A stretch of 64,000 nucleotides of DNA from Betaproteobacteria bacterium (GTDB lineage: Bacteria; Pseudomonadota; Gammaproteobacteria; Burkholderiales; Rhodocyclaceae), in the NCBI GenBank assembly GCA_020621405.1, contig JAHRYN010000001.1, forward strand, positions 1 to 64,000, in the 5' to 3' direction. Both the position numbers and the translations under genes were made by a program. Positions 1-64,000 of this stretch are shown here, one piece after another. The notes under the pieces are model-generated. The model saw only the letters and a program-made list of their open reading frames with translations. It was not told the origin of the DNA and did not search any database. How positions within the stretch are numbered: position 1 is the first letter of the stretch; the number at the start of each line of letters is the position of its first letter.

Positions 1-58
1 ATAGAGTACTTGGCTACGAACCAAGGGGTCGGGCGTTCGAATCGCTCCGGGCGCGCCA
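1..58 (+). tRNA. tRNA-Arg(ACG), 3' part
   Basis: The window opens inside a tRNA. An anticodon stem TTGG/CCAA encloses the loop CTACGAA, giving anticodon ACG (Arg, reading CGN through inosine). It is followed by a short variable region, a T-arm with TTCGAAT in the loop, and the acceptor 3' strand CGGGCGC, G and an encoded CCA. The 5' acceptor and D-arm lie before the window. Identity is read directly from the anticodon; only the 5' part is missing. Confidence 0.92.
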
Positions 59-85
59 TTCAAAGAGTTGTAGAATCAAACAGAT

Positions 86-116
86 AGGCCAATCTCCGGA
101 TTGGCCTTTTTGTTTT
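86..116 (+). terminator. Rho-independent terminator after tRNA-Arg
   Basis: A perfect 9-bp stem AGGCCAATC / GATTGGCCT with a TCCG tetraloop is followed by a T-rich tail (TTTTTGTTTT). It sits 28 nt after the tRNA CCA end and is the expected terminator of that transcript. Confidence 0.9.
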
Positions 117-147
117 GTACCTTACCGTACGCGAAATTCAATGACTG

Positions 148-188
148 ACCATGCATCCTCCTCCAGTACTGGCCGGAGGATGCATGGT
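148..188. repeat. Perfect 14-bp inverted repeat
   Basis: ACCATGCATCCTCC (148-161) is perfectly complementary to 175-188, with a 13-nt loop. It lies just downstream of the stop codon of the minus-strand gene ending at 226. There is no T-run on either strand, so it is not a canonical terminator. It may be a 3' mRNA-stabilising hairpin of that gene or a protein-binding dyad. Confidence 0.6.
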
Positions 189-225
189 GGGCGCGGTGGA
201 TCGTTTGCGCGCGCCCGACCCGGTG

Positions 226-945
226 CTAGGCATGAATCGGACTGGCGCTGCCCATGAACGTCGGCATCGCATTGCTGCCTGCGCCGCCCAAGATGGGCAT
301 CCCTGAATCCTGATTGCCGGATGTTCCTTGATGACGGTGATATCCCTGTGTCTGCGTTCGTGCCGACGTAAGGAGATCCTGTTCCAGTTTTGCCAGCAGT
401 TTCTCGGCAGAGGCGGTATCTCCAGTCTGGAGTGCTTTGCCGATACCGTTCAGGTCGTCCTGAACCGTAGATGCCGGGCTGGTCGTCGGGACGTTCGGGG
501 TGCCGTTGATGGCACTGGCCTGCACGCTCGAAATCAGCGCGTAAACGCTTTCGGCGTTCTGTCTCTCCTGTTCGTGCCGCGACTTTGCGATGGTCGCGGC
601 GTCCTGTTCCAAGGCGGACAGTGCACCTTTTGCCGAATCAAGGCTTCCAGACTTCAGCGCCTGCCCCAGTGTCGACCAGTCGGAAGTAATGCCCGAAACG
701 GCATTGCTTCCGACTGCGGTGAGACTGGCGGGGATAGAGGATGCGGGTGCACCGCCTGCTGGCGGCGCTCCGGACCGCAGCGCATCCAGTGCCGCATACG
801 CCTGCTGCGCACCGGCCATATTGCCGGACTGGATCGACTGGAAGAGCTGGTCGAAATCCTGTCGGCCCTGTTTGATGGTGTTGCGCCAATTGCCGTGTCC
901 GGCCTGATTGACGGTGCTGTCGATGTTGATTGCCGTGGTGGACAT
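226..945 (-). CDS. Hypothetical protein with three internal repeats
   Basis: A 239-aa protein that I do not recognise by family. There is no signal peptide or membrane segment. It contains three related segments of about 27 residues near positions 30-56, 89-115 and 164-190. Each has the pattern D-[FWL]-x2-[LI]-x2-[AS][LI]-x-[ST]G-x4-A-x3-[LAY]-x2-L, like a helix-turn-helix hairpin. Low-complexity Ala/Pro/Ser linkers separate them, and the C-terminus is rich in His, Gln and Gly. The start is supported by AGGAG 6 nt before the ATG. It stands alone on the minus strand, with a strong inverted repeat just after its stop. Real coding is likely; function is unknown. Confidence 0.7.
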   Translation of the reverse strand: MSTTAINIDSTVNQAGHGNWRNTIKQGRQDFDQLFQSIQSGNMAGAQQAYAALDALRSGAPPAGGAPASSIPASLTAVGSNAVSGITSDWSTLGQALKSGSLDSAKGALSALEQDAATIAKSRHEQERQNAESVYALISSVQASAINGTPNVPTTSPASTVQDDLNGIGKALQTGDTASAEKLLAKLEQDLLTSARTQTQGYHRHQGTSGNQDSGMPILGGAGSNAMPTFMGSASPIHA

Positions 946-1512
946 GGCATCTCCTGATTAAAACGTGGCGCGCATCCGGACCGGACGCGCGGTGTTGCCG
1001 GCAAGCTTTGCCGCGGTGGCGGCAGAAAACGGCGTCCCGGAGGGATTTCCCCCAGTCGGCAGCCGCAAAGCCGTCACAGCATCAGTCATGCCAGTCCGTC
1101 AGGCTGGCGCGCCGTAAGGCCCGAAGCGTCGCCTTCAGCGGTTGGTGTTTGATGCGTCCCCGGCTTCGGGTGATCGTCCATCTGCGGTCGGCCTGTGCCG
1201 GATCAGGGCTTGTGCGGGATGCTCCGGCGGCTGAACCAGGGCTCGCGACGCGGCGGATTTTGTCCGGCGTCGCTCGGGTCATTGAGCGGGATCAAACAAG
1301 CGATGGCGTTTTTGGTAAAACGTGCACCTGTCCCTCTCGATACGGTGCGACCGGTCGCGATAGCCACTTGTCCGTCGCCGGCATGTGCGGGATGGCGGCG
1401 ATCCGGGACGGATGACCGGACGGTTTCCGGTGTGGTCGAGAGGTGGTGATTTTCGTGCGGGTGCCGGCGATGTTGTCGGCGTGGCCTTATGGATCACGGG
1501 AGGAGAGCGCTC
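946..1512. other. Intergenic region upstream of the acyl-CoA synthetase operon
   Basis: This is about 570 nt between two divergent genes. Open frames here have no ribosome-binding sites and no recognisable protein. The one regulatory-looking element is an FNR-like dyad at 1282-1295, listed separately. I see no RNA gene. Confidence 0.5.
1282..1295 (+). promoter_or_regulatory. Candidate FNR/Anr-type binding site
   Basis: TTGAG-CGGG-ATCAA matches the FNR/Anr/Dnr consensus TTGAT-N4-ATCAA at 9 of 10 half-site bases. A TAAAAC hexamer lies at 1316-1321, close to where a -10 box would be if the dyad were centred at -41.5 (class II activation). The first gene downstream starts at about 1513. Binding is inferred. 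Confidence 0.45.
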
Positions 1513-3288
1513 TTGCTGAATTCATCCATCATCCGCAAGACGCCGACCGATCTGCGGGTCAGGCCCAATCTGAACGACTACGATCTGCAGCGCAGGATGT
1601 TCGGCTGGGACGAAGCCGCGCGGGCGCTCGAAGGGCTGCCTGGCGGCGGGCTGAACATTGCCTGGGAAGCTGTTGATCGACACGCGTCCGGCCCGCTGCG
1701 CGACAAGACCGCTTTCCGCTTTCTCGGCGCGGACAGCGCATCGCGGGACATCAGCTTCGCCGAACTGTCCCGTCTGACCAATCGTTTTGCCAATGTCCTG
1801 CGCAGGCTGGGTGTGCGCAAGGGGGAACGGCTGTTCCTGCTCGCCGGCCGCATGCCGGAGCTTTATGTGGCGCTGCTCGGCGGCCTGAAGAGCGGCGCGG
1901 TGGTGTCGCCGCTGTTTTCCGCCTTCGGTCCCGAACCCATCATCACCCGTGTCAATCTGGGTGGCTGCAAGGTCTTGCTGACGACGGACCTCCTTTACCG
2001 GCGCAAGGTGTCGCAATGGCGTGAGCGCATGCCGTCGCTCGAACTGGTGCTGCTGGTCGGCGAAGACGGCGGCCGGACCGACATACCCGGCACCTTCGAT
2101 CTGGCGACCCTGATGGACGAAGCCGATGACGCCTGCGACATCGAGCGGACCTCACCCGAAGACATGGCGCTGCTGCATTTCACCAGTGGCACGACGGGCA
2201 TGCCCAAGGGCGCGATCCACGTACATGCGGCGGCGGTGACGCACCATGCGACCGGGCGATACGCGCTGGATCTGCATCCGGACGATATCTACTGGTGCAC
2301 CGCCGATCCCGGCTGGGTCACCGGTACGTCGTACGGCGTCATCGCACCCTTGCTGCACGGCGTGACATCGATCATCGACCGCGAGGAATTCGACGCGGAG
2401 CGCTGGTACGGCATCCTTCAGCAGCAGGAGGTCAGCGTCTGGTACACCGCGCCGACCGCCATTCGCATGCTGATGAAAGCCGGCGACGGACTGGCCGCGA
2501 AATACCGCTTCCCGCGCCTGCGCTTCGTTGCCAGCGTGGGCGAGCCGCTCAATCCGGAGGCGGTGTGGTGGGGAAAGAAGGTGCTCGGGCTGCCGATCCA
2601 CGACAACTGGTGGCAGACGGAAACCGGCGGCATCATGATCGCGAACACGCCGGCTTTCGACATCAAGCCCGGTTCGATGGGACGTCCGCTGCCCGGGGTC
2701 GATGCCTTCATCGTCCGGCGCAACGAGGCGACCGGTGAAATCACGGTCGTGGCAGAGCCGGATGTCGAGGGAGAACTGGCGCTGCGCAGCGGCTGGCCGT
2801 CGATGTTCCGCGGCTACCTCGACAATGAGGCGCGTTACCGCAAGTGCTTTGTCGGCGACCTCTATCTCACCGGCGATCTGGTCCGGCGGGACGCAGATGG
2901 CTATTTCTGGTTCATCGGCCGTGTCGATGACATCATCAAGTCGGCCGGGCATCTGATCGGCCCGTTCGAAGTCGAAAGCGCGCTGATGGAGCATCCTGGC
3001 GTGGCCGAAGCGGGCGTCATCGGTACGCCGGACCCGGTGGTCGGCGAGAGGGTGAAGGCCTTTGTGTCGCTCCGGCAGGGATACGATGACAGCGAAGCCT
3101 TGCGTACCGAATTGCTCGCCCATGCGCGCAAGCGCCTCGGGGCGGCGGTTGCTCCGAAGGAAATCGCCTTTCTTGCCGCACTGCCGCGCACGCGCAGCGG
3201 CAAGATCATGCGCCGGCTGCTGAAGGCGCGTGAACTTGGCCTGCCCGAGGGTGATGTGAGCACGCTGGAAGGAGGAGCCAGTTCATGA
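1513..3288 (+). CDS. AMP-forming acyl-CoA (acetate-CoA) synthetase
   Basis: Adenylates a short-chain acid and transfers it to CoA. Typical ANL signatures are seen in order: the P-loop [14 protein letters not shown], the aromatic/adenine region ending in NWWQTETGG, the hinge [12 protein letters not shown] and the C-terminal catalytic lysine in [11 protein letters not shown]. The layout resembles acetate-CoA ligases of the AcsA type, about 590 aa. I prefer the TTG at 1513 because GGGAGGAG lies 7 nt before it; an in-frame ATG at 1489 has no visible Shine-Dalgarno. The stop overlaps the next start (ATGA), so it is the first gene of a five-gene operon. Substrate (acetate, propionate or other) is not determinable here. 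Confidence 0.85.
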
Positions 3289-4292
3289 TCGCGCCGCCAC
3301 CACCGTCCGGTCCGGTTCCCTACAACCGTGATTTCGCCCTGCTGCTGCTCACCGACATGCTGCGTGTCCGCCGCATGGAGGAAAAGTCCGCCGAGCTTTA
3401 CGGTGCCGGGAGGATCCGCGGTTTTCTGCATCTATATATAGGCGAGGAGGCGGTTGCCGTCGGCGCGCTGCACGCACTGCAGGCCCACGACAACCTTGTG
3501 ACGACCTATCGCGAGCACGCGCATGCGCTGGTGCGTGGCATGCCGATGAGCGCCATCATGGCCGAGATGTACGGCAGGCAGGAGGGCTGTTCGCAGGGAC
3601 GTGGCGGCTCGATGCATCTGTTCGATCGGACGACCCGGCTGTTCGGCGGCAACGCCATCGTCGGCGCAGGGCTGCCGGTGGCGGTCGGTCTGGCACTGGC
3701 GGACAAGATGCTGCGTGCATCGCGTGTGACGGCCTGCTTCTTCGGTGAGGGAGCGGTAGCCGAAGGCGCGTTTCACGAGTCGATGAACCTGGCGGCGCTG
3801 TGGCGCCTGCCCGTGCTGTTCTGCTGCGAGAACAATCGCTACGCGATGGGGACGGCGCTGGAACGTTCGGAGTCGCAGACGGATCTGTGTGCCAAGGCGA
3901 GTTCATACGGCATGCCGGTCCTCCGGGTGGACGGCATGGACGTCGTGGCAGTGCACGAAGCGACGCTGCAGGCGCAGGCCCGGGTGAGGGCGGGCGAAGG
4001 TCCTCTGTTCGTCGAGTACCAGACCTACCGCTTTCGCGCGCACTCGATGTTCGACGCTGAGCTCTACCGCAGCCGGGAAGAAGTCGAGCAGTGGAAAAAA
4101 TGCGGACCGATCCATACCTACACTGCGCGCCTGAAGCGGCAGGAACTGCTCGACGAGGAGGCGTTTCTCGCGCTCGATGCGCAGGTGGCGGCTGAAGTGG
4201 ACTCGGCCGTGGTGTTTGCCGAGGCCGGCAGCGATGAGACCTTCGAGTCGATGATGGCCGACGTCCATACGTCAGGAGGGCTGTCGCGATGA
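3285..4292 (+). CDS. 2-oxoacid dehydrogenase E1 component, alpha subunit
   Basis: A thiamine-diphosphate-dependent decarboxylase subunit of the pyruvate/acetoin/branched-chain dehydrogenase type, 335 aa. The TPP motif is clear: GEGAVAEG begins it and CENN closes it about 30 residues later. The N-terminal [15 protein letters not shown] and the segment [11 protein letters not shown] are typical of PdhA/AcoA. A short AT-rich codon run (CTA TAT ATA) at about 3432 is unlike the rest of the gene. It overlaps both neighbours by 4 nt. The substrate (pyruvate, acetoin or 2-oxoacid) is not resolved by sequence alone. Confidence 0.88.
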
Positions 4293-5272
4293 GCCGGCGC
4301 ATCAGCTATCGGGAAGCGCTGCGCGAGGGATTGCGCGAAGCGCTGCTGAACGATCCGCGCGTGCTTCTGATGGGCGAGGATGTGGGCCGGTACGGCGGTA
4401 CCTACGCCGTATCGAAGGGGCTGCTCGACGAGTTCGGGCCGGACCGCATCCGCGATACGCCGCTGTCCGAACTGGCCTTCGTCGGCGCCGGCATCGGTGC
4501 CGCGCTCGGCGGACTGCGGCCGGTAGTCGAGGTCATGACAGTCAATTTCAGCCTGCTGGCGCTCGACCCCATCGTCAATACCGCGGCGCTCTATCACCAC
4601 ATGTCCGGCGGCCAGTTCTCGGTGCCGCTGGTGATCCGCATGGCCACCGGCGCCGGCCGACAGGTGGCGGCACAGCATTCGCACAGCTTCGAGGGCTGGT
4701 ATGCGCACATCCCCGGCATCACGATACTGGCGCCAGCAACAGTTCGCGATGCGCGCTACATGCTCGCGCCGGCGCTGAGCGATCCGGATCCGGTGCTGAT
4801 CTTCGAACACGCTGCGCTGTACAACATGGAGGCGGAACTCGGGGACGAAGAGCCGGTGGACATCCGCTCGGCCAGGCTGATGCGTGACGGCAGTGACGTC
4901 GCGCTGATCACCTATGGCGGCAGCCTGTACAAGACGCTGGCCGCGGCGGAACAGCTGGCCATGCGTGGCATCAGTGCCGCGGTGCTGGATCTGCGCGTGC
5001 TGCGTCCGCTCGACACCGGGGCGATCGTCGCGCTGACCCGCCAGTGCCGCCGCGTGGTCGTGGTCGACGAGGGCTGGCGCAGCGGAAGCCTGGCTGCGGA
5101 AGTGATGGCCCGCATCGTCGAACATGCCTTCTACGAACTTGACGCGCCGCCGGCCCGTGTGTGTTCGGAGGAAGTGCCGGTTCCCTATGCGCGTCATCTC
5201 GAAGAGGCCGTACTGCCGCAGCCCGAAAAGATCATCGCTGCGGTCGAAGCCTTGCTGGGTGTGTCGTCATGA
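4289..5272 (+). CDS. 2-oxoacid dehydrogenase E1 component, beta subunit
   Basis: Partner of the alpha subunit (327 aa), forming the alpha2-beta2 E1. It starts with the family pattern [14 protein letters not shown] and has [19 protein letters not shown], then [20 protein letters not shown]. The C-terminal transketolase domain includes RVVVVDEGW. It is coupled by 4-nt ATGA overlaps to E1 alpha and E2. Family assignment is secure, substrate is not. Confidence 0.9.
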
Positions 5273-6444
5273 TCGAATTCCGGCTGCCCTCACTCGGTGC
5301 TGACATGGACGAGGGCACGCTGCTCGAATGGAAGGTCCAGCCGGGCGACATCCTGAGCAAGGGGCAGATCGTCGCCATTGTGGATACCTCGAAGGCGGCG
5401 GTGGATATCGAATCGTGGCACGAGGGCGAGGTCGCGCGGTTGCTGGTGCAACCGGGGCAGTTGATGCCGGTGGGGACGGTCATGGCGCTGCTGCTCGAGC
5501 CCGGCGAAACCGCCGCGGATGCGGAGCGCTACCAGCCGGACGCCCGATTGCCTGCATCGGCTGACGCGGCATCGGCCGGACCGATGCAGTCCGGCCCGGT
5601 GATGGCCGAAAGGCGGGCGGTGTCGCCGGTGGCCCGGCGGCGGGCGGGGGAACTGGGCATCGATCTGCAGGGTGTGAGCGGAAGCGGCCCGAATGGCGTC
5701 GTCACGCTGCAGGACGTCGAGCGGGCGGCTGGCGCTGCGGCGCCGAAGGACCGGCCGGACGGGATGCGTCACGCGATCGCGGCGGCGATGAGCCGGTCGA
5801 AGCGGGAAATTCCCCACTATTACCTTGCCGAACCGATACCGATGGCGCGTGCGCTGGATTGGCTGGCGCAGGAAAACGCGGCGCGTCCGGTGACAGAACG
5901 CCTGCTGCCGGCGGTGCTGCTGCTGAAGGCCGTGGCGCTCGCGCTGCGGCGTTATCCGGAATTCAACGGTACATTCATCGACGGCTCGTTTCATCCGGCG
6001 TCGCGCGTCAATCCCGGGGTCGCGATCTCGCTGCGACAGGGCGGGCTGATCGCACCGGCGCTGTTCGACGCCGATCGCAGGCACCTGCCGGAGCTGATGC
6101 GCGATCTGAGTGACCTGGTCAAGCGCGTGCGAGCCGGATCGCTGCGCAGTTCGGAACTTTCGGAATCGACGATCACGGTCACCCAGCTCGGCGATCAGGG
6201 CGTTGAATCGGTATTCGGCGTCATCTATCCGCCGCAGGTCGCCCTCGTCGGATTCGGCCGCGTGACCGAGCGGCCATGGGTCGAAGGCGGGAAAATCGTG
6301 GTGCGCTCCGTGCTGACGGCCAGTCTTGCAGCCGACCACCGGGTTTCCGACGGTCATCGTGGAGGGTTGTTCCTGGCTGCGTTGCGGGATCTGATGCAGC
6401 AGCCGGAAGCTCTGGATGCGGCCCCGTCGGGAGAGACGAAATGA
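5269..6444 (+). CDS. Dihydrolipoamide acyltransferase (E2) component
   Basis: The 391-aa E2 has three parts. An N-terminal lipoyl domain (about 1-80) carries the lipoylated lysine K42 in DTSKA. A peripheral-subunit-binding domain (about 120-155) contains [16 protein letters not shown] and [14 protein letters not shown]. The C-terminal catalytic domain carries the acyltransferase signature DHRVSDG. There is a single lipoyl domain, as in acetoin or branched-chain complexes. The start is the ATG at 5269, giving an ATGA overlap with E1 beta; the frame is open further upstream but family homology begins here. No E3 gene is present in the operon, so E3 must come from elsewhere. Confidence 0.9.
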
Positions 6445-6698
6445 ATGTTCAGGACGTGAAAATCGGCATCCTGTCGGTGCTGGCCTCCGTGGCCCCCGAA
6501 CTGGAGGCGGAGCTGCTGGTTCCGGACCGTCCGCTGCGACGGCAGGTTGATCTCGATTCCATGGACTGGCTCAATTTTCTGGTCGGCCTGCACCAGACGT
6601 TCGGCGTAGACATTCCGGAGGCCGATTACGCGCGCCTGGTCACGCTTGACGATATCGAACGCTACCTCTTTGCCCGGCTTGACCGGCCGCAAAGCTAG
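6441..6698 (+). CDS. Acyl carrier protein
   Basis: An 85-aa ACP-fold protein. The phosphopantetheine attachment serine is S40 in VDLDSMDWL, and the helical pattern and acidic character fit. It overlaps the E2 stop by 4 nt, so it is translationally coupled to a 2-oxoacid dehydrogenase operon rather than to fatty-acid synthesis genes. Infer that it carries an acyl group made by the synthetase or the E1/E2 complex; this is not shown by the sequence. Confidence 0.8.
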   Translation: MNVQDVKIGILSVLASVAPELEAELLVPDRPLRRQVDLDSMDWLNFLVGLHQTFGVDIPEADYARLVTLDDIERYLFARLDRPQS

Positions 6699-7073
6699 GC
6701 GATGTGCAGGCTGATTGCGGCCGTCCGCGTCCGATCCGGGCCGGGAGCGCAAAGCGCTCGCCCGTTGACCGTGCGCAAGCGCCGGCGGCTGCCGCATCGA
6801 TAAGGTACGGAACCTTCGAGGACCGTGTGAATCCGTCGGTGCATCCGTTGTGGCACCCAGCGGCAGTCCGTAGCCGGACGCCCGGGAATGCGTTTTCCGT
6901 GAATTCTGTTTTGGGGATCCCTCTGCTACAGTCCGGCGCTCGCAGGGGGCGAGGTGCTGCCCGCTCTGGCCTCGATCGGCCACTGGCCGAAGGCCTCCGT
7001 ACAAGAATGAGAATGGTTTTTCCGCATTCATGGTCGATCGCCGTGTCTGTCTGTCCTGTCTGGAAACTGAAGA
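6699..7073. other. Intergenic region, nothing recognised
   Basis: About 375 nt between the ACP gene and the hydroxylase gene. No convincing ORF, tRNA or strong terminator was seen. A TACAGT hexamer at 6927-6932 could be a -10 box, but there is no good -35 partner. Confidence 0.4.
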
Positions 7074-8141
7074 ATGTCTGATCTGATGACCCTGTGGCTG
7101 AGCATGATCGAATGGTCGAGCAGCCATGTCGTGATTCCGGTGCTGCTGTTCCTGCATATCAACGACGCTTCGCTGAATACGAAGGAAATTGCCGAAGCCG
7201 GTCTGGTCGTGATGATCCAGGTTAGCATCATCGCATTCGTGTTCCGCCCGCTGGAAAGCATCGTTCCGGCCGAAAAGTGGAGCGACCGCAAGCTGACAGG
7301 CATCGATCGTCTCTATACGCTGCTGATGCTGTTCGGGCTGTTTCCGATATTCAGCTACGTGGTGATGTCGCCGTTCAGCCACATGTTCGGCAATCTGGAC
7401 GCCGCGCCTGGCAGCGGCGATTCGGTTTTTGATCTGCGCCACCAGATTCCTTGGCTCGACGGGCATCCGCTCGTGCTGCTAGGCCTGTACTACCTCGTCT
7501 ACGACTTCGTCTACTACTGGCTGCACCGCATCCAGCACATCGTGCCGTGGTGGTGGGCACTGCACAGCATGCACCACAGCCAGCGCCAGATGAGCTGCTG
7601 GACCAACGACCGCGGCAGCTATCTCGACGGGATGGTGCAGTCGGTGATTCTCGCGACCGTCGGCATCGTGATGGGGGTCGATCTGGCGGAATTCGCGGTG
7701 CTGACGATGTTCAGCGAGCTGATGCAGAACTTTTCCCATGCCAACGTACGCATCGGCTTCGGCCCGGTTCTGGAACGGATTTTCGTAGATCCTAAGTTCC
7801 ACCGCCTTCATCACATGAAGGTCGATGAGGAGCGTACCTGGCTGCACAACTGCAACTTCGGGCAGGTCTTCTCGATCTGGGACGTGCTGTTCGGTACTGC
7901 GCTGTATGGGGAGCCGGTGCGGCCGACCGGTGTCACCGATCCGGTCGTGGATGCCGACAATGGCCGGGGACTCATCGCCATGCAGTGGTACACGCTGAAG
8001 CGCTTCTGGGGGGCTTTCCGCCGGCCCGCAGGCTGGCGTCCGGGTGACGTCGGTTTCGGTGAGGACTATGAACCGATCCCGTCCAGTTACCGGATGGAAG
8101 GTGGTGCCGGCCACGCGGATGCTGCGCCGGTAACTCATTGA
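7074..8141 (+). CDS. Sterol desaturase / fatty acid hydroxylase family protein
   Basis: A 355-aa integral membrane di-iron oxygenase of the fatty acid hydroxylase superfamily. The histidine boxes are visible: HRIQH, HSMHH and HRLHH, plus single histidines near HANVRIGF. Hydrophobic segments lie near residues 20-60, 85-105 and 140-160. Such enzymes hydroxylate or desaturate lipids using O2; the substrate is not predictable. It has no operon partner. Confidence 0.85.
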   Translation: MSDLMTLWLSMIEWSSSHVVIPVLLFLHINDASLNTKEIAEAGLVVMIQVSIIAFVFRPLESIVPAEKWSDRKLTGIDRLYTLLMLFGLFPIFSYVVMSPFSHMFGNLDAAPGSGDSVFDLRHQIPWLDGHPLVLLGLYYLVYDFVYYWLHRIQHIVPWWWALHSMHHSQRQMSCWTNDRGSYLDGMVQSVILATVGIVMGVDLAEFAVLTMFSELMQNFSHANVRIGFGPVLERIFVDPKFHRLHHMKVDEERTWLHNCNFGQVFSIWDVLFGTALYGEPVRPTGVTDPVVDADNGRGLIAMQWYTLKRFWGAFRRPAGWRPGDVGFGEDYEPIPSSYRMEGGAGHADAAPVTH

Positions 8142-8248
8142 TCCTGCTTTGAACCTGGCGTGAGGCGAATTGTAATATTTCGCTTCTGCCGAACCCCTGC
8201 GATTGTTAATATGCCATCCGGTTTGTTTGGACGATCGGAGGGCATGCG

Positions 8249-8572
8249 ATGCAAGTCGGAGCACGGTCTGGGCGGCAGAAAAAATCACGCGAAGAAGTGT
8301 CTCCGGTGGACACGCTCAAAAGGCTTTTCGGTGTCCCCGCGCATGCGCAGTTTCTCGGGTTCGGCGTGCAGTGCGCCGGTCACGGGCAATTCCTGTCCCG
8401 TTTCGACCGGGGCAATCCCGGCGTGGAGTGTGCGTGGGCGGATTCGCCCGAGTCGGCGCTGCTGATGCGTGGCTGGCGCGAAGTGCTCGCCGTGTCGCAA
8501 TCCTGCCCCGGAACCATCGAAATCCTGCTGTTCGATGTCGGCGCTGAAATACTGGTTTTCCCCGCCCGATGA
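8249..8572 (+). CDS. Small hypothetical protein
   Basis: A 107-aa ORF without a recognised family. Support for coding: GGAGG about 7 nt before the ATG, codon use with high GC at third positions across the frame, and no overlap with another gene. It is basic at the N-terminus, with a mixed hydrophobic C-terminal half ending EILLFDVGAEILVFPAR. There is no signal peptide or membrane segment. Confidence 0.5.
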   Translation: MQVGARSGRQKKSREEVSPVDTLKRLFGVPAHAQFLGFGVQCAGHGQFLSRFDRGNPGVECAWADSPESALLMRGWREVLAVSQSCPGTIEILLFDVGAEILVFPAR

Positions 8573-8739
8573 ATCCTCGTTGATCCGCAATCAGCGAGTC
8601 GTGCGCTGGCGGACGGTCGTGCGATCGAGCACTCCCGTTCGAACGCCGATTTCGCGGAGTCGTGTGCCGGATAGCAAGCGCTTACGGTGCTGCCACCCAT
8701 TTGCAGCGCGGCGATGCAGACTTGGGTCGCCAGTCTTGC

Positions 8740-8745
8740 TACAAT
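8740..8745 (+). promoter_or_regulatory. Possible -10 box for ndk
   Basis: TACAAT lies 48 nt before the ndk start codon. No good -35 hexamer is visible at 16-18 nt upstream, so this is only a weak call. Confidence 0.25.
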
Positions 8746-8793
8746 CTTCGGTTGTCCTTACGTTTCCTCATAGCCTTCTTCCGGAGATTCAAA

Positions 8794-9219
8794 ATGGCTG
8801 CAGAACGCACTCTTTCGATCATCAAGCCCGACGCCGTTGCCAAGAACGTGATCGGCAAGATTTATCAGCGCTTCGAAGACGCAGGTCTGAAGATCGTCGC
8901 TGCGCGCATGGCCCAGCTGTCGCGTGCCGAAGCCGAAGGCTTCTACGCGGTGCACCGCGAGCGTCCGTTCTTCAAGGATCTGGTCGACTTCATGGTGTCC
9001 GGCCCGGTCATGATCCAGGTACTGGAAGGTGAAGGCGCGATCGCCAAGAACCGCGACCTGATGGGTGCGACCGACCCGAAGAAGGCTGCTCCGGGCACCA
9101 TTCGCGCCGATTTCGCCGATTCCATCGACGCCAACGCTGTGCACGGTTCCGATGCCCCGGAAACCGCCGCAGTTGAAATCGCTTACTACTTTCCCGCGCT
9201 GAACGTCTATTCGCGTTGA
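8794..9219 (+). CDS. ndk: Nucleoside diphosphate kinase
   Basis: Transfers the gamma phosphate between NTPs and NDPs. It is 141 aa, the usual length, starting [17 protein letters not shown]. The active-site histidine is in the NAVHGSD motif near the C-terminus. The start at 8794 gives the canonical N-terminus; in-frame sequence upstream has no homology. It is the first gene of the long housekeeping block and is followed 10 nt later by rlmN. Confidence 0.98.
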
Positions 9220-9229
9220 AAGGGATCGC

Positions 9230-10339
9230 GTGACACGCACCAACCTGCTGCAGTTTGACGCGGACGGCTTCGCCGGTTTTTTCGCCAGTCTTGGCGAAAA
9301 ACCGTTCCGCGCGCGGCAGGTGATGCGCTGGATACACCGCAACGGCGAAGGCGACTTCGCGCAGATGAGCGACGTTGCCAAGTCGTTGCGTGCAAAGCTT
9401 GCGGACATCGCCTGTGTCGAGGCGCCGGTGCCGGTGCGCGACAGCACCAGTACCGACGGCACGCGCAAGTGGCTGATCGACGTCGGCGCGGGCAACGCGG
9501 TCGAAACCGTGTTCATTCCCGAAGAGCGTCGCGGCACGCTGTGCATTTCGACGCAGGCCGGCTGCGCGCTCGACTGCGCCTTCTGCTCCACCGGCAAGCA
9601 GGGTTTCAACCGCAATCTTGAAGTGTCGGAAATCATCGGCCAGCTGTGGCTCGCCAATCGCGCGCTGGGTGCAGTGCGCGGCGGCGAGAATGACGGCGAG
9701 CGGGTGATCTCCAACGTCGTGATGATGGGCATGGGAGAGCCTCTGGCCAATTTCGATGCCACCGTCGCGGCGCTGCGCCTGATGCTTGACGACAACGCCT
9801 ATGGATTGTCGCGCCGTCGGGTGACCGTATCGACCTCGGGCATCGTGCCGGCAATGGACCGTTTGCGCGACGCCTGTCCGGTTGCGCTCGCGGTATCGCT
9901 GCACGCGCCGAACGATGCGCTGCGCGACGAATTGGTGCCGATCAACCGGAAGTATCCGCTGCGCGAACTGCTGGCGGCGTGCAATCGCTACCTGGATCGC
10001 GCGCCGCGCGACTTCATCACTTTCGAATATGTGATGCTGGACGGCGTGAATGACAGCGATGCCCATGCACGGGAGCTGGTCGCGATTGCGCGCCAGGTTC
10101 CATGCAAGTACAACCTGATCCCGTTCAATCCGTTTCCGCAGGCACCTTTCGGGCGCTCGCCGAAAGAGCGCATCCGCGCTTTCTCGGAAATACTGATGGC
10201 CGAAGGTATCGTGACGACGACGCGCAAGACGCGCGGCGATGACGTCGATGCCGCCTGCGGGCAACTCGCCGGGCAGGTGCTCGACCGAACCCGGCGCACG
10301 CGCAAGACCATTCCCCTCGTGGAGGTTCCAGCACGGTGA
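9230..10339 (+). CDS. rlmN: 23S rRNA/tRNA adenine-C2 methyltransferase RlmN
   Basis: A radical-SAM enzyme that methylates A2503 of 23S rRNA and A37 of some tRNAs. It is 369 aa with a GTG start. The cluster [11 protein letters not shown] supplies the three cysteines of the CxxxCxxC motif. [11 protein letters not shown] and VSLHAPND are typical of the family, and the C-terminal part holds [13 protein letters not shown] with the catalytic cysteine. It overlaps pilW by 4 nt (GTGA). Confidence 0.97.
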
Positions 10340-11220
10340 ACAAATTATCAGCAGGCGTGGCCGTGGCGGCGTTGTCCGTGCTGTGCCTACTCGCAGGCTG
10401 TGCGGGCGGTGCCGGTGCCGGTGCCAGCGCCGGTGCGGGCAGGAACACGGCGGGAACCGCTGCCGGCGCAGCAGGCGGCAACGCCGGTTCGACCCGGGCG
10501 TCCGCCCCGGTTTCGGATTACAAGCCGGTCGAGCCCATCGTGACCGGAGCTGCGCGCACGCGCGCCAAGTCGCATACCGACCTAGGTCTGGCCTACCTCG
10601 AGGCCGGCAATGTCGCGGTTGCGCTGGAAGAAGGGCGTCAGGCGCTGCGTGACGATGCGAACTACGGACTGGCCTACAACCTGATGGGGCTCGCCCACAT
10701 GTATCTCGGCGAAAAGCCGCAGGCCCGGGAAAATTTCGAGCGTGCGCTGCGCCTGTCGTCGAACGATCCGGACATCAACAACAATTACGGCTGGTTTCTC
10801 TGCCAGAACGGCGAATCCGCACGTGCGATGCAGCTGTTCGCCGAGGCGATCAAGAACCCGCTGTACAACACGCCGACGCGCCCCTACACGAACGCTGGCC
10901 TGTGTGCGATGCAGGACAACGATCTGCAGACGGCGGAAACGAACTTCCTGCGTGCCGTGAATGCCGATCCGGGCAATCTGCAGGCGATTTTCAATCTTGC
11001 GGCGTTGTTCTACCGCAAGGGCAATCTCTACGAAGCGCGCAAGTACCTCAGTGATTTCCATGCCCAGAGGGATTCGGTCGCGGAGAGCCTCTGGCTGGCG
11101 GTGCGCATCGAGCACAAGCTGGGTGACAAGGTCGCCGAAGCCGGCTTTGCCGGCCAGCTGCGCCGCCGTTTTGCCGGTACGCCGGAGCACCAGCTGCTGA
11201 TGCAGGGGAAATACGACTGA
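10336..11220 (+). CDS. pilW: Type IV pilus biogenesis/stability lipoprotein PilW (PilF)
   Basis: A 294-aa lipoprotein. It has a hydrophobic leader and lipobox LLAGC with lipidated C22, then a Gly/Ala-rich linker, then TPR repeats from about residue 75 ([22 protein letters not shown], partly quoted by pattern). PilF-type proteins help the PilQ secretin reach the outer membrane. The rlmN-pilW-rodZ-ispG order is standard in betaproteobacteria. GTG start. Confidence 0.88.
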
Positions 11221-12074
11221 TGACCGAGCTGGATGTGTCTTCCGATCTGCAGCAGCGTGCTGTGGGTGGTTCAGTCGGTGCGCAGCTGAGGCAGGCGCGC
11301 GAAGCGCGCGGCATGTCGATCGACGGCGTCGGCCAGGCGATCAAGCTGGCACCGCGTCAGGTGGCGGCCATCGAAGCCGATGCCTTCGACCAGTTGCTGA
11401 GCCCGACCTACGCGCGCGGCTTCATCCGCAACTATGCGTCGCTGATCGGGCTCGACGCGCAGGCGCTGCTTGCCAGCCTCGACCAGCAGCACATCTGTGC
11501 GACGCCACAACTGGTGGAACAGGCGAATGTGGGTGTTGCAATGCCGATCCAGTCGGTACGCCGCAAGTGGCTGCTGCCGCTGCTCGCGCTGAGTGTGCCG
11601 GCGCTGGCCGCTCTGGCGCTGTATGTCTGGTTCGAATTCTGGCCGGCGAGCCCCGTGATGCCCGAACCGCCTGTGTCCCAGGCGCCTGCCGTACCGGTGA
11701 TGCCGCCGGAAGAGCCGGTGGGTGGCGAAGCGACTCAGTCCGTTCCGGCAGTGCCGGCGATGCCGGAGCCGGCAGGCACTCCGGTCGCGTCGATCGAAAC
11801 GCCGGCATCGGTGCAGGCGCCCGCAGCACTGCCCGGACAGCGGCAGCTGACCTTCACTTTCGGTGCCGATTCCTGGGTTGAAATGCGAGACGGCAAGGAC
11901 GCGATCATTCTGTCCGAACTCAATCGCACGGGCAGCACCCGCACGGTCAATGCGGTGTTCCCGGTTTCGCTGGTGATCGGCAATGCGCGTTCGGTGACGA
12001 TGAACGTCGATGGCGCGCCCTATGATCTGGCACCGTCGATCAAGGTCGATGTGGCCAGGCTGAGGCTCGAGTGA
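11220..12074 (+). CDS. RodZ-like helix-turn-helix membrane protein
   Basis: 284 aa. An N-terminal Xre-type HTH (about 18-85, including [17 protein letters not shown] and [10 protein letters not shown]) is followed by a single transmembrane helix (about 117-138). Next comes a Pro/Val-rich periplasmic linker and a C-terminal DUF4115 domain ([17 protein letters not shown]). RodZ proteins link MreB to the elongasome. It starts by a TGATG overlap with pilW and ends overlapping ispG. The assignment is strong at family level. Confidence 0.87.
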
Positions 12075-13351
12075 TGAGCGGCCCGATGGAATCCTCGGTC
12101 GTCCGCAGGCAGACACGTGCAGTTTCCGTGGGCGGCATCACGGTCGGCTCGTGCGCGCCCGTGGTGGTGCAGTCGATGACCAACACCGACACCGAAGACC
12201 ACATCTCGACCGCGATACAGGTTGCCCAGCTGGCGCGCGCCGGTTCGGAAATCGTGCGCATCACGGTCAACACGATGGAAGCCGCCGCGGCGGTACCCCG
12301 GGTACGCGAGCAGCTGCTGAAGATGAACGTCGATGTGCCGCTGGTCGGTGACTTCCACTTCAATGGCCACAAGCTGCTGCGCGAGCATCCGGCCTGCGCC
12401 GAGGTGCTGGACAAGCTGCGCATCAATCCGGGCAATGTCGGCAAGGGCAGCAAGCGCGACGAGCAGTACGCGGCGCTGATCGATATCGCCTGCCGCTACG
12501 ACAAGCCGGTGCGCATAGGCGTGAACTGGGGCAGTCTTGACCAGTCGCTTCTGGCGCGCGTGATGGACGAGAACGCCCGCCGCACGCAGCCGAAGGATGC
12601 GATCGAAGTGATGCGCGAAGCGATGGTCACCTCGGCGCTCGAAAGTGCTGCGCAGGCCGTGGAGTGGGGGCTGTCGCCGGACCGGATCATCCTGTCGTGC
12701 AAGGTCAGTGGCGTGCAGGATCTGATCGCCATCTACGCCGAACTGGCGAAGCGTTGTGACTATCCCTTGCATCTCGGTCTGACCGAGGCCGGCATGGGAT
12801 CGAAGGGCATCGTTGCCTCGACCGCGGCGATGTCGGTACTGCTGCAGCAGGGCATCGGTGACACCATCCGCGTGTCGCTGACGCCGGAACCGAACGGTGA
12901 CCGCACGAAGGAGGTCATCGTCGCGCAGGAAATGCTGCAGACCATGGGGTTGCGTGCATTCACGCCCATGGTGGCAGCCTGTCCGGGGTGCGGCCGCACG
13001 ACCTCGACCTTCTTCCAGGAGCTGGCGGCGGACATCCAGACCTATGTGCGCGACCGGATGCCCGAGTGGAAGACGCAGTACGACGGCGTCGAACGCATGA
13101 CGCTGGCCGTGATGGGCTGCGTGGTGAATGGCCCGGGCGAGAGCAAGCACGCGAACATCGGCATTTCGCTGCCGGGTACTGGCGAGACACCGGTGGCACC
13201 GGTGTTCGAGGACGGTGAAAAGACCGTCACGCTGAAGGGCGACAACATCGCGCGCGAATTCCGCGACATCGTCGATGCCTACGTCGCTCGCACCTATACG
13301 AAAAAGATGGCCGGCCAACCGGCGCAATCAAGCAGCAGCACCACGAACTGA
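12071..13351 (+). CDS. ispG: 4-hydroxy-3-methylbut-2-en-1-yl diphosphate synthase
   Basis: The [4Fe-4S] enzyme of the MEP isoprenoid pathway, converting MEcPP to HMBPP. It is 426 aa. N-terminal [11 protein letters not shown] and RINPGNVG are diagnostic; the cluster cysteines are in ACPGCGR and GCVVNGPGE near the C-terminus. A GTG at 12071 and an ATG at 12074 are adjacent in-frame starts. It is coupled to rodZ by overlap and followed closely by hisS. Confidence 0.97.
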
Positions 13352-13352
13352 A

Positions 13353-14651
13353 ATGAGCAAACTGCAAGCCGTTCGCGGCATGAACGACATCCTGCCGGAC
13401 GAGGCGGAACGCTGGGAAGCCTTCGAAACCATTGTGCGCGACTGGCTCCGCGCCTACGGCTACCGGCCGATCCGGATGCCGCTGCTCGAGCACACGCCGC
13501 TGTTCAAGCGCGCCATCGGTGAAGTGACCGACATCGTCGAGAAGGAAATGTATTCCTTCGAAGACGCGCTCAACGGCGAGAACCTGACGCTGCGTCCCGA
13601 AGGGACGGCGTCGTGCGTGCGCGCGGTGACCGAGCACAACCTGCTGTACGACAGCCCGCGCAAGCTCTGGTACATGGGGCCGATGTTCCGTCACGAGCGT
13701 CCGCAGAAGGGCCGCTACCGGCAGTTCCACCAGGTCGGCGTCGAGGCGCTCGGCTATGCCGGGCCGGACATCGATGCCGAACTGATCATCATGTGCCAAC
13801 GCCTGTGGGACGAACTGGACCTGATGGGCATCCGGCTCGAAATCAATTCGCTCGGCTCGACCGAAGAGCGGATGAAGCACCGCGCGGAACTGATCGCCTA
13901 TTTCGAGGCGCACCAGGCCGTGCTCGATGAGGATGCAAAGCGACGGCTGTACAGCAATCCGCTGCGCATCCTGGACACCAAGAATCCGGCGATGCAGGCG
14001 CTGGTGGAAGCGGCGCCGAAACTGTCGGACTATCTTGGCGAGGAATCGCTGGCGCACTTCACCGCGATCCAGGACACGCTGCGTGCGGCCAACATTCCGT
14101 TCCGCATCAATCCGCGGCTGGTGCGCGGGCTGGATTACTACAATCTGACCGTATTCGAATGGGTGACCGACCAGCTCGGCGCACAGGGCACGGTCTGTGC
14201 CGGTGGCCGCTACGACGGTCTGATTTCCCAGCTCGGCGGCAAGCCTGCCCCGGCAGCGGGATTCGCGATGGGGATCGAGCGCCTGATGTCGCTCTGGAAC
14301 CCGGTGCAGGCCGACGGACTGATCGAGCGCCCGGAAGCCTACGTCGTGCACTCCGGTGCCGGTGCACAGGCGGAAGCCTTCGCGCTGTCCGAACAGCTGC
14401 GCGACGCGGGTTTCGCGACGCTGATGCATTGCGGCGGCGGCAGCTTCAAGTCGCAGATGAAGCGCGCGGATGCCTCGGGCGCTTCGGTGGCACTGATACT
14501 TGGCGAGGATGAAGTCGCCACGGGTGAAGTGACATTCAAACCCCTGCGCGGCGGCGACCAGATCAGGATCAGCCGCGACGATGTACCCGAGCATCTTGCG
14601 ATGCTGCTGCTTGGCGGCGATCAGGACGATGACGACGCGTCATTCGAGTAA
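13353..14651 (+). CDS. hisS: Histidyl-tRNA synthetase
   Basis: Class II synthetase charging tRNA-His, 432 aa. It begins [15 protein letters not shown], has motif 2 [17 protein letters not shown], the HisA motif [15 protein letters not shown] and motif 3 [11 protein letters not shown], then a C-terminal anticodon-binding domain. The start at 13353 is 1 nt past the ispG stop and fits the family N-terminus. Confidence 0.98.
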
Positions 14652-14694
14652 GACCCAACATTTACAACCGGCATACCGGGCAGGAGCCTAGGAC

Positions 14695-15363
14695 ATGGCA
14701 GCACTCGATCTGGAAGAACAGGAACAGCTTTCCTCCATCAAGGCATGGTGGAACGCGTGGGGCAATCTCATCACCTGGGGGGTGATTGCCGTATCGGCGT
14801 CGCTGATCGGCGTCCAGGCATGGAACTGGTACAACCGCGACCAGGCGGTCAAGGCAAGCGTCGTGTTCGATGCACTGCAGGAGGCCGCACAGACGGGCGA
14901 TCTGAAGAAGACCCGCGAGGCCGCCGGTGAACTGACCTCCCGTTACGGCGCCAGCCAGTACGCCAGCATGGGTGCGCTGATTTCGGCCAAGCTGCACGGC
15001 GAAGGTGGCGACACGAAGACGGCCCGCGCCGAACTCGAGTGGGTCCGCGCCAATGCGCCGGACGACATGCTGCGCGATCTGGCCAGGCTTCGTCTTGCCT
15101 ATGTGTTGCTGGAGGAACAGTCCTTCGATGACGCAGAAAAAATGCTGGATGGCAAGGTGGCCCCGACGCTCGAAGCGCGTTTCCTCGAAGCACGCGGCGA
15201 CATTCTGCTGATGCGCGACAAGCGCGACGATGCACGCGCTGCCTATCAGTCCGCGCTGGCGAAGATCGACGACATGGCTAAGGCGGACGCAACGGGTGGT
15301 TCGGCAACGGGCTACCGCAACGTGATCGAAATCAAGCTTGACGCGGTCGGAGGCAAACAGTGA
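14695..15363 (+). CDS. YfgM-type tetratricopeptide membrane protein
   Basis: 222 aa. A cytoplasmic acidic N-terminus (LDLEEQEQLSSIKAWWNAWG) precedes one transmembrane segment (about 24-43), then a TPR-like periplasmic domain. YfgM is an ancillary SecYEG subunit that acts with periplasmic chaperones. The hisS-yfgM-bamB-der order matches that in E. coli. It overlaps bamB by 4 nt (GTGA). Confidence 0.88.
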   Translation: MAALDLEEQEQLSSIKAWWNAWGNLITWGVIAVSASLIGVQAWNWYNRDQAVKASVVFDALQEAAQTGDLKKTREAAGELTSRYGASQYASMGALISAKLHGEGGDTKTARAELEWVRANAPDDMLRDLARLRLAYVLLEEQSFDDAEKMLDGKVAPTLEARFLEARGDILLMRDKRDDARAAYQSALAKIDDMAKADATGGSATGYRNVIEIKLDAVGGKQ

Positions 15364-16514
15364 AAAGGTTTCCGGCTTTCGGCCTGCTGCTGCTCGCAGC
15401 GCTGGCGGGCGGTTGCTCGACGGTTGACGATCTGGTCAACATGACCCGCATCAAATCTGTCGGCAAGCCAAAGATTCCAGCACTCGGTGAAATCGTGCCG
15501 ACCGTGCAGGTGTCGGAAGTGTGGCACCACGACGCCGGCGACTCCGATGATTTCGTGTTCCACCCTGCCGTCGTCGGCGCTACGGTCTATGTCGCCGCCC
15601 GCGATGGCACGATCGCACGACTGGACGACGGGCGGCAGATCTGGAAGATCAATGCCAAGAAAGAGCTTTCCGGCGGCGTGGGGGCCAGCGAGAAGCTGGT
15701 GGTGGTGACGACAGAGAAGGGCGAAGTGCTGGCGTTCGGTGCCGATGGTGCGCCGGCCTGGCAGGGTATGGTGTCATCGGAAGTGCTCAGTCCGCCCAAT
15801 GTGACCGATGATCTGGTGTTCGTGCGTAGCGCCGACAGCCGGATCTACGCATTCAATGCCGCCGATGGCGCGCGCAAATGGACCTACCAGCGTCCGAATC
15901 CTTCGCTCACGCTGCGCACCCACGCTGGCGTGATCAGCACCCCGACCGCTGTGATCGCCGGTTTTCCGGGCGGCAAGCTGGTTGCGATCAATCGCGCCAC
16001 CGGCGCGGCCATGTGGGAATCCAATGTCGTGCTGCCCAAGGGTTCGACCGAACTTGAGCGCATGGCCGACGTGACCAGCTTGCCGGTGATCGCCGGGCGT
16101 GAAGTGTGCGCCTCGGCCTTCCAAGGGCGGGTCGCCTGCTTTGAACTTGCCAGCGGCACTACGCTCTGGACGCGTGACATATCGAGTGCGGTAGGCATCG
16201 ATATCGACGACCAGAATCTTTACGTCAGTGATGATTCCGGCGCCATCCATGCGCTGGACCGCGCGACCGGAGCCAGCCTGTGGAAGCAGGACAAGCTGGT
16301 TCGACGTTCGCCCGGGCGTCCGCTGGCGCTCGACGGGTTTGTCGTGGTCAGCGATATCAACGGCATCGTTCATGTGCTGCGACGCGACAACGGTGCCTTC
16401 GCCGGCAGGCTGAAAGGCGACGGCAGCGAAATCAGTGCCTCGATACAGGCTTACGGGCATGCATTCATCACCCAGAGCCGTGATGGTGCAGTGCGTGCGC
16501 TGTCGGCGCGCTAA
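15360..16514 (+). CDS. bamB: Outer membrane assembly lipoprotein BamB
   Basis: 384-aa beta-propeller lipoprotein of the BAM complex. A signal peptide with lipobox LAGGC gives lipidated C19. Repeated PQQ-type blades follow (for example SRIYAFNAADGARKWTY and SGAIHALDRATGASLWKQ). It starts with GTG, coupled to yfgM, and is followed 9 nt later by der. Confidence 0.95.
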   Translation: MKRFPAFGLLLLAALAGGCSTVDDLVNMTRIKSVGKPKIPALGEIVPTVQVSEVWHHDAGDSDDFVFHPAVVGATVYVAARDGTIARLDDGRQIWKINAKKELSGGVGASEKLVVVTTEKGEVLAFGADGAPAWQGMVSSEVLSPPNVTDDLVFVRSADSRIYAFNAADGARKWTYQRPNPSLTLRTHAGVISTPTAVIAGFPGGKLVAINRATGAAMWESNVVLPKGSTELERMADVTSLPVIAGREVCASAFQGRVACFELASGTTLWTRDISSAVGIDIDDQNLYVSDDSGAIHALDRATGASLWKQDKLVRRSPGRPLALDGFVVVSDINGIVHVLRRDNGAFAGRLKGDGSEISASIQAYGHAFITQSRDGAVRALSAR

Positions 16515-16523
16515 GGAATCAGC

Positions 16524-17852
16524 TTGAAACCAGTACTGGTACTTGTGGGGCGCCCGAATGTCGGCAAATCCACGCTGTTCAACCGCCTGACCAAGACGCG
16601 GGACGCGCTGGTCGCGGACTTTCCGGGGCTGACGCGCGACCGTCACTACGGCAACGGCCGTCTGGGCGATCGCCCTTTCCTGGTCGTCGATACCGGCGGG
16701 TTCGAGCCCACTGCGCGCGACGGCATCATGGTCGAGATGGCGCAGCAGGCGGAGCAGGCGATCGCGGAAGCGGATGTGCTGGTATTTCTGGTCGATGGCA
16801 GAGCAGGATTGACCGCGCACGACCGTGAAATCGGCGCCCGCCTGCGCCGCGCCGGAAAGCCGTTGATCGTCGCGGTCAACAAGGCTGAAGGCATGCGGCG
16901 CGAAATCGTGGCGGCTGAATTCCACGAACTCGGACTGGGCGAACCGCATGTGATTTCGTCGGCACACGGCGAGGGCGTACGCAATCTGGTCGAGGAATGC
17001 CTGGCCGGCTTCCCGCCGGACGACGAGAGCGAATCCGATGAGCGTGCGCCGAAGATTGCCGTGGCCGGGCGGCCGAATGTCGGCAAGTCCACGTTGATCA
17101 ATGCGCTGCTTGGCGAGGAACGCGTGATCGCGTTCGATCAGGCCGGCACGACGCGCGACGCCATCAGCATTCCGTTCGAACGCAACGGCAAGCGCTATAC
17201 GCTGATCGACACAGCGGGTCTGCGGCGCAAGGGCAGGGTGTTTGAATCGATAGAGAAGTTTTCGGTCATCAAGACCGTGCAGGCGATCGAACAGGCCAAC
17301 GTCTGCGTGCTGGTGCTGGATGCCACGCAGGAGGTGTCGGATCAGGATGCGCATATCGGCGGCTTCATCGTCGAAACCGGTCGGGCGCTGGTGCTGGCCG
17401 TCAATAAATGGGATGCCGTCGACAGTTATCGGCGCGAGATATTCAAGCGCGAGATCGCGCGCAAGCTTGGTTTTCTCGGTTTTGCACGCCATCTGTTCAT
17501 TTCGGCGCTGGAAGGGACCGGGGTCAGCGGCTTGTTCGGCGCGGTCGATGCCGCCTACGCGGCAGCCATGGTCAAGTTGCCGACGCCGCGGCTGACGCGC
17601 GCCCTGCAGGCTGCGGTGGAGAAGCAGTCGCCGCCGAAACACGGCCTGTTCCGGCCCAAGATGCGCTATGCCCACCAGGGCGGGATGAATCCGCCGGTGA
17701 TCGTCATTCACGGAACCGCGCTTGATCACATTGCCGACAGTTACCGGCGATATCTAGAGCACTGCTTTCTGGAAACATTCAAGCTCCAGGGCACACCTTT
17801 GCGGGTCGAATTCCGCACGGCACACAATCCGTTTGCCGAACGGGGAAAATGA
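16524..17852 (+). CDS. der: Ribosome biogenesis GTPase Der (EngA)
   Basis: Essential double GTPase for 50S assembly, 442 aa. Two G-domains each have GRPNVGKST, at residues 9-17 and about 180. The second domain has NKWDAVD, and a C-terminal KH-like domain follows. The start is TTG with AAGGA upstream. The opposite strand holds a long spurious open frame here, which I reject. Confidence 0.97.
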
Positions 17853-17953
17853 TTTTGCCGGTTCGGGATAGAAATCGGCTCCGCGGCGTCCAAAGCTGCG
17901 GTGCATCAAAAAATCCAGTACAGTTGAATTTCAAATAAACAAGAGGTGTTCCC

Positions 17954-18193
17954 ATGAGTAACAAAGGGCAAATGCTACAAGACCCCTTCCTCAACACCCT
18001 TCGGCGCGAGCACGTTCCGGTGGCGATATATCTGGTGAATGGCATCAAGCTTCAGGGCCAGATCGAATCCTTTGACCAGTACGTCGTGCTGCTCAAGAAC
18101 ACGGTGACGCAGATGGTGTACAAGCACGCGATTTCGACTGTCGTGCCGGCACGTCCCGTCAATATCCAGCATGACCAGGGCGAGGGCAGTTGA
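17954..18193 (+). CDS. hfq: RNA chaperone Hfq
   Basis: 79-aa Sm-like hexameric RNA chaperone for sRNA-mRNA pairing. The Sm1 motif [19 protein letters not shown] and the Sm2 motif [10 protein letters not shown] are intact; the C-terminal tail is short. A ribosome-binding site AAGAGGTG precedes the ATG. The order der-hfq-hflX-hflK-hflC is conserved. Confidence 0.98.
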
Positions 18194-18229
18194 TTTACCT
18201 GAACCTTTCGTTTCCGAAAGCTGCCGCGG

Positions 18230-19495
18230 ATGCTTGACCGTCCGTCGGGTGGCGAGCGTGCGGTCATCGTCCAGCTCGATCTGGGTGCGGGCGATTACGA
18301 GAGCCGCCTCGACGAATTCACGCTGCTTGCCCGCAGCGCCGGCGCGGAGCCGGTTGCGCGGGTGGGTGGTCGGCGTCAGGCGCCCGACGCGGCAACCTTC
18401 GCCGGCAAGGGGAAAGTTGCTGAAATCCGCGATCTGGCAGATGCAAACGAGGCGGATATCGTACTGTTCAACCACGAGCTTTCTGCCGGCCAGCAGCGCA
18501 ATCTGGAACGCGCGCTGTCGCGCCGCGTCATCGATCGCAACGCACTGATTCTCGATATTTTCGCCCTGCGCGCGCGCAGCCACGAAGGCAAGCTGCAGGT
18601 CGAGCTCGCCCAGCTGGAGCATCTGTCCACCCGGCTTGTACGCGGCTGGACCCACCTCGAACGGCAGAAAGGCGGCATCGGTCTGCGCGGTCCGGGTGAA
18701 ACCCAGCTCGAGACCGACCGTCGTCTGCTGGGTCAGCGTGTCAAGGCGCTCAAGGAGCGCCTCAAGCTCGTGGAGCGCCAGCGCGGCGTGCGCCGCAAGT
18801 CGCGTGAACGTCATGCGACACCCGTGGTCGCGCTGGTCGGCTACACCAACGCCGGCAAGTCCACGCTGTTCAATGCCTTGACCAAGGCGGGAACCTACGC
18901 GGCCGACCAGCTGTTCGCGACCCTCGACACGACCTCGCGCCAGCTTTATCTGGGTGATTTCGGTCAGGTGATCCTGTCGGATACCGTGGGTTTCATCCGC
19001 GACCTTCCGCATACGCTGGTTGCGTCCTTCCATGCAACGCTGGAAGAAACGGCTGGCGCAGATCTGCTGCTGCACGTGATCGATGCATCGGCAGCGGACC
19101 GGGATGCGCAGATCGAATCGGTGGATCGGGTACTTGCCGAGATCGGTGCCGACAAGGTTCCCCAGATACGCGTACTGAACAAGGTCGACCTGATGCCTGC
19201 ACTGCGTCCCGGAGCCGATCCGGGGGGCTGTGATACCATCCAGACGGCTCGCGTGAGCGCGCGTACCGGTGCTGGTCTGCCTGAACTTCGTGCTGCAATC
19301 GCCCAGCGATTGCTGGACGAGCGGGCCGCAGCGGCCCGGCGCATGCCGCACAGCGATGACCCGCGCGGCCTGAATCTCGAACGTTCGTCGGAGTCCGCTC
19401 CGGCTGCCGTCACGGCAGCCGAAACGGAGGCGATGCCTGCCGCAGAAGACGACGAGCGCTCACTTCCAACTTCCATCCTCACTTATCCAATCTGA
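18230..19495 (+). CDS. hflX: GTPase HflX
   Basis: 421-aa ribosome-associated GTPase involved in splitting stalled or stressed ribosomes. An N-terminal HflX domain contains the glycine-rich GGIGLRGPGETQLE segment. The G-domain has GYTNAGKST, DTVGFI and NKVD. The C-terminus carries a species-specific Ala/Glu-rich tail. Confidence 0.96.
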   Translation: MLDRPSGGERAVIVQLDLGAGDYESRLDEFTLLARSAGAEPVARVGGRRQAPDAATFAGKGKVAEIRDLADANEADIVLFNHELSAGQQRNLERALSRRVIDRNALILDIFALRARSHEGKLQVELAQLEHLSTRLVRGWTHLERQKGGIGLRGPGETQLETDRRLLGQRVKALKERLKLVERQRGVRRKSRERHATPVVALVGYTNAGKSTLFNALTKAGTYAADQLFATLDTTSRQLYLGDFGQVILSDTVGFIRDLPHTLVASFHATLEETAGADLLLHVIDASAADRDAQIESVDRVLAEIGADKVPQIRVLNKVDLMPALRPGADPGGCDTIQTARVSARTGAGLPELRAAIAQRLLDERAAAARRMPHSDDPRGLNLERSSESAPAAVTAAETEAMPAAEDDERSLPTSILTYPI

Positions 19496-19515
19496 ACGTG
19501 CTGAATGCGATCTTG

Positions 19516-20745
19516 ATGTCGCTGAATGATCCCCGGTGGGGCAATCAGGGCGGAAACGGTAACAAGGGCGGCAACCAGGGCCCTCCGGACCTCGAAGACC
19601 TCTGGCGCGATTTCAATCGCCGGCTGTCGGGCATGTTCGGCGGAAAGTCCGGTGACGGCGGTGGCAATCGTCCGCCGGTCAGCTCCAGACAGTTCGGTGG
19701 CGGCATCGGGGTGATACTCGGGCTGGTACTTATCGTCTGGCTTGCCAGCGGGTTGTATATCGTCGATGCGAGCCAGCGCGGGGTCGTGCTGCGCTTCGGC
19801 AAACTGCATGAAACGACCGAACCCGGGCTGCAGTGGCGGTTGCCGTACCCGATCGATTCGCACGAGCTGGTGAATCTGACGGGCGTGCGCACGGTCGAGG
19901 TCGGCTATCGCGGCACCGAACGCAACAAGGTGCTGAACGAGGCGCTGATGCTGACGGATGATGAGAACATCATCAATATCCAGTTCGCGGTCCAGTACAT
20001 CCTCAAGGATCCGGTCGCCTATCTGTTCCAGAACCGCTCGCCCGAAGATACGGTCGTACATGCCGCGGAAACGGCAATGCGCGAGATCGTCGGCAAGAGC
20101 AAGATGGATTTCGTGTTGTACGAGGGGCGGGAACAGATCGCCGTCGATGCGCAGCACATCATGCAGCAGATACTCGACCGCTATCAGACCGGCATCCAGA
20201 TCAGCCGGCTCACGCTGCAGAATGCACAGCCGCCAGAGCAGGTGCAGGCTGCGTTCGATGATGCGGTCAAGGCAGGCCAGGATCTGGAGCGTCAGAAGAA
20301 CGAGGGTCAGGCCTACGCCAATGACGTCATCCCGAAGGCGCGTGGTACAGCTTCGCGGCTGCTGGAAGAGTCTAACGGTTACAAGCAGCGGATCATTGCC
20401 ACGGCACAGGGCGATGCCAGCCGCTTCAAGCAGGTGCTCGCCGAATACGTCAAGGCGCCCGAAGTGACGCGCCAGCGTCTTTACATCGACACGATGCAGC
20501 AGGTGCTGATGAACACGAGCAAGGTCATGATCGACGCCAAGGGTGGTAACAACCTGCTTTACCTGCCGCTGGACAAGCTGATGCAGCAGGCAGGTGCCGC
20601 TGTTGCGGCGGACAGCGCTTCGGGGGCTGCCTCCGGTGCCCGTGCGGGCGAGGTCGTGACGCTTCCGCCCCTGTCCAACGATTCGGCTGCTGCCGACATG
20701 CGTTCGCGCGATGCCTTGCGTGCACGCGAGCGGGGAGAACGTTGA
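19516..20745 (+). CDS. hflK: FtsH protease modulator HflK
   Basis: SPFH-family membrane protein that pairs with HflC to modulate FtsH. It is 409 aa from the ATG at 19516. I chose this start over an in-frame GTG at 19498 because betaproteobacterial HflK proteins begin MSLNDPxWG. A Gly/Asn-rich N-terminus is followed by one transmembrane helix (about 60-80), the SPFH domain and a coiled region. A TGATG junction couples it to hflC. Confidence 0.95.
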   Translation: MSLNDPRWGNQGGNGNKGGNQGPPDLEDLWRDFNRRLSGMFGGKSGDGGGNRPPVSSRQFGGGIGVILGLVLIVWLASGLYIVDASQRGVVLRFGKLHETTEPGLQWRLPYPIDSHELVNLTGVRTVEVGYRGTERNKVLNEALMLTDDENIINIQFAVQYILKDPVAYLFQNRSPEDTVVHAAETAMREIVGKSKMDFVLYEGREQIAVDAQHIMQQILDRYQTGIQISRLTLQNAQPPEQVQAAFDDAVKAGQDLERQKNEGQAYANDVIPKARGTASRLLEESNGYKQRIIATAQGDASRFKQVLAEYVKAPEVTRQRLYIDTMQQVLMNTSKVMIDAKGGNNLLYLPLDKLMQQAGAAVAADSASGAASGARAGEVVTLPPLSNDSAAADMRSRDALRARERGER

Positions 20746-21626
20746 TGAAGGAAAAACTCTCCGTTTTCGTCGGTGCACTCGTGATCGCTCTGATCATCGC
20801 ATCGACCTCGCTGTTCACAGTCGATCAGCGCCAGTACGCGATCGTCTTCCAGCTGGGTGAGGTGCGCAGCGTCATCGAGCAGCCCGGCCTGCATTTCAAG
20901 TGGCCGCTGGTCCAGAACGTACGGGTGTTCGATCGTCGCATCCTGACGCTCGACAGCCAGGATCCCGAACGTTTCATCACGTCCGAGAAGAAGAACGTTC
21001 TGGTCGACCTGTTCGTCAAGTGGCGCATTACCGACGTGAAGCAGTACTACATTTCGGTGGGCGGCAACGAGCGGCTGGCCGAGACGCGGCTGCTGCAGAC
21101 GGTTAACGCAGGTCTGCGCGAGGAATTCGGCCGCCGCACCGTGCATGAAGTGGTATCCGGCGAGCGCGACAAGATCATGGAAGACATGCGCAGCAAGGCA
21201 AATGTCGATGCGGTCAAGATCGGCGTCGAGATTGTCGACGTCCGGCTGAAGCGGGTCGATCTGCCGACCGAGGTGTCGGAATCGGTCTATCGCCGGATGG
21301 AGGCGGAGCGCAAGCGTGTCGCGAATGAACTGCGTTCGCGTGGTTCGGCCGAGGCGGAGAAGATCCGTGCCGATGCCGACCGCCAGCGCGAAATCATCGT
21401 CGCCGAGGCGTATAGGGAAGCGCAGAAGGTCAAGGGCGAAGGTGATGCCCAGGCATCGGCGATCTACTCCGATGCCTTTGGATCGAATCCGGAGTTCTAT
21501 GCCTTCTATCGCAGCATGGACGCCTACCAGAAGAGCTTCCGCAACAGGAGCGACGTTCTGGTGCTGGAGCCCAGCTCCGATTTCTTCCGCTATCTGAAGA
21601 ACTCCTCGAAGCCGTCGTCCAAATGA
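20745..21626 (+). CDS. hflC: FtsH protease modulator HflC
   Basis: 293-aa partner of HflK. An N-terminal membrane anchor (LSVFVGALVIALIIASTSLF) precedes the SPFH domain and a charged coiled coil (RMEAERKRVANELRSRGSAE). The ATG at 20745 has GGGGAG upstream and overlaps the hflK stop by one base. Confidence 0.95.
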   Translation: MKEKLSVFVGALVIALIIASTSLFTVDQRQYAIVFQLGEVRSVIEQPGLHFKWPLVQNVRVFDRRILTLDSQDPERFITSEKKNVLVDLFVKWRITDVKQYYISVGGNERLAETRLLQTVNAGLREEFGRRTVHEVVSGERDKIMEDMRSKANVDAVKIGVEIVDVRLKRVDLPTEVSESVYRRMEAERKRVANELRSRGSAEAEKIRADADRQREIIVAEAYREAQKVKGEGDAQASAIYSDAFGSNPEFYAFYRSMDAYQKSFRNRSDVLVLEPSSDFFRYLKNSSKPSSK

Positions 21627-21692
21627 AGGCATCCGGTCAAGCCCGCAGGCGTACTGTATAGTCGACGGGTTTTCCCCATACCGTATGGAATC

Positions 21693-21730
21693 AAAGGCAA
21701 GGGCCCGCTAGCCGGACTTTGCCTTTTTTC
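21693..21730 (+). terminator. Terminator-like hairpin between hflC and the DUF2065 gene
   Basis: AAAGGCAA (21693-21700) pairs with TTGCCTTT (21719-21726). Part of the interior can pair through GGC/GCC, and the 3' arm runs into six T residues. It ends only 4 nt before the likely ATG of the next gene, so it may attenuate that gene and occlude its ribosome-binding region. Confidence 0.6.
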
Positions 21731-21733
21731 GCG

Positions 21734-21918
21734 ATGTCTTCAATCCTGCTCATAGCGCTGGGTCTCATGCTCGTCATAGAAGGCGTGTTGCCCTTCGTGG
21801 CGCCACGGTTGTGGCGAGATACGTTCCGCCGGGCGACCGAGCTGGCCGATGGCCAGCTTCGCTTCGTCGGACTGACTTCAATGCTTATCGGTATTGCGCT
21901 TATCGCGCTGTTCAAGTG

Positions 21919-21919
<1 letters not shown>
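21734..21919 (+). CDS. DUF2065 family small membrane protein
   Basis: 61 aa with two hydrophobic helices ([20 protein letters not shown] and the C-terminal [14 protein letters not shown]), as in YjeT. Function is unknown. It sits between hflC and hisZ, the usual place in proteobacteria. The ATG at 21734 lacks a Shine-Dalgarno because the preceding bases are the T-tract of a hairpin; a TTG at 21719 is an alternative. The stop overlaps the hisZ ATG. Confidence 0.85.
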
Positions 21920-24386
<2,467 letters not shown>

Positions 24387-24402
24387 CGGCAGCGCAAGCC
24401 AT

Positions 24403-24444
24403 GGTCCGCATGACTTTGACAAGTCGTGCGGACCAATTTATTTT
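24403..24444 (+). terminator. Hairpin after purA
   Basis: GGTCCGCA (24403-24410) plus GACTT pair with AAGTC plus TGCGGACC (to 24434) around a small loop, followed by AATTTATTTT. It is a strong stem with an imperfect U-rich tail, 17 nt after the purA stop, and is the probable purA terminator. Confidence 0.65.
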
Positions 24445-24456
24445 CGGCGTTGCAAA

Positions 24457-24485
24457 AGAAAAAAGCCGACATTTCTGTCGGCTTT
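24457..24485 (-). terminator. Rho-independent terminator of tRNA-Leu
   Basis: On the minus strand a 10-bp stem (AAAGCCGACA / TGTCGGCTTT) with a GAAA loop is followed by a T-run. It lies 14 nt past the 3' CCA of the tRNA-Leu gene. Confidence 0.88.
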
Positions 24486-24498
24486 CGTCTTGGCTGTT

Positions 24499-24583
24499 TG
24501 GTGCCCAGGAGAGGACTCGAACCTCCACACCTTGCGGCACTAGTACCTGAAACTAGCGCGTCTACCAATTTCGCCACCTGGGC
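24499..24583 (-). tRNA. tRNA-Leu(CAG)
   Basis: The reverse strand folds as a class II tRNA. The acceptor GCCCAGG pairs with CCTGGGC, the D-arm contains AATTGGTAGACGC, and the anticodon stem CTAGT/ACTAG encloses the loop TTCAGGT with anticodon CAG. A long variable arm (TGCCGCAAGGTGT) is followed by T-loop TTCGAGT, and an encoded CCA is present. It is antisense to the purA-rnr intergenic region. Confidence 0.96.
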
Positions 24584-24616
24584 AAGAGGCTGCGCATTCT
24601 AAAGAAAGCATTTACG

Positions 24617-27190
24617 TTGTCAAGAGAATCAGAAAAGAAATTGAAACCGAGCAAAATCCGCCGTGCCGATCCGTTCTTCGAACGCGAGTCGACACGCTAT
24701 GAAAATCCGCTGCCCAGCCGCGAATACATCGTGCAGGTTCTCGAAGAGACCGCGATGCCGATGACAGCCGACGAGCTGGCGCAGGCGCTGGACATCCAGC
24801 CCATCGAGCGTGAGCACTTCGTACGCCGTCTGGCGGCGATGGAGCGCGAGGCGCAGTTGATGCGCAATCGTCGCGATGCCTACATCATTCCCGACAAGGC
24901 TGACCTCATCGCCGGTCGAGTCGAAGGCCATCCCGACGGCTTCGGCTTCGTCATCACCGGCGAAGGCAAGGGCGACGGCAAGGGCGACATTTTTCTCAGC
25001 GCGCAGGAAATGCGCAGCGTGCTGCACGGCGATCGCGTGCTGGTGCGCGTGTCAGGCCTCGACCGGCGCGGCCGGCGCGAGGGCAGGGTGGTCGAGGTCA
25101 CCGAGCGTGGTACCAGCCGTCTGGTGGCGCGCGTGGTCGAAGAGCATGGCGTGCAGTTCTGCATCGCGGAGAACCGCCGCATCCGTCAGCAGATCGTGCT
25201 GGCTGCGCCGGAGAAGGGCAGGCGCGCACTGCGCGCTGTCGCCGGCAGCGTGGTCGAGGTCGAGCTGATCGAACAGCCGACGCGCTACACGCCGCCGATA
25301 GGGCGCGTGGTGGAAGTGCTGGGCAACTTCGGCGACTCCGGCATGGAGATCGAGATCGCGCTGCGCAAGCACGACATGCCGCACGAGTTCTCGGCACGGG
25401 CACTGGCCGCGGCAAACCGCCTGCCGGACGAGGTGCGCGCCAGCGATCTGGGCAAGCGCGAGGATCTGCGCGAACTGCCGCTGGTCACGATAGACGGCGA
25501 GACCGCGCGTGACTTCGATGACGCCGTCTACTGCGCGAAGCAGGGGCGCGGCTTCCGGCTCGTGGTCGCGATCGCTGACGTCAGTCACTACGTGAAGCCG
25601 GACGCCGCACTCGACACGGAAGCGTTCGAACGCGGCAATTCGGTGTATTTCCCGCGCCGCGTCATTCCGATGCTGCCGGAGAAACTGTCCAACGGCCTGT
25701 GTTCGCTCAATCCGCACGTTGATCGCCTGTGCATGGTGTGCGACATGGATGTGTCGTCGACCGGCGTGATCCAGCACTACCGTTTCTATCCGGCCGTGAT
25801 GAACTCCAAGGCGCGCCTGACCTATACCGAGGTGGCGGCGGCGATCTACGACAAGGACAAGGCGGCGCGCGAGCGGCTGGCACCGTTGCTGCCGCGGCTC
25901 GAGGCGCTTGATGCGGTGTTCCGGGCCTTCGGCAAGGCGCGCGCCAAGCGTGGTGCGATCGACTTCGAGACGGTCGAGACGCTGATGCTGTTCAACGACG
26001 AGGGCAAGATCGACCGCATCGTGCCGTACGCCCGCAACGATGCGCACAAGCTGATCGAGGAATGCATGCTGGCGGCCAATGTGTGCGCCTCGCGCTTCCT
26101 CGAGGAGAACGCGCAGCCGACGCTGTACCGCGTGCATGAAGGTCCGAGCGAGGACAGGCTGCAGAAGCTGCGCGCCTTCCTGGGCGAATTCGGTTTCCAG
26201 CTCGGTGGTGGCGACAAGCCGCAGGCGCGCGACTATGCCGACCTGCTGGAGCGCATCGGTGATCGCCCGGACCGCCAGCTGCTGCAGACCGTGATGCTGC
26301 GTTCCCTGCGTCAGGCGGTGTACAGCCCGGACAACGTCGGCCACTTCGGTCTCGCCTACGAGGCCTACACGCACTTCACGTCGCCGATCCGTCGCTACCC
26401 CGACCTGCTGGTGCATCGCGCGATCAAGGCAGTGCTGGCGAAGAAGCGCTACGAGCCGGGTGACTGGTCCGACATCGGCCTGCACTGCTCGACCACCGAA
26501 CGGCGTGCCGACGAAGCCAGTCGCGACGTGCAGAACTGGCTCAAGTGCTACTTCATGCAGGACCGGGTCGGCGAGGAATTCGAGGGCAGCGTGTCCTCGG
26601 TGGTGCCGTTCGGCCTGTTCGTGGCGCTCGATGACGTGTTCATCGAAGGTCTGGTGCATATTTCCGAACTCGGTGCCGACTACTTCCACTACGAAGAAGG
26701 CAAGCACCGGCTGGTCGGCGAGCGCAGCGGCCGCATGTACCGTCTGGCGGACCGCGTGCGCATCCAGGTCGTGCGTGTCGATCTCGACAACACCCGGATC
26801 GACTTCCGTCTGGCCGATGGCGGTGGCGACTTCGGCCGCGTGCCGCGCAAGGGATCGGCTGCAGGCGATGCGCTGTCGCCCCGCACGCAGGAGAAGAAGG
26901 GTGGACGTCGGCCTGCAGCGGAACCGCAGGTGCCAACCAGGCGCAGCAAGGAGGTGCAAGGCAAGCCCGCGGCCGGCAGGAAGGGAGCGGGACAACCGAC
27001 AGCAGAGCCGCCGTCGCGCAGCAAGGTCGCCAAGCCCGAGAAATCGCCCAGGACGGCCAAGACGGCCAAAGCCAAGCCCGTGAAGGCAGCGGCCAAACCG
27101 GCCGCGAAAGCCGCAACCAAAGGGAGCGGGCGCAAGAGCACCGGCAAACCGCCCAAGTCGGCAATCCCGAAGAAGGGAGGCCGCAAGTGA
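24617..27190 (+). CDS. rnr: Ribonuclease R
   Basis: 857-aa 3'-5' exoribonuclease that degrades structured RNA. It has an N-terminal winged helix, cold-shock domains, an RNB catalytic domain with the acidic motif DGETARDFDDAVYC, and a C-terminal S1 domain (VGEEFEGSVSSVVPFGLFV). A long basic Lys/Ala-rich tail occupies about the last 110 residues. The start is TTG at 24617 with a weak AAGAAAG site; no better in-frame start is seen. It is coupled to rlmB by a 4-nt overlap, as in many proteobacteria. Confidence 0.95.
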   Translation: MSRESEKKLKPSKIRRADPFFERESTRYENPLPSREYIVQVLEETAMPMTADELAQALDIQPIEREHFVRRLAAMEREAQLMRNRRDAYIIPDKADLIAGRVEGHPDGFGFVITGEGKGDGKGDIFLSAQEMRSVLHGDRVLVRVSGLDRRGRREGRVVEVTERGTSRLVARVVEEHGVQFCIAENRRIRQQIVLAAPEKGRRALRAVAGSVVEVELIEQPTRYTPPIGRVVEVLGNFGDSGMEIEIALRKHDMPHEFSARALAAANRLPDEVRASDLGKREDLRELPLVTIDGETARDFDDAVYCAKQGRGFRLVVAIADVSHYVKPDAALDTEAFERGNSVYFPRRVIPMLPEKLSNGLCSLNPHVDRLCMVCDMDVSSTGVIQHYRFYPAVMNSKARLTYTEVAAAIYDKDKAARERLAPLLPRLEALDAVFRAFGKARAKRGAIDFETVETLMLFNDEGKIDRIVPYARNDAHKLIEECMLAANVCASRFLEENAQPTLYRVHEGPSEDRLQKLRAFLGEFGFQLGGGDKPQARDYADLLERIGDRPDRQLLQTVMLRSLRQAVYSPDNVGHFGLAYEAYTHFTSPIRRYPDLLVHRAIKAVLAKKRYEPGDWSDIGLHCSTTERRADEASRDVQNWLKCYFMQDRVGEEFEGSVSSVVPFGLFVALDDVFIEGLVHISELGADYFHYEEGKHRLVGERSGRMYRLADRVRIQVVRVDLDNTRIDFRLADGGGDFGRVPRKGSAAGDALSPRTQEKKGGRRPAAEPQVPTRRSKEVQGKPAAGRKGAGQPTAEPPSRSKVAKPEKSPRTAKTAKAKPVKAAAKPAAKAATKGSGRKSTGKPPKSAIPKKGGRK

Positions 27191-27939
27191 GCGATACCCG
27201 TTACATCTTCGGTTTCCACTCGGTCACCGCCAAAATCCGCCACGCACCGGACAGCGTGAAGGAAGTGTTCGTGTCGACGGCCCGTCAGGACGGGCGCATG
27301 CGCGACCTGATCAAGGCTGCCGAGGCGGCCGGTGTGAAGTGGGTGCAGATGGACCCGGCCCGGATTGACGGTCTGGCCGGGGGCGCTGCCAGGCATCAGG
27401 GCGTGGTCGCGCGCGTGCTGGCGCAGATTCCCTACCAGTCGCTGGACGACGTGCTCGACGCGCTGTCCGAGCCGCCGCTGCTGCTGGTGCTCGACGGCAT
27501 CCAGGATCCGCACAATCTCGGCGCCTGCCTGCGCGTGGCCGACGCCGCCGGCGCACATGCTGTCGTGGCGCCGCGTGACCGTGCGGTCGGCCTGAATGCG
27601 ACCGCGATCAAGGTGGCCAGCGGTGCCGCCGACACCGTGCCCTACGTCACCGTGACCAATCTCGCACGCAGCCTGCGCGAGATGAAGGACCGGGACATCC
27701 TGACCATCGGTGCGGCGGGCGAGGCGACACAATCGATGTATTCGGTCGACCAGTCGGGCGCCGTGGCCTGGGTGCTGGGGGCTGAAGGAGACGGCATGCG
27801 CCGGCTCACCCGCGAGACGGTCGATGTGCTGGCCGGCATCCCGATGCACGGCGCGGTCGAAAGCCTGAACGTGTCCGTGGCCAGCGGCATCTGCCTGTTC
27901 GAAGCCAGGAGGCAGCGCAGCGTCCGCGCAGGCTTGTAA
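27187..27939 (+). CDS. rlmB: 23S rRNA (guanosine-2'-O)-methyltransferase RlmB
   Basis: A SPOUT (TrmH-family) enzyme methylating Gm2251 of 23S rRNA, 250 aa. The N-terminal substrate-binding domain starts YIFGFHSVTAKIR. The knot motifs are LVLDGIQDPHNLGACLRVADA, seen in part, then LGAEGDGMRRLTRE and IPMHGAVESLNVSVA. GTG start overlapping the rnr stop. Confidence 0.96.
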   Translation: MSDTRYIFGFHSVTAKIRHAPDSVKEVFVSTARQDGRMRDLIKAAEAAGVKWVQMDPARIDGLAGGAARHQGVVARVLAQIPYQSLDDVLDALSEPPLLLVLDGIQDPHNLGACLRVADAAGAHAVVAPRDRAVGLNATAIKVASGAADTVPYVTVTNLARSLREMKDRDILTIGAAGEATQSMYSVDQSGAVAWVLGAEGDGMRRLTRETVDVLAGIPMHGAVESLNVSVASGICLFEARRQRSVRAGL

Positions 27940-27963
27940 GCCTTGCCAGTGGCGCGCTATACT
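27934..27963 (+). promoter_or_regulatory. Sigma-70-like promoter for the rpsF operon
   Basis: TTGTAA (27934-27939), an 18-nt spacer and TATACT (27958-27963) lie 100 nt upstream of rpsF, at the end of rlmB. The hexamers are good matches to the -35 and -10 consensus. Confidence 0.5.
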
Positions 27964-28017
27964 GTTGGGCTTACCTTGCCTCACCGGATGCGCATGCCGG
28001 GAGGCTTAACCGTCGAT

Positions 28018-28035
28018 GTCCGCCGAAAGTCGGAC
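28018..28035 (+). promoter_or_regulatory. Leader hairpin before rpsF (possible S6:S18 site)
   Basis: GTCCG and CGGAC pair around CCGAAAGT, placing an unpaired CCG next to the stem 28 nt before the rpsF ATG. In many bacteria the S6:S18 complex represses this operon by binding a leader hairpin with a CCG element. The match here is by eye only. Confidence 0.35.
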
Positions 28036-28062
28036 GCCGGCAAAAAACCGCAAGGAGATTAC

Positions 28063-28458
28063 ATGCGACATTACGAAGTGGTTTTCATCGTCCATCCGGA
28101 CCAGAGCGAGCAGGTGCCCGCGATGGTCGAGCGCTACCGCACGCTGGTGACCGGCCGCAGCGGCACCATCCATCGTCTGGAAGACTGGGGCCGCCGTCAG
28201 CTGGCCTACCCAATCCAGAAGGTGCACAAGGCGCACTACGTGCTGATGAACATCGAGTGCGACAACGAAACGCTGGCCGAACTCGAGCACGCGTTCAAGT
28301 TCAACGATGCGGTGCTGCGCCATCTGACGATCAAGATGCGCAAGCCGGTCGTCACGCCGTCGCCGATGATGAAGGAAGAGAAGTCGCGTTCCCTGCTGGC
28401 ACCGGCCGCCGAGGCAGCCGCTGAAGCAGCGCCCGCGGCAGAGCAGCCGGCGGCTTGA
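28063..28458 (+). CDS. rpsF: 30S ribosomal protein S6
   Basis: 131 aa. The N-terminal [19 protein letters not shown] and [13 protein letters not shown] are typical of S6, which binds S18 on the small-subunit platform. AAGGAG precedes the ATG. The C-terminal 25 residues are an Ala/Glu-rich extension beyond the core. The rpsF-priB-rpsR-rplI operon follows. Confidence 0.97.
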
Positions 28459-28802
28459 CCACCGGGGGTACAGGAGAAGGGCAGCACGCAGTCGGTCCGG
28501 CGATAAACAGCTTCACGCTGTACGCCACGCTGATCGAATGCGACGGTTTGAGACAGACCCCGGCCGGCGTGCCGATCCTGCGAGGATGCCTTCAGCACCT
28601 TTCGCAGCAGATCGAAAACGGCGCGCCGCGTGAAGTCAGGTTCGAAACCGGATTCGTGCTGCTGGGCGAACAGGCCAGATTGCTGGCCGCAGCCCCGCTC
28701 GGAACCCCGCTGATCGCGCAAGGATTCATGGCAGCCCGCAGTGCAAAAAGCAGGCAGGCGGTCATGCACATAAACAGTATCGAATTCGCAACGGGCAGCT
28801 AA
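28455..28802 (+). CDS. priB: Primosomal replication protein N (PriB)
   Basis: 115-aa OB-fold single-stranded-DNA-binding protein that helps PriA restart replication. The core starts at about residue 18 ([15 protein letters not shown]) and includes [13 protein letters not shown] and [11 protein letters not shown]. The apparent start is TTG overlapping the rpsF stop. The first 17 residues are unlike PriB, so the true start is uncertain, but no ATG or GTG fits better. Confidence 0.88.
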
Positions 28803-28836
28803 CAGGCGACCGTTGCCAAAGTGGAAGGAACCCACC

Positions 28837-29106
28837 ATGGCTTTCAGACCGAAAAACAAGAAGAAGGACGAACGCGGCTCGCGCAGCATGTTCAAGCGCC
28901 GCAAGTTCTGCCGCTTCAGCGCCGAGAAGATCGAAGAGATCGACTACAAGGATGTTGAAATCCTCAAGGACTTCATCTCCGAAAACGGCAAGATCATGCC
29001 GGCCCGTCTGACCGGCACCCGTGCCGGCTATCAGCGCCAGCTGTCCACCGCCATCAAGCGTGCGCGCTTCCTGGCGCTGATGCCCTACACCGACCTGCAC
29101 CAGTAA
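28837..29106 (+). CDS. rpsR: 30S ribosomal protein S18
   Basis: 89 aa, basic N-terminus ([20 protein letters not shown]) then the conserved [18 protein letters not shown] and [20 protein letters not shown]. It binds S6 and 16S rRNA. AAGGAA upstream supports the ATG at 28837. Confidence 0.98.
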
Positions 29107-29120
29107 GCGAGGAGACGACC

Positions 29121-29570
29121 ATGCAAGTAATCCTTATGGACAAGGTCGCCAAGCTGGGCGATCTGGGCGATGTGGTGAAGGTGCGTGACGGTTACGCACG
29201 CAACTTCCTGATCCCGACCGGCCGCGCCAAGCGCGTCACGCCGGAAAACCTGGCCGCGTTCGAAGCCCGTCGCGCCGAGCTGGAAAAGGCAGCCGCCGAG
29301 CGTCTGGCCGCAGCGAAGACCGTGGCCGAGAAGCTCGAAGGCTTCATGGTGCAGATCACGCGCAAGGCCGGTGTCGATGGCCGCCTGTTCGGTTCCGTGT
29401 CGACCTCCGATATCGCCGAAGCGCTTGCTGCCCAGTCCTTCCCGGTCGACAAGTCGATGGTGCGCATGCCGGACGGTCCGCTGAAGATCGTCGGCGACGC
29501 GCCGTTCGAAATCGCGCTGCATTCGGATGTGATCGCCAACATCACCGTATCGGTGCTCGGCGAGCATTGA
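29121..29570 (+). CDS. rplI: 50S ribosomal protein L9
   Basis: 149 aa. The N-terminal domain is [19 protein letters not shown] with [13 protein letters not shown], then a long central helix and a C-terminal domain. GAGGAG precedes the ATG. It is the last gene of the rpsF operon, followed by a strong terminator. Confidence 0.98.
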
Positions 29571-29601
29571 TCGGCGGACTGTCCTGCGGGACGGTCAGGA
29601 A

Positions 29602-29627
29602 AGGGCCACCTTCGGGTGGCCTTTTTT
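29602..29627 (+). terminator. Rho-independent terminator after rplI
   Basis: GGCCACC and GGTGGCC enclose a TTCG tetraloop and are followed by TTTTTTG. It ends the rpsF-rplI operon 30 nt after the rplI stop. Confidence 0.93.
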
Positions 29628-29636
29628 GTTGGCGCT

Positions 29637-29668
29637 TCATCCACAGCGCTTCCCACAGGTTTTCCACA
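29637..29668 (+). promoter_or_regulatory. Cluster of DnaA-box-like sequences before dnaB
   Basis: Three copies resembling TTWTNCACA occur in the same orientation: TCATCCACA (29637), CTTCCCACA (29649) and TTTTCCACA (29660). The last fits the consensus exactly; the other two have one or two mismatches. Starts are 12 and 11 nt apart, about one helical turn. Binding is inferred. Confidence 0.4.
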
Positions 29669-29749
29669 GCTTGTCCCGTTGTGCCGCGTGTCACGCAGGA
29701 CTAGATTGCAGGATTGCAGCCCCGGGTTTTCCAGAATGAAAAAAACATC

Positions 29750-31165
29750 ATGAGCAGCTTCCGCAATGCCGCAGGTCCGGACGCCCAGGCTGCGCAGTCC
29801 GCGCAGGACAGGCAGGTCGCATCGCTGAAGTTGCCGCCGCATTCGATCGAGGCGGAGCAGTCGCTGATCGGCGGGCTGCTGCTGGACAACAGTACCTGGG
29901 ATCGCGTCGGCGACCAGGTTGCCGAGTCGGATTTCTATCGCGACGATCACCGCCGGATTTTCCGCCACATCGCGAAGCTGATCGAACAGGGGAAGCCGGC
30001 GGACGTCGTCACCGTCTACGAATCGATCGAGAAGGGCGACGAGGCGCAGCAGACCGGCGGCCTGGCCTATCTGGGTGAGATCGCCGACAACACGCCATCG
30101 GCGGCCAACATACGCCGCTATGCGGAAATCGTCCGCGAGCGTGCCATCCTGCGCAAGCTGGTCAGCGTCGGCGACGAAATCGCGGCCAACGCACTGTCAC
30201 CGCGCGGGCGCGATGCCAAGACGCTGCTGGACGAAGCGGAATCGAAGATTTTCGAGATCGCCGAAGCCGGCGCATCTGCCAGTTCGGGCTTCGTCGCCAT
30301 CCAGCCCATCCTGGTACAGGTGGTCAATCGCATTCAGGAACTGTACGACCGGGACGATCCGTCCGATGTCACCGGCGTGCCGACCGGCTATGTCGATCTC
30401 GACGCGAAGACCGCCGGCCTGCAGCCGGGCGACATGATCATCGTCGCTGGCCGCCCGGCCATGGGCAAGACTTCGTTTGCGCTGAACATCGCCGAACACG
30501 TGGCGGTCGATCTCGGTCTGCCGGTGGCGATCTTCTCGCTCGAAATGCCGGGTACCCAGCTGGCGATGCGTTTCGTGTCGTCGGTGGCCAAGATCGATCA
30601 GGGGCGCCTGCGCACCGGCCGCCTGACCGACGACGACTGGGGGCGGCTGACGATGGCGCTGGGCAAGCTGCACGAGGCGCCCATTCATATCGACGAAACC
30701 GGCGGCATCAATCCGACCGACCTGCGCGCGCGCGCGCGTCGCCTGTACCGGCAGTGCGGCAAGCTCGGACTGATCGTGGTCGATTACCTTCAGCTGATGT
30801 CGGGTACCCGGGACGGCGAGAACCGCACTGCGGAAATTTCAGAAATTTCCCGTGCAATCAAATCGTTGGCGAAGGAACTTCATGTGCCGATCATCGCGCT
30901 GTCGCAGCTGAACCGCGCGCTGGAACAGCGTCCGAACAAGCGCCCGGTGATGAGCGACCTGCGAGAGTCGGGCGCCATCGAACAGGACGCGGACATCATC
31001 ATGTTCATCTACCGCGACGAGGTCTACAACCAGGATTCGCAGGACAAGGGACTGGCCGAAATCATCATCGGCAAGCACCGTAACGGTCCGACCGGCACCG
31101 TAGTGCTGGGCTTCCAGGGCGAGCATACGCGCTTCGTCAACGCCGCCCGACCTGGACAATACTGA
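29750..31165 (+). CDS. dnaB: Replicative DNA helicase DnaB
   Basis: 471-aa hexameric helicase. The N-terminal domain begins PPHSIEAEQSLIGGLLLDN; the RecA-like domain has Walker A AGRPAMGKTS, Walker B LIVVDYLQLMSG and the arginine-finger region RGLAEIIIGKHRNGPTGT, seen in slightly different form as GLAEIIIGKHRNGP. No intein is present. The ATG at 29750 has no strong Shine-Dalgarno; an ATG 36 nt earlier is also in frame. Confidence 0.97.
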   Translation: MSSFRNAAGPDAQAAQSAQDRQVASLKLPPHSIEAEQSLIGGLLLDNSTWDRVGDQVAESDFYRDDHRRIFRHIAKLIEQGKPADVVTVYESIEKGDEAQQTGGLAYLGEIADNTPSAANIRRYAEIVRERAILRKLVSVGDEIAANALSPRGRDAKTLLDEAESKIFEIAEAGASASSGFVAIQPILVQVVNRIQELYDRDDPSDVTGVPTGYVDLDAKTAGLQPGDMIIVAGRPAMGKTSFALNIAEHVAVDLGLPVAIFSLEMPGTQLAMRFVSSVAKIDQGRLRTGRLTDDDWGRLTMALGKLHEAPIHIDETGGINPTDLRARARRLYRQCGKLGLIVVDYLQLMSGTRDGENRTAEISEISRAIKSLAKELHVPIIALSQLNRALEQRPNKRPVMSDLRESGAIEQDADIIMFIYRDEVYNQDSQDKGLAEIIIGKHRNGPTGTVVLGFQGEHTRFVNAARPGQY

Positions 31166-31177
31166 GTTGTCCTGACG

Positions 31178-32275
31178 ATGCCGGTGTGGCTGCGCCGTCT
31201 GCTGATTGCCTCGGCCGTGCTGGTGGTCGGCGTGTTGCTGGCCTTCCAGTTCGCAGTGCGGACGCTGCGTGCGCAGGTGGAGGCCGCGCTCGGTCCGCGC
31301 GGCGAAGTGGCTCAGATCGAACTCGGCCTGAGCGCAGTCGTCCTGCATGGCCTGCGCATCCGTGCCGATCGCGACCAGACGTCGTGGCCGGCCGAGGATG
31401 AACTGCGGGCGAACCGTGTCGAAGTTGTTCCGCAACTGCGCGACCTGCTGTCGGCACGCGTGCGCATCGCGCGCATCATGATCGACGGTGCCTACCTGTC
31501 GATGCTGCGTACGCGGGATGGCGCGCTGCGCGTGCTGCCGGCACTGCTGGATGCGCGTGCGTCGACGCATGGGGCGTCAGCCGGCGCGATGCCCGACATT
31601 CGCCTGGCACGCGTCGAACTGCGCGACGGAGCCATCGATTTCTACGACGCCAGCCTGCGCCGGACGCCGCATCGACTGGCGCTCGACCAGGTGACGGCGG
31701 ACATCGGGCCGATAGAACTCCCGAAACTCGATACGGTCGTGGGCGTTGCCCTATCGGCGACCGTGAAGGGACCGCAGCGCGATGGCCGGCTTGATCTGCA
31801 TGGCGACGTGCTACCCGCGACACGGGATGCAAACCTGCAGTTGTCGATGCGCGGTGTCGACCTCGTGGCGCTCCAGCCCTATCTGATACAGGCGGCGGAG
31901 ACCGGCGTGAAACGTGGAGTGATGGATCTCGACCTGACGGCGGCCGTGACGGAAAGGCGGCTGAGGGCGCCCGGAAAACTGACGCTGACCGGGCTCGAAC
32001 TGTCGTCCGGCAGCACCTTCATGGGGCTGCCGCGCGCAGCGGTAGTGGGCATGCTGAAGGACAAGGATGAGCGGATCAGCATCGACTTCACGCTGGAAGG
32101 CCGGCTGGACGATCCGACGTTTTCACTCAACGAGGGGCTGGCAACCCGGGTTGCCAGTTCGCTTGCCGATTCTCTGGGGGTGAGTTTCGGCGGCTTGGTG
32201 CGCGGCGTGGGCAGCGCCGGCAGCTCGGTCGTCAAGGGCGTGGGCGAAGCGGTGGACAAGCTTTTCGGCCGCTGA
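31178..32275 (+). CDS. DUF748/AsmA-like membrane-anchored protein
   Basis: 365 aa with an N-terminal transmembrane segment (LRRLLIASAVLVVGVLLAFQ). A long beta-rich periplasmic part follows, with repeated patterns such as DIRLARVELRDGAIDFYD that are typical of DUF748/AsmA-type bridge-like proteins. The C-terminus is Gly/Ser/Val-rich. These families are linked to envelope lipid or outer-membrane homeostasis. Family assignment is moderate; it starts 12 nt after dnaB. Confidence 0.7.
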   Translation: MPVWLRRLLIASAVLVVGVLLAFQFAVRTLRAQVEAALGPRGEVAQIELGLSAVVLHGLRIRADRDQTSWPAEDELRANRVEVVPQLRDLLSARVRIARIMIDGAYLSMLRTRDGALRVLPALLDARASTHGASAGAMPDIRLARVELRDGAIDFYDASLRRTPHRLALDQVTADIGPIELPKLDTVVGVALSATVKGPQRDGRLDLHGDVLPATRDANLQLSMRGVDLVALQPYLIQAAETGVKRGVMDLDLTAAVTERRLRAPGKLTLTGLELSSGSTFMGLPRAAVVGMLKDKDERISIDFTLEGRLDDPTFSLNEGLATRVASSLADSLGVSFGGLVRGVGSAGSSVVKGVGEAVDKLFGR

Positions 32276-32292
32276 GCCCGGGCTGTGGGCGT

Positions 32293-32754
32293 TCAGCCTG
32301 GTGTCTTGGCCGTCGTTTCGCTGCCCTTGAGACTGCTGGCCAGGCTGTGCAGTTCGGCGCGCATCCGGCTCATCGAATCCGGTTGCAGACCGGACTGGCA
32401 CACCACGCCTGCCCGGACCTGTTCGGCCGGACCGCGCAGCGCGCGACCGACCGGCGTCAACCGGATTTCCAGCGCCCGCTCGTCGACCCGGCTGCGCGTA
32501 CGCGTGACGAAACCGTTGGCTTCCAGTCGCTTGAGCAGCGGCGTCAGGGTTGGGGAATCGAGGTCCAGCCGCTCGGCCAGAGCCTTCAGCGTCAGCGCGT
32601 CTTCCTGCCACAGCACGACCATCACCAGATACTGCGGATAGGTGAGCCCGATCGATTTGAGTCCCGGCGTATAGGAGCGGGTGATCGCGTGGGTGGCCGC
32701 GTACAGGGCAAAACACAGTTGCTGGTCCAGCCCCATCGGATCGACGGCACTCAT
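32293..32754 (-). CDS. ohrR: MarR-family organic hydroperoxide regulator (OhrR-like)
   Basis: 153 aa. The N-terminal LDQQLCFALYAATHAITRSY is the OhrR signature, with peroxide-sensing cysteine C14. The winged helix (about 45-100) includes YPQYLVMVVLWQED and RLDLDSPTLTPLLKRLE. A second cysteine, C119, is 105 residues on, the same spacing as the two-cysteine OhrR of Xanthomonas (C22/C127, from memory). It lies 22 nt after phoH on the same strand. No ohr peroxidase gene is in the window, so its target may be elsewhere. Confidence 0.82.
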   Translation of the reverse strand: MSAVDPMGLDQQLCFALYAATHAITRSYTPGLKSIGLTYPQYLVMVVLWQEDALTLKALAERLDLDSPTLTPLLKRLEANGFVTRTRSRVDERALEIRLTPVGRALRGPAEQVRAGVVCQSGLQPDSMSRMRAELHSLASSLKGSETTAKTPG

Positions 32755-32776
32755 GGGCTTGTCTCCTCCCGTGGAA

Positions 32777-34231
32777 TCAGAGCACTTCGGCGGCATGATC
32801 GGCCAGACGTGACCGCTCGCCACGCTGCAGTGTGACATGGCCGCTGTGCGGCCATCCCTTGAAGCGATCGACGACATAGGTCAGGCCGGAACTACCTTCG
32901 GTCAGATACGGCGTGTCGATCTGCGCGATATTGCCCAGGCAGATGACCTTGGTACCCGGCCCGGCACGCGTGATCAACGTCTTCATCTGCTTGGGGGTCA
33001 GGTTCTGCGCCTCGTCGATGATCAGGAACTTGTTCAGGAAGGTGCGTCCGCGCATGAAGTTCAGCGACTTGATCTTGATGCGGCTGCGTATCAGGTCCAT
33101 GGTCGCGGCGCGTCCCCATTCGCCGGAGCCGTTCGGGTCGTCGGTCTTGTTCAGCACGTCGAGATTGTCCTCGAGCGCACCCATCCACGGCGTCATCTTC
33201 TCCTCTTCGGTGCCGGGCAGGAAACCGATGTCCTCGCCGACCGGCACGGTCACGCGGGTCATGATGATTTCGCTGTAGAGCTTGGTCTCCAGCACCTGGG
33301 TCAGGCCCGCTGCCAGCGTCAGCAGCGTCTTGCCGGTGCCCGCCTGACCGAGCAAGGTGATGAAATCCACCTCCGGGTTCATCAGCAGGTTCAGCGCGAA
33401 ATTCTGTTCCCGGTTGCGCGCCAGGATGCCCCATACGGAATTTTTGTGATGACCGTAGTCGATCAGCGTTTCCAGCACGGCCGACTTGCCGGTGCGCTCG
33501 CGCACCAGTGCGTGGAAGGCCTTGTCCTGTTTCGGGCCGGCTTCCTTGTAGACGAATTCGTTGATCAGCAGATCCGGGCACAGCGGGCCCTTCACGCGAT
33601 ACATCGTGCGGCCGTTTTCCTTCCACGACTCGAGGTTGCCGCCGTGCTCCTCCCAGAACTTCTCCGGCAGCTCGCGCGTGCCGGTGTACAGCATGTCCGT
33701 GTCTTCGAGGACCTTGTCGTTGAAGTAGTCCTGCGCTGCGAGGCCGAGTGCGCGGGCCTTGATGCGCATGTTGATGTCCTTGGACACCAGAATGACCTGG
33801 CGCCCCGGATGGCGCTCGGACAGGTGCATCACCACCGCGATGATCTGGTTGTCGGCCTTGGCCGTCGGCAGCCCGGTCGGCAGCAGGCCGTTGATCGCCT
33901 CGGTCTGCAGCAGCAGGTGGCCGCTGGCCATGTCGCTGGATGCCGCAGCCAGCGGAATGCCCAGCGCGATCCGGTCCTCGGCACCGCTGACGATCTCGTC
34001 CAGCAGGCGGCTGACCTGGCGCGCATTGCGCGCCACTTCGGTCATGCCCTTCTTGTTGTTGTCCAGTTCCTCGAGCGTCATCATCGGCACGAAGATGTCG
34101 TGCTCCTCGAACCGGAACAGGCTGGTCGGGTCATGCATCAGCACATTGGTGTCGAGCACGAAAAGCTTGGTGGCCGGGGAAGACTTGCGCGAGCGACGGG
34201 CGGGAGCTGCAGCAGAACGTTTGGTGGCCAT
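32777..34231 (-). CDS. PhoH-family protein with N-terminal PIN domain
   Basis: 484 aa. The N-terminal PIN-like nuclease domain (KLFVLDTNVLMHDPTSL, VPMMTLEELDNNKKG, VSKDINMRIKARALG) is followed by a PhoH ATPase domain with Walker A GQAGTGKT and Walker B FLIIDEAQN. PIN-PhoH proteins are predicted to be RNA-acting NTPases (PhoH2/YlaK type). The opposite strand is open for over 1.4 kb but is judged spurious. Confidence 0.92.
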   Translation of the reverse strand: MATKRSAAAPARRSRKSSPATKLFVLDTNVLMHDPTSLFRFEEHDIFVPMMTLEELDNNKKGMTEVARNARQVSRLLDEIVSGAEDRIALGIPLAAASSDMASGHLLLQTEAINGLLPTGLPTAKADNQIIAVVMHLSERHPGRQVILVSKDINMRIKARALGLAAQDYFNDKVLEDTDMLYTGTRELPEKFWEEHGGNLESWKENGRTMYRVKGPLCPDLLINEFVYKEAGPKQDKAFHALVRERTGKSAVLETLIDYGHHKNSVWGILARNREQNFALNLLMNPEVDFITLLGQAGTGKTLLTLAAGLTQVLETKLYSEIIMTRVTVPVGEDIGFLPGTEEEKMTPWMGALEDNLDVLNKTDDPNGSGEWGRAATMDLIRSRIKIKSLNFMRGRTFLNKFLIIDEAQNLTPKQMKTLITRAGPGTKVICLGNIAQIDTPYLTEGSSGLTYVVDRFKGWPHSGHVTLQRGERSRLADHAAEVL

Positions 34232-34262
34232 TTAGGGGAATCTTTTTGTTGAGCGCCGGGAT

Positions 34263-34715
34263 TCAGAGTGTCCGGATGAAGGCGAGCACTTCATCCGCAT
34301 GACCGGGCACCTTCACGCCGCGCCATTCCCGGAGGATACGATTGTCCGGGCCGATCACGAAAGTGCTGCGTTCGATGCCGCGCACCTGCTTGCCATACAT
34401 GTTCTTCATCTTCATCACGCCGAAGAGCGCACACGCGGTTTCGTCGGGATCCGAGACCAGTTCGAACGGCAGGTCGAGCTTGCCCTTGAAATTCAGGTGG
34501 GACTTGATGCTGTCGCGGGAAACGCCGATCACGTCGGCGCCGGCTGCCAGAAACTGCGGATGGAGGTCGCGGAAGTTCGCACTCTCCGTGGTGCAGCCGG
34601 GCGTGCTGTCCTTGGGGTAGAAGTAGATGACCAGCGGCTTCCTGGCCGACGAAAGGGTGAAATCCTGGCCCGAGGTCGAAGCGAGGGTGAAATCTGCAAC
34701 GGGATCTGCACTCAT
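34263..34715 (-). CDS. bcp: Thioredoxin-dependent peroxiredoxin (Bcp/PrxQ)
   Basis: 150 aa. The peroxidatic cysteine is C41 in YPKDSTPGCTTE. The usual PrxQ resolving cysteine five residues later is absent; another cysteine occurs near residue 95 (DETACALFG). It reduces H2O2 and organic peroxides. It is upstream of phoH on the same strand, with 31 nt between them. Confidence 0.94.
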   Translation of the reverse strand: MSADPVADFTLASTSGQDFTLSSARKPLVIYFYPKDSTPGCTTESANFRDLHPQFLAAGADVIGVSRDSIKSHLNFKGKLDLPFELVSDPDETACALFGVMKMKNMYGKQVRGIERSTFVIGPDNRILREWRGVKVPGHADEVLAFIRTL

Positions 34716-34790
34716 CGGAACCTGCTCTCCATGCGTGGGAACTCAAGGCGGAGGCGGCCGGGGCAGGCCGGCTCGCCACGTTTCTGCAAT

Positions 34791-35174
34791 TCAGGGGGCG
34801 ACATCGGGCTGCATCAGCACGGCCGCCACGGAACGGCCTTCTGCCACCAGAATGTTGTAGGTGCGAGCTGCCGCCAGCGTGTCCATCACCTCGACACCGA
34901 TGCCGGCGTCGATCAGCGGGCGCAGCAGCGCCGGCTTCGGGAAGCGCTGTACCGGACCCGTGCCGAGCAGCAGGATCTGCACCGATAGCGGAATCAGTTG
35001 CGCGAAGTCGTCGGGTTTCAGGTCATCGAGATTGCCCGAGCCCCAGTCTTCCAGCAGGGTTCCAGGGCCGAGCACCAGCGTGCGGGTCAGGCGGCGGTCG
35101 CCGATCTGGAGGTAGCCGTCGCCGAAGCCGGTAACGAGCGGGGTGGTCGGTCGAGGGTTCTGATGCAGCTTCAC
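34791..35174 (-). CDS. Mth938-like (DUF498) domain protein
   Basis: 127 aa from a GTG at 35174, chosen because related proteins start near MKLHQ; the frame continues to an ATG at 35258, which would add 28 basic residues. The features GFGDGYLQIGDRRLTRTLVL, LLLGTGPVQRFP and GIGVEVMDTLAAARTYNILVAEGRSV fit the DUF498/NDUFAF3-like family of unknown enzymatic role. It is divergent from alaA. Confidence 0.85.
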   Translation of the reverse strand: MKLHQNPRPTTPLVTGFGDGYLQIGDRRLTRTLVLGPGTLLEDWGSGNLDDLKPDDFAQLIPLSVQILLLGTGPVQRFPKPALLRPLIDAGIGVEVMDTLAAARTYNILVAEGRSVAAVLMQPDVAP

Positions 35175-35335
35175 GATGGCAAGGTTCTGGGGCTGTCCGG
35201 GAGTCGTCCTGCGGCGTCGGGCAGCCGGTTTTGCCCTGACTTCGACGGTCGCATACAATCATATCTTTTTTCGCCATCGGACAAAGACGTCCGTGCGGCG
35301 GACTGCGCCTCTGGCGCTGCCGCGAAAGGTCATCA

Positions 35336-36607
35336 ATGTCCCGCCATCCATCCAAAGTGCCCTCAGAACCCACCATCGTGCGTCCGCCCGTCAGCAAATC
35401 ATCGAAGCTCTCCAATGTCTGCTACGACATCCGCGGCCCCGTGCTCGCGCGCGCCCGCCAGATGGAGGAAGAGGGGCAGCGCGTCATCAAGCTGAACATC
35501 GGCAATCTGGCACCTTTCGGCTTCGAAGCGCCGGAGGAAATCGTCCAGGACGTGATCCGCAACCTGCCGGACGCCTCGGGCTACAGCGACTCGCGCGGCA
35601 TGTTCGCGCCGCGCAAGGCGATCATGCAGTACAGCCAGGAAAAGCGCATTCCGGGTGTGGGCGTGGACGACATCTTCATCGGCAATGGCGCGTCCGAGCT
35701 GATCGTGATGGCGATGCAGGGGCTGCTCAACAGCGGCGACGAGGTGCTGGTTCCGGCGCCGGACTACCCGCTGTGGACGGCTGCCGTCACGCTGGCCGGC
35801 GGCACCGCGCGCCACTATATCTGTGACGAGGGTGCCGACTGGATGCCCGATCTGGCAGACATCCGCGCCAAGATCACGCCCAGCACGCGCGCCATCGTCA
35901 TCATCAACCCGAACAACCCGACCGGCGCACTGTATTCGGACGCGCTGCTGCTCGATCTGGTGCAGATCGCGCGCGAGAACAACCTGATCGTGTTCGCCGA
36001 CGAGATCTACGACAAGACCTTGTACGACGGCGCGACCCACACGTCGATCGCCTCGCTGGCCGACGACCTGCTGTTCGTCACCTTCAACGGCCTGTCGAAG
36101 AACTATCGCGCCTGCGGCTACCGCGCCGGCTGGATGGTGGTGTCCGGCGACAAGCGCCATGCGCGTGACTACATCGACGGCCTGAACATGCTGGCGTCGA
36201 TGCGCCTGTGTTCCAATGTGCCGGGGCAGTTCGCGATCCAGACAGCGCTTGGCGGCTACCAGACGATCAATGATCTGGTCTGCCCGGGCGGGCGCCTGGC
36301 GCGGCAGCGCGACGTGGCGTGGGAACTTCTGACGCAGATTCCGGGCGTCAGCTGCGTCAAGCCGAGGGCGTCGCTCTATCTGTTCCCGAAGCTGGATCCG
36401 GCGGTCTATCGCATCGACGACGACCAGCGCTTCATCCTTGAACTGCTGGAGGAACAGCGCGTGCTGCTGGTTCAGGGCACCGGTTTCAACTGGCCGCGCC
36501 CGGATCACTTCCGCGTCGTGTTCCTGCCTCACGAGAACGATCTGCGCGAAGCCATCGGACGCATCGCCCGCTTCCTCGACGGCTACCGAAAGCGTCATGT
36601 CGTCTGA
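35336..36607 (+). CDS. alaA: Alanine transaminase (AlaA/YfbQ type)
   Basis: 423-aa PLP-dependent class I aminotransferase making alanine from pyruvate and glutamate. Very close to AlaA along its length: SKLSNVCYDIRGPVLARA, LVPAPDYPLWTAAV, IINPNNPTGALYS, FADEIYDKTLYDG. The PLP lysine lies in FNGLSKNYRACGYRAGW. It precedes hom and thrC, the common betaproteobacterial order. The next gene starts inside its last codons. Confidence 0.93.
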   Translation: MSRHPSKVPSEPTIVRPPVSKSSKLSNVCYDIRGPVLARARQMEEEGQRVIKLNIGNLAPFGFEAPEEIVQDVIRNLPDASGYSDSRGMFAPRKAIMQYSQEKRIPGVGVDDIFIGNGASELIVMAMQGLLNSGDEVLVPAPDYPLWTAAVTLAGGTARHYICDEGADWMPDLADIRAKITPSTRAIVIINPNNPTGALYSDALLLDLVQIARENNLIVFADEIYDKTLYDGATHTSIASLADDLLFVTFNGLSKNYRACGYRAGWMVVSGDKRHARDYIDGLNMLASMRLCSNVPGQFAIQTALGGYQTINDLVCPGGRLARQRDVAWELLTQIPGVSCVKPRASLYLFPKLDPAVYRIDDDQRFILELLEEQRVLLVQGTGFNWPRPDHFRVVFLPHENDLREAIGRIARFLDGYRKRHVV

Positions 36608-37052
36608 GGTCGCGGTACGCCGGATTGCTGCCGGGCGTGCCATTGTCGATCCGGAGTGGCTGGCGCGCTGCGAAGCGGTTCATCGCGAGTTGCGTCCGGA
36701 CCTGCCGGCCGACTACATCGGCACGATGCTGGGTGTCGTCGAGGATGGTGGCGAGATGGTCGCCGCCACGGCCGGTGCCGAAGTCCTGGCGGTGGCGGTG
36801 TTCCGCTGTTATCGCAACACCTCGTCCGGCGTGCATTTCTACGTGGACGATCTGGTCACCGCAGCGGCAGCCCGTTCGCGGGGTATCGGCAAGGTTCTGC
36901 TTGGCTGGCTGACGGACGAGGCACGCGGCCGTGGCGCCACGCGCCTGAGACTGGATTCCGGCACGCAGCGCGTCGATGCGCACCGTTTCTATCATCGCGA
37001 AGGCATGCACATCGCCTGTTTTCATTTTTCACGGGATCTGGCCCGGGCCTGA
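36597..37052 (+). CDS. GNAT-family N-acetyltransferase
   Basis: 151 aa. The acetyl-CoA-binding motif A is VDDLVTAAAARSRGIGKVLL, with R-x2-G-x-G, followed by LRLDSGTQRVDAHRFYHREG. The substrate is unknown. The start overlaps the end of alaA by 11 nt in another frame, so it is probably cotranscribed with alaA and hom. Confidence 0.88.
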   Translation: MSSEVAVRRIAAGRAIVDPEWLARCEAVHRELRPDLPADYIGTMLGVVEDGGEMVAATAGAEVLAVAVFRCYRNTSSGVHFYVDDLVTAAAARSRGIGKVLLGWLTDEARGRGATRLRLDSGTQRVDAHRFYHREGMHIACFHFSRDLARA

Positions 37053-37082
37053 TCACCGCAGCACCATCAACACGAGGAAAGC

Positions 37083-38396
37083 ATGAAACCCATCAATGTA
37101 GGCCTGCTCGGCATCGGCACGGTCGGTGGTGGCACCTGGACGGTGCTGACCCGCAATCAGGAAGAAATCACGCGCCGCGCCGGCCGTCCGATCCAGATCA
37201 CGGCGGTCGCGGACCGCGACACCGCACGCGCCACGGAGCTGACCGGCGGCAAGGTGAAGGTGACTGGCGACGCGTTCGAAGTGGTGCGCGATCCGAACAT
37301 CGACATCGTGGTCGAGCTGATCGGCGGCTACACGATCGCCAAGGAACTGGTACTGGAAGCCATCGCCAACGGCAAGCACGTGGTGACCGCCAACAAGGCG
37401 CTGCTGGCCGTCCATGGCCAGGAAATCTTCGCTGCGGCCCAGGCCAAGGGCGTCATGGTCGCGTTCGAAGCGGCCGTGGCGGGCGGCATCCCCATCATCA
37501 AGGCGGTGCGCGAAGGCCTGACCGCCAACCGCATCGAGTGGGTTGCCGGCATCATCAACGGCACGACCAATTACATCCTGTCGGAAATGCGTGACAAGGG
37601 GCTCACCTTCGCCGACGCACTGGCCGACGCGCAGCGTCTCGGCTATGCCGAAGCCGATCCGACCTTCGATATCGAGGGTGTGGACGCCGCGCACAAGATC
37701 ACGCTGCTGTCGTCGATCGCCTTCGGCATTCCGGTACAGTTCGAGCGCGCCCACATCGAAGGCATCACGAAGCTCACGGCTGACGACATCCGCTATGCCG
37801 AGGAGCTGGGCTACCGCATCAAGCTGCTGGGCATCACCAAGCGCAAGGCTGACGGTTTCGAGCTGCGCGTGCATCCGACGCTGATTCCGGCCAAACGCCT
37901 GATCGCCAACGTCGAAGGCGTGATGAACGCGGTGCTGGTCAAGGGCGATGCCGTGGGCGCGACGCTGTACTACGGACGCGGCGCCGGTGCCGAGCCGACT
38001 GCCAGCGCCGTCATCGCCGACCTGGTCGATGTGACGCGCCTGCATACCGCCGATCCCGAACACCGCGTGCCGCACCTGGCCTTCCGTGCAGACCAGCTGT
38101 CCGATACGCCCATCCTGCCGATCGGCGAAATCGACAGCGCCTACTACCTGCGCCTGCGCGTGCTGGACAAGCCGGGTGTGCTGGCCGACATCACGCGCAT
38201 CCTGGCCGACCAGGGCATCAGCATCGACGCGATGCTGCAGAAGGAACCGTCGGAAGGCGAGCATCAGGCGAACATCATCATCCTGACCCACGTCACACGC
38301 GAAAAGAACGTCGATGCCGCGATTGCCCGTATCGAGGCGCTGGCCAGCACGGTCGGCAGTGTGACGCGCCTGCGCCTGGAAGAACTGATCGGCTGA
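37083..38396 (+). CDS. hom: Homoserine dehydrogenase
   Basis: 437 aa. The Rossmann start is INVGLLGIGTVGGGTW. Catalytic-domain features include NKALLA, FEAAVAGGIPIIK, GIINGTTNYIL and LSSIAFG, and there is a C-terminal ACT domain (LRLRVLDKPGVLADITRILA). It reduces aspartate semialdehyde to homoserine in threonine/methionine synthesis. GAGGAAAGC precedes the ATG. Confidence 0.97.
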   Translation: MKPINVGLLGIGTVGGGTWTVLTRNQEEITRRAGRPIQITAVADRDTARATELTGGKVKVTGDAFEVVRDPNIDIVVELIGGYTIAKELVLEAIANGKHVVTANKALLAVHGQEIFAAAQAKGVMVAFEAAVAGGIPIIKAVREGLTANRIEWVAGIINGTTNYILSEMRDKGLTFADALADAQRLGYAEADPTFDIEGVDAAHKITLLSSIAFGIPVQFERAHIEGITKLTADDIRYAEELGYRIKLLGITKRKADGFELRVHPTLIPAKRLIANVEGVMNAVLVKGDAVGATLYYGRGAGAEPTASAVIADLVDVTRLHTADPEHRVPHLAFRADQLSDTPILPIGEIDSAYYLRLRVLDKPGVLADITRILADQGISIDAMLQKEPSEGEHQANIIILTHVTREKNVDAAIARIEALASTVGSVTRLRLEELIG

Positions 38397-38411
38397 CCGG
38401 CGCCCCGGTCG

Positions 38412-39596
38412 TCAGTCGGTTTCGCCGGCCTGCATCGCGTCGGCCAGCGACACGTAGTTGTACAGCGCGGCGACCAGATCCGCCCGCCCCAGGGTGCCGA
38501 CCAGCCGGTCGGCACCGTTGACCACGGGAACGGCGGGCTGTCGTCCGCTGGCCAGCATCTGGGAAACGGCCGCGATGCGGTCGTTCTGGTGTGCGACCAG
38601 CAGGCCGTCCCGGACGTCGCGCATCATCTGTCCGACCACTTCGGGTTTGTCCGAGTGCGCGTGCGGCGTGCGGCCGAGCAGGTGGCGCACCGCGTCGCCG
38701 ACGGTGCGGTGCTCGTCCGGTGTCACGCGGTGCAGGAAATCCTCGAGTGCCAGCAGGCCGATCACCCGTCGGCTGCGGTCGACGACCGGCATGGCATCGA
38801 CGCGCAGCCGGCGCATCGTGATCCAGGCGTCGGCCAGTGGCGTGGCGAATTCCAGCGCCGGTGCGGCGACGGCTTCCTGCGCCAGCAGGTCGATGCAGCG
38901 CAGCCGGTGCGTGCGCTCGAAGGCGTGGCGCAGCGCGCGCTGGTAAAGGTCCGTCAGGTCGTCCTCTCGAATGTCGAGAAAGCCGTCTATCTCGCCCAGC
39001 GCGGCTTCGATGTCCCCGTGTGCGACAGCCTGTGGCGGCACATGGTCATGCAACTGCACCGCGGGTGGCGCACCCTGCGGATAGTGCCGTCCCGGCATTG
39101 CGTTGTTGACCACCATCACCGATACCATGATGGCCAGCGTGTTTGCCATCGCAGCCAGCATGGCCGCCTCGAATGGCGTGCCGTGCGCGGCGGCCATGGC
39201 CATGGTCAGCGCCATCGCGCCGGCCGGCGGGTGGATGCAGCGCGTGCGCGCCGTGACCCAGATGGTGGCCGCCAGTGCGGTGGCGACCACCCAGGGGCCG
39301 GGCGGCAGCCAGTGGCCGCAGCCGTAGCCGAGCAGGGCCGCCAGCAGCAGGCCGCCGATCACCGACCACGGCTGTGCCAGCGGACTGTGCGGCAGTGCGA
39401 ACAGGATGACCGAGGTGGCGCCGAGCGGTGCGAGCAGATTCTTCTCGTCGGGCGCCAGCGGCAGCACGAACAGTACGCCTTCGAACAGCAGCAGGCCGAA
39501 AAAGCCTGCGATGGTGCTGCGCCAGCGTTCTGTCCGTGTCAGCGGAGGCGCATCCGACACCAGGTGGCGGCGCAGCAGGTCGATCAGGCCGGTCAT
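38412..39596 (-). CDS. HPP-family membrane protein with CBS domains
   Basis: 394 aa. The N-terminal half is an HPP domain with four predicted transmembrane segments and the signature CIHPPAGAMAL; the C-terminal half has two CBS domains (about 225-290 and 315-385; AWITMRRLRVDAMPVVDRS and MLASGRQPAVPVVNGADRL). HPP proteins have been linked to nitrite or ion transport in some organisms, but the role is open. ATG at 39596 preferred over an in-frame TTG at 39620. It lies on the opposite strand between hom and thrC. Confidence 0.88.
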   Translation of the reverse strand: MTGLIDLLRRHLVSDAPPLTRTERWRSTIAGFFGLLLFEGVLFVLPLAPDEKNLLAPLGATSVILFALPHSPLAQPWSVIGGLLLAALLGYGCGHWLPPGPWVVATALAATIWVTARTRCIHPPAGAMALTMAMAAAHGTPFEAAMLAAMANTLAIMVSVMVVNNAMPGRHYPQGAPPAVQLHDHVPPQAVAHGDIEAALGEIDGFLDIREDDLTDLYQRALRHAFERTHRLRCIDLLAQEAVAAPALEFATPLADAWITMRRLRVDAMPVVDRSRRVIGLLALEDFLHRVTPDEHRTVGDAVRHLLGRTPHAHSDKPEVVGQMMRDVRDGLLVAHQNDRIAAVSQMLASGRQPAVPVVNGADRLVGTLGRADLVAALYNYVSLADAMQAGETD

Positions 39597-39768
39597 CGGT
39601 GATTCGCGCAAAACCGCCAAGTCTAGACCCGTGCTCCATCATGGTGCGCTGCATGCCGCCATAACCAGGAGTTGCCGGGACCGGAGTCGGCGGTGCGCTG
39701 TGCTAAATTGTTGCGCCTTGCGCCGTCCGCTCGACGCGGCGCGCCCACTGAAACAGACAGCGAAATCC

Positions 39769-41220
39769 ATGCACGACGCGATGTACTACATATCCACCCG
39801 CGGCCAGTCGCCGCAGAAGCGTTTCACCGACATCCTGCTGGGCGGCCTGATGGAAGACGGCGGCCTGGCGATGCCGCTTGCCTACCCGACATTCTCGCGC
39901 GCCGAACTCGACGCGATGCGCGGCATGGACTACCGCCAGCTCGCATTTGCCGTGCTGTCACGTTTTGCCGACGACATTCCGGCGGACGACCTGCGCGGAC
40001 TGATAGACCGCACCTACACCCCTGAGGTCTATCGGAACACCGTGTCCGGCTCGGACGCACGCGACATCACGCCTCTGTACACGCTGGAATCCGGCCTGCA
40101 CCTGCTCGAACTGTCGAACGGACCGACGCTGGCGTTCAAGGACATGGCGATGCAGTTGCTGGGCAACCTGTTCGAGTACGCGCTGGACAAGAGCGGAGCG
40201 CAGCTGAACATCTTCGGCGCCACCTCGGGCGACACCGGTTCGAGCGCGGAATATGCGATGCGCGGCAAGCACGGCGTGCGCGTGTTCATGCTCAGCCCGC
40301 ACGGCAAGATGAGCCGCTTCCAGACGGCGCAGATGTTCAGCCTGCAGGACCCGAACATCTTCAACATCGCGGTGCGTGGCGTGTTCGACGACTGTCAGGA
40401 CATGGTCAAGGCGGTATCCAACGATCTCGAATTCAAGGCGAAGTACCGTATCGGCACCGTCAATTCGATCAACTGGGCGCGCGTGTCGGCGCAGGTCGTC
40501 TATTACTTCAAGGGCTATTTCGCGGCCACGAAGAGCAATGACGAGCAGGTCAGCTTCACCGTACCGTCCGGCAATTTCGGCAACGTCTGTGCCGGCCACA
40601 TCGCCCGGATGATGGGGCTGCCGATCCGTCATCTGGTGGTCGCCACCAACGAGAACGACGTGCTCGACGAGTTCTTCCGCACCGGTGTCTATCGTCCCCG
40701 TTCGAATGTAGAGACGCTGCACACGACCAGCCCGTCGATGGACATTTCCAAGGCGAGCAATTTCGAGCGCTTCATCTTCGACCTGACCGGACGCGATGCG
40801 GCACAGGTACGTGCGATGTGGGGCGAGGTCGATCGCGGTCGCCCGTTCGATCTGGCGGGGACCGGCCTGTTCGAGCGCGTGTCGTCGGACTACGGCTTCC
40901 AGTCGGGCAGCAGCAACCATGCGCACCGGCTGGCCACGATGCGCCTGGCGGTTCAGCGCTGGGGGCGTGCCATCGACACACACACTGCCGATGGCCTGAA
41001 GGTGGCGCTCGAACATCGGGAATCGGACATTCCGATGATCGTTCTGGAAACCGCGCTGCCGGCGAAGTTTTCCGAAACCGTGGTCGAGGCGCTGGGTACC
41101 GAACCGGTGCGTCCTGCCGGTATGGAAAATCTCGAATCCCTGCCGCAGCGCTTCGAGGTGATGGACGCCGACGTGTCGGCGATGAAGGCCTTCATCGCGC
41201 GCAACGCGACGCCGGCCTGA
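39769..41220 (+). CDS. threonine synthase thrC: Threonine synthase
   Basis: 483 aa; converts O-phosphohomoserine to threonine with PLP. MYYISTRGQSPQKRFTDILL is the family start, so an ATG at 39781 is also possible. The PLP lysine is in GPTLAFKDMAMQ; FGATSGDTGSSAEYAM and VNSINWARVSAQVVYYF are typical of the long-form enzyme. No clear Shine-Dalgarno is visible for either start. It is separated from hom by a minus-strand gene, so it must have its own promoter or long readthrough. Confidence 0.95.
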   Translation: MHDAMYYISTRGQSPQKRFTDILLGGLMEDGGLAMPLAYPTFSRAELDAMRGMDYRQLAFAVLSRFADDIPADDLRGLIDRTYTPEVYRNTVSGSDARDITPLYTLESGLHLLELSNGPTLAFKDMAMQLLGNLFEYALDKSGAQLNIFGATSGDTGSSAEYAMRGKHGVRVFMLSPHGKMSRFQTAQMFSLQDPNIFNIAVRGVFDDCQDMVKAVSNDLEFKAKYRIGTVNSINWARVSAQVVYYFKGYFAATKSNDEQVSFTVPSGNFGNVCAGHIARMMGLPIRHLVVATNENDVLDEFFRTGVYRPRSNVETLHTTSPSMDISKASNFERFIFDLTGRDAAQVRAMWGEVDRGRPFDLAGTGLFERVSSDYGFQSGSSNHAHRLATMRLAVQRWGRAIDTHTADGLKVALEHRESDIPMIVLETALPAKFSETVVEALGTEPVRPAGMENLESLPQRFEVMDADVSAMKAFIARNATPA

Positions 41221-41233
41221 CCGCCGGTTGAGC

Positions 41234-41626
41234 TCAGGCCGTTGCGGCGTCGCCGCGCGGCGGCGGTCCGAGGCGTTCCAGTTCGGCTTCCTCGTGCGGT
41301 TCGTACAGTCGCGACCGCGTCAGGAAGCGTATGCCTTCGGGTGATTCGATCGAGAAGCCGGCGCCGCGTCCCGGCACCACGTCGATGATCAGGTGGGTGT
41401 GCTGCCAGTACTCGAACTGCGACACGCTCATGTAGAACGGCATGCCGCCGATCTCGCCCAGCCAGACGTCGGACTGGCCCAGCACGAATTCACCGCGCGG
41501 GTAGCACATCGGTGCGCTGCCGTCGCAGCAGCCGCCCGACTGGTGGAACATCAGCGGACCGTGCTTTGCCGCCAGCCGGGCGATCCACTCCAGCGCCTGC
41601 GGTGTTGCCGAAACCCGGGTAACCAT
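41234..41626 (-). CDS. DUF779 family protein
   Basis: 130 aa. It carries the Cys-rich family motif HQSGGCCDGSAPMCYP and later QYEYWQHTHLIIDVVPGRG in the form SQFEYWQHTHLIIDV. The family is typically encoded next to acetaldehyde-type aldehyde dehydrogenases, as here. The role is unknown; the Cys/His pattern suggests metal or redox binding (inference). AAGGGAC precedes the ATG. Confidence 0.9.
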   Translation of the reverse strand: MVTRVSATPQALEWIARLAAKHGPLMFHQSGGCCDGSAPMCYPRGEFVLGQSDVWLGEIGGMPFYMSVSQFEYWQHTHLIIDVVPGRGAGFSIESPEGIRFLTRSRLYEPHEEAELERLGPPPRGDAATA

Positions 41627-41649
41627 GTGCGTCCCTTTTCTCCGGATGG

Positions 41650-41676
41650 AAAAAGGGCGGAGCATATGCTCCGCCC
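41650..41676 (-). terminator. Intercistronic terminator between aldehyde dehydrogenase and DUF779 genes
   Basis: A perfect palindrome with 11-nt arms (GGGCGGAGCAT and its complement, 41655-41676) is followed on the minus strand by a T5 run (41650-41654). It lies 48 nt past the dehydrogenase stop and 23 nt before the DUF779 start, so it would separate the expression of the two genes. Confidence 0.82.
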
Positions 41677-41724
41677 GGACTGTTGCGGGCGTCGCAGCCA
41701 TCAGGCCGTGACGCCGGGTCTGGC

Positions 41725-43239
<1,515 letters not shown>

Positions 43240-43362
43240 GATGTATCTCCTCGAATTGTTGGTTGCCCTGCAGCCGGCTGCGAGTGCGCAATGCAAAGAA
43301 CACAGGGTCGGCCCGCACGCTAACGCGTACGAGGTAGGTATCCGGTAGGTGGAGCGAGACAC

Positions 43363-44556
43363 ATGAGCGGTACCGAAGGACGGTTGGCGGCAAGGCGCCG
43401 GCGCATCGAATCGCTGCGGCGCGGCGACCGAAGCGACGGCGAGAACATCGTGGTGGTCGGCATGGACATTGCGGGGTCCTGGCAGCGTTCGCGTGAAGCG
43501 GTGTCCGAGTCGTGTTCGGCCGCGCCACTCGATGCGGAAGCCCCGGACTGGACCGGTACGGCCTACGGCCAGGCAGTTGCGTCCTGCATCGACGAGCTGC
43601 AGACGGTGGCGCTCGAAAGCGGCATGGTGGCGGCGGTCAGCGATGCCGATGGCCGCCTGCTGTGGACCGGCTGCAGCCGTGGCATGCGTACCCGCGCCGA
43701 GCGGGTGCATTTCGTGCCTGGTGGCCGCTGGGACGAACGTTCGGTCGGCACCAATGCGCTGGCGCTGGCGTTGCGTTACCGCCGTCCGGCCAGCGTCTTC
43801 TCGGCCGAGCACTTCATTCCCGCTGTCCAGGACTGGGTGTGCTACGCCGCGCCGGTCCGCGATTCGGTCAGCGGTGAGGTGATGGGCGTGGTCGATCTGT
43901 CGACCACCTGGAACAAGCACTCGCCGCTCGCGCTGCATGCAGTCGAGCGCTTCGCGCAGCGGGTTTCGCAGGCACTGCTGGCGGTCAGCGAGGCACCGGT
44001 GCTGCGGCTGCGCATGCTGGGCACGCCGCAGGCGTCGATCCACGGCCGGGCGCTGCCGCTGTCACCCCGCCAGCTGGAAATCCTCTGTCTGCTGGCGCTG
44101 CACCCTGAAGGCATGGATCTTGAACGCCTGCATGCGGCGATCTACGGCGACCGCACCGTGGGCGTCGCCACGCTGAAGACCGAGGTCTCGCAACTGCGCG
44201 AGCGCCTCGGCGGTGCGATCGGTTCGCGCCCGTACCGCCTGCTGGTTAACTGGCAGGCCGACTTCATGGATCTGGAGCAGGCGCTGAATGCCGGGCGTGT
44301 CGAGACTGCGCTTGCCTGCTATCGCGGCAGCTTCCTGCCGCGTACCGAAAGCCCGCTGCTGCGCGCCTGGCGTGACTGCCTGGAGTCACGGCTGTCGGAC
44401 GCCATATTCCGTGTCGACGACCCCGATCTGCTGCTCAACCACCTGGGGCAGTCGCCGGAAGCAGTCGATGCGCTGGAACGGCTGGCCGAACTGCTGCCGC
44501 TCGACCATCCGGGGCGCACGCTGCTGGCACGCACCTTCGGCGACGGCACGGTCTGA
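43363..44556 (+). CDS. GAF-domain regulator with SARP-like winged helix
   Basis: 397 aa. An AcoR-like N-terminal GAF sensor (about 60-215: [54 protein letters not shown]) is followed by a winged-helix region (about 225-300) starting [21 protein letters not shown] degenerate BTAD-like helical tail follows. The sigma-54 AAA+ domain of true AcoR/AcoK proteins is missing. Divergent from the aldehyde dehydrogenase gene, 123 nt apart, so probably its regulator. Confidence 0.85.
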
Positions 44557-44602
44557 GAGCCGGTCACGGCAGCGGCGGAACGGCGGGTACCGAAAAAAGG
44601 GA

Positions 44603-45691
44603 TCAGCTGCCGAACAGCAGCCGTTCGGCGCCTGCCATGTCGTATTCGACACCGGCGTCGGCCAGCGAGTAACCGCTGAGGTTCTGCGCGTGTGTCCGCC
44701 AGTCAGGCTGGTGCAGCACTGTGGAAAGCCGGTCCAGTGTCTCGCGCGACGCGGGTGCGTCGCGTACCGCCAGAAAGTACATTTCCTCGAACAGCGGGAT
44801 GAATTCCAGTCCGAGCCGGTGCGCGAAGGCCTGCAGGCCGAGGCCGGCGTCGGCTTCGTCGCTGGCGATCAGTGCGGCAACCGCGGCGTGCGTGTGTTCC
44901 TCGTCGCCTTCGTTCAGCGCCCGGGTATCCAGGCCGGCCTGACGTGCCAGCAGATCGAACGCCAGCCGCGTGCCGGCGCCGGGCTGGCGATGCACGAAAC
45001 GCAGATCGGCGCGCGACAGGTCACCCAGACCGCTGACATGCTTCGGATTGCCGCGCGCGAGGATCAGTCCCTGGGTGCGACGGGCGAAACCGAGCAGGCG
45101 CAGGCGCGGCAGGCCGTGCTGGGCGCGATAGAGCGCCCAGATGTCGCGTCCCAGTTCACCTACCGGGCAATGGAAACCGGCGACCTCGCAGCGCCGTGAA
45201 GCGAGCGTGAGCAGCGATTCCAGGCTGCCATGCGTGCTCAGCGCGGTGGTGACGCCGTCCTGGCGCAGTTGCCGGATCAGGTCGTTGAGCAAGGGTTCGT
45301 GGCTGGCAGCGACGCGCAGCGACGTGCCGGCACGCTCCGCCGGCTGCGCCGATAGCGCGCGCATCGGCAGGCTGGCACTTTCCAGAGCACGGGCCATCGA
45401 CTGGCGCGCACTGCGGTCGATTGCGAGCATGCGGTGCGCGAAGTCGTCCAGCGTCGAGCCGCTGGCGCGCGCCGTGGTCACCAGCGACTGGCCTAAGTGC
45501 ACCTGCCAGGCGTTGATCAGGCCCCAGGCGTTGCGATACGACAGCCCGGTCGCACGCGCGGCGCCGGCGATCGAACCCGTTGTTTCGATCTCGGCCAGCA
45601 GCGCCAGCAGCCGCCCTGCGCCGGCCGGTGCGTCGTCGCCGAAATCCCATTCGAGCCTGAGTGCAGGTTTGCTTTGTGCAGTGTTCGACAT
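44603..45691 (-). CDS. ModE-like HTH regulator with substrate-binding-type domain
   Basis: 362 aa. The N-terminal LysR/ModE-type winged helix (AGRLLALLAEIETTGSIAGA, then LSYRNAWGLINAW) is followed by a PBP-like domain (about 105-340; LRVAASHEPLLNDLIRQL, HRQPGAGTRLAFDLLARQAG). It is divergent from a tungstate-type ABC transporter and probably senses the oxyanion to control it (inference). ATG at 45691 chosen over an upstream TTG. Confidence 0.85.
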   Translation of the reverse strand: MSNTAQSKPALRLEWDFGDDAPAGAGRLLALLAEIETTGSIAGAARATGLSYRNAWGLINAWQVHLGQSLVTTARASGSTLDDFAHRMLAIDRSARQSMARALESASLPMRALSAQPAERAGTSLRVAASHEPLLNDLIRQLRQDGVTTALSTHGSLESLLTLASRRCEVAGFHCPVGELGRDIWALYRAQHGLPRLRLLGFARRTQGLILARGNPKHVSGLGDLSRADLRFVHRQPGAGTRLAFDLLARQAGLDTRALNEGDEEHTHAAVAALIASDEADAGLGLQAFAHRLGLEFIPLFEEMYFLAVRDAPASRETLDRLSTVLHQPDWRTHAQNLSGYSLADAGVEYDMAGAERLLFGS

Positions 45692-45797
45692 ATAGGACAA
45701 GGATCGCGGTTACGTTAGCGTCCGGCATCTTATGTGTTTTTGTCTGCCTATTGATGTTTTGCGCCTGCCGCACGCGTGGCGCCGCTGAGCAAACGCG

Positions 45798-46502
45798 GTG
45801 AGCACGCTGACTGACAGTTTTGCTACGGCAGGGGCGCTGGTGATCCAGGCGGATCCGCAGCTGCTGGGCATCGTCGCGCTCAGCCTCAAGGTCAGCCTGA
45901 CGGCCGTGTTCCTGGCTTCGTGCCTTGGTCTGCCGGTCGGCGCGGCAGTCGCCGTCGGGCGCTTTCCCGGGCGGCGTGGTCTGACGGTCATTCTGAACGG
46001 TCTGATGGGGCTGCCGCCGGTGGTGGTCGGATTGCTCGTCTATCTGCTGCTGTCGCGTGCCGGTCCGCTCGGCGCGATGGGACTCCTGTTCACGCCGACC
46101 GCGATGGTGATCGCCCAGGTCGTGCTGATCACGCCCATCATTGCCGCGCTGTCGCGCCAGATCGTTGCCGACGCCTGGCGCGAGTACGAGGAGCAGTTGC
46201 GCTCGCTCGGTGCGTCGACGCCACGCGCGGCGTTTACGCTGCTGCTCGACACCCGCTTTTCATTGAGCACCGCCGTGCTGGCTGGACTTGGACGAGCCGT
46301 GGCCGAAGTCGGTGCGGTGATGATCGTCGGTGGCAATATCGATGGCGTCACCCGGGTGATGACCACGACCATCGCGCTCGAAACCAGCAAGGGCGACCTG
46401 CCGCTAGCGCTTGCGCTCGGATTCATCCTGATTTCCATCGTGCTGGTGCTCAATGCGCTGGCGCATGCGGTACGCGAATGGGCGGTGCGCCGCTATGGCT
46501 GA
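45798..46502 (+). CDS. tupB: Tungstate-type ABC transporter permease
   Basis: 234 aa with about five to six membrane helices. The EAA-type loop EYEEQLRSLGASTPRAAFTL and GLGRAVAEVGAVMIVGGNI match TupB/WtpB-like permeases. GTG start. It overlaps the ATPase gene by 8 nt. Tungstate rather than molybdate is inferred from the TupA-like binding protein. Confidence 0.87.
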   Translation: MSTLTDSFATAGALVIQADPQLLGIVALSLKVSLTAVFLASCLGLPVGAAVAVGRFPGRRGLTVILNGLMGLPPVVVGLLVYLLLSRAGPLGAMGLLFTPTAMVIAQVVLITPIIAALSRQIVADAWREYEEQLRSLGASTPRAAFTLLLDTRFSLSTAVLAGLGRAVAEVGAVMIVGGNIDGVTRVMTTTIALETSKGDLPLALALGFILISIVLVLNALAHAVREWAVRRYG

Positions 46503-47199
46503 AGCGCTGCTGGCACTCGAATCACTGCGCTTCGATGCGGGCGGCCGTACGCTGATCGACAGCGTTTCGGCGCGGATACCGGCCGGCCGGCGTACCGTCG
46601 TGCTGGGTCCGAACGGTGCGGGGAAGAGCGTGCTGATGCGCCTGATGCACGGGCTGATCGAGCCGACCGCCGGCCGCGTCGTCTGGTCCGATGACAGGAA
46701 GCCGGTGCAGGCCATGGTGTTCCAGCGGCCGGTCATGCTTCGTCGCAGCGTGCTCGACAACCTGACCTACGCACTGTCGCTGGCCGGCGTATCGCACGTC
46801 GAACGCACGGCGCGGGCGCTCGATGTATTGCACCGGGTCGGTCTCGCCCATCTCGCGTCGCGCCCGGCGCGCGTGCTGTCGGGCGGCGAACAGCAGCGGG
46901 TCGCGCTGGCAAGGGCCTGGGTACTGCGGCCGCAGGTGCTCTTCCTGGACGAACCGACCGCCAGCCTCGACCCCGGTTCCAGCGCCGAAGTGGAGCGGCT
47001 GATCGGCGTCATCGCAACCGAAAGCTGTTCCATCGTGATGGTCACGCACAACCTCGGCCTGGCACGTCGCCTGGCCGACGACATCCTTTTCGTCGATGCC
47101 GGACGCATCACCGAACACACGCCGGTCGCCGACTTCTTCGCAGCACCCCGTTCGGCCCAGGCCGAGCATTACATACGAGGAGAACTTTCATGGACATGA
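46495..47199 (+). CDS. tupC: Tungstate-type ABC transporter ATP-binding protein
   Basis: 234 aa. Walker A is GPNGAGKS, the signature is LSGGEQQRVALARAW, and Walker B is VLFLDEPTASLDP. Its C-terminus overlaps the start of the binding-protein gene by 10 nt. Gene order permease-ATPase-binding protein with tight overlaps indicates one transcription unit. Confidence 0.9.
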   Translation: MAEALLALESLRFDAGGRTLIDSVSARIPAGRRTVVLGPNGAGKSVLMRLMHGLIEPTAGRVVWSDDRKPVQAMVFQRPVMLRRSVLDNLTYALSLAGVSHVERTARALDVLHRVGLAHLASRPARVLSGGEQQRVALARAWVLRPQVLFLDEPTASLDPGSSAEVERLIGVIATESCSIVMVTHNLGLARRLADDILFVDAGRITEHTPVADFFAAPRSAQAEHYIRGELSWT

Positions 47200-48017
47200 T
47201 CCGCCGTTCAGTTGTCATTTCCGCCGCCGCCTTCGCGTTGACGCTCGCCAGCCCGCTGACGCGGGCGGCCGACCGCTTCATCACGGTGTCCTCGACCACC
47301 TCGACCGAACAGTCCGGGCTGTTCAAGCATCTGCTGCCGGTGTTCGAGGCCAAGACGGGCATCCAGGTGCGCGTGGTTGCACTGGGTACCGGTCAGGCGC
47401 TGGACATGGCCCGCCGCGGCGACGCCGACGTGGTGTTCGTGCATGACAAGGCCGCGGAAGAGAAATTCATCGGCGAAGGCTTCGGCGTGAAGCGCCAGGA
47501 GGTCATGTACAACGACTTCATCCTGGTCGGTCCGAAGTCGGATCCGGCGAAGGTGGCCGGCGGCAAGGACATCACCGAGGCGCTGAAAACCATACAGACC
47601 GCGCAGGCGCCCTTCGTGTCGCGCGGCGACAAGAGCGGCACGCACGCCGCAGAACTGCGCCTGTGGAAGGCGGCGGGCATCGATCTCGATGCGGTCAAGG
47701 GGTCGTGGTATCGCGATACCGGATCCGGCATGGGTCCGGCGCTGAACACGGCAGCGTCGATGAATGCCTACATCCTGGCCGACCGCGGCACCTGGCTGTC
47801 GTTCAAGAACCGGGGCGACCTGACGGTGGCGGTCGAGGGCGACAAGCGCCTGTTCAACCAGTACGGTGTGATCCTGGTGAATCCGGAAAAGCATCCGCAC
47901 GTGAAGAAGGATGACGGTCAGGCCTTCATCGACTGGGTGGTGTCGGCAGAAGGACAGAAGGCGATCGCCGACTACAAGATCGACGGCCAGCAGCTGTTCT
48001 TCCCGAATGCGAAGTAA
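47190..48017 (+). CDS. tupA: Tungstate-binding periplasmic protein
   Basis: 275 aa with a Sec signal peptide (RRSVVISAAAFALTLASPLT, cleavage near TRAA-D). The mature N-terminus VSSTTSTEQSGLF is the TupA oxyanion-binding motif (TTST..SG), followed by RGDADVVFVHDKAAE and SRGDKSGTHAAEL. It delivers tungstate, or possibly molybdate, to the permease. Start supported by CGAGGAGAAC upstream. Confidence 0.9.
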   Translation: MDMIRRSVVISAAAFALTLASPLTRAADRFITVSSTTSTEQSGLFKHLLPVFEAKTGIQVRVVALGTGQALDMARRGDADVVFVHDKAAEEKFIGEGFGVKRQEVMYNDFILVGPKSDPAKVAGGKDITEALKTIQTAQAPFVSRGDKSGTHAAELRLWKAAGIDLDAVKGSWYRDTGSGMGPALNTAASMNAYILADRGTWLSFKNRGDLTVAVEGDKRLFNQYGVILVNPEKHPHVKKDDGQAFIDWVVSAEGQKAIADYKIDGQQLFFPNAK

Positions 48018-48021
48018 GACC

Positions 48022-48807
48022 ATGCGTCGCCTCGCATTTGCCGTCTGTACGGTAATGGTCAGCGGTGTGGCGCTGGCCGATGGCGCGCGGGTGCATGCCG
48101 CCGGCAGCCTGAAGGCCGTGTTTACCCGTCTGGGTGCGCTGTATGCGGAGCAGGGCGGCAGCGCGCCCCGCTTCGAATTCGGGCCGAGTGGCGTGCTGCG
48201 AGAGCGCATCGCAGGCGGTGCGCCGGCCGACGTGTTCGCATCGGCGAACATGACACATCCGCAGACCTTCGTGGATGCAGGCAAGGCGGCGTCGGTCATC
48301 CGCTTCGCCCGCAACGAACTGTGCCTGCTGAGCAGGCCGGGTCTGGCGCTGATGCCCGACAACGCGCTCGACTCGCTGTTCAGGCGCGATCTGAAACTGG
48401 GCATTTCGACGCCGAAGGCTGATCCGGCCGGAGACTACGCGGTGCAGATGTTCGGACGTGCCGACAAGCTCAGGCCCGGAGCAGGGCGTGCGCTGCTGGC
48501 CCGGGCACATCAGCTGACCGGTGCCGCGGACTCGCCGAAGCCGCCGGACGGGCGCAACGCGTACGCGTGGGTGGTCAACAGCGGGCAGGCCGACGTGTTC
48601 GTCACCTACTGCACCAACACGAAGCTGGCGCAGCGCGAAGTACCTGCACTGCAGCAAACCGCCTTGCCGCCGTCGCTCGCGGTCGGTGCCGACTACGGTC
48701 TGGTGGTTCTGTCGGGTGCGGGAAGCGAGGGCGAGAAGTTTGCCGCCTTCCTGCAGACGGCGCCGGCCCGCAAGGTGCTGGCCGATGAAGGCTTCGTGCT
48801 GCCGTAG
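48022..48807 (+). CDS. ModA-like periplasmic binding protein
   Basis: 261 aa with a signal peptide (RRLAFAVCTVMVSGVALADG). The family start VHAAGSLKAVFTRLGALY, FGPSGVLRERIAGGAPADVFASAN and STPKADPAGDYA match molybdate-binding ModA-type proteins. It lies 4 nt after tupA, so the operon ends with a second, different-family binding protein. An in-frame ATG 15 nt earlier lies inside tupA. Confidence 0.87.
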   Translation: MRRLAFAVCTVMVSGVALADGARVHAAGSLKAVFTRLGALYAEQGGSAPRFEFGPSGVLRERIAGGAPADVFASANMTHPQTFVDAGKAASVIRFARNELCLLSRPGLALMPDNALDSLFRRDLKLGISTPKADPAGDYAVQMFGRADKLRPGAGRALLARAHQLTGAADSPKPPDGRNAYAWVVNSGQADVFVTYCTNTKLAQREVPALQQTALPPSLAVGADYGLVVLSGAGSEGEKFAAFLQTAPARKVLADEGFVLP

Positions 48808-48861
48808 GTAGGGCGGGCGATCGCGGCACTGCGTCCGGGCTGACGCTTCCGCGATCGTCGG

Positions 48862-49632
48862 TCAGCGAGACATCCAGCCGAGGCCTTCGACCGTGTCACC
48901 GGCGGGAATGTATTCCGCGCTGACCCAGCCGGTGTAGCCGATGCGGTCCAGCCAGCCGAACAGGAAGGGGTAGTTGATCTCGCCGGTGCCCGGCTCGTGG
49001 CGACCCGGGTTGTCGGCGATCTGCACATGGCCGATGCGCGCCAGTTCGCGCTCCAGCGTGCGGGCGATGTCTCCCTCCATGATCTGCATGTGATAGACGT
49101 CGTACTGCAGCTTGACGTTCGGCTCGCCGACGCGTTCGATCAGCGCCAGCGTTTCCGCCGAACGGTTCAGCAGGAAGCCCGGCATGTCGCGCGTGTTGAT
49201 CGGCTCGACCATCAGTTCGATGCCTGCGCCGGCCAGCGCGCGTGCCGCGAAGCGCAGGTTGCGCGCCATCACCGACAGCAGTTCGGTCCGGTCGGCGTCC
49301 GCCGGTGCGATGCCGGCCAGGCAGTTGATGCGCCGGCAACCGAGTTCGCGCGCGTAGTCGATGGCCTGCGCCACGCCCGCCTCGAATTCGTCGATCCGGT
49401 CCGGCAGGCAGGCGATGCCGCGTTCGCCCGCCGCCCAGTCGCCGGGCGGCAGGTTGAACAGCACCTGTTCAAGATGGTGTGTACGCAGTTCGGCGGCCAG
49501 TTCGGCGGTCGGCACGCTGTAGGGAAAGTGGCACTCGACGCCGTCAAATCCCACCCGCGCAGCGGCCCGGTAACGCTCGACGAACGGGTACTCGGTGAAC
49601 ATGAGTGACAGGTTGGCGCAGAAGCGGGGCAT
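48862..49632 (-). CDS. Hydroxypyruvate isomerase-like sugar-phosphate isomerase (Hyi/OtnI)
   Basis: 256-aa TIM-barrel of the AP-endonuclease 2/xylose-isomerase-like family. It starts PRFCANLSLMFTEYPFVERY; metal-site residues lie in LMVEPINTRD, LQYDVYHMQIMEGD, HVQIADNPGRHEPGTGEINY and the final SAEYIPAGDT. These match Hyi (hydroxypyruvate to tartronate semialdehyde) and OtnI (2-oxo-tetronate). Glyoxylate-pathway partners are not nearby, so the substrate is uncertain. The ORF extends upstream, but homology begins at 49632. Confidence 0.88.
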   Translation of the reverse strand: MPRFCANLSLMFTEYPFVERYRAAARVGFDGVECHFPYSVPTAELAAELRTHHLEQVLFNLPPGDWAAGERGIACLPDRIDEFEAGVAQAIDYARELGCRRINCLAGIAPADADRTELLSVMARNLRFAARALAGAGIELMVEPINTRDMPGFLLNRSAETLALIERVGEPNVKLQYDVYHMQIMEGDIARTLERELARIGHVQIADNPGRHEPGTGEINYPFLFGWLDRIGYTGWVSAEYIPAGDTVEGLGWMSR

Positions 49633-49740
49633 GTGACATCCACGAAAGCAGTGTGCGGATTCTAATTCGACCCGGTGCGTGCGTTGCCGAAGACTGCGGG
49701 GTATCGTCAGTCCCCGCAGCCGAAAATCACCTTTCCGTAA

Positions 49741-50490
49741 ATGCCCGAACATCTGACTCATGGCGACGATCCGCGTGCGCTGGCCGAATGCATCGCCGCC
49801 CACGATTTCTGCTTCCTGCCGGGAGACCGCACGCAGCGGGGTCTGGGTGCGCTGCGCGGGGACTGGAATACCGACTGGGATTCGTTCGCGGCCAGCTGGA
49901 ACGATCTCGAGACCGACACTCACATGGCTGACGGCGGTCGCTACCGCCGCCGCCGTTACGCGGTGCTGAGCGCACCGGCGCATGCGTCGGACCTTCGGAT
50001 CGAAGCGCACCAGCCGCACTACCAGAGTCTGGATTACAACCGGCTCAATGGCGGCGTGGCGCGCGATTTCGCACCCATCGCGCCGCAGGTGCTCGGCGGG
50101 GCGACGATGCAGACTGCCATCGGACTGGGGTTGCGGGTTTTTCAGCGCCTGCACCCGGACTCGGAGGCGCACATCGAGGTGCATCAGTTCCGCATCGAGG
50201 CGCGTGCGGACAGCGTCGGAAAACCTACACCCGAGGGCATGCACCGTGACGGCGTCGATTTCGTGCTGGTGATGATGGTCAGACGCGAGAATGTCGCCAG
50301 CGGTACGACAGAAATCTTTTCACCGGACGGAAAACCTCTGGACAGCTTCACACTGACCGCGCCCTGCGATGCAGCGCTGGTCAATGACCAGCGCGCCATG
50401 CATGGCGTGACGCCGATCCATCCGCTGGATCCCTTGCGGCCGGCCTGGCGCGACGTGCTGGTGGTGACCTACAGGCGTGCGACGCGTTGA
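49741..50490 (+). CDS. 2OG-Fe dioxygenase family protein
   Basis: 249 aa. The HxD iron motif is MHRDGVDFVLVMMVRREN and a downstream histidine and arginine lie in HGVTPIHPLDP and RPAWRDVLVVTYRR. This is the pattern of the 2OG-Fe dioxygenase group that includes free amino-acid hydroxylases. The substrate is unknown. No clear Shine-Dalgarno is seen, but the whole frame has the family pattern. Confidence 0.85.
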   Translation: MPEHLTHGDDPRALAECIAAHDFCFLPGDRTQRGLGALRGDWNTDWDSFAASWNDLETDTHMADGGRYRRRRYAVLSAPAHASDLRIEAHQPHYQSLDYNRLNGGVARDFAPIAPQVLGGATMQTAIGLGLRVFQRLHPDSEAHIEVHQFRIEARADSVGKPTPEGMHRDGVDFVLVMMVRRENVASGTTEIFSPDGKPLDSFTLTAPCDAALVNDQRAMHGVTPIHPLDPLRPAWRDVLVVTYRRATR

Positions 50491-50720
50491 CGTTTCCTAT
50501 CAGCGAATCCTGGATCCGGACTCGAAAGAGAACTCCGGCATCGATCAGCCGAGCGATCAGATTTCGTCGACCAGACCAAACGCCGGTTACGTCTGGGGAA
50601 TATTTTTCAACGGCGGGCGCGCTCAACCTGCCAGTGCGGGAATGATCTTCAAGGCTACGCGACACGTTTCCGGCTGATTAGCCGCTATCCTCCCCGGCTT
50701 CACGCTGGGGAGGTTTCCCG

Positions 50721-51491
50721 ATGTTTCGTCTGTTCATCCTCGCCATCGCGCTGGCTATCGCTTCCGGCCAGGCGCGCGCACAATTCCAAACACGTTTCCA
50801 GACTGACCCGCCGCCCGATCTGCAGCGCTGGGCCGACATGCTCCGCAAGTCAAACATGCCGAAGTCCACCGCGTTCCTGCTCAACCGAATCGCCGCCATT
50901 CCACGGCCGGTCATGGTGTCCTTCAAAAGCTGCGGACACGTCAATGCCCAATACGATCCGGGAAACGACGAACTGACCTTCTGTTACGAACTTTTCAGCG
51001 ACCTCGGCGAGCGGATCACCCAGAAGGCGCGAGAGGGCAGGGCCACGCCGGAACAGACCGCTGCAGCGCTCGGAGGTGCGATCTGGTTCATCCTGTACCA
51101 CGAAGTCGGACATGCGCTGTTCCACCAACTGAACGTTCCGCTGCTCGGACGCGAAGAAGATTCCGCCGACCAGCTGGCCGTCTGGCTCGCAATCCACAGA
51201 CCGCCGCCTGGACTGGACGACGGTGTGATCGGCGCGCTCTCATTCTTCGCCACCGGAAGCCCGCTCAGCTGGGACAGGCTCGGCGACGAGCATGCGCTTG
51301 ACCAACAGCGCCTGCAGAACGTCGCATGCTGGGCCTACGGCGCCGATCCAGTGCGCTTCGGATGGCTGCCGGCACTCGTGAATCTGCCGGAACACCGGCA
51401 AGGCCGCTGCGCGACGGAATGGAAGAAAATTGACGACGCGGTGCCGCGCCTGCTGGGTCGCGCGTTGAAGCAGCCGGCCGGCCGAACGTGA
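50721..51491 (+). CDS. DUF4344 putative metallopeptidase
   Basis: 256 aa with a signal peptide (FRLFILAIALAIASGQARAQ). The zinc-protease motif is HEVGHALFH near residue 130, followed by LGREEDSADQLA, which supplies the third ligand region. Six cysteines elsewhere suggest a periplasmic fold. GGGGAGG precedes the ATG. The physiological target is unknown. Confidence 0.88.
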   Translation: MFRLFILAIALAIASGQARAQFQTRFQTDPPPDLQRWADMLRKSNMPKSTAFLLNRIAAIPRPVMVSFKSCGHVNAQYDPGNDELTFCYELFSDLGERITQKAREGRATPEQTAAALGGAIWFILYHEVGHALFHQLNVPLLGREEDSADQLAVWLAIHRPPPGLDDGVIGALSFFATGSPLSWDRLGDEHALDQQRLQNVACWAYGADPVRFGWLPALVNLPEHRQGRCATEWKKIDDAVPRLLGRALKQPAGRT

Positions 51492-51612
51492 TGAAAGTTG
51501 AATGGTACTGATAGACCGCAAAGCAGAAGCCCGGTCGAACGTAATGGTCGCCAGGCTTCCGTCATTTCAGACAGCTATGCAACCGCCGCAATTTGCGGGT
51601 GTGCAGCCGCAG

Positions 51613-51688
51613 CAAATTGGAATAGATTCGGATGTAAAAAATAAACCTTAAAGCCATCCTGATAACCCATAAGGTATTCTCCAATTTG
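51613..51688. repeat. Nested inverted repeats
   Basis: CAAATTGGA (51613-51621) pairs with TCCAATTTG (51680-51688), and inside them ACCTTA (51645-51650) pairs with TAAGGT (51670-51675). Together they would give a long two-part stem with a 19-nt apical loop. Confidence 0.5.
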
Positions 51689-51698
51689 TAGTTTTTGT

Positions 51699-51726
51699 AC
51701 TTCTGAAAACAGTAATTTTCAGAAGT
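51699..51726. repeat. Perfect 11-bp inverted repeat
   Basis: ACTTCTGAAAA (51699-51709) and TTTTCAGAAGT (51716-51726) around CAGTAA. There is no T-tract on either side, so it is either an operator-like dyad or part of a larger structure. Confidence 0.6.
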
Positions 51727-51789
51727 AACGGTTTGGGACTCGTAAAACAGCCCGTATCCGGAAATCCGCGTACATCCGCTTTTGTTGCG

Positions 51790-51850
51790 GTATGGTCGCA
51801 CCTCTTTTGGTGGAAAACATCCGAACCCGGTGACGGTTCCGGTGCCATAC
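51790..51850 (+). promoter_or_regulatory. Candidate structured leader of the antiporter gene
   Basis: GTATGG and CACC (51790-51802, with a TCG bulge) pair with GGTG and CCATAC (51841-51850). An inner hairpin GAACC/GGTTC lies at 51823-51839. A further hairpin GCGGG/CCCGC follows at 51877-51892. The structure ends about 70 nt before the GTG start. It looks like a cis-regulatory RNA, but I cannot match it to a named class. Confidence 0.4.
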
Positions 51851-51918
51851 AACATCCCAAAAATCGATATCTGCCAGCGGGCGCGTACCCGCGCAGCCGA
51901 TACGACAAGGAGTACCCG

Positions 51919-53181
51919 GTGGAAACGCCGACCCTGATACAGATCATCGGCGCAGCCACGTTTCTGCTCGCCATCCTGCATACCTTCTCGACCCGGTTCT
52001 TCGAGCACCTTGCGCACATGCGGCCCGCGCATGCCGGACTGTGGCATCTGCTTGGCGAGGTCGAGGTCGTTTTCGGCTTCTGGGCCGTGATACTGGCGCT
52101 GGCGATGTTCGCGATCGAGGGCCAGTCGGTCACGACGCATTACATCGATTCGCGCAATTTCACCGAGCCGATGTTCGTGTTCGCCATCATGGTCATCGCA
52201 GGCACACGTCCGGTACTGCAGACCGCGATGACCGGCGTGAACCTGCTGTCACGGGCGCTCCCGCTGCGCGGCAGCACAGGCTTTCACTTCATCGTGCTGA
52301 CGCTGGTGCCGGTACTCGGATCCTTCATCACCGAACCCGCCGCAATGACACTTGCGGCGCTGATGCTGTCGGAACGGATTTTCTCGGCCGGCGTGTCGAC
52401 ACGACTGAAGTACGCAACGCTGGGCGTACTGTTCGTCAACATTTCAATCGGCGGTACGCTGACGCCGTTTGCCGCACCGCCGGTGCTGATGGTGGCCGGA
52501 AAATGGAACTGGGACATCGGCTTCATGATGGCGAACTTCGGCTGGAAGGCCGTCGTCGCAGTCACGGCGAACGCCCTGGTGGCGACCTTGCTGTTCCGTA
52601 AGGAGCTGGGTGGACTGGCACCGCTTCAAAAGGAAACCGATCGGCAAGCTGCGCCTCTGCCGCTGACGCTGGTGCACCTCGCGTTCCTGGTCGGAGTCGT
52701 GGTCTTCGCACATCACCCGGCGATCTTCATGGGTCTGTTCCTGTTTTTCCTCGGTGTGGCGCATGCCTATGAGCGCCACCAGGACAGGCTGATATTGAGG
52801 GAGGGGCTGCTGGTGGCCTTCTTCCTGGCCGGTCTGGTGGTTCTGGGTGGTCAGCAGCAATGGTGGCTGCAGCCGGTTCTGATGGCGATGAGCAGTGATC
52901 AGGTGTTTTTCGGGGCGATGGCGCTGACTGCGGTGACCGACAATGCGGCGCTGACTTATCTGGGTTCGCTGGTCGAAGGTCTGTCGGGCGACTTCAAGTA
53001 CGCGCTGGTGGCCGGTGCCGTCACCGGTGGCGGGTTGACCGTGATCGCCAATGCGCCCAATCCGGCCGGGATCGCCATCCTGCGCGGGCACTTCGATGAA
53101 GCGGCGGTCAATCCGCTGAAACTGCTGCTGGCCGCCCTGCCACCGACACTTGCAGCGATGCTGGCGTTCCGGCTGCTTTGA
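51919..53181 (+). CDS. Putative Na+/H+ antiporter
   Basis: 420-aa integral membrane protein with roughly ten to eleven hydrophobic segments. Conserved stretches LGSFITEPAAMTLAALML, TLTPFAAPPVLMVAGKWNWD and VTDNAALTYLGSLV fit the putative Na+/H+ antiporter family (Na_H_antiport_3 type). The GTG at 51919 has AAGGAG 6-7 nt upstream and gives the family N-terminus ETPTLIQIIGAATFLLAILH; the ORF extends upstream through the leader but without homology. Confidence 0.85.
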   Translation: METPTLIQIIGAATFLLAILHTFSTRFFEHLAHMRPAHAGLWHLLGEVEVVFGFWAVILALAMFAIEGQSVTTHYIDSRNFTEPMFVFAIMVIAGTRPVLQTAMTGVNLLSRALPLRGSTGFHFIVLTLVPVLGSFITEPAAMTLAALMLSERIFSAGVSTRLKYATLGVLFVNISIGGTLTPFAAPPVLMVAGKWNWDIGFMMANFGWKAVVAVTANALVATLLFRKELGGLAPLQKETDRQAAPLPLTLVHLAFLVGVVVFAHHPAIFMGLFLFFLGVAHAYERHQDRLILREGLLVAFFLAGLVVLGGQQQWWLQPVLMAMSSDQVFFGAMALTAVTDNAALTYLGSLVEGLSGDFKYALVAGAVTGGGLTVIANAPNPAGIAILRGHFDEAAVNPLKLLLAALPPTLAAMLAFRLL

Positions 53182-53246
53182 CCGATGGCGCCCCTGCGTC
53201 CGTTAACATCCCGGCATCCCGCCAGCCTCATGCGTCTCGACCCTCC

Positions 53247-54482
53247 ATGACAGTGCCCTCCTCCGTATCTGTACTGCCTATCCGTCCGCTCGACGAAATC
53301 GAGGTGCCGGAGGCGCTCGACGGGCGCGATGGCATCAACCGTGCCGATCCGGTGCGGCTGCAGATCGGCGCCCGCAACGACGTCGAGGCGATCCGCTGCT
53401 TCCTGGCCGAATACGACCGCTCGCCCGGCACGCACCGCATCTATGCGCGCGAGTGCGAACGGCTGATGCTGTGGTCGCTGATCGAGTGCGGCAAGCCGCT
53501 GTCCAGTCTGAATCGCCAGGATTTCGAAGGCTATCTGAACTTCCTGGCGGACCCACAGCCGGCGCAACTCTGGTGCGGCCGCAAGGTGCCGCGCGAGAAG
53601 GCGCACTGGCGACCGTTCGTCGGACCGTTGTCCGATGCGGCAGTGCTGACCGCCATTGCGGCGATCAATTCGTTGATGTCCTATCTGGTCGATGCCGGCT
53701 ATCTGGCGGGCAATCCGCTCGGCCTGATCCGTCAGCGCCGGCGCAAGCTGGCGAATGCGGCCAGCGGCCCGGCTCACGTGATCGCGCAGACCGAGGAAAT
53801 GCAGAAGATCGAGCGTTTTCTCGACGGCGAGATGTGGCAGGCGGTGACCCGGGCGATCGAGGCCATGCCACGCGACACGATCACGGCGCTCGACGAATAC
53901 GAGCGCGCGCGTTTCGTCGCCGCATTGCTGTACATGCTGGCGCCGCGTGCCGGCGAGCTGGAATCGCACCGGATGAACAGCTTCCGCGAGGAACGTGGTC
54001 GCTGGTGGTGGCACGTCGTCGGCAAGGGCGGCAAGCAGGCCAAGGTGCCGGTGGCCGACGACATGGTTCATGCGCTGGTGCGTTACCGCAAGCATCTGGG
54101 CCTGTCGGCCATGCCCAAGCGCACCGATCTGACGCCGCTGCTGGTATCGATCAAGGACCGCAGCCCGATCACCGCCCGCCGGCTGAACCAGATACTGAAG
54201 AAGATCTTCTACGCCGCAGCTGACCTGCTGCCGTCGGAATCGGAACACAAGCGGGAAAAACTGCGCGCCGCCTCGGCGCACTGGGGGCGCCATACCGGCA
54301 TCACCGCGAAGCTGGACAGCGGCATGAACGAACGCTTCGTGCAGAAGGACGCCCGTCACACCGACGCGCGCACCACGCAGCGCTACATCCACGAGGAAGA
54401 AGAGCGCTGGCACGACGAGGCGCAGAAGCAGCAACTGCCCTGGGCGACCGTGCCCGCTGCCAAGCCTGAGAAGCCGTCCTGA
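53247..54482 (+). CDS. Tyrosine recombinase / site-specific integrase
   Basis: 411 aa. An N-terminal SAM-like core-binding domain (about 50-165) precedes the catalytic domain. Candidate catalytic residues: Arg in LAPRAGELESHR, Lys in GKGGKQAK, the HxxR box HWGRHTG, the next His in KDARHTDARTT and the nucleophilic Tyr in TTQRYIHEE. All appear present. It is not beside a tRNA and no excisionase or phage genes are nearby. ATG at 53247 chosen; a TTG at 53178 is in frame but overlaps the antiporter stop. Confidence 0.88.
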   Translation: MTVPSSVSVLPIRPLDEIEVPEALDGRDGINRADPVRLQIGARNDVEAIRCFLAEYDRSPGTHRIYARECERLMLWSLIECGKPLSSLNRQDFEGYLNFLADPQPAQLWCGRKVPREKAHWRPFVGPLSDAAVLTAIAAINSLMSYLVDAGYLAGNPLGLIRQRRRKLANAASGPAHVIAQTEEMQKIERFLDGEMWQAVTRAIEAMPRDTITALDEYERARFVAALLYMLAPRAGELESHRMNSFREERGRWWWHVVGKGGKQAKVPVADDMVHALVRYRKHLGLSAMPKRTDLTPLLVSIKDRSPITARRLNQILKKIFYAAADLLPSESEHKREKLRAASAHWGRHTGITAKLDSGMNERFVQKDARHTDARTTQRYIHEEEERWHDEAQKQQLPWATVPAAKPEKPS

Positions 54483-54636
54483 GCCAAAGATAAATATTTT
54501 CTGAAACGGTGTAAGCAAGCCGGGTATGCACGGGTCTTGTGTCGGGAGAGCGCGCTGCGCAGGTGAAAGGCCGGCGGCGGCTGTTCTCGACCATTCGATT
54601 TCGGGCACCCAGCCCACACCACTCAGGAGAATTTTC

Positions 54637-54927
54637 ATGTCCAAGCTCAATTTCGGTGCATCCATCGCCGCCGCAGCCGCTGCTCTTGCCCTTTCCGGTG
54701 CCGCGTTCGCAGGCGACATGCCGGCCGGCAGCAAGGGGGCTTCGGTCGGTGCCAGTGACATGGTGCATTGCTACGGCGTCAATTCCTGCAAGGGCTCTTC
54801 CGACTGCGCAACCACCGAGCACAGCTGCAAGGGCCAGAACGCCTGCAAGGGCCACGGTTTCAAGGCCTCGGCGGCCAAGGACTGTCTGAGCAAGGGCGGC
54901 ACCATCGGCGACATCGGTACCAAGTGA
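54637..54927 (+). CDS. Bufferin-type metallophore precursor (BufA2-like)
   Basis: 96 aa. A Sec signal peptide (residues 1-25, cleavage likely after AFA) is followed by a small Cys-rich mature part with six cysteines: C45, C51, C57, C64, C70 and C83. The core has repeated CKG motifs ([23 protein letters not shown]). It is directly followed by DUF692 and DUF2063 genes, the arrangement known for bufferins, copper-binding RiPPs whose cysteines are modified by the DUF692 enzyme. AGGAGA precedes the ATG. Family call is good; the metal here is not shown. Confidence 0.88.
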
Positions 54928-54935
54928 GCATCCGT

Positions 54936-54959
54936 CGCCGGAAGTCCTTGCTTCCGGCG
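54936..54959 (+). promoter_or_regulatory. Intercistronic hairpin between bufferin precursor and DUF692 genes
   Basis: A perfect 9-bp stem CGCCGGAAG / CTTCCGGCG with loop TCCTTG, 8 nt after the precursor stop and about 95 nt before the next start. No T-tract follows. It likely stabilises or partly terminates the precursor message, giving more precursor than enzyme. Confidence 0.6.
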
Positions 54960-55054
54960 TCCTGCACTTCGGTGGCGCTCCGGGTCTGCCGCAGAGCCAC
55001 CGATCACCGCTGGCCTTGCCGGGTGCCGGACGGCGCCCATCATGGAATCACGCA

Positions 55055-55903
55055 ATGAGCCGACTGACCCATTCTTCCCCCGGCTTCGGCCTCGGGCTGC
55101 GTCCGGTCCATTACGACGCCCTGCTGGCCGAGCGGGCGCCGCTGGACTGGCTGGAAATCATCTCCGAAAACTTCATGGTCGATGGCGGCAAGCCGATGCT
55201 GATGCTGGATCGCCTGCGTGCCGACTATCCGATGGCGATGCACGGCGTCGGGCTGTCCATCGGCTCGGATCAGGCGCTCGACGCCGACTACCTGAGGCAA
55301 TTGAAGAAACTGGCTGATCGCGTCGACCCGTTGTGGATTTCCGACCATCTCTGCTGGACCGGCGTCAGCGGCCGGAATTCGCACGACCTGCTGCCATTGC
55401 CCTACACCGGGGAGTGTGCCCGTCTGCTCGTGCGCAAGATCGGTCAGGTGCAGAACGAACTGGGACGCCGGCTGGTGCTCGAGAACGTGTCCAGCTATCT
55501 GGCCTATGAGGTGTCCGAGACGACCGAGTGGGATTTTGTACGCCATGTGGCCGACGAATCCGACTGCCTGCTGCTGGTGGATGTGAACAACATCTACGTC
55601 AGCAGCGTCAATCACGGTTTCGATCCGGTCGCCTACCTGCGCGCACTGCCGCCCGCCCGCGTGCAGCAGATACATCTGGCCGGGCACTCGACCCATGACG
55701 ACCATCTGGTCGATACGCACGACCATCCGGTGTGCGAAGAAGTCTGGGCGCTGTACGACATTGCCTGCGCGATGTTCGGCGAGGTCGCAACCATGATTGA
55801 GCGCGACGACCATATTCCGGCGCTGCCGGAACTGCTGAACGAGCTCGACCGCGCGCGCCGCATCGCAGTTCGCGCCGGGCAAGCGGAAAGGGCCGTCGCA
55901 TGA
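55055..55903 (+). CDS. DUF692 multinuclear non-heme iron oxidase (BufB-like)
   Basis: 282-aa TIM-barrel MNIO enzyme. Expected metal-ligand regions are visible: [52 protein letters not shown] and [12 protein letters not shown]. Members such as MbnB and BufB oxidise cysteine to heterocycles in RiPP precursors. Here the substrate is most likely the Cys-rich protein just upstream. It overlaps the next gene by 4 nt. The ribosome-binding site is weak. Confidence 0.93.
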
Positions 55904-56667
55904 GCGCCCTCGGCCAGTTGCAGCAGCAGTTCATCGATTATCTGCACGACCGCCCGAACGCGCTGCTCGGTGCGCTGGCGGACACGGGCGGCCTGGCGCG
56001 CATCGATCGCGCCAACATCTATTTCAATGCCTACCGCGTTCGTCTGCTCGACGCGCTGAAGGACAGCTTCGACAAGACCTGGGCCTGGCTCGGCAACGAG
56101 GGATTCGAGGCGGCCGGGCTGGGCTATATCGCGGACCATCCGCCATCGCAGTTCAGCTTGCGCGCCTTCGGTGACGGCTTCGCCGACTGGCTGGCTGTGG
56201 CGCGACCGGATGACCCGGAGCTCGCCGAGCTTGCGCGGCTCGACTGGGCCATGCGCAACGCTTTCGATGGCGCCGACGCTACGCCGCTGACCGCCGACAT
56301 GCTGACCGGATTCACCGAACAGGACTGGGCTGATGTGGTTTTCCGCCCGCATCCGACAGCGCAGCTGCTGTCGGTGGCACTCAATACCGTCGACCTGTGG
56401 CATGCGATGGACAGCGGTCAGTCGCCGCCCGGCGTCCGGCGCATGGAACACGCCGGCTGGCTGCTGGTGTGGCGCAAGGGGCTGCAGCCGCATTTCCGCT
56501 CGCTCGGTGACGCCGAGGCGCAGCTGCTGTTCGCCATGCAGCGCGGCGAAGGCTTTGCCGCCAGTTGCGGGCAACTGGCGCAAGGCATGGCGGACGACGC
56601 CGACGTGCAGTCCCTGATCGGCCGCCTTCTGGCGCGCTGGCTCGACGATGGCGTGCTGTACGCCTGA
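55900..56667 (+). CDS. DUF2063 partner protein (BufC-like)
   Basis: 255 aa. The N-terminal DUF2063 domain ([16 protein letters not shown], then [19 protein letters not shown]) is followed by a C-terminal region resembling HvfC/MbnC-type proteins ([20 protein letters not shown]). Such partners bind the precursor and are needed for modification by the DUF692 enzyme. Translationally coupled by ATGA. No DoxX-like (BufD) gene or dedicated sigma factor follows. Confidence 0.9.
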
Positions 56668-56714
56668 GTGATCACAAGCGTGGCAGGAGCGGTTTTGCCC
56701 GGGACGCGGTTTTT

Positions 56715-56804
56715 GCAGGAACGAGCACTGCTCGCGATGCGGTCGTGGATCATCGACCAGCGCAGATTCGATGTGGGGAATCGCGAGCATGGCTCGCTCC
56801 TACA
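56715..56804. repeat. 90-nt REP/BIME-like unit 1
   Basis: Ends in REP-type heads in inverted orientation (GCAGGAACGAGC at the left; GCTCGCTCCTACA at the right) around a conserved middle containing CGTGGATC and CGACCAGCG. Ungapped alignment with unit 3 (58072-58161) shows 72 of 90 identical positions by my count. It lies in the gap after the bufferin operon. Confidence 0.8.
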
Positions 56805-56850
56805 GAGGGGCATTACCGATTTCTACGGGTATGGCGTGGCTGCGCCCTTT

Positions 56851-56875
56851 GTAGGAGCGAGCCATGCTCGCGATC
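56851..56875. repeat. REP-like half unit
   Basis: GTAGGAGCGAGCCATGCTCG and the following bases are the inverse of the right end of unit 1 (GAGCATGGCTCGCTCCTAC), so the pair 56783-56803 and 56851-56871 can form a long hairpin. It lies just downstream of the nitronate monooxygenase stop. Confidence 0.75.
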
Positions 56876-56882
56876 CTGCCCG

Positions 56883-57923
<1,041 letters not shown>

Positions 57924-57981
57924 TCAGTCGGGACGCCGAACCGGGATGATGCCTGCGATCCGTGCCGGCGAATACTCGACC

Positions 57982-58050
57982 GATCAGGTCGTGGATCGTC
58001 GATCGGCGCGGATTCGGTGTTGGGAATCGCGAGCATGGCCCGCTCCTACA
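57982..58050. repeat. REP/BIME-like unit 2 (left-truncated)
   Basis: 69 nt that align with the last 69 nt of unit 1, sharing GTCGTGGATC, GATTCG and the right end GAATCGCGAGCATGG plus CGCTCCTACA. The left REP head is missing. Confidence 0.75.
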
Positions 58051-58071
58051 GTGAAGCATGACGCTGTTTTC

Positions 58072-58161
58072 GTAGGAGCGACCCATGGTCGCGATGCGGC
58101 CGTGGATCGTCGACCAGCGTCGATTCGGCGTGAGGAATCGAGAGCAGTGCCCGCGCCTACA
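58072..58161. repeat. 90-nt REP/BIME-like unit 3
   Basis: Full-length copy beginning GTAGGAGCGACC and ending CGCGCCTACA, 80% identical to unit 1 without gaps by my count, 21 nt after unit 2. Its last bases contain the stop codon of the ETF-ubiquinone oxidoreductase gene (TAG, read on the minus strand at 58157-58159). Confidence 0.8.
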
Positions 58162-59800
58162 TGCCGTTGTAGATCGGGCCTTCGCCGCCCTGCGGCGTCA
58201 CCCAGTCGATGTTCTGCGTCGGATCCTTGATGTCGCAGGTCTTGCAGTGCACGCAGTTCTGCGCGTTGATCTGCAGTCGCGGCCCGTCCTGCTCGCGCAC
58301 GATTTCGTAGACGCCAGCCGGGCAATAGCGCTGCTCCGGTGCGTCGTAGGCGGCGAGGTTGACCGTGATCGGCACGCCGGCGTCCTTCAACGTCAGATGG
58401 CAGGGCTGGTCTTCCTCGTGATTCGTGCTCGACAGGAAGACCGACGAAAGGCGATCGAAGGTGAGCACGCCATCGGGCTTCGGATACTCGATCGGCTCGC
58501 AGGTGGCGGCCGGTGCAAGTGCCGTGTGATCGGCATCGTTGCGCAGCGTCCATGGCACATTGCCCTTGAACAGCAGCTGTTCGGCGCCGTACAGGAAGGA
58601 GCCCAGCCACAGCCCCTTCTTCAGGTAGGGCTTGAAATTGCGCGTGCGGTGCAGTTCCTCGCGCAGCCAGCTGATGCGGAAAGCGGCCGGATAGTCGTCC
58701 AGCGCGTCCTGCGCACGTCCGGCCAGGATGGCGTCGACCGCTGCGTCGGCCGCCAGCATGCCGCTCTTGATGGCCGCATGGCTGCCCTTGATGCGGGCCG
58801 CGTTGAGAAAGCCGGCGTCGTCGCCGATCAGCGCACCGCCGGGAAACACCAGTGCCGGCAGGCTTTGCAGGCCGCCGGCGGTGATCGCGCGGGCGCCGTA
58901 GGACAGCCGCTTGCCGCCCTCGATGTGTGTACGGATGACCGGATGCGTCTTGTAGCGCTGGAATTCCTCGAACGGCGACAGGTAGGGATTGCTGTAGTTG
59001 AGCCCGACTACATGGCCGATCGCGACCAGATTTCCGGCCAGGTGGTAGATGAAGCCGCCGCCGTAGGTGGCGCTGTCCATCGGCCAGCCTGCGGTATGCA
59101 CGACCAGTCCGGGCCGGCTCTGCGCCGCCGGCACTTCCCACAGCTCCTTGATGCCCAGGCCGTAGGCCTGAGGATCGACGCCTTCGCGCAGGTTGTAGCG
59201 CTGCTCGAGTGCCTTGCCGAGATGGCCCCGGCAGCCTTCGCCGAACAGCGTGTATTTCGCGCGCAGTTCCATGCCCGGCTGATAGGCACTGCCCGGCGTG
59301 CCGTCGCGCTGCACGCCCATGTCGCCGGTGATGACGCCGGCCACCCGGTCGCCGTCGAACAACACGCTGCGGCCGGCGAATCCGGGATAGACCTCCACGC
59401 CCAGCGCTTCGGCCTGTTCGCCCAGCCACTTCACGACGTGACCGAGGCGGACGATGTAATTGCCGTCGTTGTGGAAGCTCTGCGGCAGCAGTGCGTGAGG
59501 GACGGCATGGGCGCCGGTTTCCGACAGGAACAGCACCTGATCCTGCGTGACCGGCGTGTCGAGCGGTGCGCCCTGCTCCTTCCAGTCAGGCAGCAGTTCA
59601 GTCAGAGCACGCGGGTCCATCACCGCGCCGGACAGGATGTGCGCACCGATTTCTGCGGCCTTTTCGATCACGCATACCGAAAGTTCGGAACCTTTGGCCA
59701 GCGCCTGCTGTTTCGCGCGGATCGCTGCTGCGAGTCCGGCCGGACCGGCGCCGACGACCAGCAGGTCGAATTCCATGGATTCGCGTTCAACTTCGGTCAT
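58157..59800 (-). CDS. Electron transfer flavoprotein-ubiquinone oxidoreductase
   Basis: 547 aa. Passes electrons from ETF (fatty-acid, amino-acid or dimethylglycine oxidation) to ubiquinone at the inner membrane. N-terminal FAD motif LLVVGAGPAGLAAAIRAK; ubiquinone/membrane region around LSPFEEFQRYKTHP; C-terminal 4Fe-4S cysteines in RYCPAGVYE and QNCVHCKTCDIKDP. Length is normal. Its stop codon falls in a REP-like repeat, but the family C-terminus is intact. Confidence 0.96.
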   Translation of the reverse strand: MTEVERESMEFDLLVVGAGPAGLAAAIRAKQQALAKGSELSVCVIEKAAEIGAHILSGAVMDPRALTELLPDWKEQGAPLDTPVTQDQVLFLSETGAHAVPHALLPQSFHNDGNYIVRLGHVVKWLGEQAEALGVEVYPGFAGRSVLFDGDRVAGVITGDMGVQRDGTPGSAYQPGMELRAKYTLFGEGCRGHLGKALEQRYNLREGVDPQAYGLGIKELWEVPAAQSRPGLVVHTAGWPMDSATYGGGFIYHLAGNLVAIGHVVGLNYSNPYLSPFEEFQRYKTHPVIRTHIEGGKRLSYGARAITAGGLQSLPALVFPGGALIGDDAGFLNAARIKGSHAAIKSGMLAADAAVDAILAGRAQDALDDYPAAFRISWLREELHRTRNFKPYLKKGLWLGSFLYGAEQLLFKGNVPWTLRNDADHTALAPAATCEPIEYPKPDGVLTFDRLSSVFLSSTNHEEDQPCHLTLKDAGVPITVNLAAYDAPEQRYCPAGVYEIVREQDGPRLQINAQNCVHCKTCDIKDPTQNIDWVTPQGGEGPIYNGM

Positions 59801-59869
59801 GTCTGTTCTTTCTGCCTGGGGGGCCGATGTGGTCCGCTGGGGTTCGTGTGGGGCGGCGGGATGCCGGGC

Positions 59870-60838
59870 TCAGCTCCGGGCCGAGCACGCGTCCTGTGCG
59901 ATGGCGCACATTTTCGCATAGCGCCCGGTCTCGACCTGCAGCGTCGAATGCCTGATCCCGAAGCGTTCCTGCAAGGCTTCATTCGCGCGCATCAGCAGCG
60001 CGTCGAAGTCGTGTTCGTCGCCGGCCAGCACCAGATGCGCGGACAGCGCAGTTTCCGAACTGGCCAGCGCCCACACGTGCAGGTCATGGACCACGGACAC
60101 GCCGGGCAGCGACTGCAGGCACTGGCGGACTTCAGCCAGACTGATGTGCTCGGGCACGCCGTCGAACATCAGGTGCAGCGACTGCCTGAACAGCGACCAG
60201 GTGCCGGTGAGAATGACGAAGGCGATCACCAGGCTGAGCAGCGGATCGATCCAGCTCCAGCCCTGCCACAGATAGAGCGCACCGCCGATGACGACGCCGG
60301 CCGACACCAGCGCATCGGCCGCCATGTGCAGGAAGGCGCCGCGTATGTTCAGGTCGCCCTTGCTGCCTGCCATGAAAAGCATGGCGGTGATGCCATTGAC
60401 GAACACGCCGATGGCAGCGACCGTCATCACGGTGCCGGCGTCGATCGGTGCCGGCGAGTGCAGCCGCTGCACGGCTTCCCATGCCAGCGAACCCATGGCG
60501 ACCAGCAGTACCAGCGCATTGGCGAAGCTGGCGATGATGGAACCGCGGCGCCAGCCGTAGGTATGCCGGTCATCGGCCCGGACACGGCTTGCCGCAAGGC
60601 CGGCCCAGGCCAGCAGCAGGCCGCCGACGTCGCTGAGGTTGTGCGCAGCATCGGCCAGCAGCGCGAGCGATCCGGCTCGCCAGCCGTAGAAGGCCTCGAT
60701 CAGGACAAAACCGGTGTTGAGCGCGATGCCGATCGCGAAGGCCCGCCCGAAGCTGGCCGGCGCGTGGACATGGCCGTGTCCGTGATCGTGCCCATGACCG
60801 TGATGGTCGTGGTCATGGTGGTCGTGTGAGTGATTCAA
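59870..60838 (-). CDS. Cation diffusion facilitator (Zn/Co/Cd efflux)
   Basis: 322 aa. A His/Asp-rich N-terminus (first 25 residues) precedes six membrane helices and a C-terminal cytoplasmic domain. The metal site lies in ALLADAAHNLSDV and FLHMAADALVS, matching the CzcD/ZitB subfamily. It exports divalent metals in exchange for protons. It lies 69 nt after the oxidoreductase start on the same strand. Confidence 0.93.
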   Translation of the reverse strand: MNHSHDHHDHDHHGHGHDHGHGHVHAPASFGRAFAIGIALNTGFVLIEAFYGWRAGSLALLADAAHNLSDVGGLLLAWAGLAASRVRADDRHTYGWRRGSIIASFANALVLLVAMGSLAWEAVQRLHSPAPIDAGTVMTVAAIGVFVNGITAMLFMAGSKGDLNIRGAFLHMAADALVSAGVVIGGALYLWQGWSWIDPLLSLVIAFVILTGTWSLFRQSLHLMFDGVPEHISLAEVRQCLQSLPGVSVVHDLHVWALASSETALSAHLVLAGDEHDFDALLMRANEALQERFGIRHSTLQVETGRYAKMCAIAQDACSARS

Positions 60839-60941
60839 GGCGCGTCGGAGAGGTCAGCGGCAGTCAGGACGCCGATGGTACACGGCAGACCACGGGATGA
60901 AGGGTATTGCCGGCCCGGAGGCGATGATGCGTAAACCGGCT

Positions 60942-61847
60942 TCATGCACGCGGATTGAAGGGCAGTTCCTGGCGCATCGTTTCGTAGATTTCGCGCGCTC
61001 GGTCGGTGTCGGCCGGCGGCAGCACCACTTCGAGCACGAGGTACAGATCGCCCGGCGGCTCGCCCGGTATGCCGCGCTTCTTCAGGCGCAGCTTGCGACC
61101 GGTCTGAGAACCGGACGGCACCTGCAGTTCGATGTGCCCGGCCGGCGTCGCCGTCTCGATGGCGCCGCCCAATGCCGCTTCCCAGGGCGTTACCGGAACG
61201 GTCTGATAGACATCCCGTCCGTCGACGCGATAGCGCGGGTCGGGCCGGAAGCGGATCTCAAGCAGCAGGTCGCCGGACGGCCCGCCGCCGAAACCCGGTT
61301 CGCCCTGACCGGCCAGACGGATGTGCTGACCTTCCTTGACGCCCTTCGGAATGCGCACGCTGAGCGTGCGCTCGGCCATCCTGGCATGTCCGCGCGGACC
61401 GGATTCCGGCCGGCTGAGCGTGACGGAACGGGTTGCCCCCTCGTAGGCGTCGGCGAGGTCGACGACGATGGATGCCTGGTGATCCTCGCCGCGCATCGGA
61501 CGCGAACGGCCTCGTCCGGGCCGGCCGCCTGCCCGGCCGAACATGCTTGAGAAGAAGTCGGCGTTATCGCCACCGGCGCCGGGAAAACCGAATCCAGGGT
61601 CCCAGCCGGGCGGCGGACGGAAGTGCTGGCCTGCCGATCCGCCGCCCTGGTCATAGAGGGCGCGCTTCTCCGCATCGGACAGTACTTCGTTCGCTTCGTT
61701 GATCGCCTTCATGCGCGCTTCCGCATCCGGCTCCTTGCTCACGTCCGGGTGGTATTTGCGCGCCAGCTTGCGGTAGGCCTTCCTGATTTCCTCTTCGGTC
61801 GCCGTACGGGCGACGCCGAGCGTTTCGTAGTGATCCTTCGATGCCAA
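60942..61847 (-). CDS. DnaJ-class co-chaperone (CbpA-like)
   Basis: 301 aa. An N-terminal J-domain with the HPD motif ([14 protein letters not shown]) is followed by a Gly/Phe-rich linker (about 75-110) and two C-terminal beta-barrel domains ending [18 protein letters not shown]. There is no zinc-finger cysteine repeat, hence CbpA type rather than DnaJ. No adjacent cbpM gene is visible. Confidence 0.93.
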
Positions 61848-61904
61848 TGTGAAGCGCTCCAGTATTCATGTTGCCGGCCGGACCCCCGCGCCGGCCGTTG
61901 CCGT

Positions 61905-62768
61905 TCAGTTCCTGCCTGCCGCCCGCGCGAAGATGCCGGCCACCGCGTCCTTGAGGTCGGCCGGCAGCACCACGACCTTGGCATTCGGCGAGTCGCCCAG
62001 CTTCTGCAGTGCGGCGACATACTTCTCGCCGAGCAGATACATCATCGGCAGCTGCTGGTCGCCGAGCGAAGCCGTGACGCGGCGGATCGACTCCGCACTC
62101 GCCTCGGCCAGCGTCACCTGCGCGGTCGCGTCGCGCTTGGCCGATTCCAGCCGCGCCTCGGCTTCGAGGATCATCGACTGCTTCTGCCCTTCCGAGCGGG
62201 TCACCATGGCCTTGCGCTCGCGCTCCGCGCTGGCCTGCTGTTCCATCGCGCGCTGCATCGATTCCGAAGGATTGATGTCCTGGATCTCGACCGACTTCAC
62301 GGTCAGCCCCCAGTCGATCGCCTCGTCCGCGATGCTCTCGCGCAGCCGTATCTTGATCTTGTCGCGGCTCGACAGCGCCTGGTCCAGATCCATCTCGCCG
62401 ACGATGGAGCGCAGCGTGGTCATGATCAGGTTGCGTATGGCTTCGGAAAAGTCGGTCACGCCATAGACCGCCTTCACCGGATCGGTCACCTTGATGAAGG
62501 CCACGGCGTTGGTGCGGATCACCGCATTGTCGCGGGTGATCACTTCCTGCTCCTGCACGTCGAGGATGATGTCCTTGGTCACCACCTTGTAGGCCACGTC
62601 GTCCAGGTAGGGAATGATGATGTTCAGGCCGGGCAGCAGCGTGCGCAGGTACTTGCCCATGCGTTGCACGACCCATTCCTCGCCCTGCGGCACGATGCGC
62701 AGCCCCTTCGCCAGCGTGACGACGGCGAATACCAGTACCGCGATGACGACCACCAGTCCCGAACTCAT
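61905..62768 (-). CDS. SPFH/stomatin-like membrane protein (QmcA type)
   Basis: 287 aa. An N-terminal transmembrane segment (SSGLVVVIAVLVFAVVTLAK) precedes the SPFH domain (GLRIVPQGEEWVVQRMGKYL, TNAVAFIKVTDPVKAVYGV) and a coiled coil. It starts by a 4-nt overlap with the NfeD gene; the NfeD-SPFH pair acts in membrane microdomains and quality control. Confidence 0.93.
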   Translation of the reverse strand: MSSGLVVVIAVLVFAVVTLAKGLRIVPQGEEWVVQRMGKYLRTLLPGLNIIIPYLDDVAYKVVTKDIILDVQEQEVITRDNAVIRTNAVAFIKVTDPVKAVYGVTDFSEAIRNLIMTTLRSIVGEMDLDQALSSRDKIKIRLRESIADEAIDWGLTVKSVEIQDINPSESMQRAMEQQASAERERKAMVTRSEGQKQSMILEAEARLESAKRDATAQVTLAEASAESIRRVTASLGDQQLPMMYLLGEKYVAALQKLGDSPNAKVVVLPADLKDAVAGIFARAAGRN

Positions 62769-63226
62769 GCCCTGTCTCCCTTGTTGATCTGCCCGACCTT
62801 GAGCAGGGTGCCCTCGACCGCCACGACCCTGACACGTTCGCCGACCGGAATCGTGTCGTCGGCGATGCACTCCCACACGTCGTTGCCCAGCAGCGGCTTC
62901 TGGAAGCGGACCTGTCCGCGCCCGAACGGCGTGACTTCGCGCACCAGGAGCCCGATTTCGCCGATCGTGTCGCCACCCGACATGCCGGCATGCGTCCTGT
63001 GCTGATCGGCCCGGAATACGCGGAACCAGGCGAACACCAGAATGCACGACAGCACGGTCCACGCCGCGAGCTGGACAGTCAGCGTCAGTCCGGGCAGCGC
63101 CGCCAGCAGCAGCCCGATGCCGATGGCTCCGACGCCGAACCACACCAGCACCATGCCGGGAACCGCCAGTTCGGCCAGGATCAGCGCCAGTCCGGCTACC
63201 AGCCAGTGCCACCATTCGATATTCAT
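62765..63226 (-). CDS. NfeD family membrane protein
   Basis: 153 aa with three hydrophobic segments in the first 75 residues (WWHWLVAGLALILAELAVPG starts the first) and a C-terminal OB-fold (VGERVRVVAVEGTLLKVG). It is a short, protease-less NfeD. Translationally coupled to the downstream SPFH gene. Confidence 0.92.
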   Translation of the reverse strand: MNIEWWHWLVAGLALILAELAVPGMVLVWFGVGAIGIGLLLAALPGLTLTVQLAAWTVLSCILVFAWFRVFRADQHRTHAGMSGGDTIGEIGLLVREVTPFGRGQVRFQKPLLGNDVWECIADDTIPVGERVRVVAVEGTLLKVGQINKGDRA

Positions 63227-63274
63227 GTGCTGTTCCGATCAGGATCCGGTGCGCAGTTTAGTGGCTGATGGCAC

Positions 63275-64000
63275 TCAGTGCGTGCAATCGCCGAGCGCCA
63301 TCAGGTGTGCGGCCACCGCCGGCCCGATGTTGGCAAGACCGTAGCCGCCTTCGAGTACCGACACGATGCGCCCCTGCGCCGAATCCTCGGCAATGTCGCG
63401 CAGTTCGTGCGTGAGCCAGCGGTAGTCCGCCGCTTCGAGTCGGATGTCGGCCAGCGGATCGTCGCGATGGGCGTCGAATCCGGCCGATACAAGCACCAGT
63501 TGCGGCCGGAACGCGCGCAATGCCGGCAGTGCAGCATCGCGCCAAAGCCGCCGGAAAGCCTTGGAATCGTCGCCGGCGGCGAGGCGCAGCGGGATGTAGC
63601 CGTCGCGTTCCGGAAATTCGCCGCGCGGATAGTACGGGTGCTGGAAGCTGTCCGCCATCAGCACGCGCGCATCGCGCCGGAACATGCTCTCGGTGCCGTT
63701 GCCGCGGTGCACATCGAAATCGGCGATCGCGATGCGTGTCACGCCATGCTCCGCCATCGCGTGGGCGGCGCCGACGGCCAGATTGCCGTAGATGCAGAAA
63801 CCCATCGCCTCGCCGGCGCGTGCGTGATGCCCGGGCGGCCGGGTTGCGCAGAAAGCACTGCGCGCCGCGCCGCCCATCACCAGATCGACTGCATGGACGA
63901 CCGCACCCGCCGCCCGCGACGCCGCAGCGAGCGTGCCGGGCGACATCACGGTATCCGCTTCCAGCCGGTAGGTGCCGGTTTTTGGCGCTACCTGTTCCAC
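63275..64000 (-). CDS. Histone deacetylase family protein (partial)
   Basis: The last 241 or so codons are present; the N-terminal part lies beyond the window. Metal and catalytic motifs are seen: RPPGHHARAGEAMGFC, IADFDVHRGNGT and SAGFDAHRDDPL, typical of bacterial class II HDAC-like amidohydrolases (acetylpolyamine or protein deacetylases). The C-terminus VLEGGYGLANIGPAVAAHL is intact. The first codon visible is GTG, which should not be taken as the start. Confidence 0.93.
   Translation of the reverse strand: MEQVAPKTGTYRLEADTVMSPGTLAAASRAAGAVVHAVDLVMGGAARSAFCATRPPGHHARAGEAMGFCIYGNLAVGAAHAMAEHGVTRIAIADFDVHRGNGTESMFRRDARVLMADSFQHPYYPRGEFPERDGYIPLRLAAGDDSKAFRRLWRDAALPALRAFRPQLVLVSAGFDAHRDDPLADIRLEAADYRWLTHELRDIAEDSAQGRIVSVLEGGYGLANIGPAVAAHLMALGDCTH

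Follow-up and report, generated by a model that had tools for sequence, protein, structure and literature searches.

A five-gene unit with its own acyl carrier protein as a candidate oxygen-regulated acetyl-activation module

Gene order and co-occurrence across phyla show that an acetyl-CoA synthetase (ACS), the E1 alpha, E1 beta and E2 components of a pyruvate dehydrogenase (PDH), and a dedicated acyl carrier protein (ACP) are encoded by one inherited unit, which was analyzed here in a 64,000-nucleotide stretch of DNA (the window) from a member of the Rhodocyclaceae. The best explanation of this unit, to which a probability of about 0.45 is assigned, is an oxygen-regulated acetyl-activation module, in which the dedicated ACP would be charged by ACS, with the PDH as a second source and acetyl-ACP as the putative product. 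Holo-ACP would be made by a PPTase, and ACS would convert acetate to acetyl-AMP and then load the acetyl group onto the phosphopantetheine of ACP, although CoA may accept it too. E1 and E2, working with the E3 of the cell, would bring the acetyl group of pyruvate into the same pool, either via CoA or straight from the lipoyl arm to ACP, and acetyl-ACP may then represent a protein-bound acetyl supply at low oxygen, for which a Pat-type GNAT acetyltransferase or a lipid or polyester pathway are candidate acceptors. Five linked genes with their own ACP, often located near low-oxygen stress genes, hint at an undescribed mode of acetyl carriage.

Acetyl-CoA supply is a central metabolic node, and a widespread, often oxygen-regulated unit that pairs ACS with a private ACP suggests the use of a non-CoA acetyl carrier in primary metabolism; if true, the module would account for the second ACS and PDH set in some low-oxygen gene islands. 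It is also conceivable, albeit rather unlikely, that in at least two phyla low-oxygen acetyl metabolism runs partly on a protein-bound carrier and not on free acetyl-CoA, with ACS and a private PDH branch charging ACP, and acetyl-ACP serving as donor for Pat-type GNATs, thereby coupling acetyl supply and protein acetylation.

Operon layout and enzyme types

The five genes occupy positions 1513 to 6698 of the window, all on the plus strand, in the order ACS (1513..3288), E1 alpha (3285..4292), E1 beta (4289..5272), E2 (5269..6444) and ACP (6441..6698). As the initial annotation had proposed for this operon, each of the four junctions, at 3285, 4289, 5269 and 6441, reads ATGA, and the single lipoyl domain of E2 with K42 as well as the S40 of ACP within a DSM motif are also present. 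The five-gene order was found again across phyla, and among the best-sampled loci, with gene starts picked by script, the exact 4-nt overlap was kept, from the first junction to the fourth, in 38/69, 57/74, 50/76 and 36/80 of the cases that could be measured; because of this recurrence and retention, the arrangement is considered to be beyond chance. The ACS gene starts with TTG, preceded by GGGAGGAG, and an in-frame ATG is located at 1489.

Family models assigned both ACS and E1 alpha to acetyl-handling enzyme types, which was counted in favor of the module reading. The ACS, of the short AcsA type, scored 925 bits against the acetate-CoA ligase model NF003313 (cut-off 729), and its catalytic Lys564, within the PX4GK sequence that we take to be the Pat motif, was found together with the WWQTET motif in all 96 aligned ACS rows. 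Arg539 was likewise kept in 96/96 rows and aligns with Arg584 of the S. enterica enzyme, presumably a CoA contact, so CoA probably remains an acceptor of ACS. Loss of CoA binding by ACS was considered as proof of ACP use and not adopted as such, since the stretch around S. enterica Arg194, absent from the ACS of the window, is also absent from the closest solved short AcsA (9g79), and Arg539 is retained.

With regard to the PDH part, E1 alpha scored 442 bits against the PDH E1 alpha model TIGR03182 (cut-off 394), and E1 beta scored 369 bits against NF006667 (cut-off 321), the operon-type E1 beta forming a separate branch of the tree (support 100/99). E2 contains the Pfam domains Biotin_lipoyl, E3_binding and 2-oxoacid_dh, its structure model agrees with solved E2 domains, and among 109 aligned rows the lipoyl residue Lys42 was conserved in 99% and the catalytic residues His357 and Asp361 in 100% and 97%, respectively; no NCBIfam E2 model was reached by this protein, the PDH E2 model TIGR01349 giving 212 bits against a cut-off of 445. 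Loss of CoA binding by E2 was likewise not adopted: compared with only 12 other E2 proteins, most of which have Ser in place of Thr303, the operon E2 differs at Thr303, at Ala173 and by an extra Arg256, and CoA contacts could not be assigned to these residues. The reported absence of a dihydrolipoamide dehydrogenase (E3) gene holds for the operon, but it is ordinary; the genome encodes two lipoamide dehydrogenases above cut-off elsewhere (next to the two other E2 genes), and the operon E2 has an E3-binding domain.

The acyl carrier protein and its partners

The ACP matched the PP-binding family with 34 bits (cut-off 21), its Ser40, the phosphopantetheine site, and Asp39 were invariant in all 137 aligned rows, and two PPTase-family genes are present in the genome. 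It was not recognized as AcpP, the best ACP model giving only 25 bits against a cut-off of 70, and it lacks the acidic helix-II residues of the AcpP of the same genome, a loss that fits a private partner. Three genome samples were selected without use of ACP, by E1 beta, by E2 and by ACS, and ACP was present in 14/14, 30/30 and 14/14 of these genomes, respectively, as well as in 19/19 plasmid records examined, Alphaproteobacteria and Actinobacteria among them. Otherwise identical operons devoid of ACP were thus not encountered in these samples, and its status as a true operon member was upheld. Weak ACP matches in four genomes (G085, G119, G195 and G318; E 1e-9 to 1e-10), which have no ACS of the clade, were left out as non-members; locus L044, the same operon as L015, was removed save from the initial upstream test, and other loci were not de-duplicated.

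Four genomes from two genera carry ACS and ACP and no operon-type E1/E2 (no E1 beta of the clade); in two of them ACS and ACP are unlinked, on different contigs, and in all four a Pat-type ligase/GNAT gene is divergent from ACS. Because both ACS and ACP are retained in these PDH-less genomes, ACS, and not E2, is the constant partner of ACP. A Pat-type gene or GNAT was observed near or fused to ACP or ACS at several loci (L016/L091, L081, L099, L141, L260, L261, L264, L293 and L294). A direct fusion of ACP to a Pat-type GNAT occurs in one genome only and was rejected as a general design, given that 0 of 146 matching plasmid records cover 80% of it and that its model is poor, with a mean pLDDT of 63.

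The co-occurrence of ACP with ACS would be expected of a substrate and of a subunit alike. One alternative, to which about one chance in four might be given, is that ACS and PDH are simply a second set of the ordinary kind, producing acetyl-CoA at low oxygen, and that ACP binds to or regulates ACS as a subunit without necessarily carrying acetyl; ACS retains the Arg that contacts CoA and every catalytic motif, E2 retains His357 and Asp361, and both are consistent with acetyl-CoA production. The invariance of Ser40 and Asp39, expected where pantetheinylation is required, argues against an ACP that is a subunit only.

The initial annotation had proposed that the acyl group passes between E2 and ACP or is loaded by the synthetase, of which the latter fits better; E2-ACP transfer is not the best-supported link because of the four PDH-less genomes. 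A main route from the E2 lipoyl arm to ACP, with ACS secondary, is accordingly improbable in the face of these genomes, even though the E2 gene lies next to that of ACP, the two were inherited together in 30/30 cases and ripostatin biosynthesis would offer a precedent, its PDH-like loading complex reportedly making acyl-S-ACP with E1/E2-type proteins. Over 96 loci, ACP distances correlated best with those of E2 (r 0.89, compared with 0.85 for ACS), and these correlations do not favor ACS. Octanoyl-ACP is used in lipoylation, and the adjacency of the two genes would also suit an ACP carrying octanoate for lipoylation of the operon E2, but this role is very improbable and was set aside because the four genomes hold ACP and ACS without operon-type E1/E2; the missing acidic residues of helix II also speak against it.

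Low-oxygen signals

An FNR-type anaerobox, TTGA-N6-TCAA (TTGAGCGGGATCAA), is located at 1282..1295 on the plus strand, about 220 nt ahead of the ACS start. Among 120 loci, 107 had ACS, 100 of these had enough preceding sequence and 99 remained without L044; FNR-type boxes were found within 350 nt upstream of 26 of these 99 operons, including that of the window, against 0.34 expected from shuffles, and the exact anaerobox was absent from the other 73. These upstream boxes are what would be expected of a predicted FNR-controlled low-oxygen gene set. The anaerobox of the window sits farther upstream of ACS than most others. No sigma-70-like promoter was found between 1000 and 7100 of the window. 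DosR/OsdR-type boxes were also considered and rejected: a full match, as seen in 3-4% of shuffles (uncorrected for the six tests), occurred at two of the six scanned loci, and the other four were unremarkable.

Using query sequences drawn from the tested loci themselves, and hence biased towards the test set, stress families were detected near 45/87 loci versus 2/20 controls, and at least two such families near 21/87 versus 1/20, a weak difference (p 0.07). Universal stress proteins, Hsp20, nitroreductase, CBS, Crp/Fnr and a DosS/DosR-like pair lie near several copies; none of the tested families was found within the 64 kb of the window itself. No neighbor gene was common to the loci; even the most frequent one, encoding a Lon-like protein, was present at only 11/73 of them.

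The low-oxygen setting would also agree with an anaerobic ATP branch, in which PDH supplies acetyl from pyruvate, ACS runs in reverse with AMP and pyrophosphate to give acetate and ATP, and ACP shuttles acetyl between them. Reverse ACS has been reported in Syntrophus aciditrophicus (PMC4992975), PEP synthase occurs near 8/87 loci, and genes for Pta and acetate kinase adjoin the Sulfitobacter copy. This branch has only a small chance of being correct: PEP synthase is also near 1/20 controls, Pta and acetate kinase were seen at that one locus only, and the four genomes keep ACS and ACP without the operon's PDH.

Comparison with known systems

No description of the five-gene unit was found by full-text searches of an open-access library, nor in passages of PMC5069765, PMC9733578, PMC11784457 and PMC7950203. 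The stress gene types common to the surroundings of several operon copies are shared with hypoxia/dormancy islands, such as the OsdR/DevR regulons and the Burkholderia cenocepacia lxa locus, whose stress-gene content is covered in parts of PMC5069765 and PMC9733578. The main text of PMC5069765 mentions neither pyruvate dehydrogenase nor acyl carrier, that of PMC6127331 neither pyruvate nor acyl carrier, and that of PMC9733578 neither acyl carrier nor dihydrolipoamide.

The operon resembles the pyruvate dehydrogenase complex in all three protein families, the lipoyl Lys, the E3-binding domain and the DHRxxDG motif, and differs from it by the separate E1 beta branch, the linked ACS and ACP, and the lack of its own E3. 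Unlike the ripostatin loading complex, its proteins are of primary-metabolism (acetate, pyruvate) type and have an ACS partner, and no polyketide synthase was found in the annotated flanks examined. ACP loading by an AMP-forming enzyme would be the same chemistry as that of acyl-ACP synthetases such as AasS; enzymes of the AasS type use fatty acids, whereas the ACS of the window types as an acetate ligase. With AMP-forming acetyl-CoA synthetases (short AcsA) under Pat-type control, the ACS shares the family and the catalytic Lys in PX4GK, and in the four PDH-less genomes also the divergent Pat-type gene; the difference lies in the dedicated ACP, which is always present and in one genome is fused to a Pat-type GNAT.

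The operon and its conserved residues

The five genes were borne out at the positions proposed in the initial annotation, all on the + strand and with ATGA at every junction. They encode a short, AcsA-type acetate-CoA ligase (ACS, 1513-3288), E1 alpha (3285-4292) and E1 beta (4289-5272) of the pyruvate dehydrogenase (PDH) type, a single-lipoyl E2 that also has E3-binding and catalytic domains (5269-6444), and an acyl carrier protein carrying Ser40 (ACP, 6441-6698), and each of these proteins is a member of a known family. Two genes for E3 (lipoamide dehydrogenase) lie outside the operon in this 3.8-Mb genome, adjoining its two other E2 genes.

Asp39 and Ser40 of ACP were present in 137/137 rows (not de-duplicated), with Asn45 in 89% and His51 in 74% of them; in AcpP of the same genome the Asn45 position is Glu, and Glu-Glu-Glu stands where the operon ACP has His-Gln-Thr. 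Among 109 E2 rows, Lys42 (99%), His357 (100%), Asp361 (97%) and an extra Arg256 (100%) were conserved, Thr303 occupied 99% of rows at a position that is Ser in 75% of 12 compared E2 proteins, and the predicted E2 model matches solved E2 catalytic domains. In ACS, WWQTET, PX4GK with Lys564, and Arg539 were found in 96/96 rows. Since Arg539 is kept and is aligned with S. enterica Arg584, a CoA contact, the alignment speaks for continued CoA use by ACS.

Distribution and descent of the unit

The unit is accessory, because ACP was found in only 9 of 61 relatives (own genome counted) and, within the genus, in the window's genome and 1 of 12 others. The stretch after the operon that holds a fatty-acid-hydroxylase/sterol-desaturase family gene (7074-8141; OlsE likeness scoring under the cut-off) is also accessory, as the gene occurs in the window's genome only among 13 genomes of the genus. 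At the extreme start of the contig, positions 1-59 resemble a tRNA 3' end, where ARAGORN made no call.

The five-gene order, which the initial annotation had interpreted as a possible system passing acyl groups between E2 and ACP or loading them on ACP by the synthetase, was recovered elsewhere: 363 stretches of the genome collection encode an ACP relative, and among the best 80 of these 363, a sample chosen by ACP, all five genes occurred in order at 66 (at two of these the ACS match, and at one the E2 match, was split in two). Another 12 had a shorter run ending in ACP, mostly at a contig end; one of these 12, L087, had just an E2 piece with 2.4 kb preceding it. Of the two remaining loci, L059 begins at ACP and L091 is an ACP-GNAT fusion. 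E1 alpha and E1 beta are merged in a single open frame at 11 loci. Near several operons (L020, L038, L060, L074 and others) lies a gene encoding up to 935 aa (cluster C13, 6 loci), its domains, assigned by eye only, being an ACP-like start and then an AMP-ligase. Apparent indolepyruvate oxidoreductase genes, also assigned by eye, were observed downstream of ACP at several Rhodocyclales-type loci such as L023, L080, L072 and L101 (IorA at 8 loci, IorB at 7).

Because this set had been picked by ACP, samples were also chosen by other genes, with the own genome counted in each. Among 398 genomes of the phylum, 14 had E1 beta at at least 63% identity (the next one at 49%), and ACS preceded and ACP followed in 14/14; neither ACS nor ACP was found around E1 beta at the three outgroup loci (L144, L145 and L189). 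A sample of 330 genomes from the order gave 30 E2 matches at E 1e-65, every one of them followed by ACP. E1 beta was matched at 60-80% identity by 29 plasmid records, and the unit was present in 19/19 of those examined, from Burkholderia, Paraburkholderia, Cupriavidus, Methylocystis, Leisingera, Sulfitobacter, Tropicibacter, Sinorhizobium, Ciceribacter, Azospirillum, Photobacterium, Rhodococcus, Streptomyces and Embleya. The E1 beta branch (31 rows versus 18 outgroup rows) received support of 100/99, with a long-branch warning from the tree tool. Correlations with ACP distances across 96 loci (E2 0.89, ACS 0.85, E1 alpha 0.83, E1 beta 0.77) show joint descent without singling out ACS.

The ACS-ACP pair and its neighbours

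The ACS clade (E 1e-200, at least 60% identity) was found in 14 of 274 genomes of the class, and exactly those 14 had ACP at E 1e-17 or better; four further genomes had an ACP match at E 1e-9 to 1e-10 only. E1 adjoins ACS in ten of the 14 and not in G144 and G268 (one genus; 99% and 87% complete) or G128 and G259 (another; 99% and 100%), where clade E1 beta was not found (best 37%, or no match at E 1e-40). ACP directly follows ACS in the former two and lies on a separate contig in the latter two. As the pair occurs without clade E1 beta in these four genomes, ACS is the constant partner of ACP and PDH the usual addition. Pat/GNAT proteins are a recurrent, mostly rare neighbour.

A Pat-type gene (ligase/GNAT acetyltransferase) is divergent from ACS in all four, that of G268 being interrupted by the contig end. 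The copies of G144 and G180 have CoA-binding, succinyl-CoA-ligase-like, ATP-grasp and GNAT domains; in G180 (L264) roughly 1 kb separates this gene from a solitary ACP gene, with the full operon elsewhere, and at L081 a gene of this kind is immediately upstream of ACS. An ACP of the operon's family is fused to a Pat-type GNAT domain at L016:8893-9690 (= L091), in a genome that has the operon too. Full-length Pat matches occurred at 4/129 loci versus 0/20 controls, and other GNATs near L099, L128 and L141. Encoded roughly 2 kb upstream of the operon in one Rhodococcus locus (L128:740-2251), a further protein combines two universal stress protein (USP) stretches with a GNAT domain.

Regulatory setting and proposed function

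An FNR-type TTGA-N6-TCAA box was present within 350 nt upstream of 26/99 operons, compared with a mean of 0.34 (maximum 3) in 200 rounds of shuffling and 34/1980 and 22/2000 random windows; likewise, 27/100 upstream regions had at least 9 matches to the 10-base FNR box (0.58 expected). The window's box (1282-1295) is more distant than most. TTGA-N6-TCAA occurred upstream of 0/5 actinobacterial loci, and the S. fungicidicus locus has two full OsdR-like matches. The TTGA-N6-TCAA box and one FnrN-dependent stress gene are described in PMC11784457.

Stress-type families, with queries drawn from the tested loci themselves and near-identical matches removed, were found near 45/87 loci versus 2/20 control regions (p 0.0008), at least two of them near 21/87 versus 1/20 (p 0.07), and USP, Hsp20, CBS, Crp/Fnr or BON near 29/87 versus 1/20 (p 0.01). 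None of the tested families occurs within the window's 64 kb. In Rhodococcus DK17, a two-GAF histidine kinase and a LuxR-type regulator lie near the operon.

These comparisons show that the module is inherited, that its ACS-ACP pair is constant and that many copies have an FNR-type box. The genome has two PPTase-family genes, the product of one of which would make holo-ACP; ACS may then load acetyl onto it, with PDH as a putative second acetyl source. The main doubt about acetyl loading is that ACP might only bind ACS rather than carry acetyl. No description of the unit was found in full-text searches of an open-access library; support for novelty is weak, because most subscription papers lay outside the search. 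A precedent for acyl-ACP made by PDH is reportedly provided by ripostatin.
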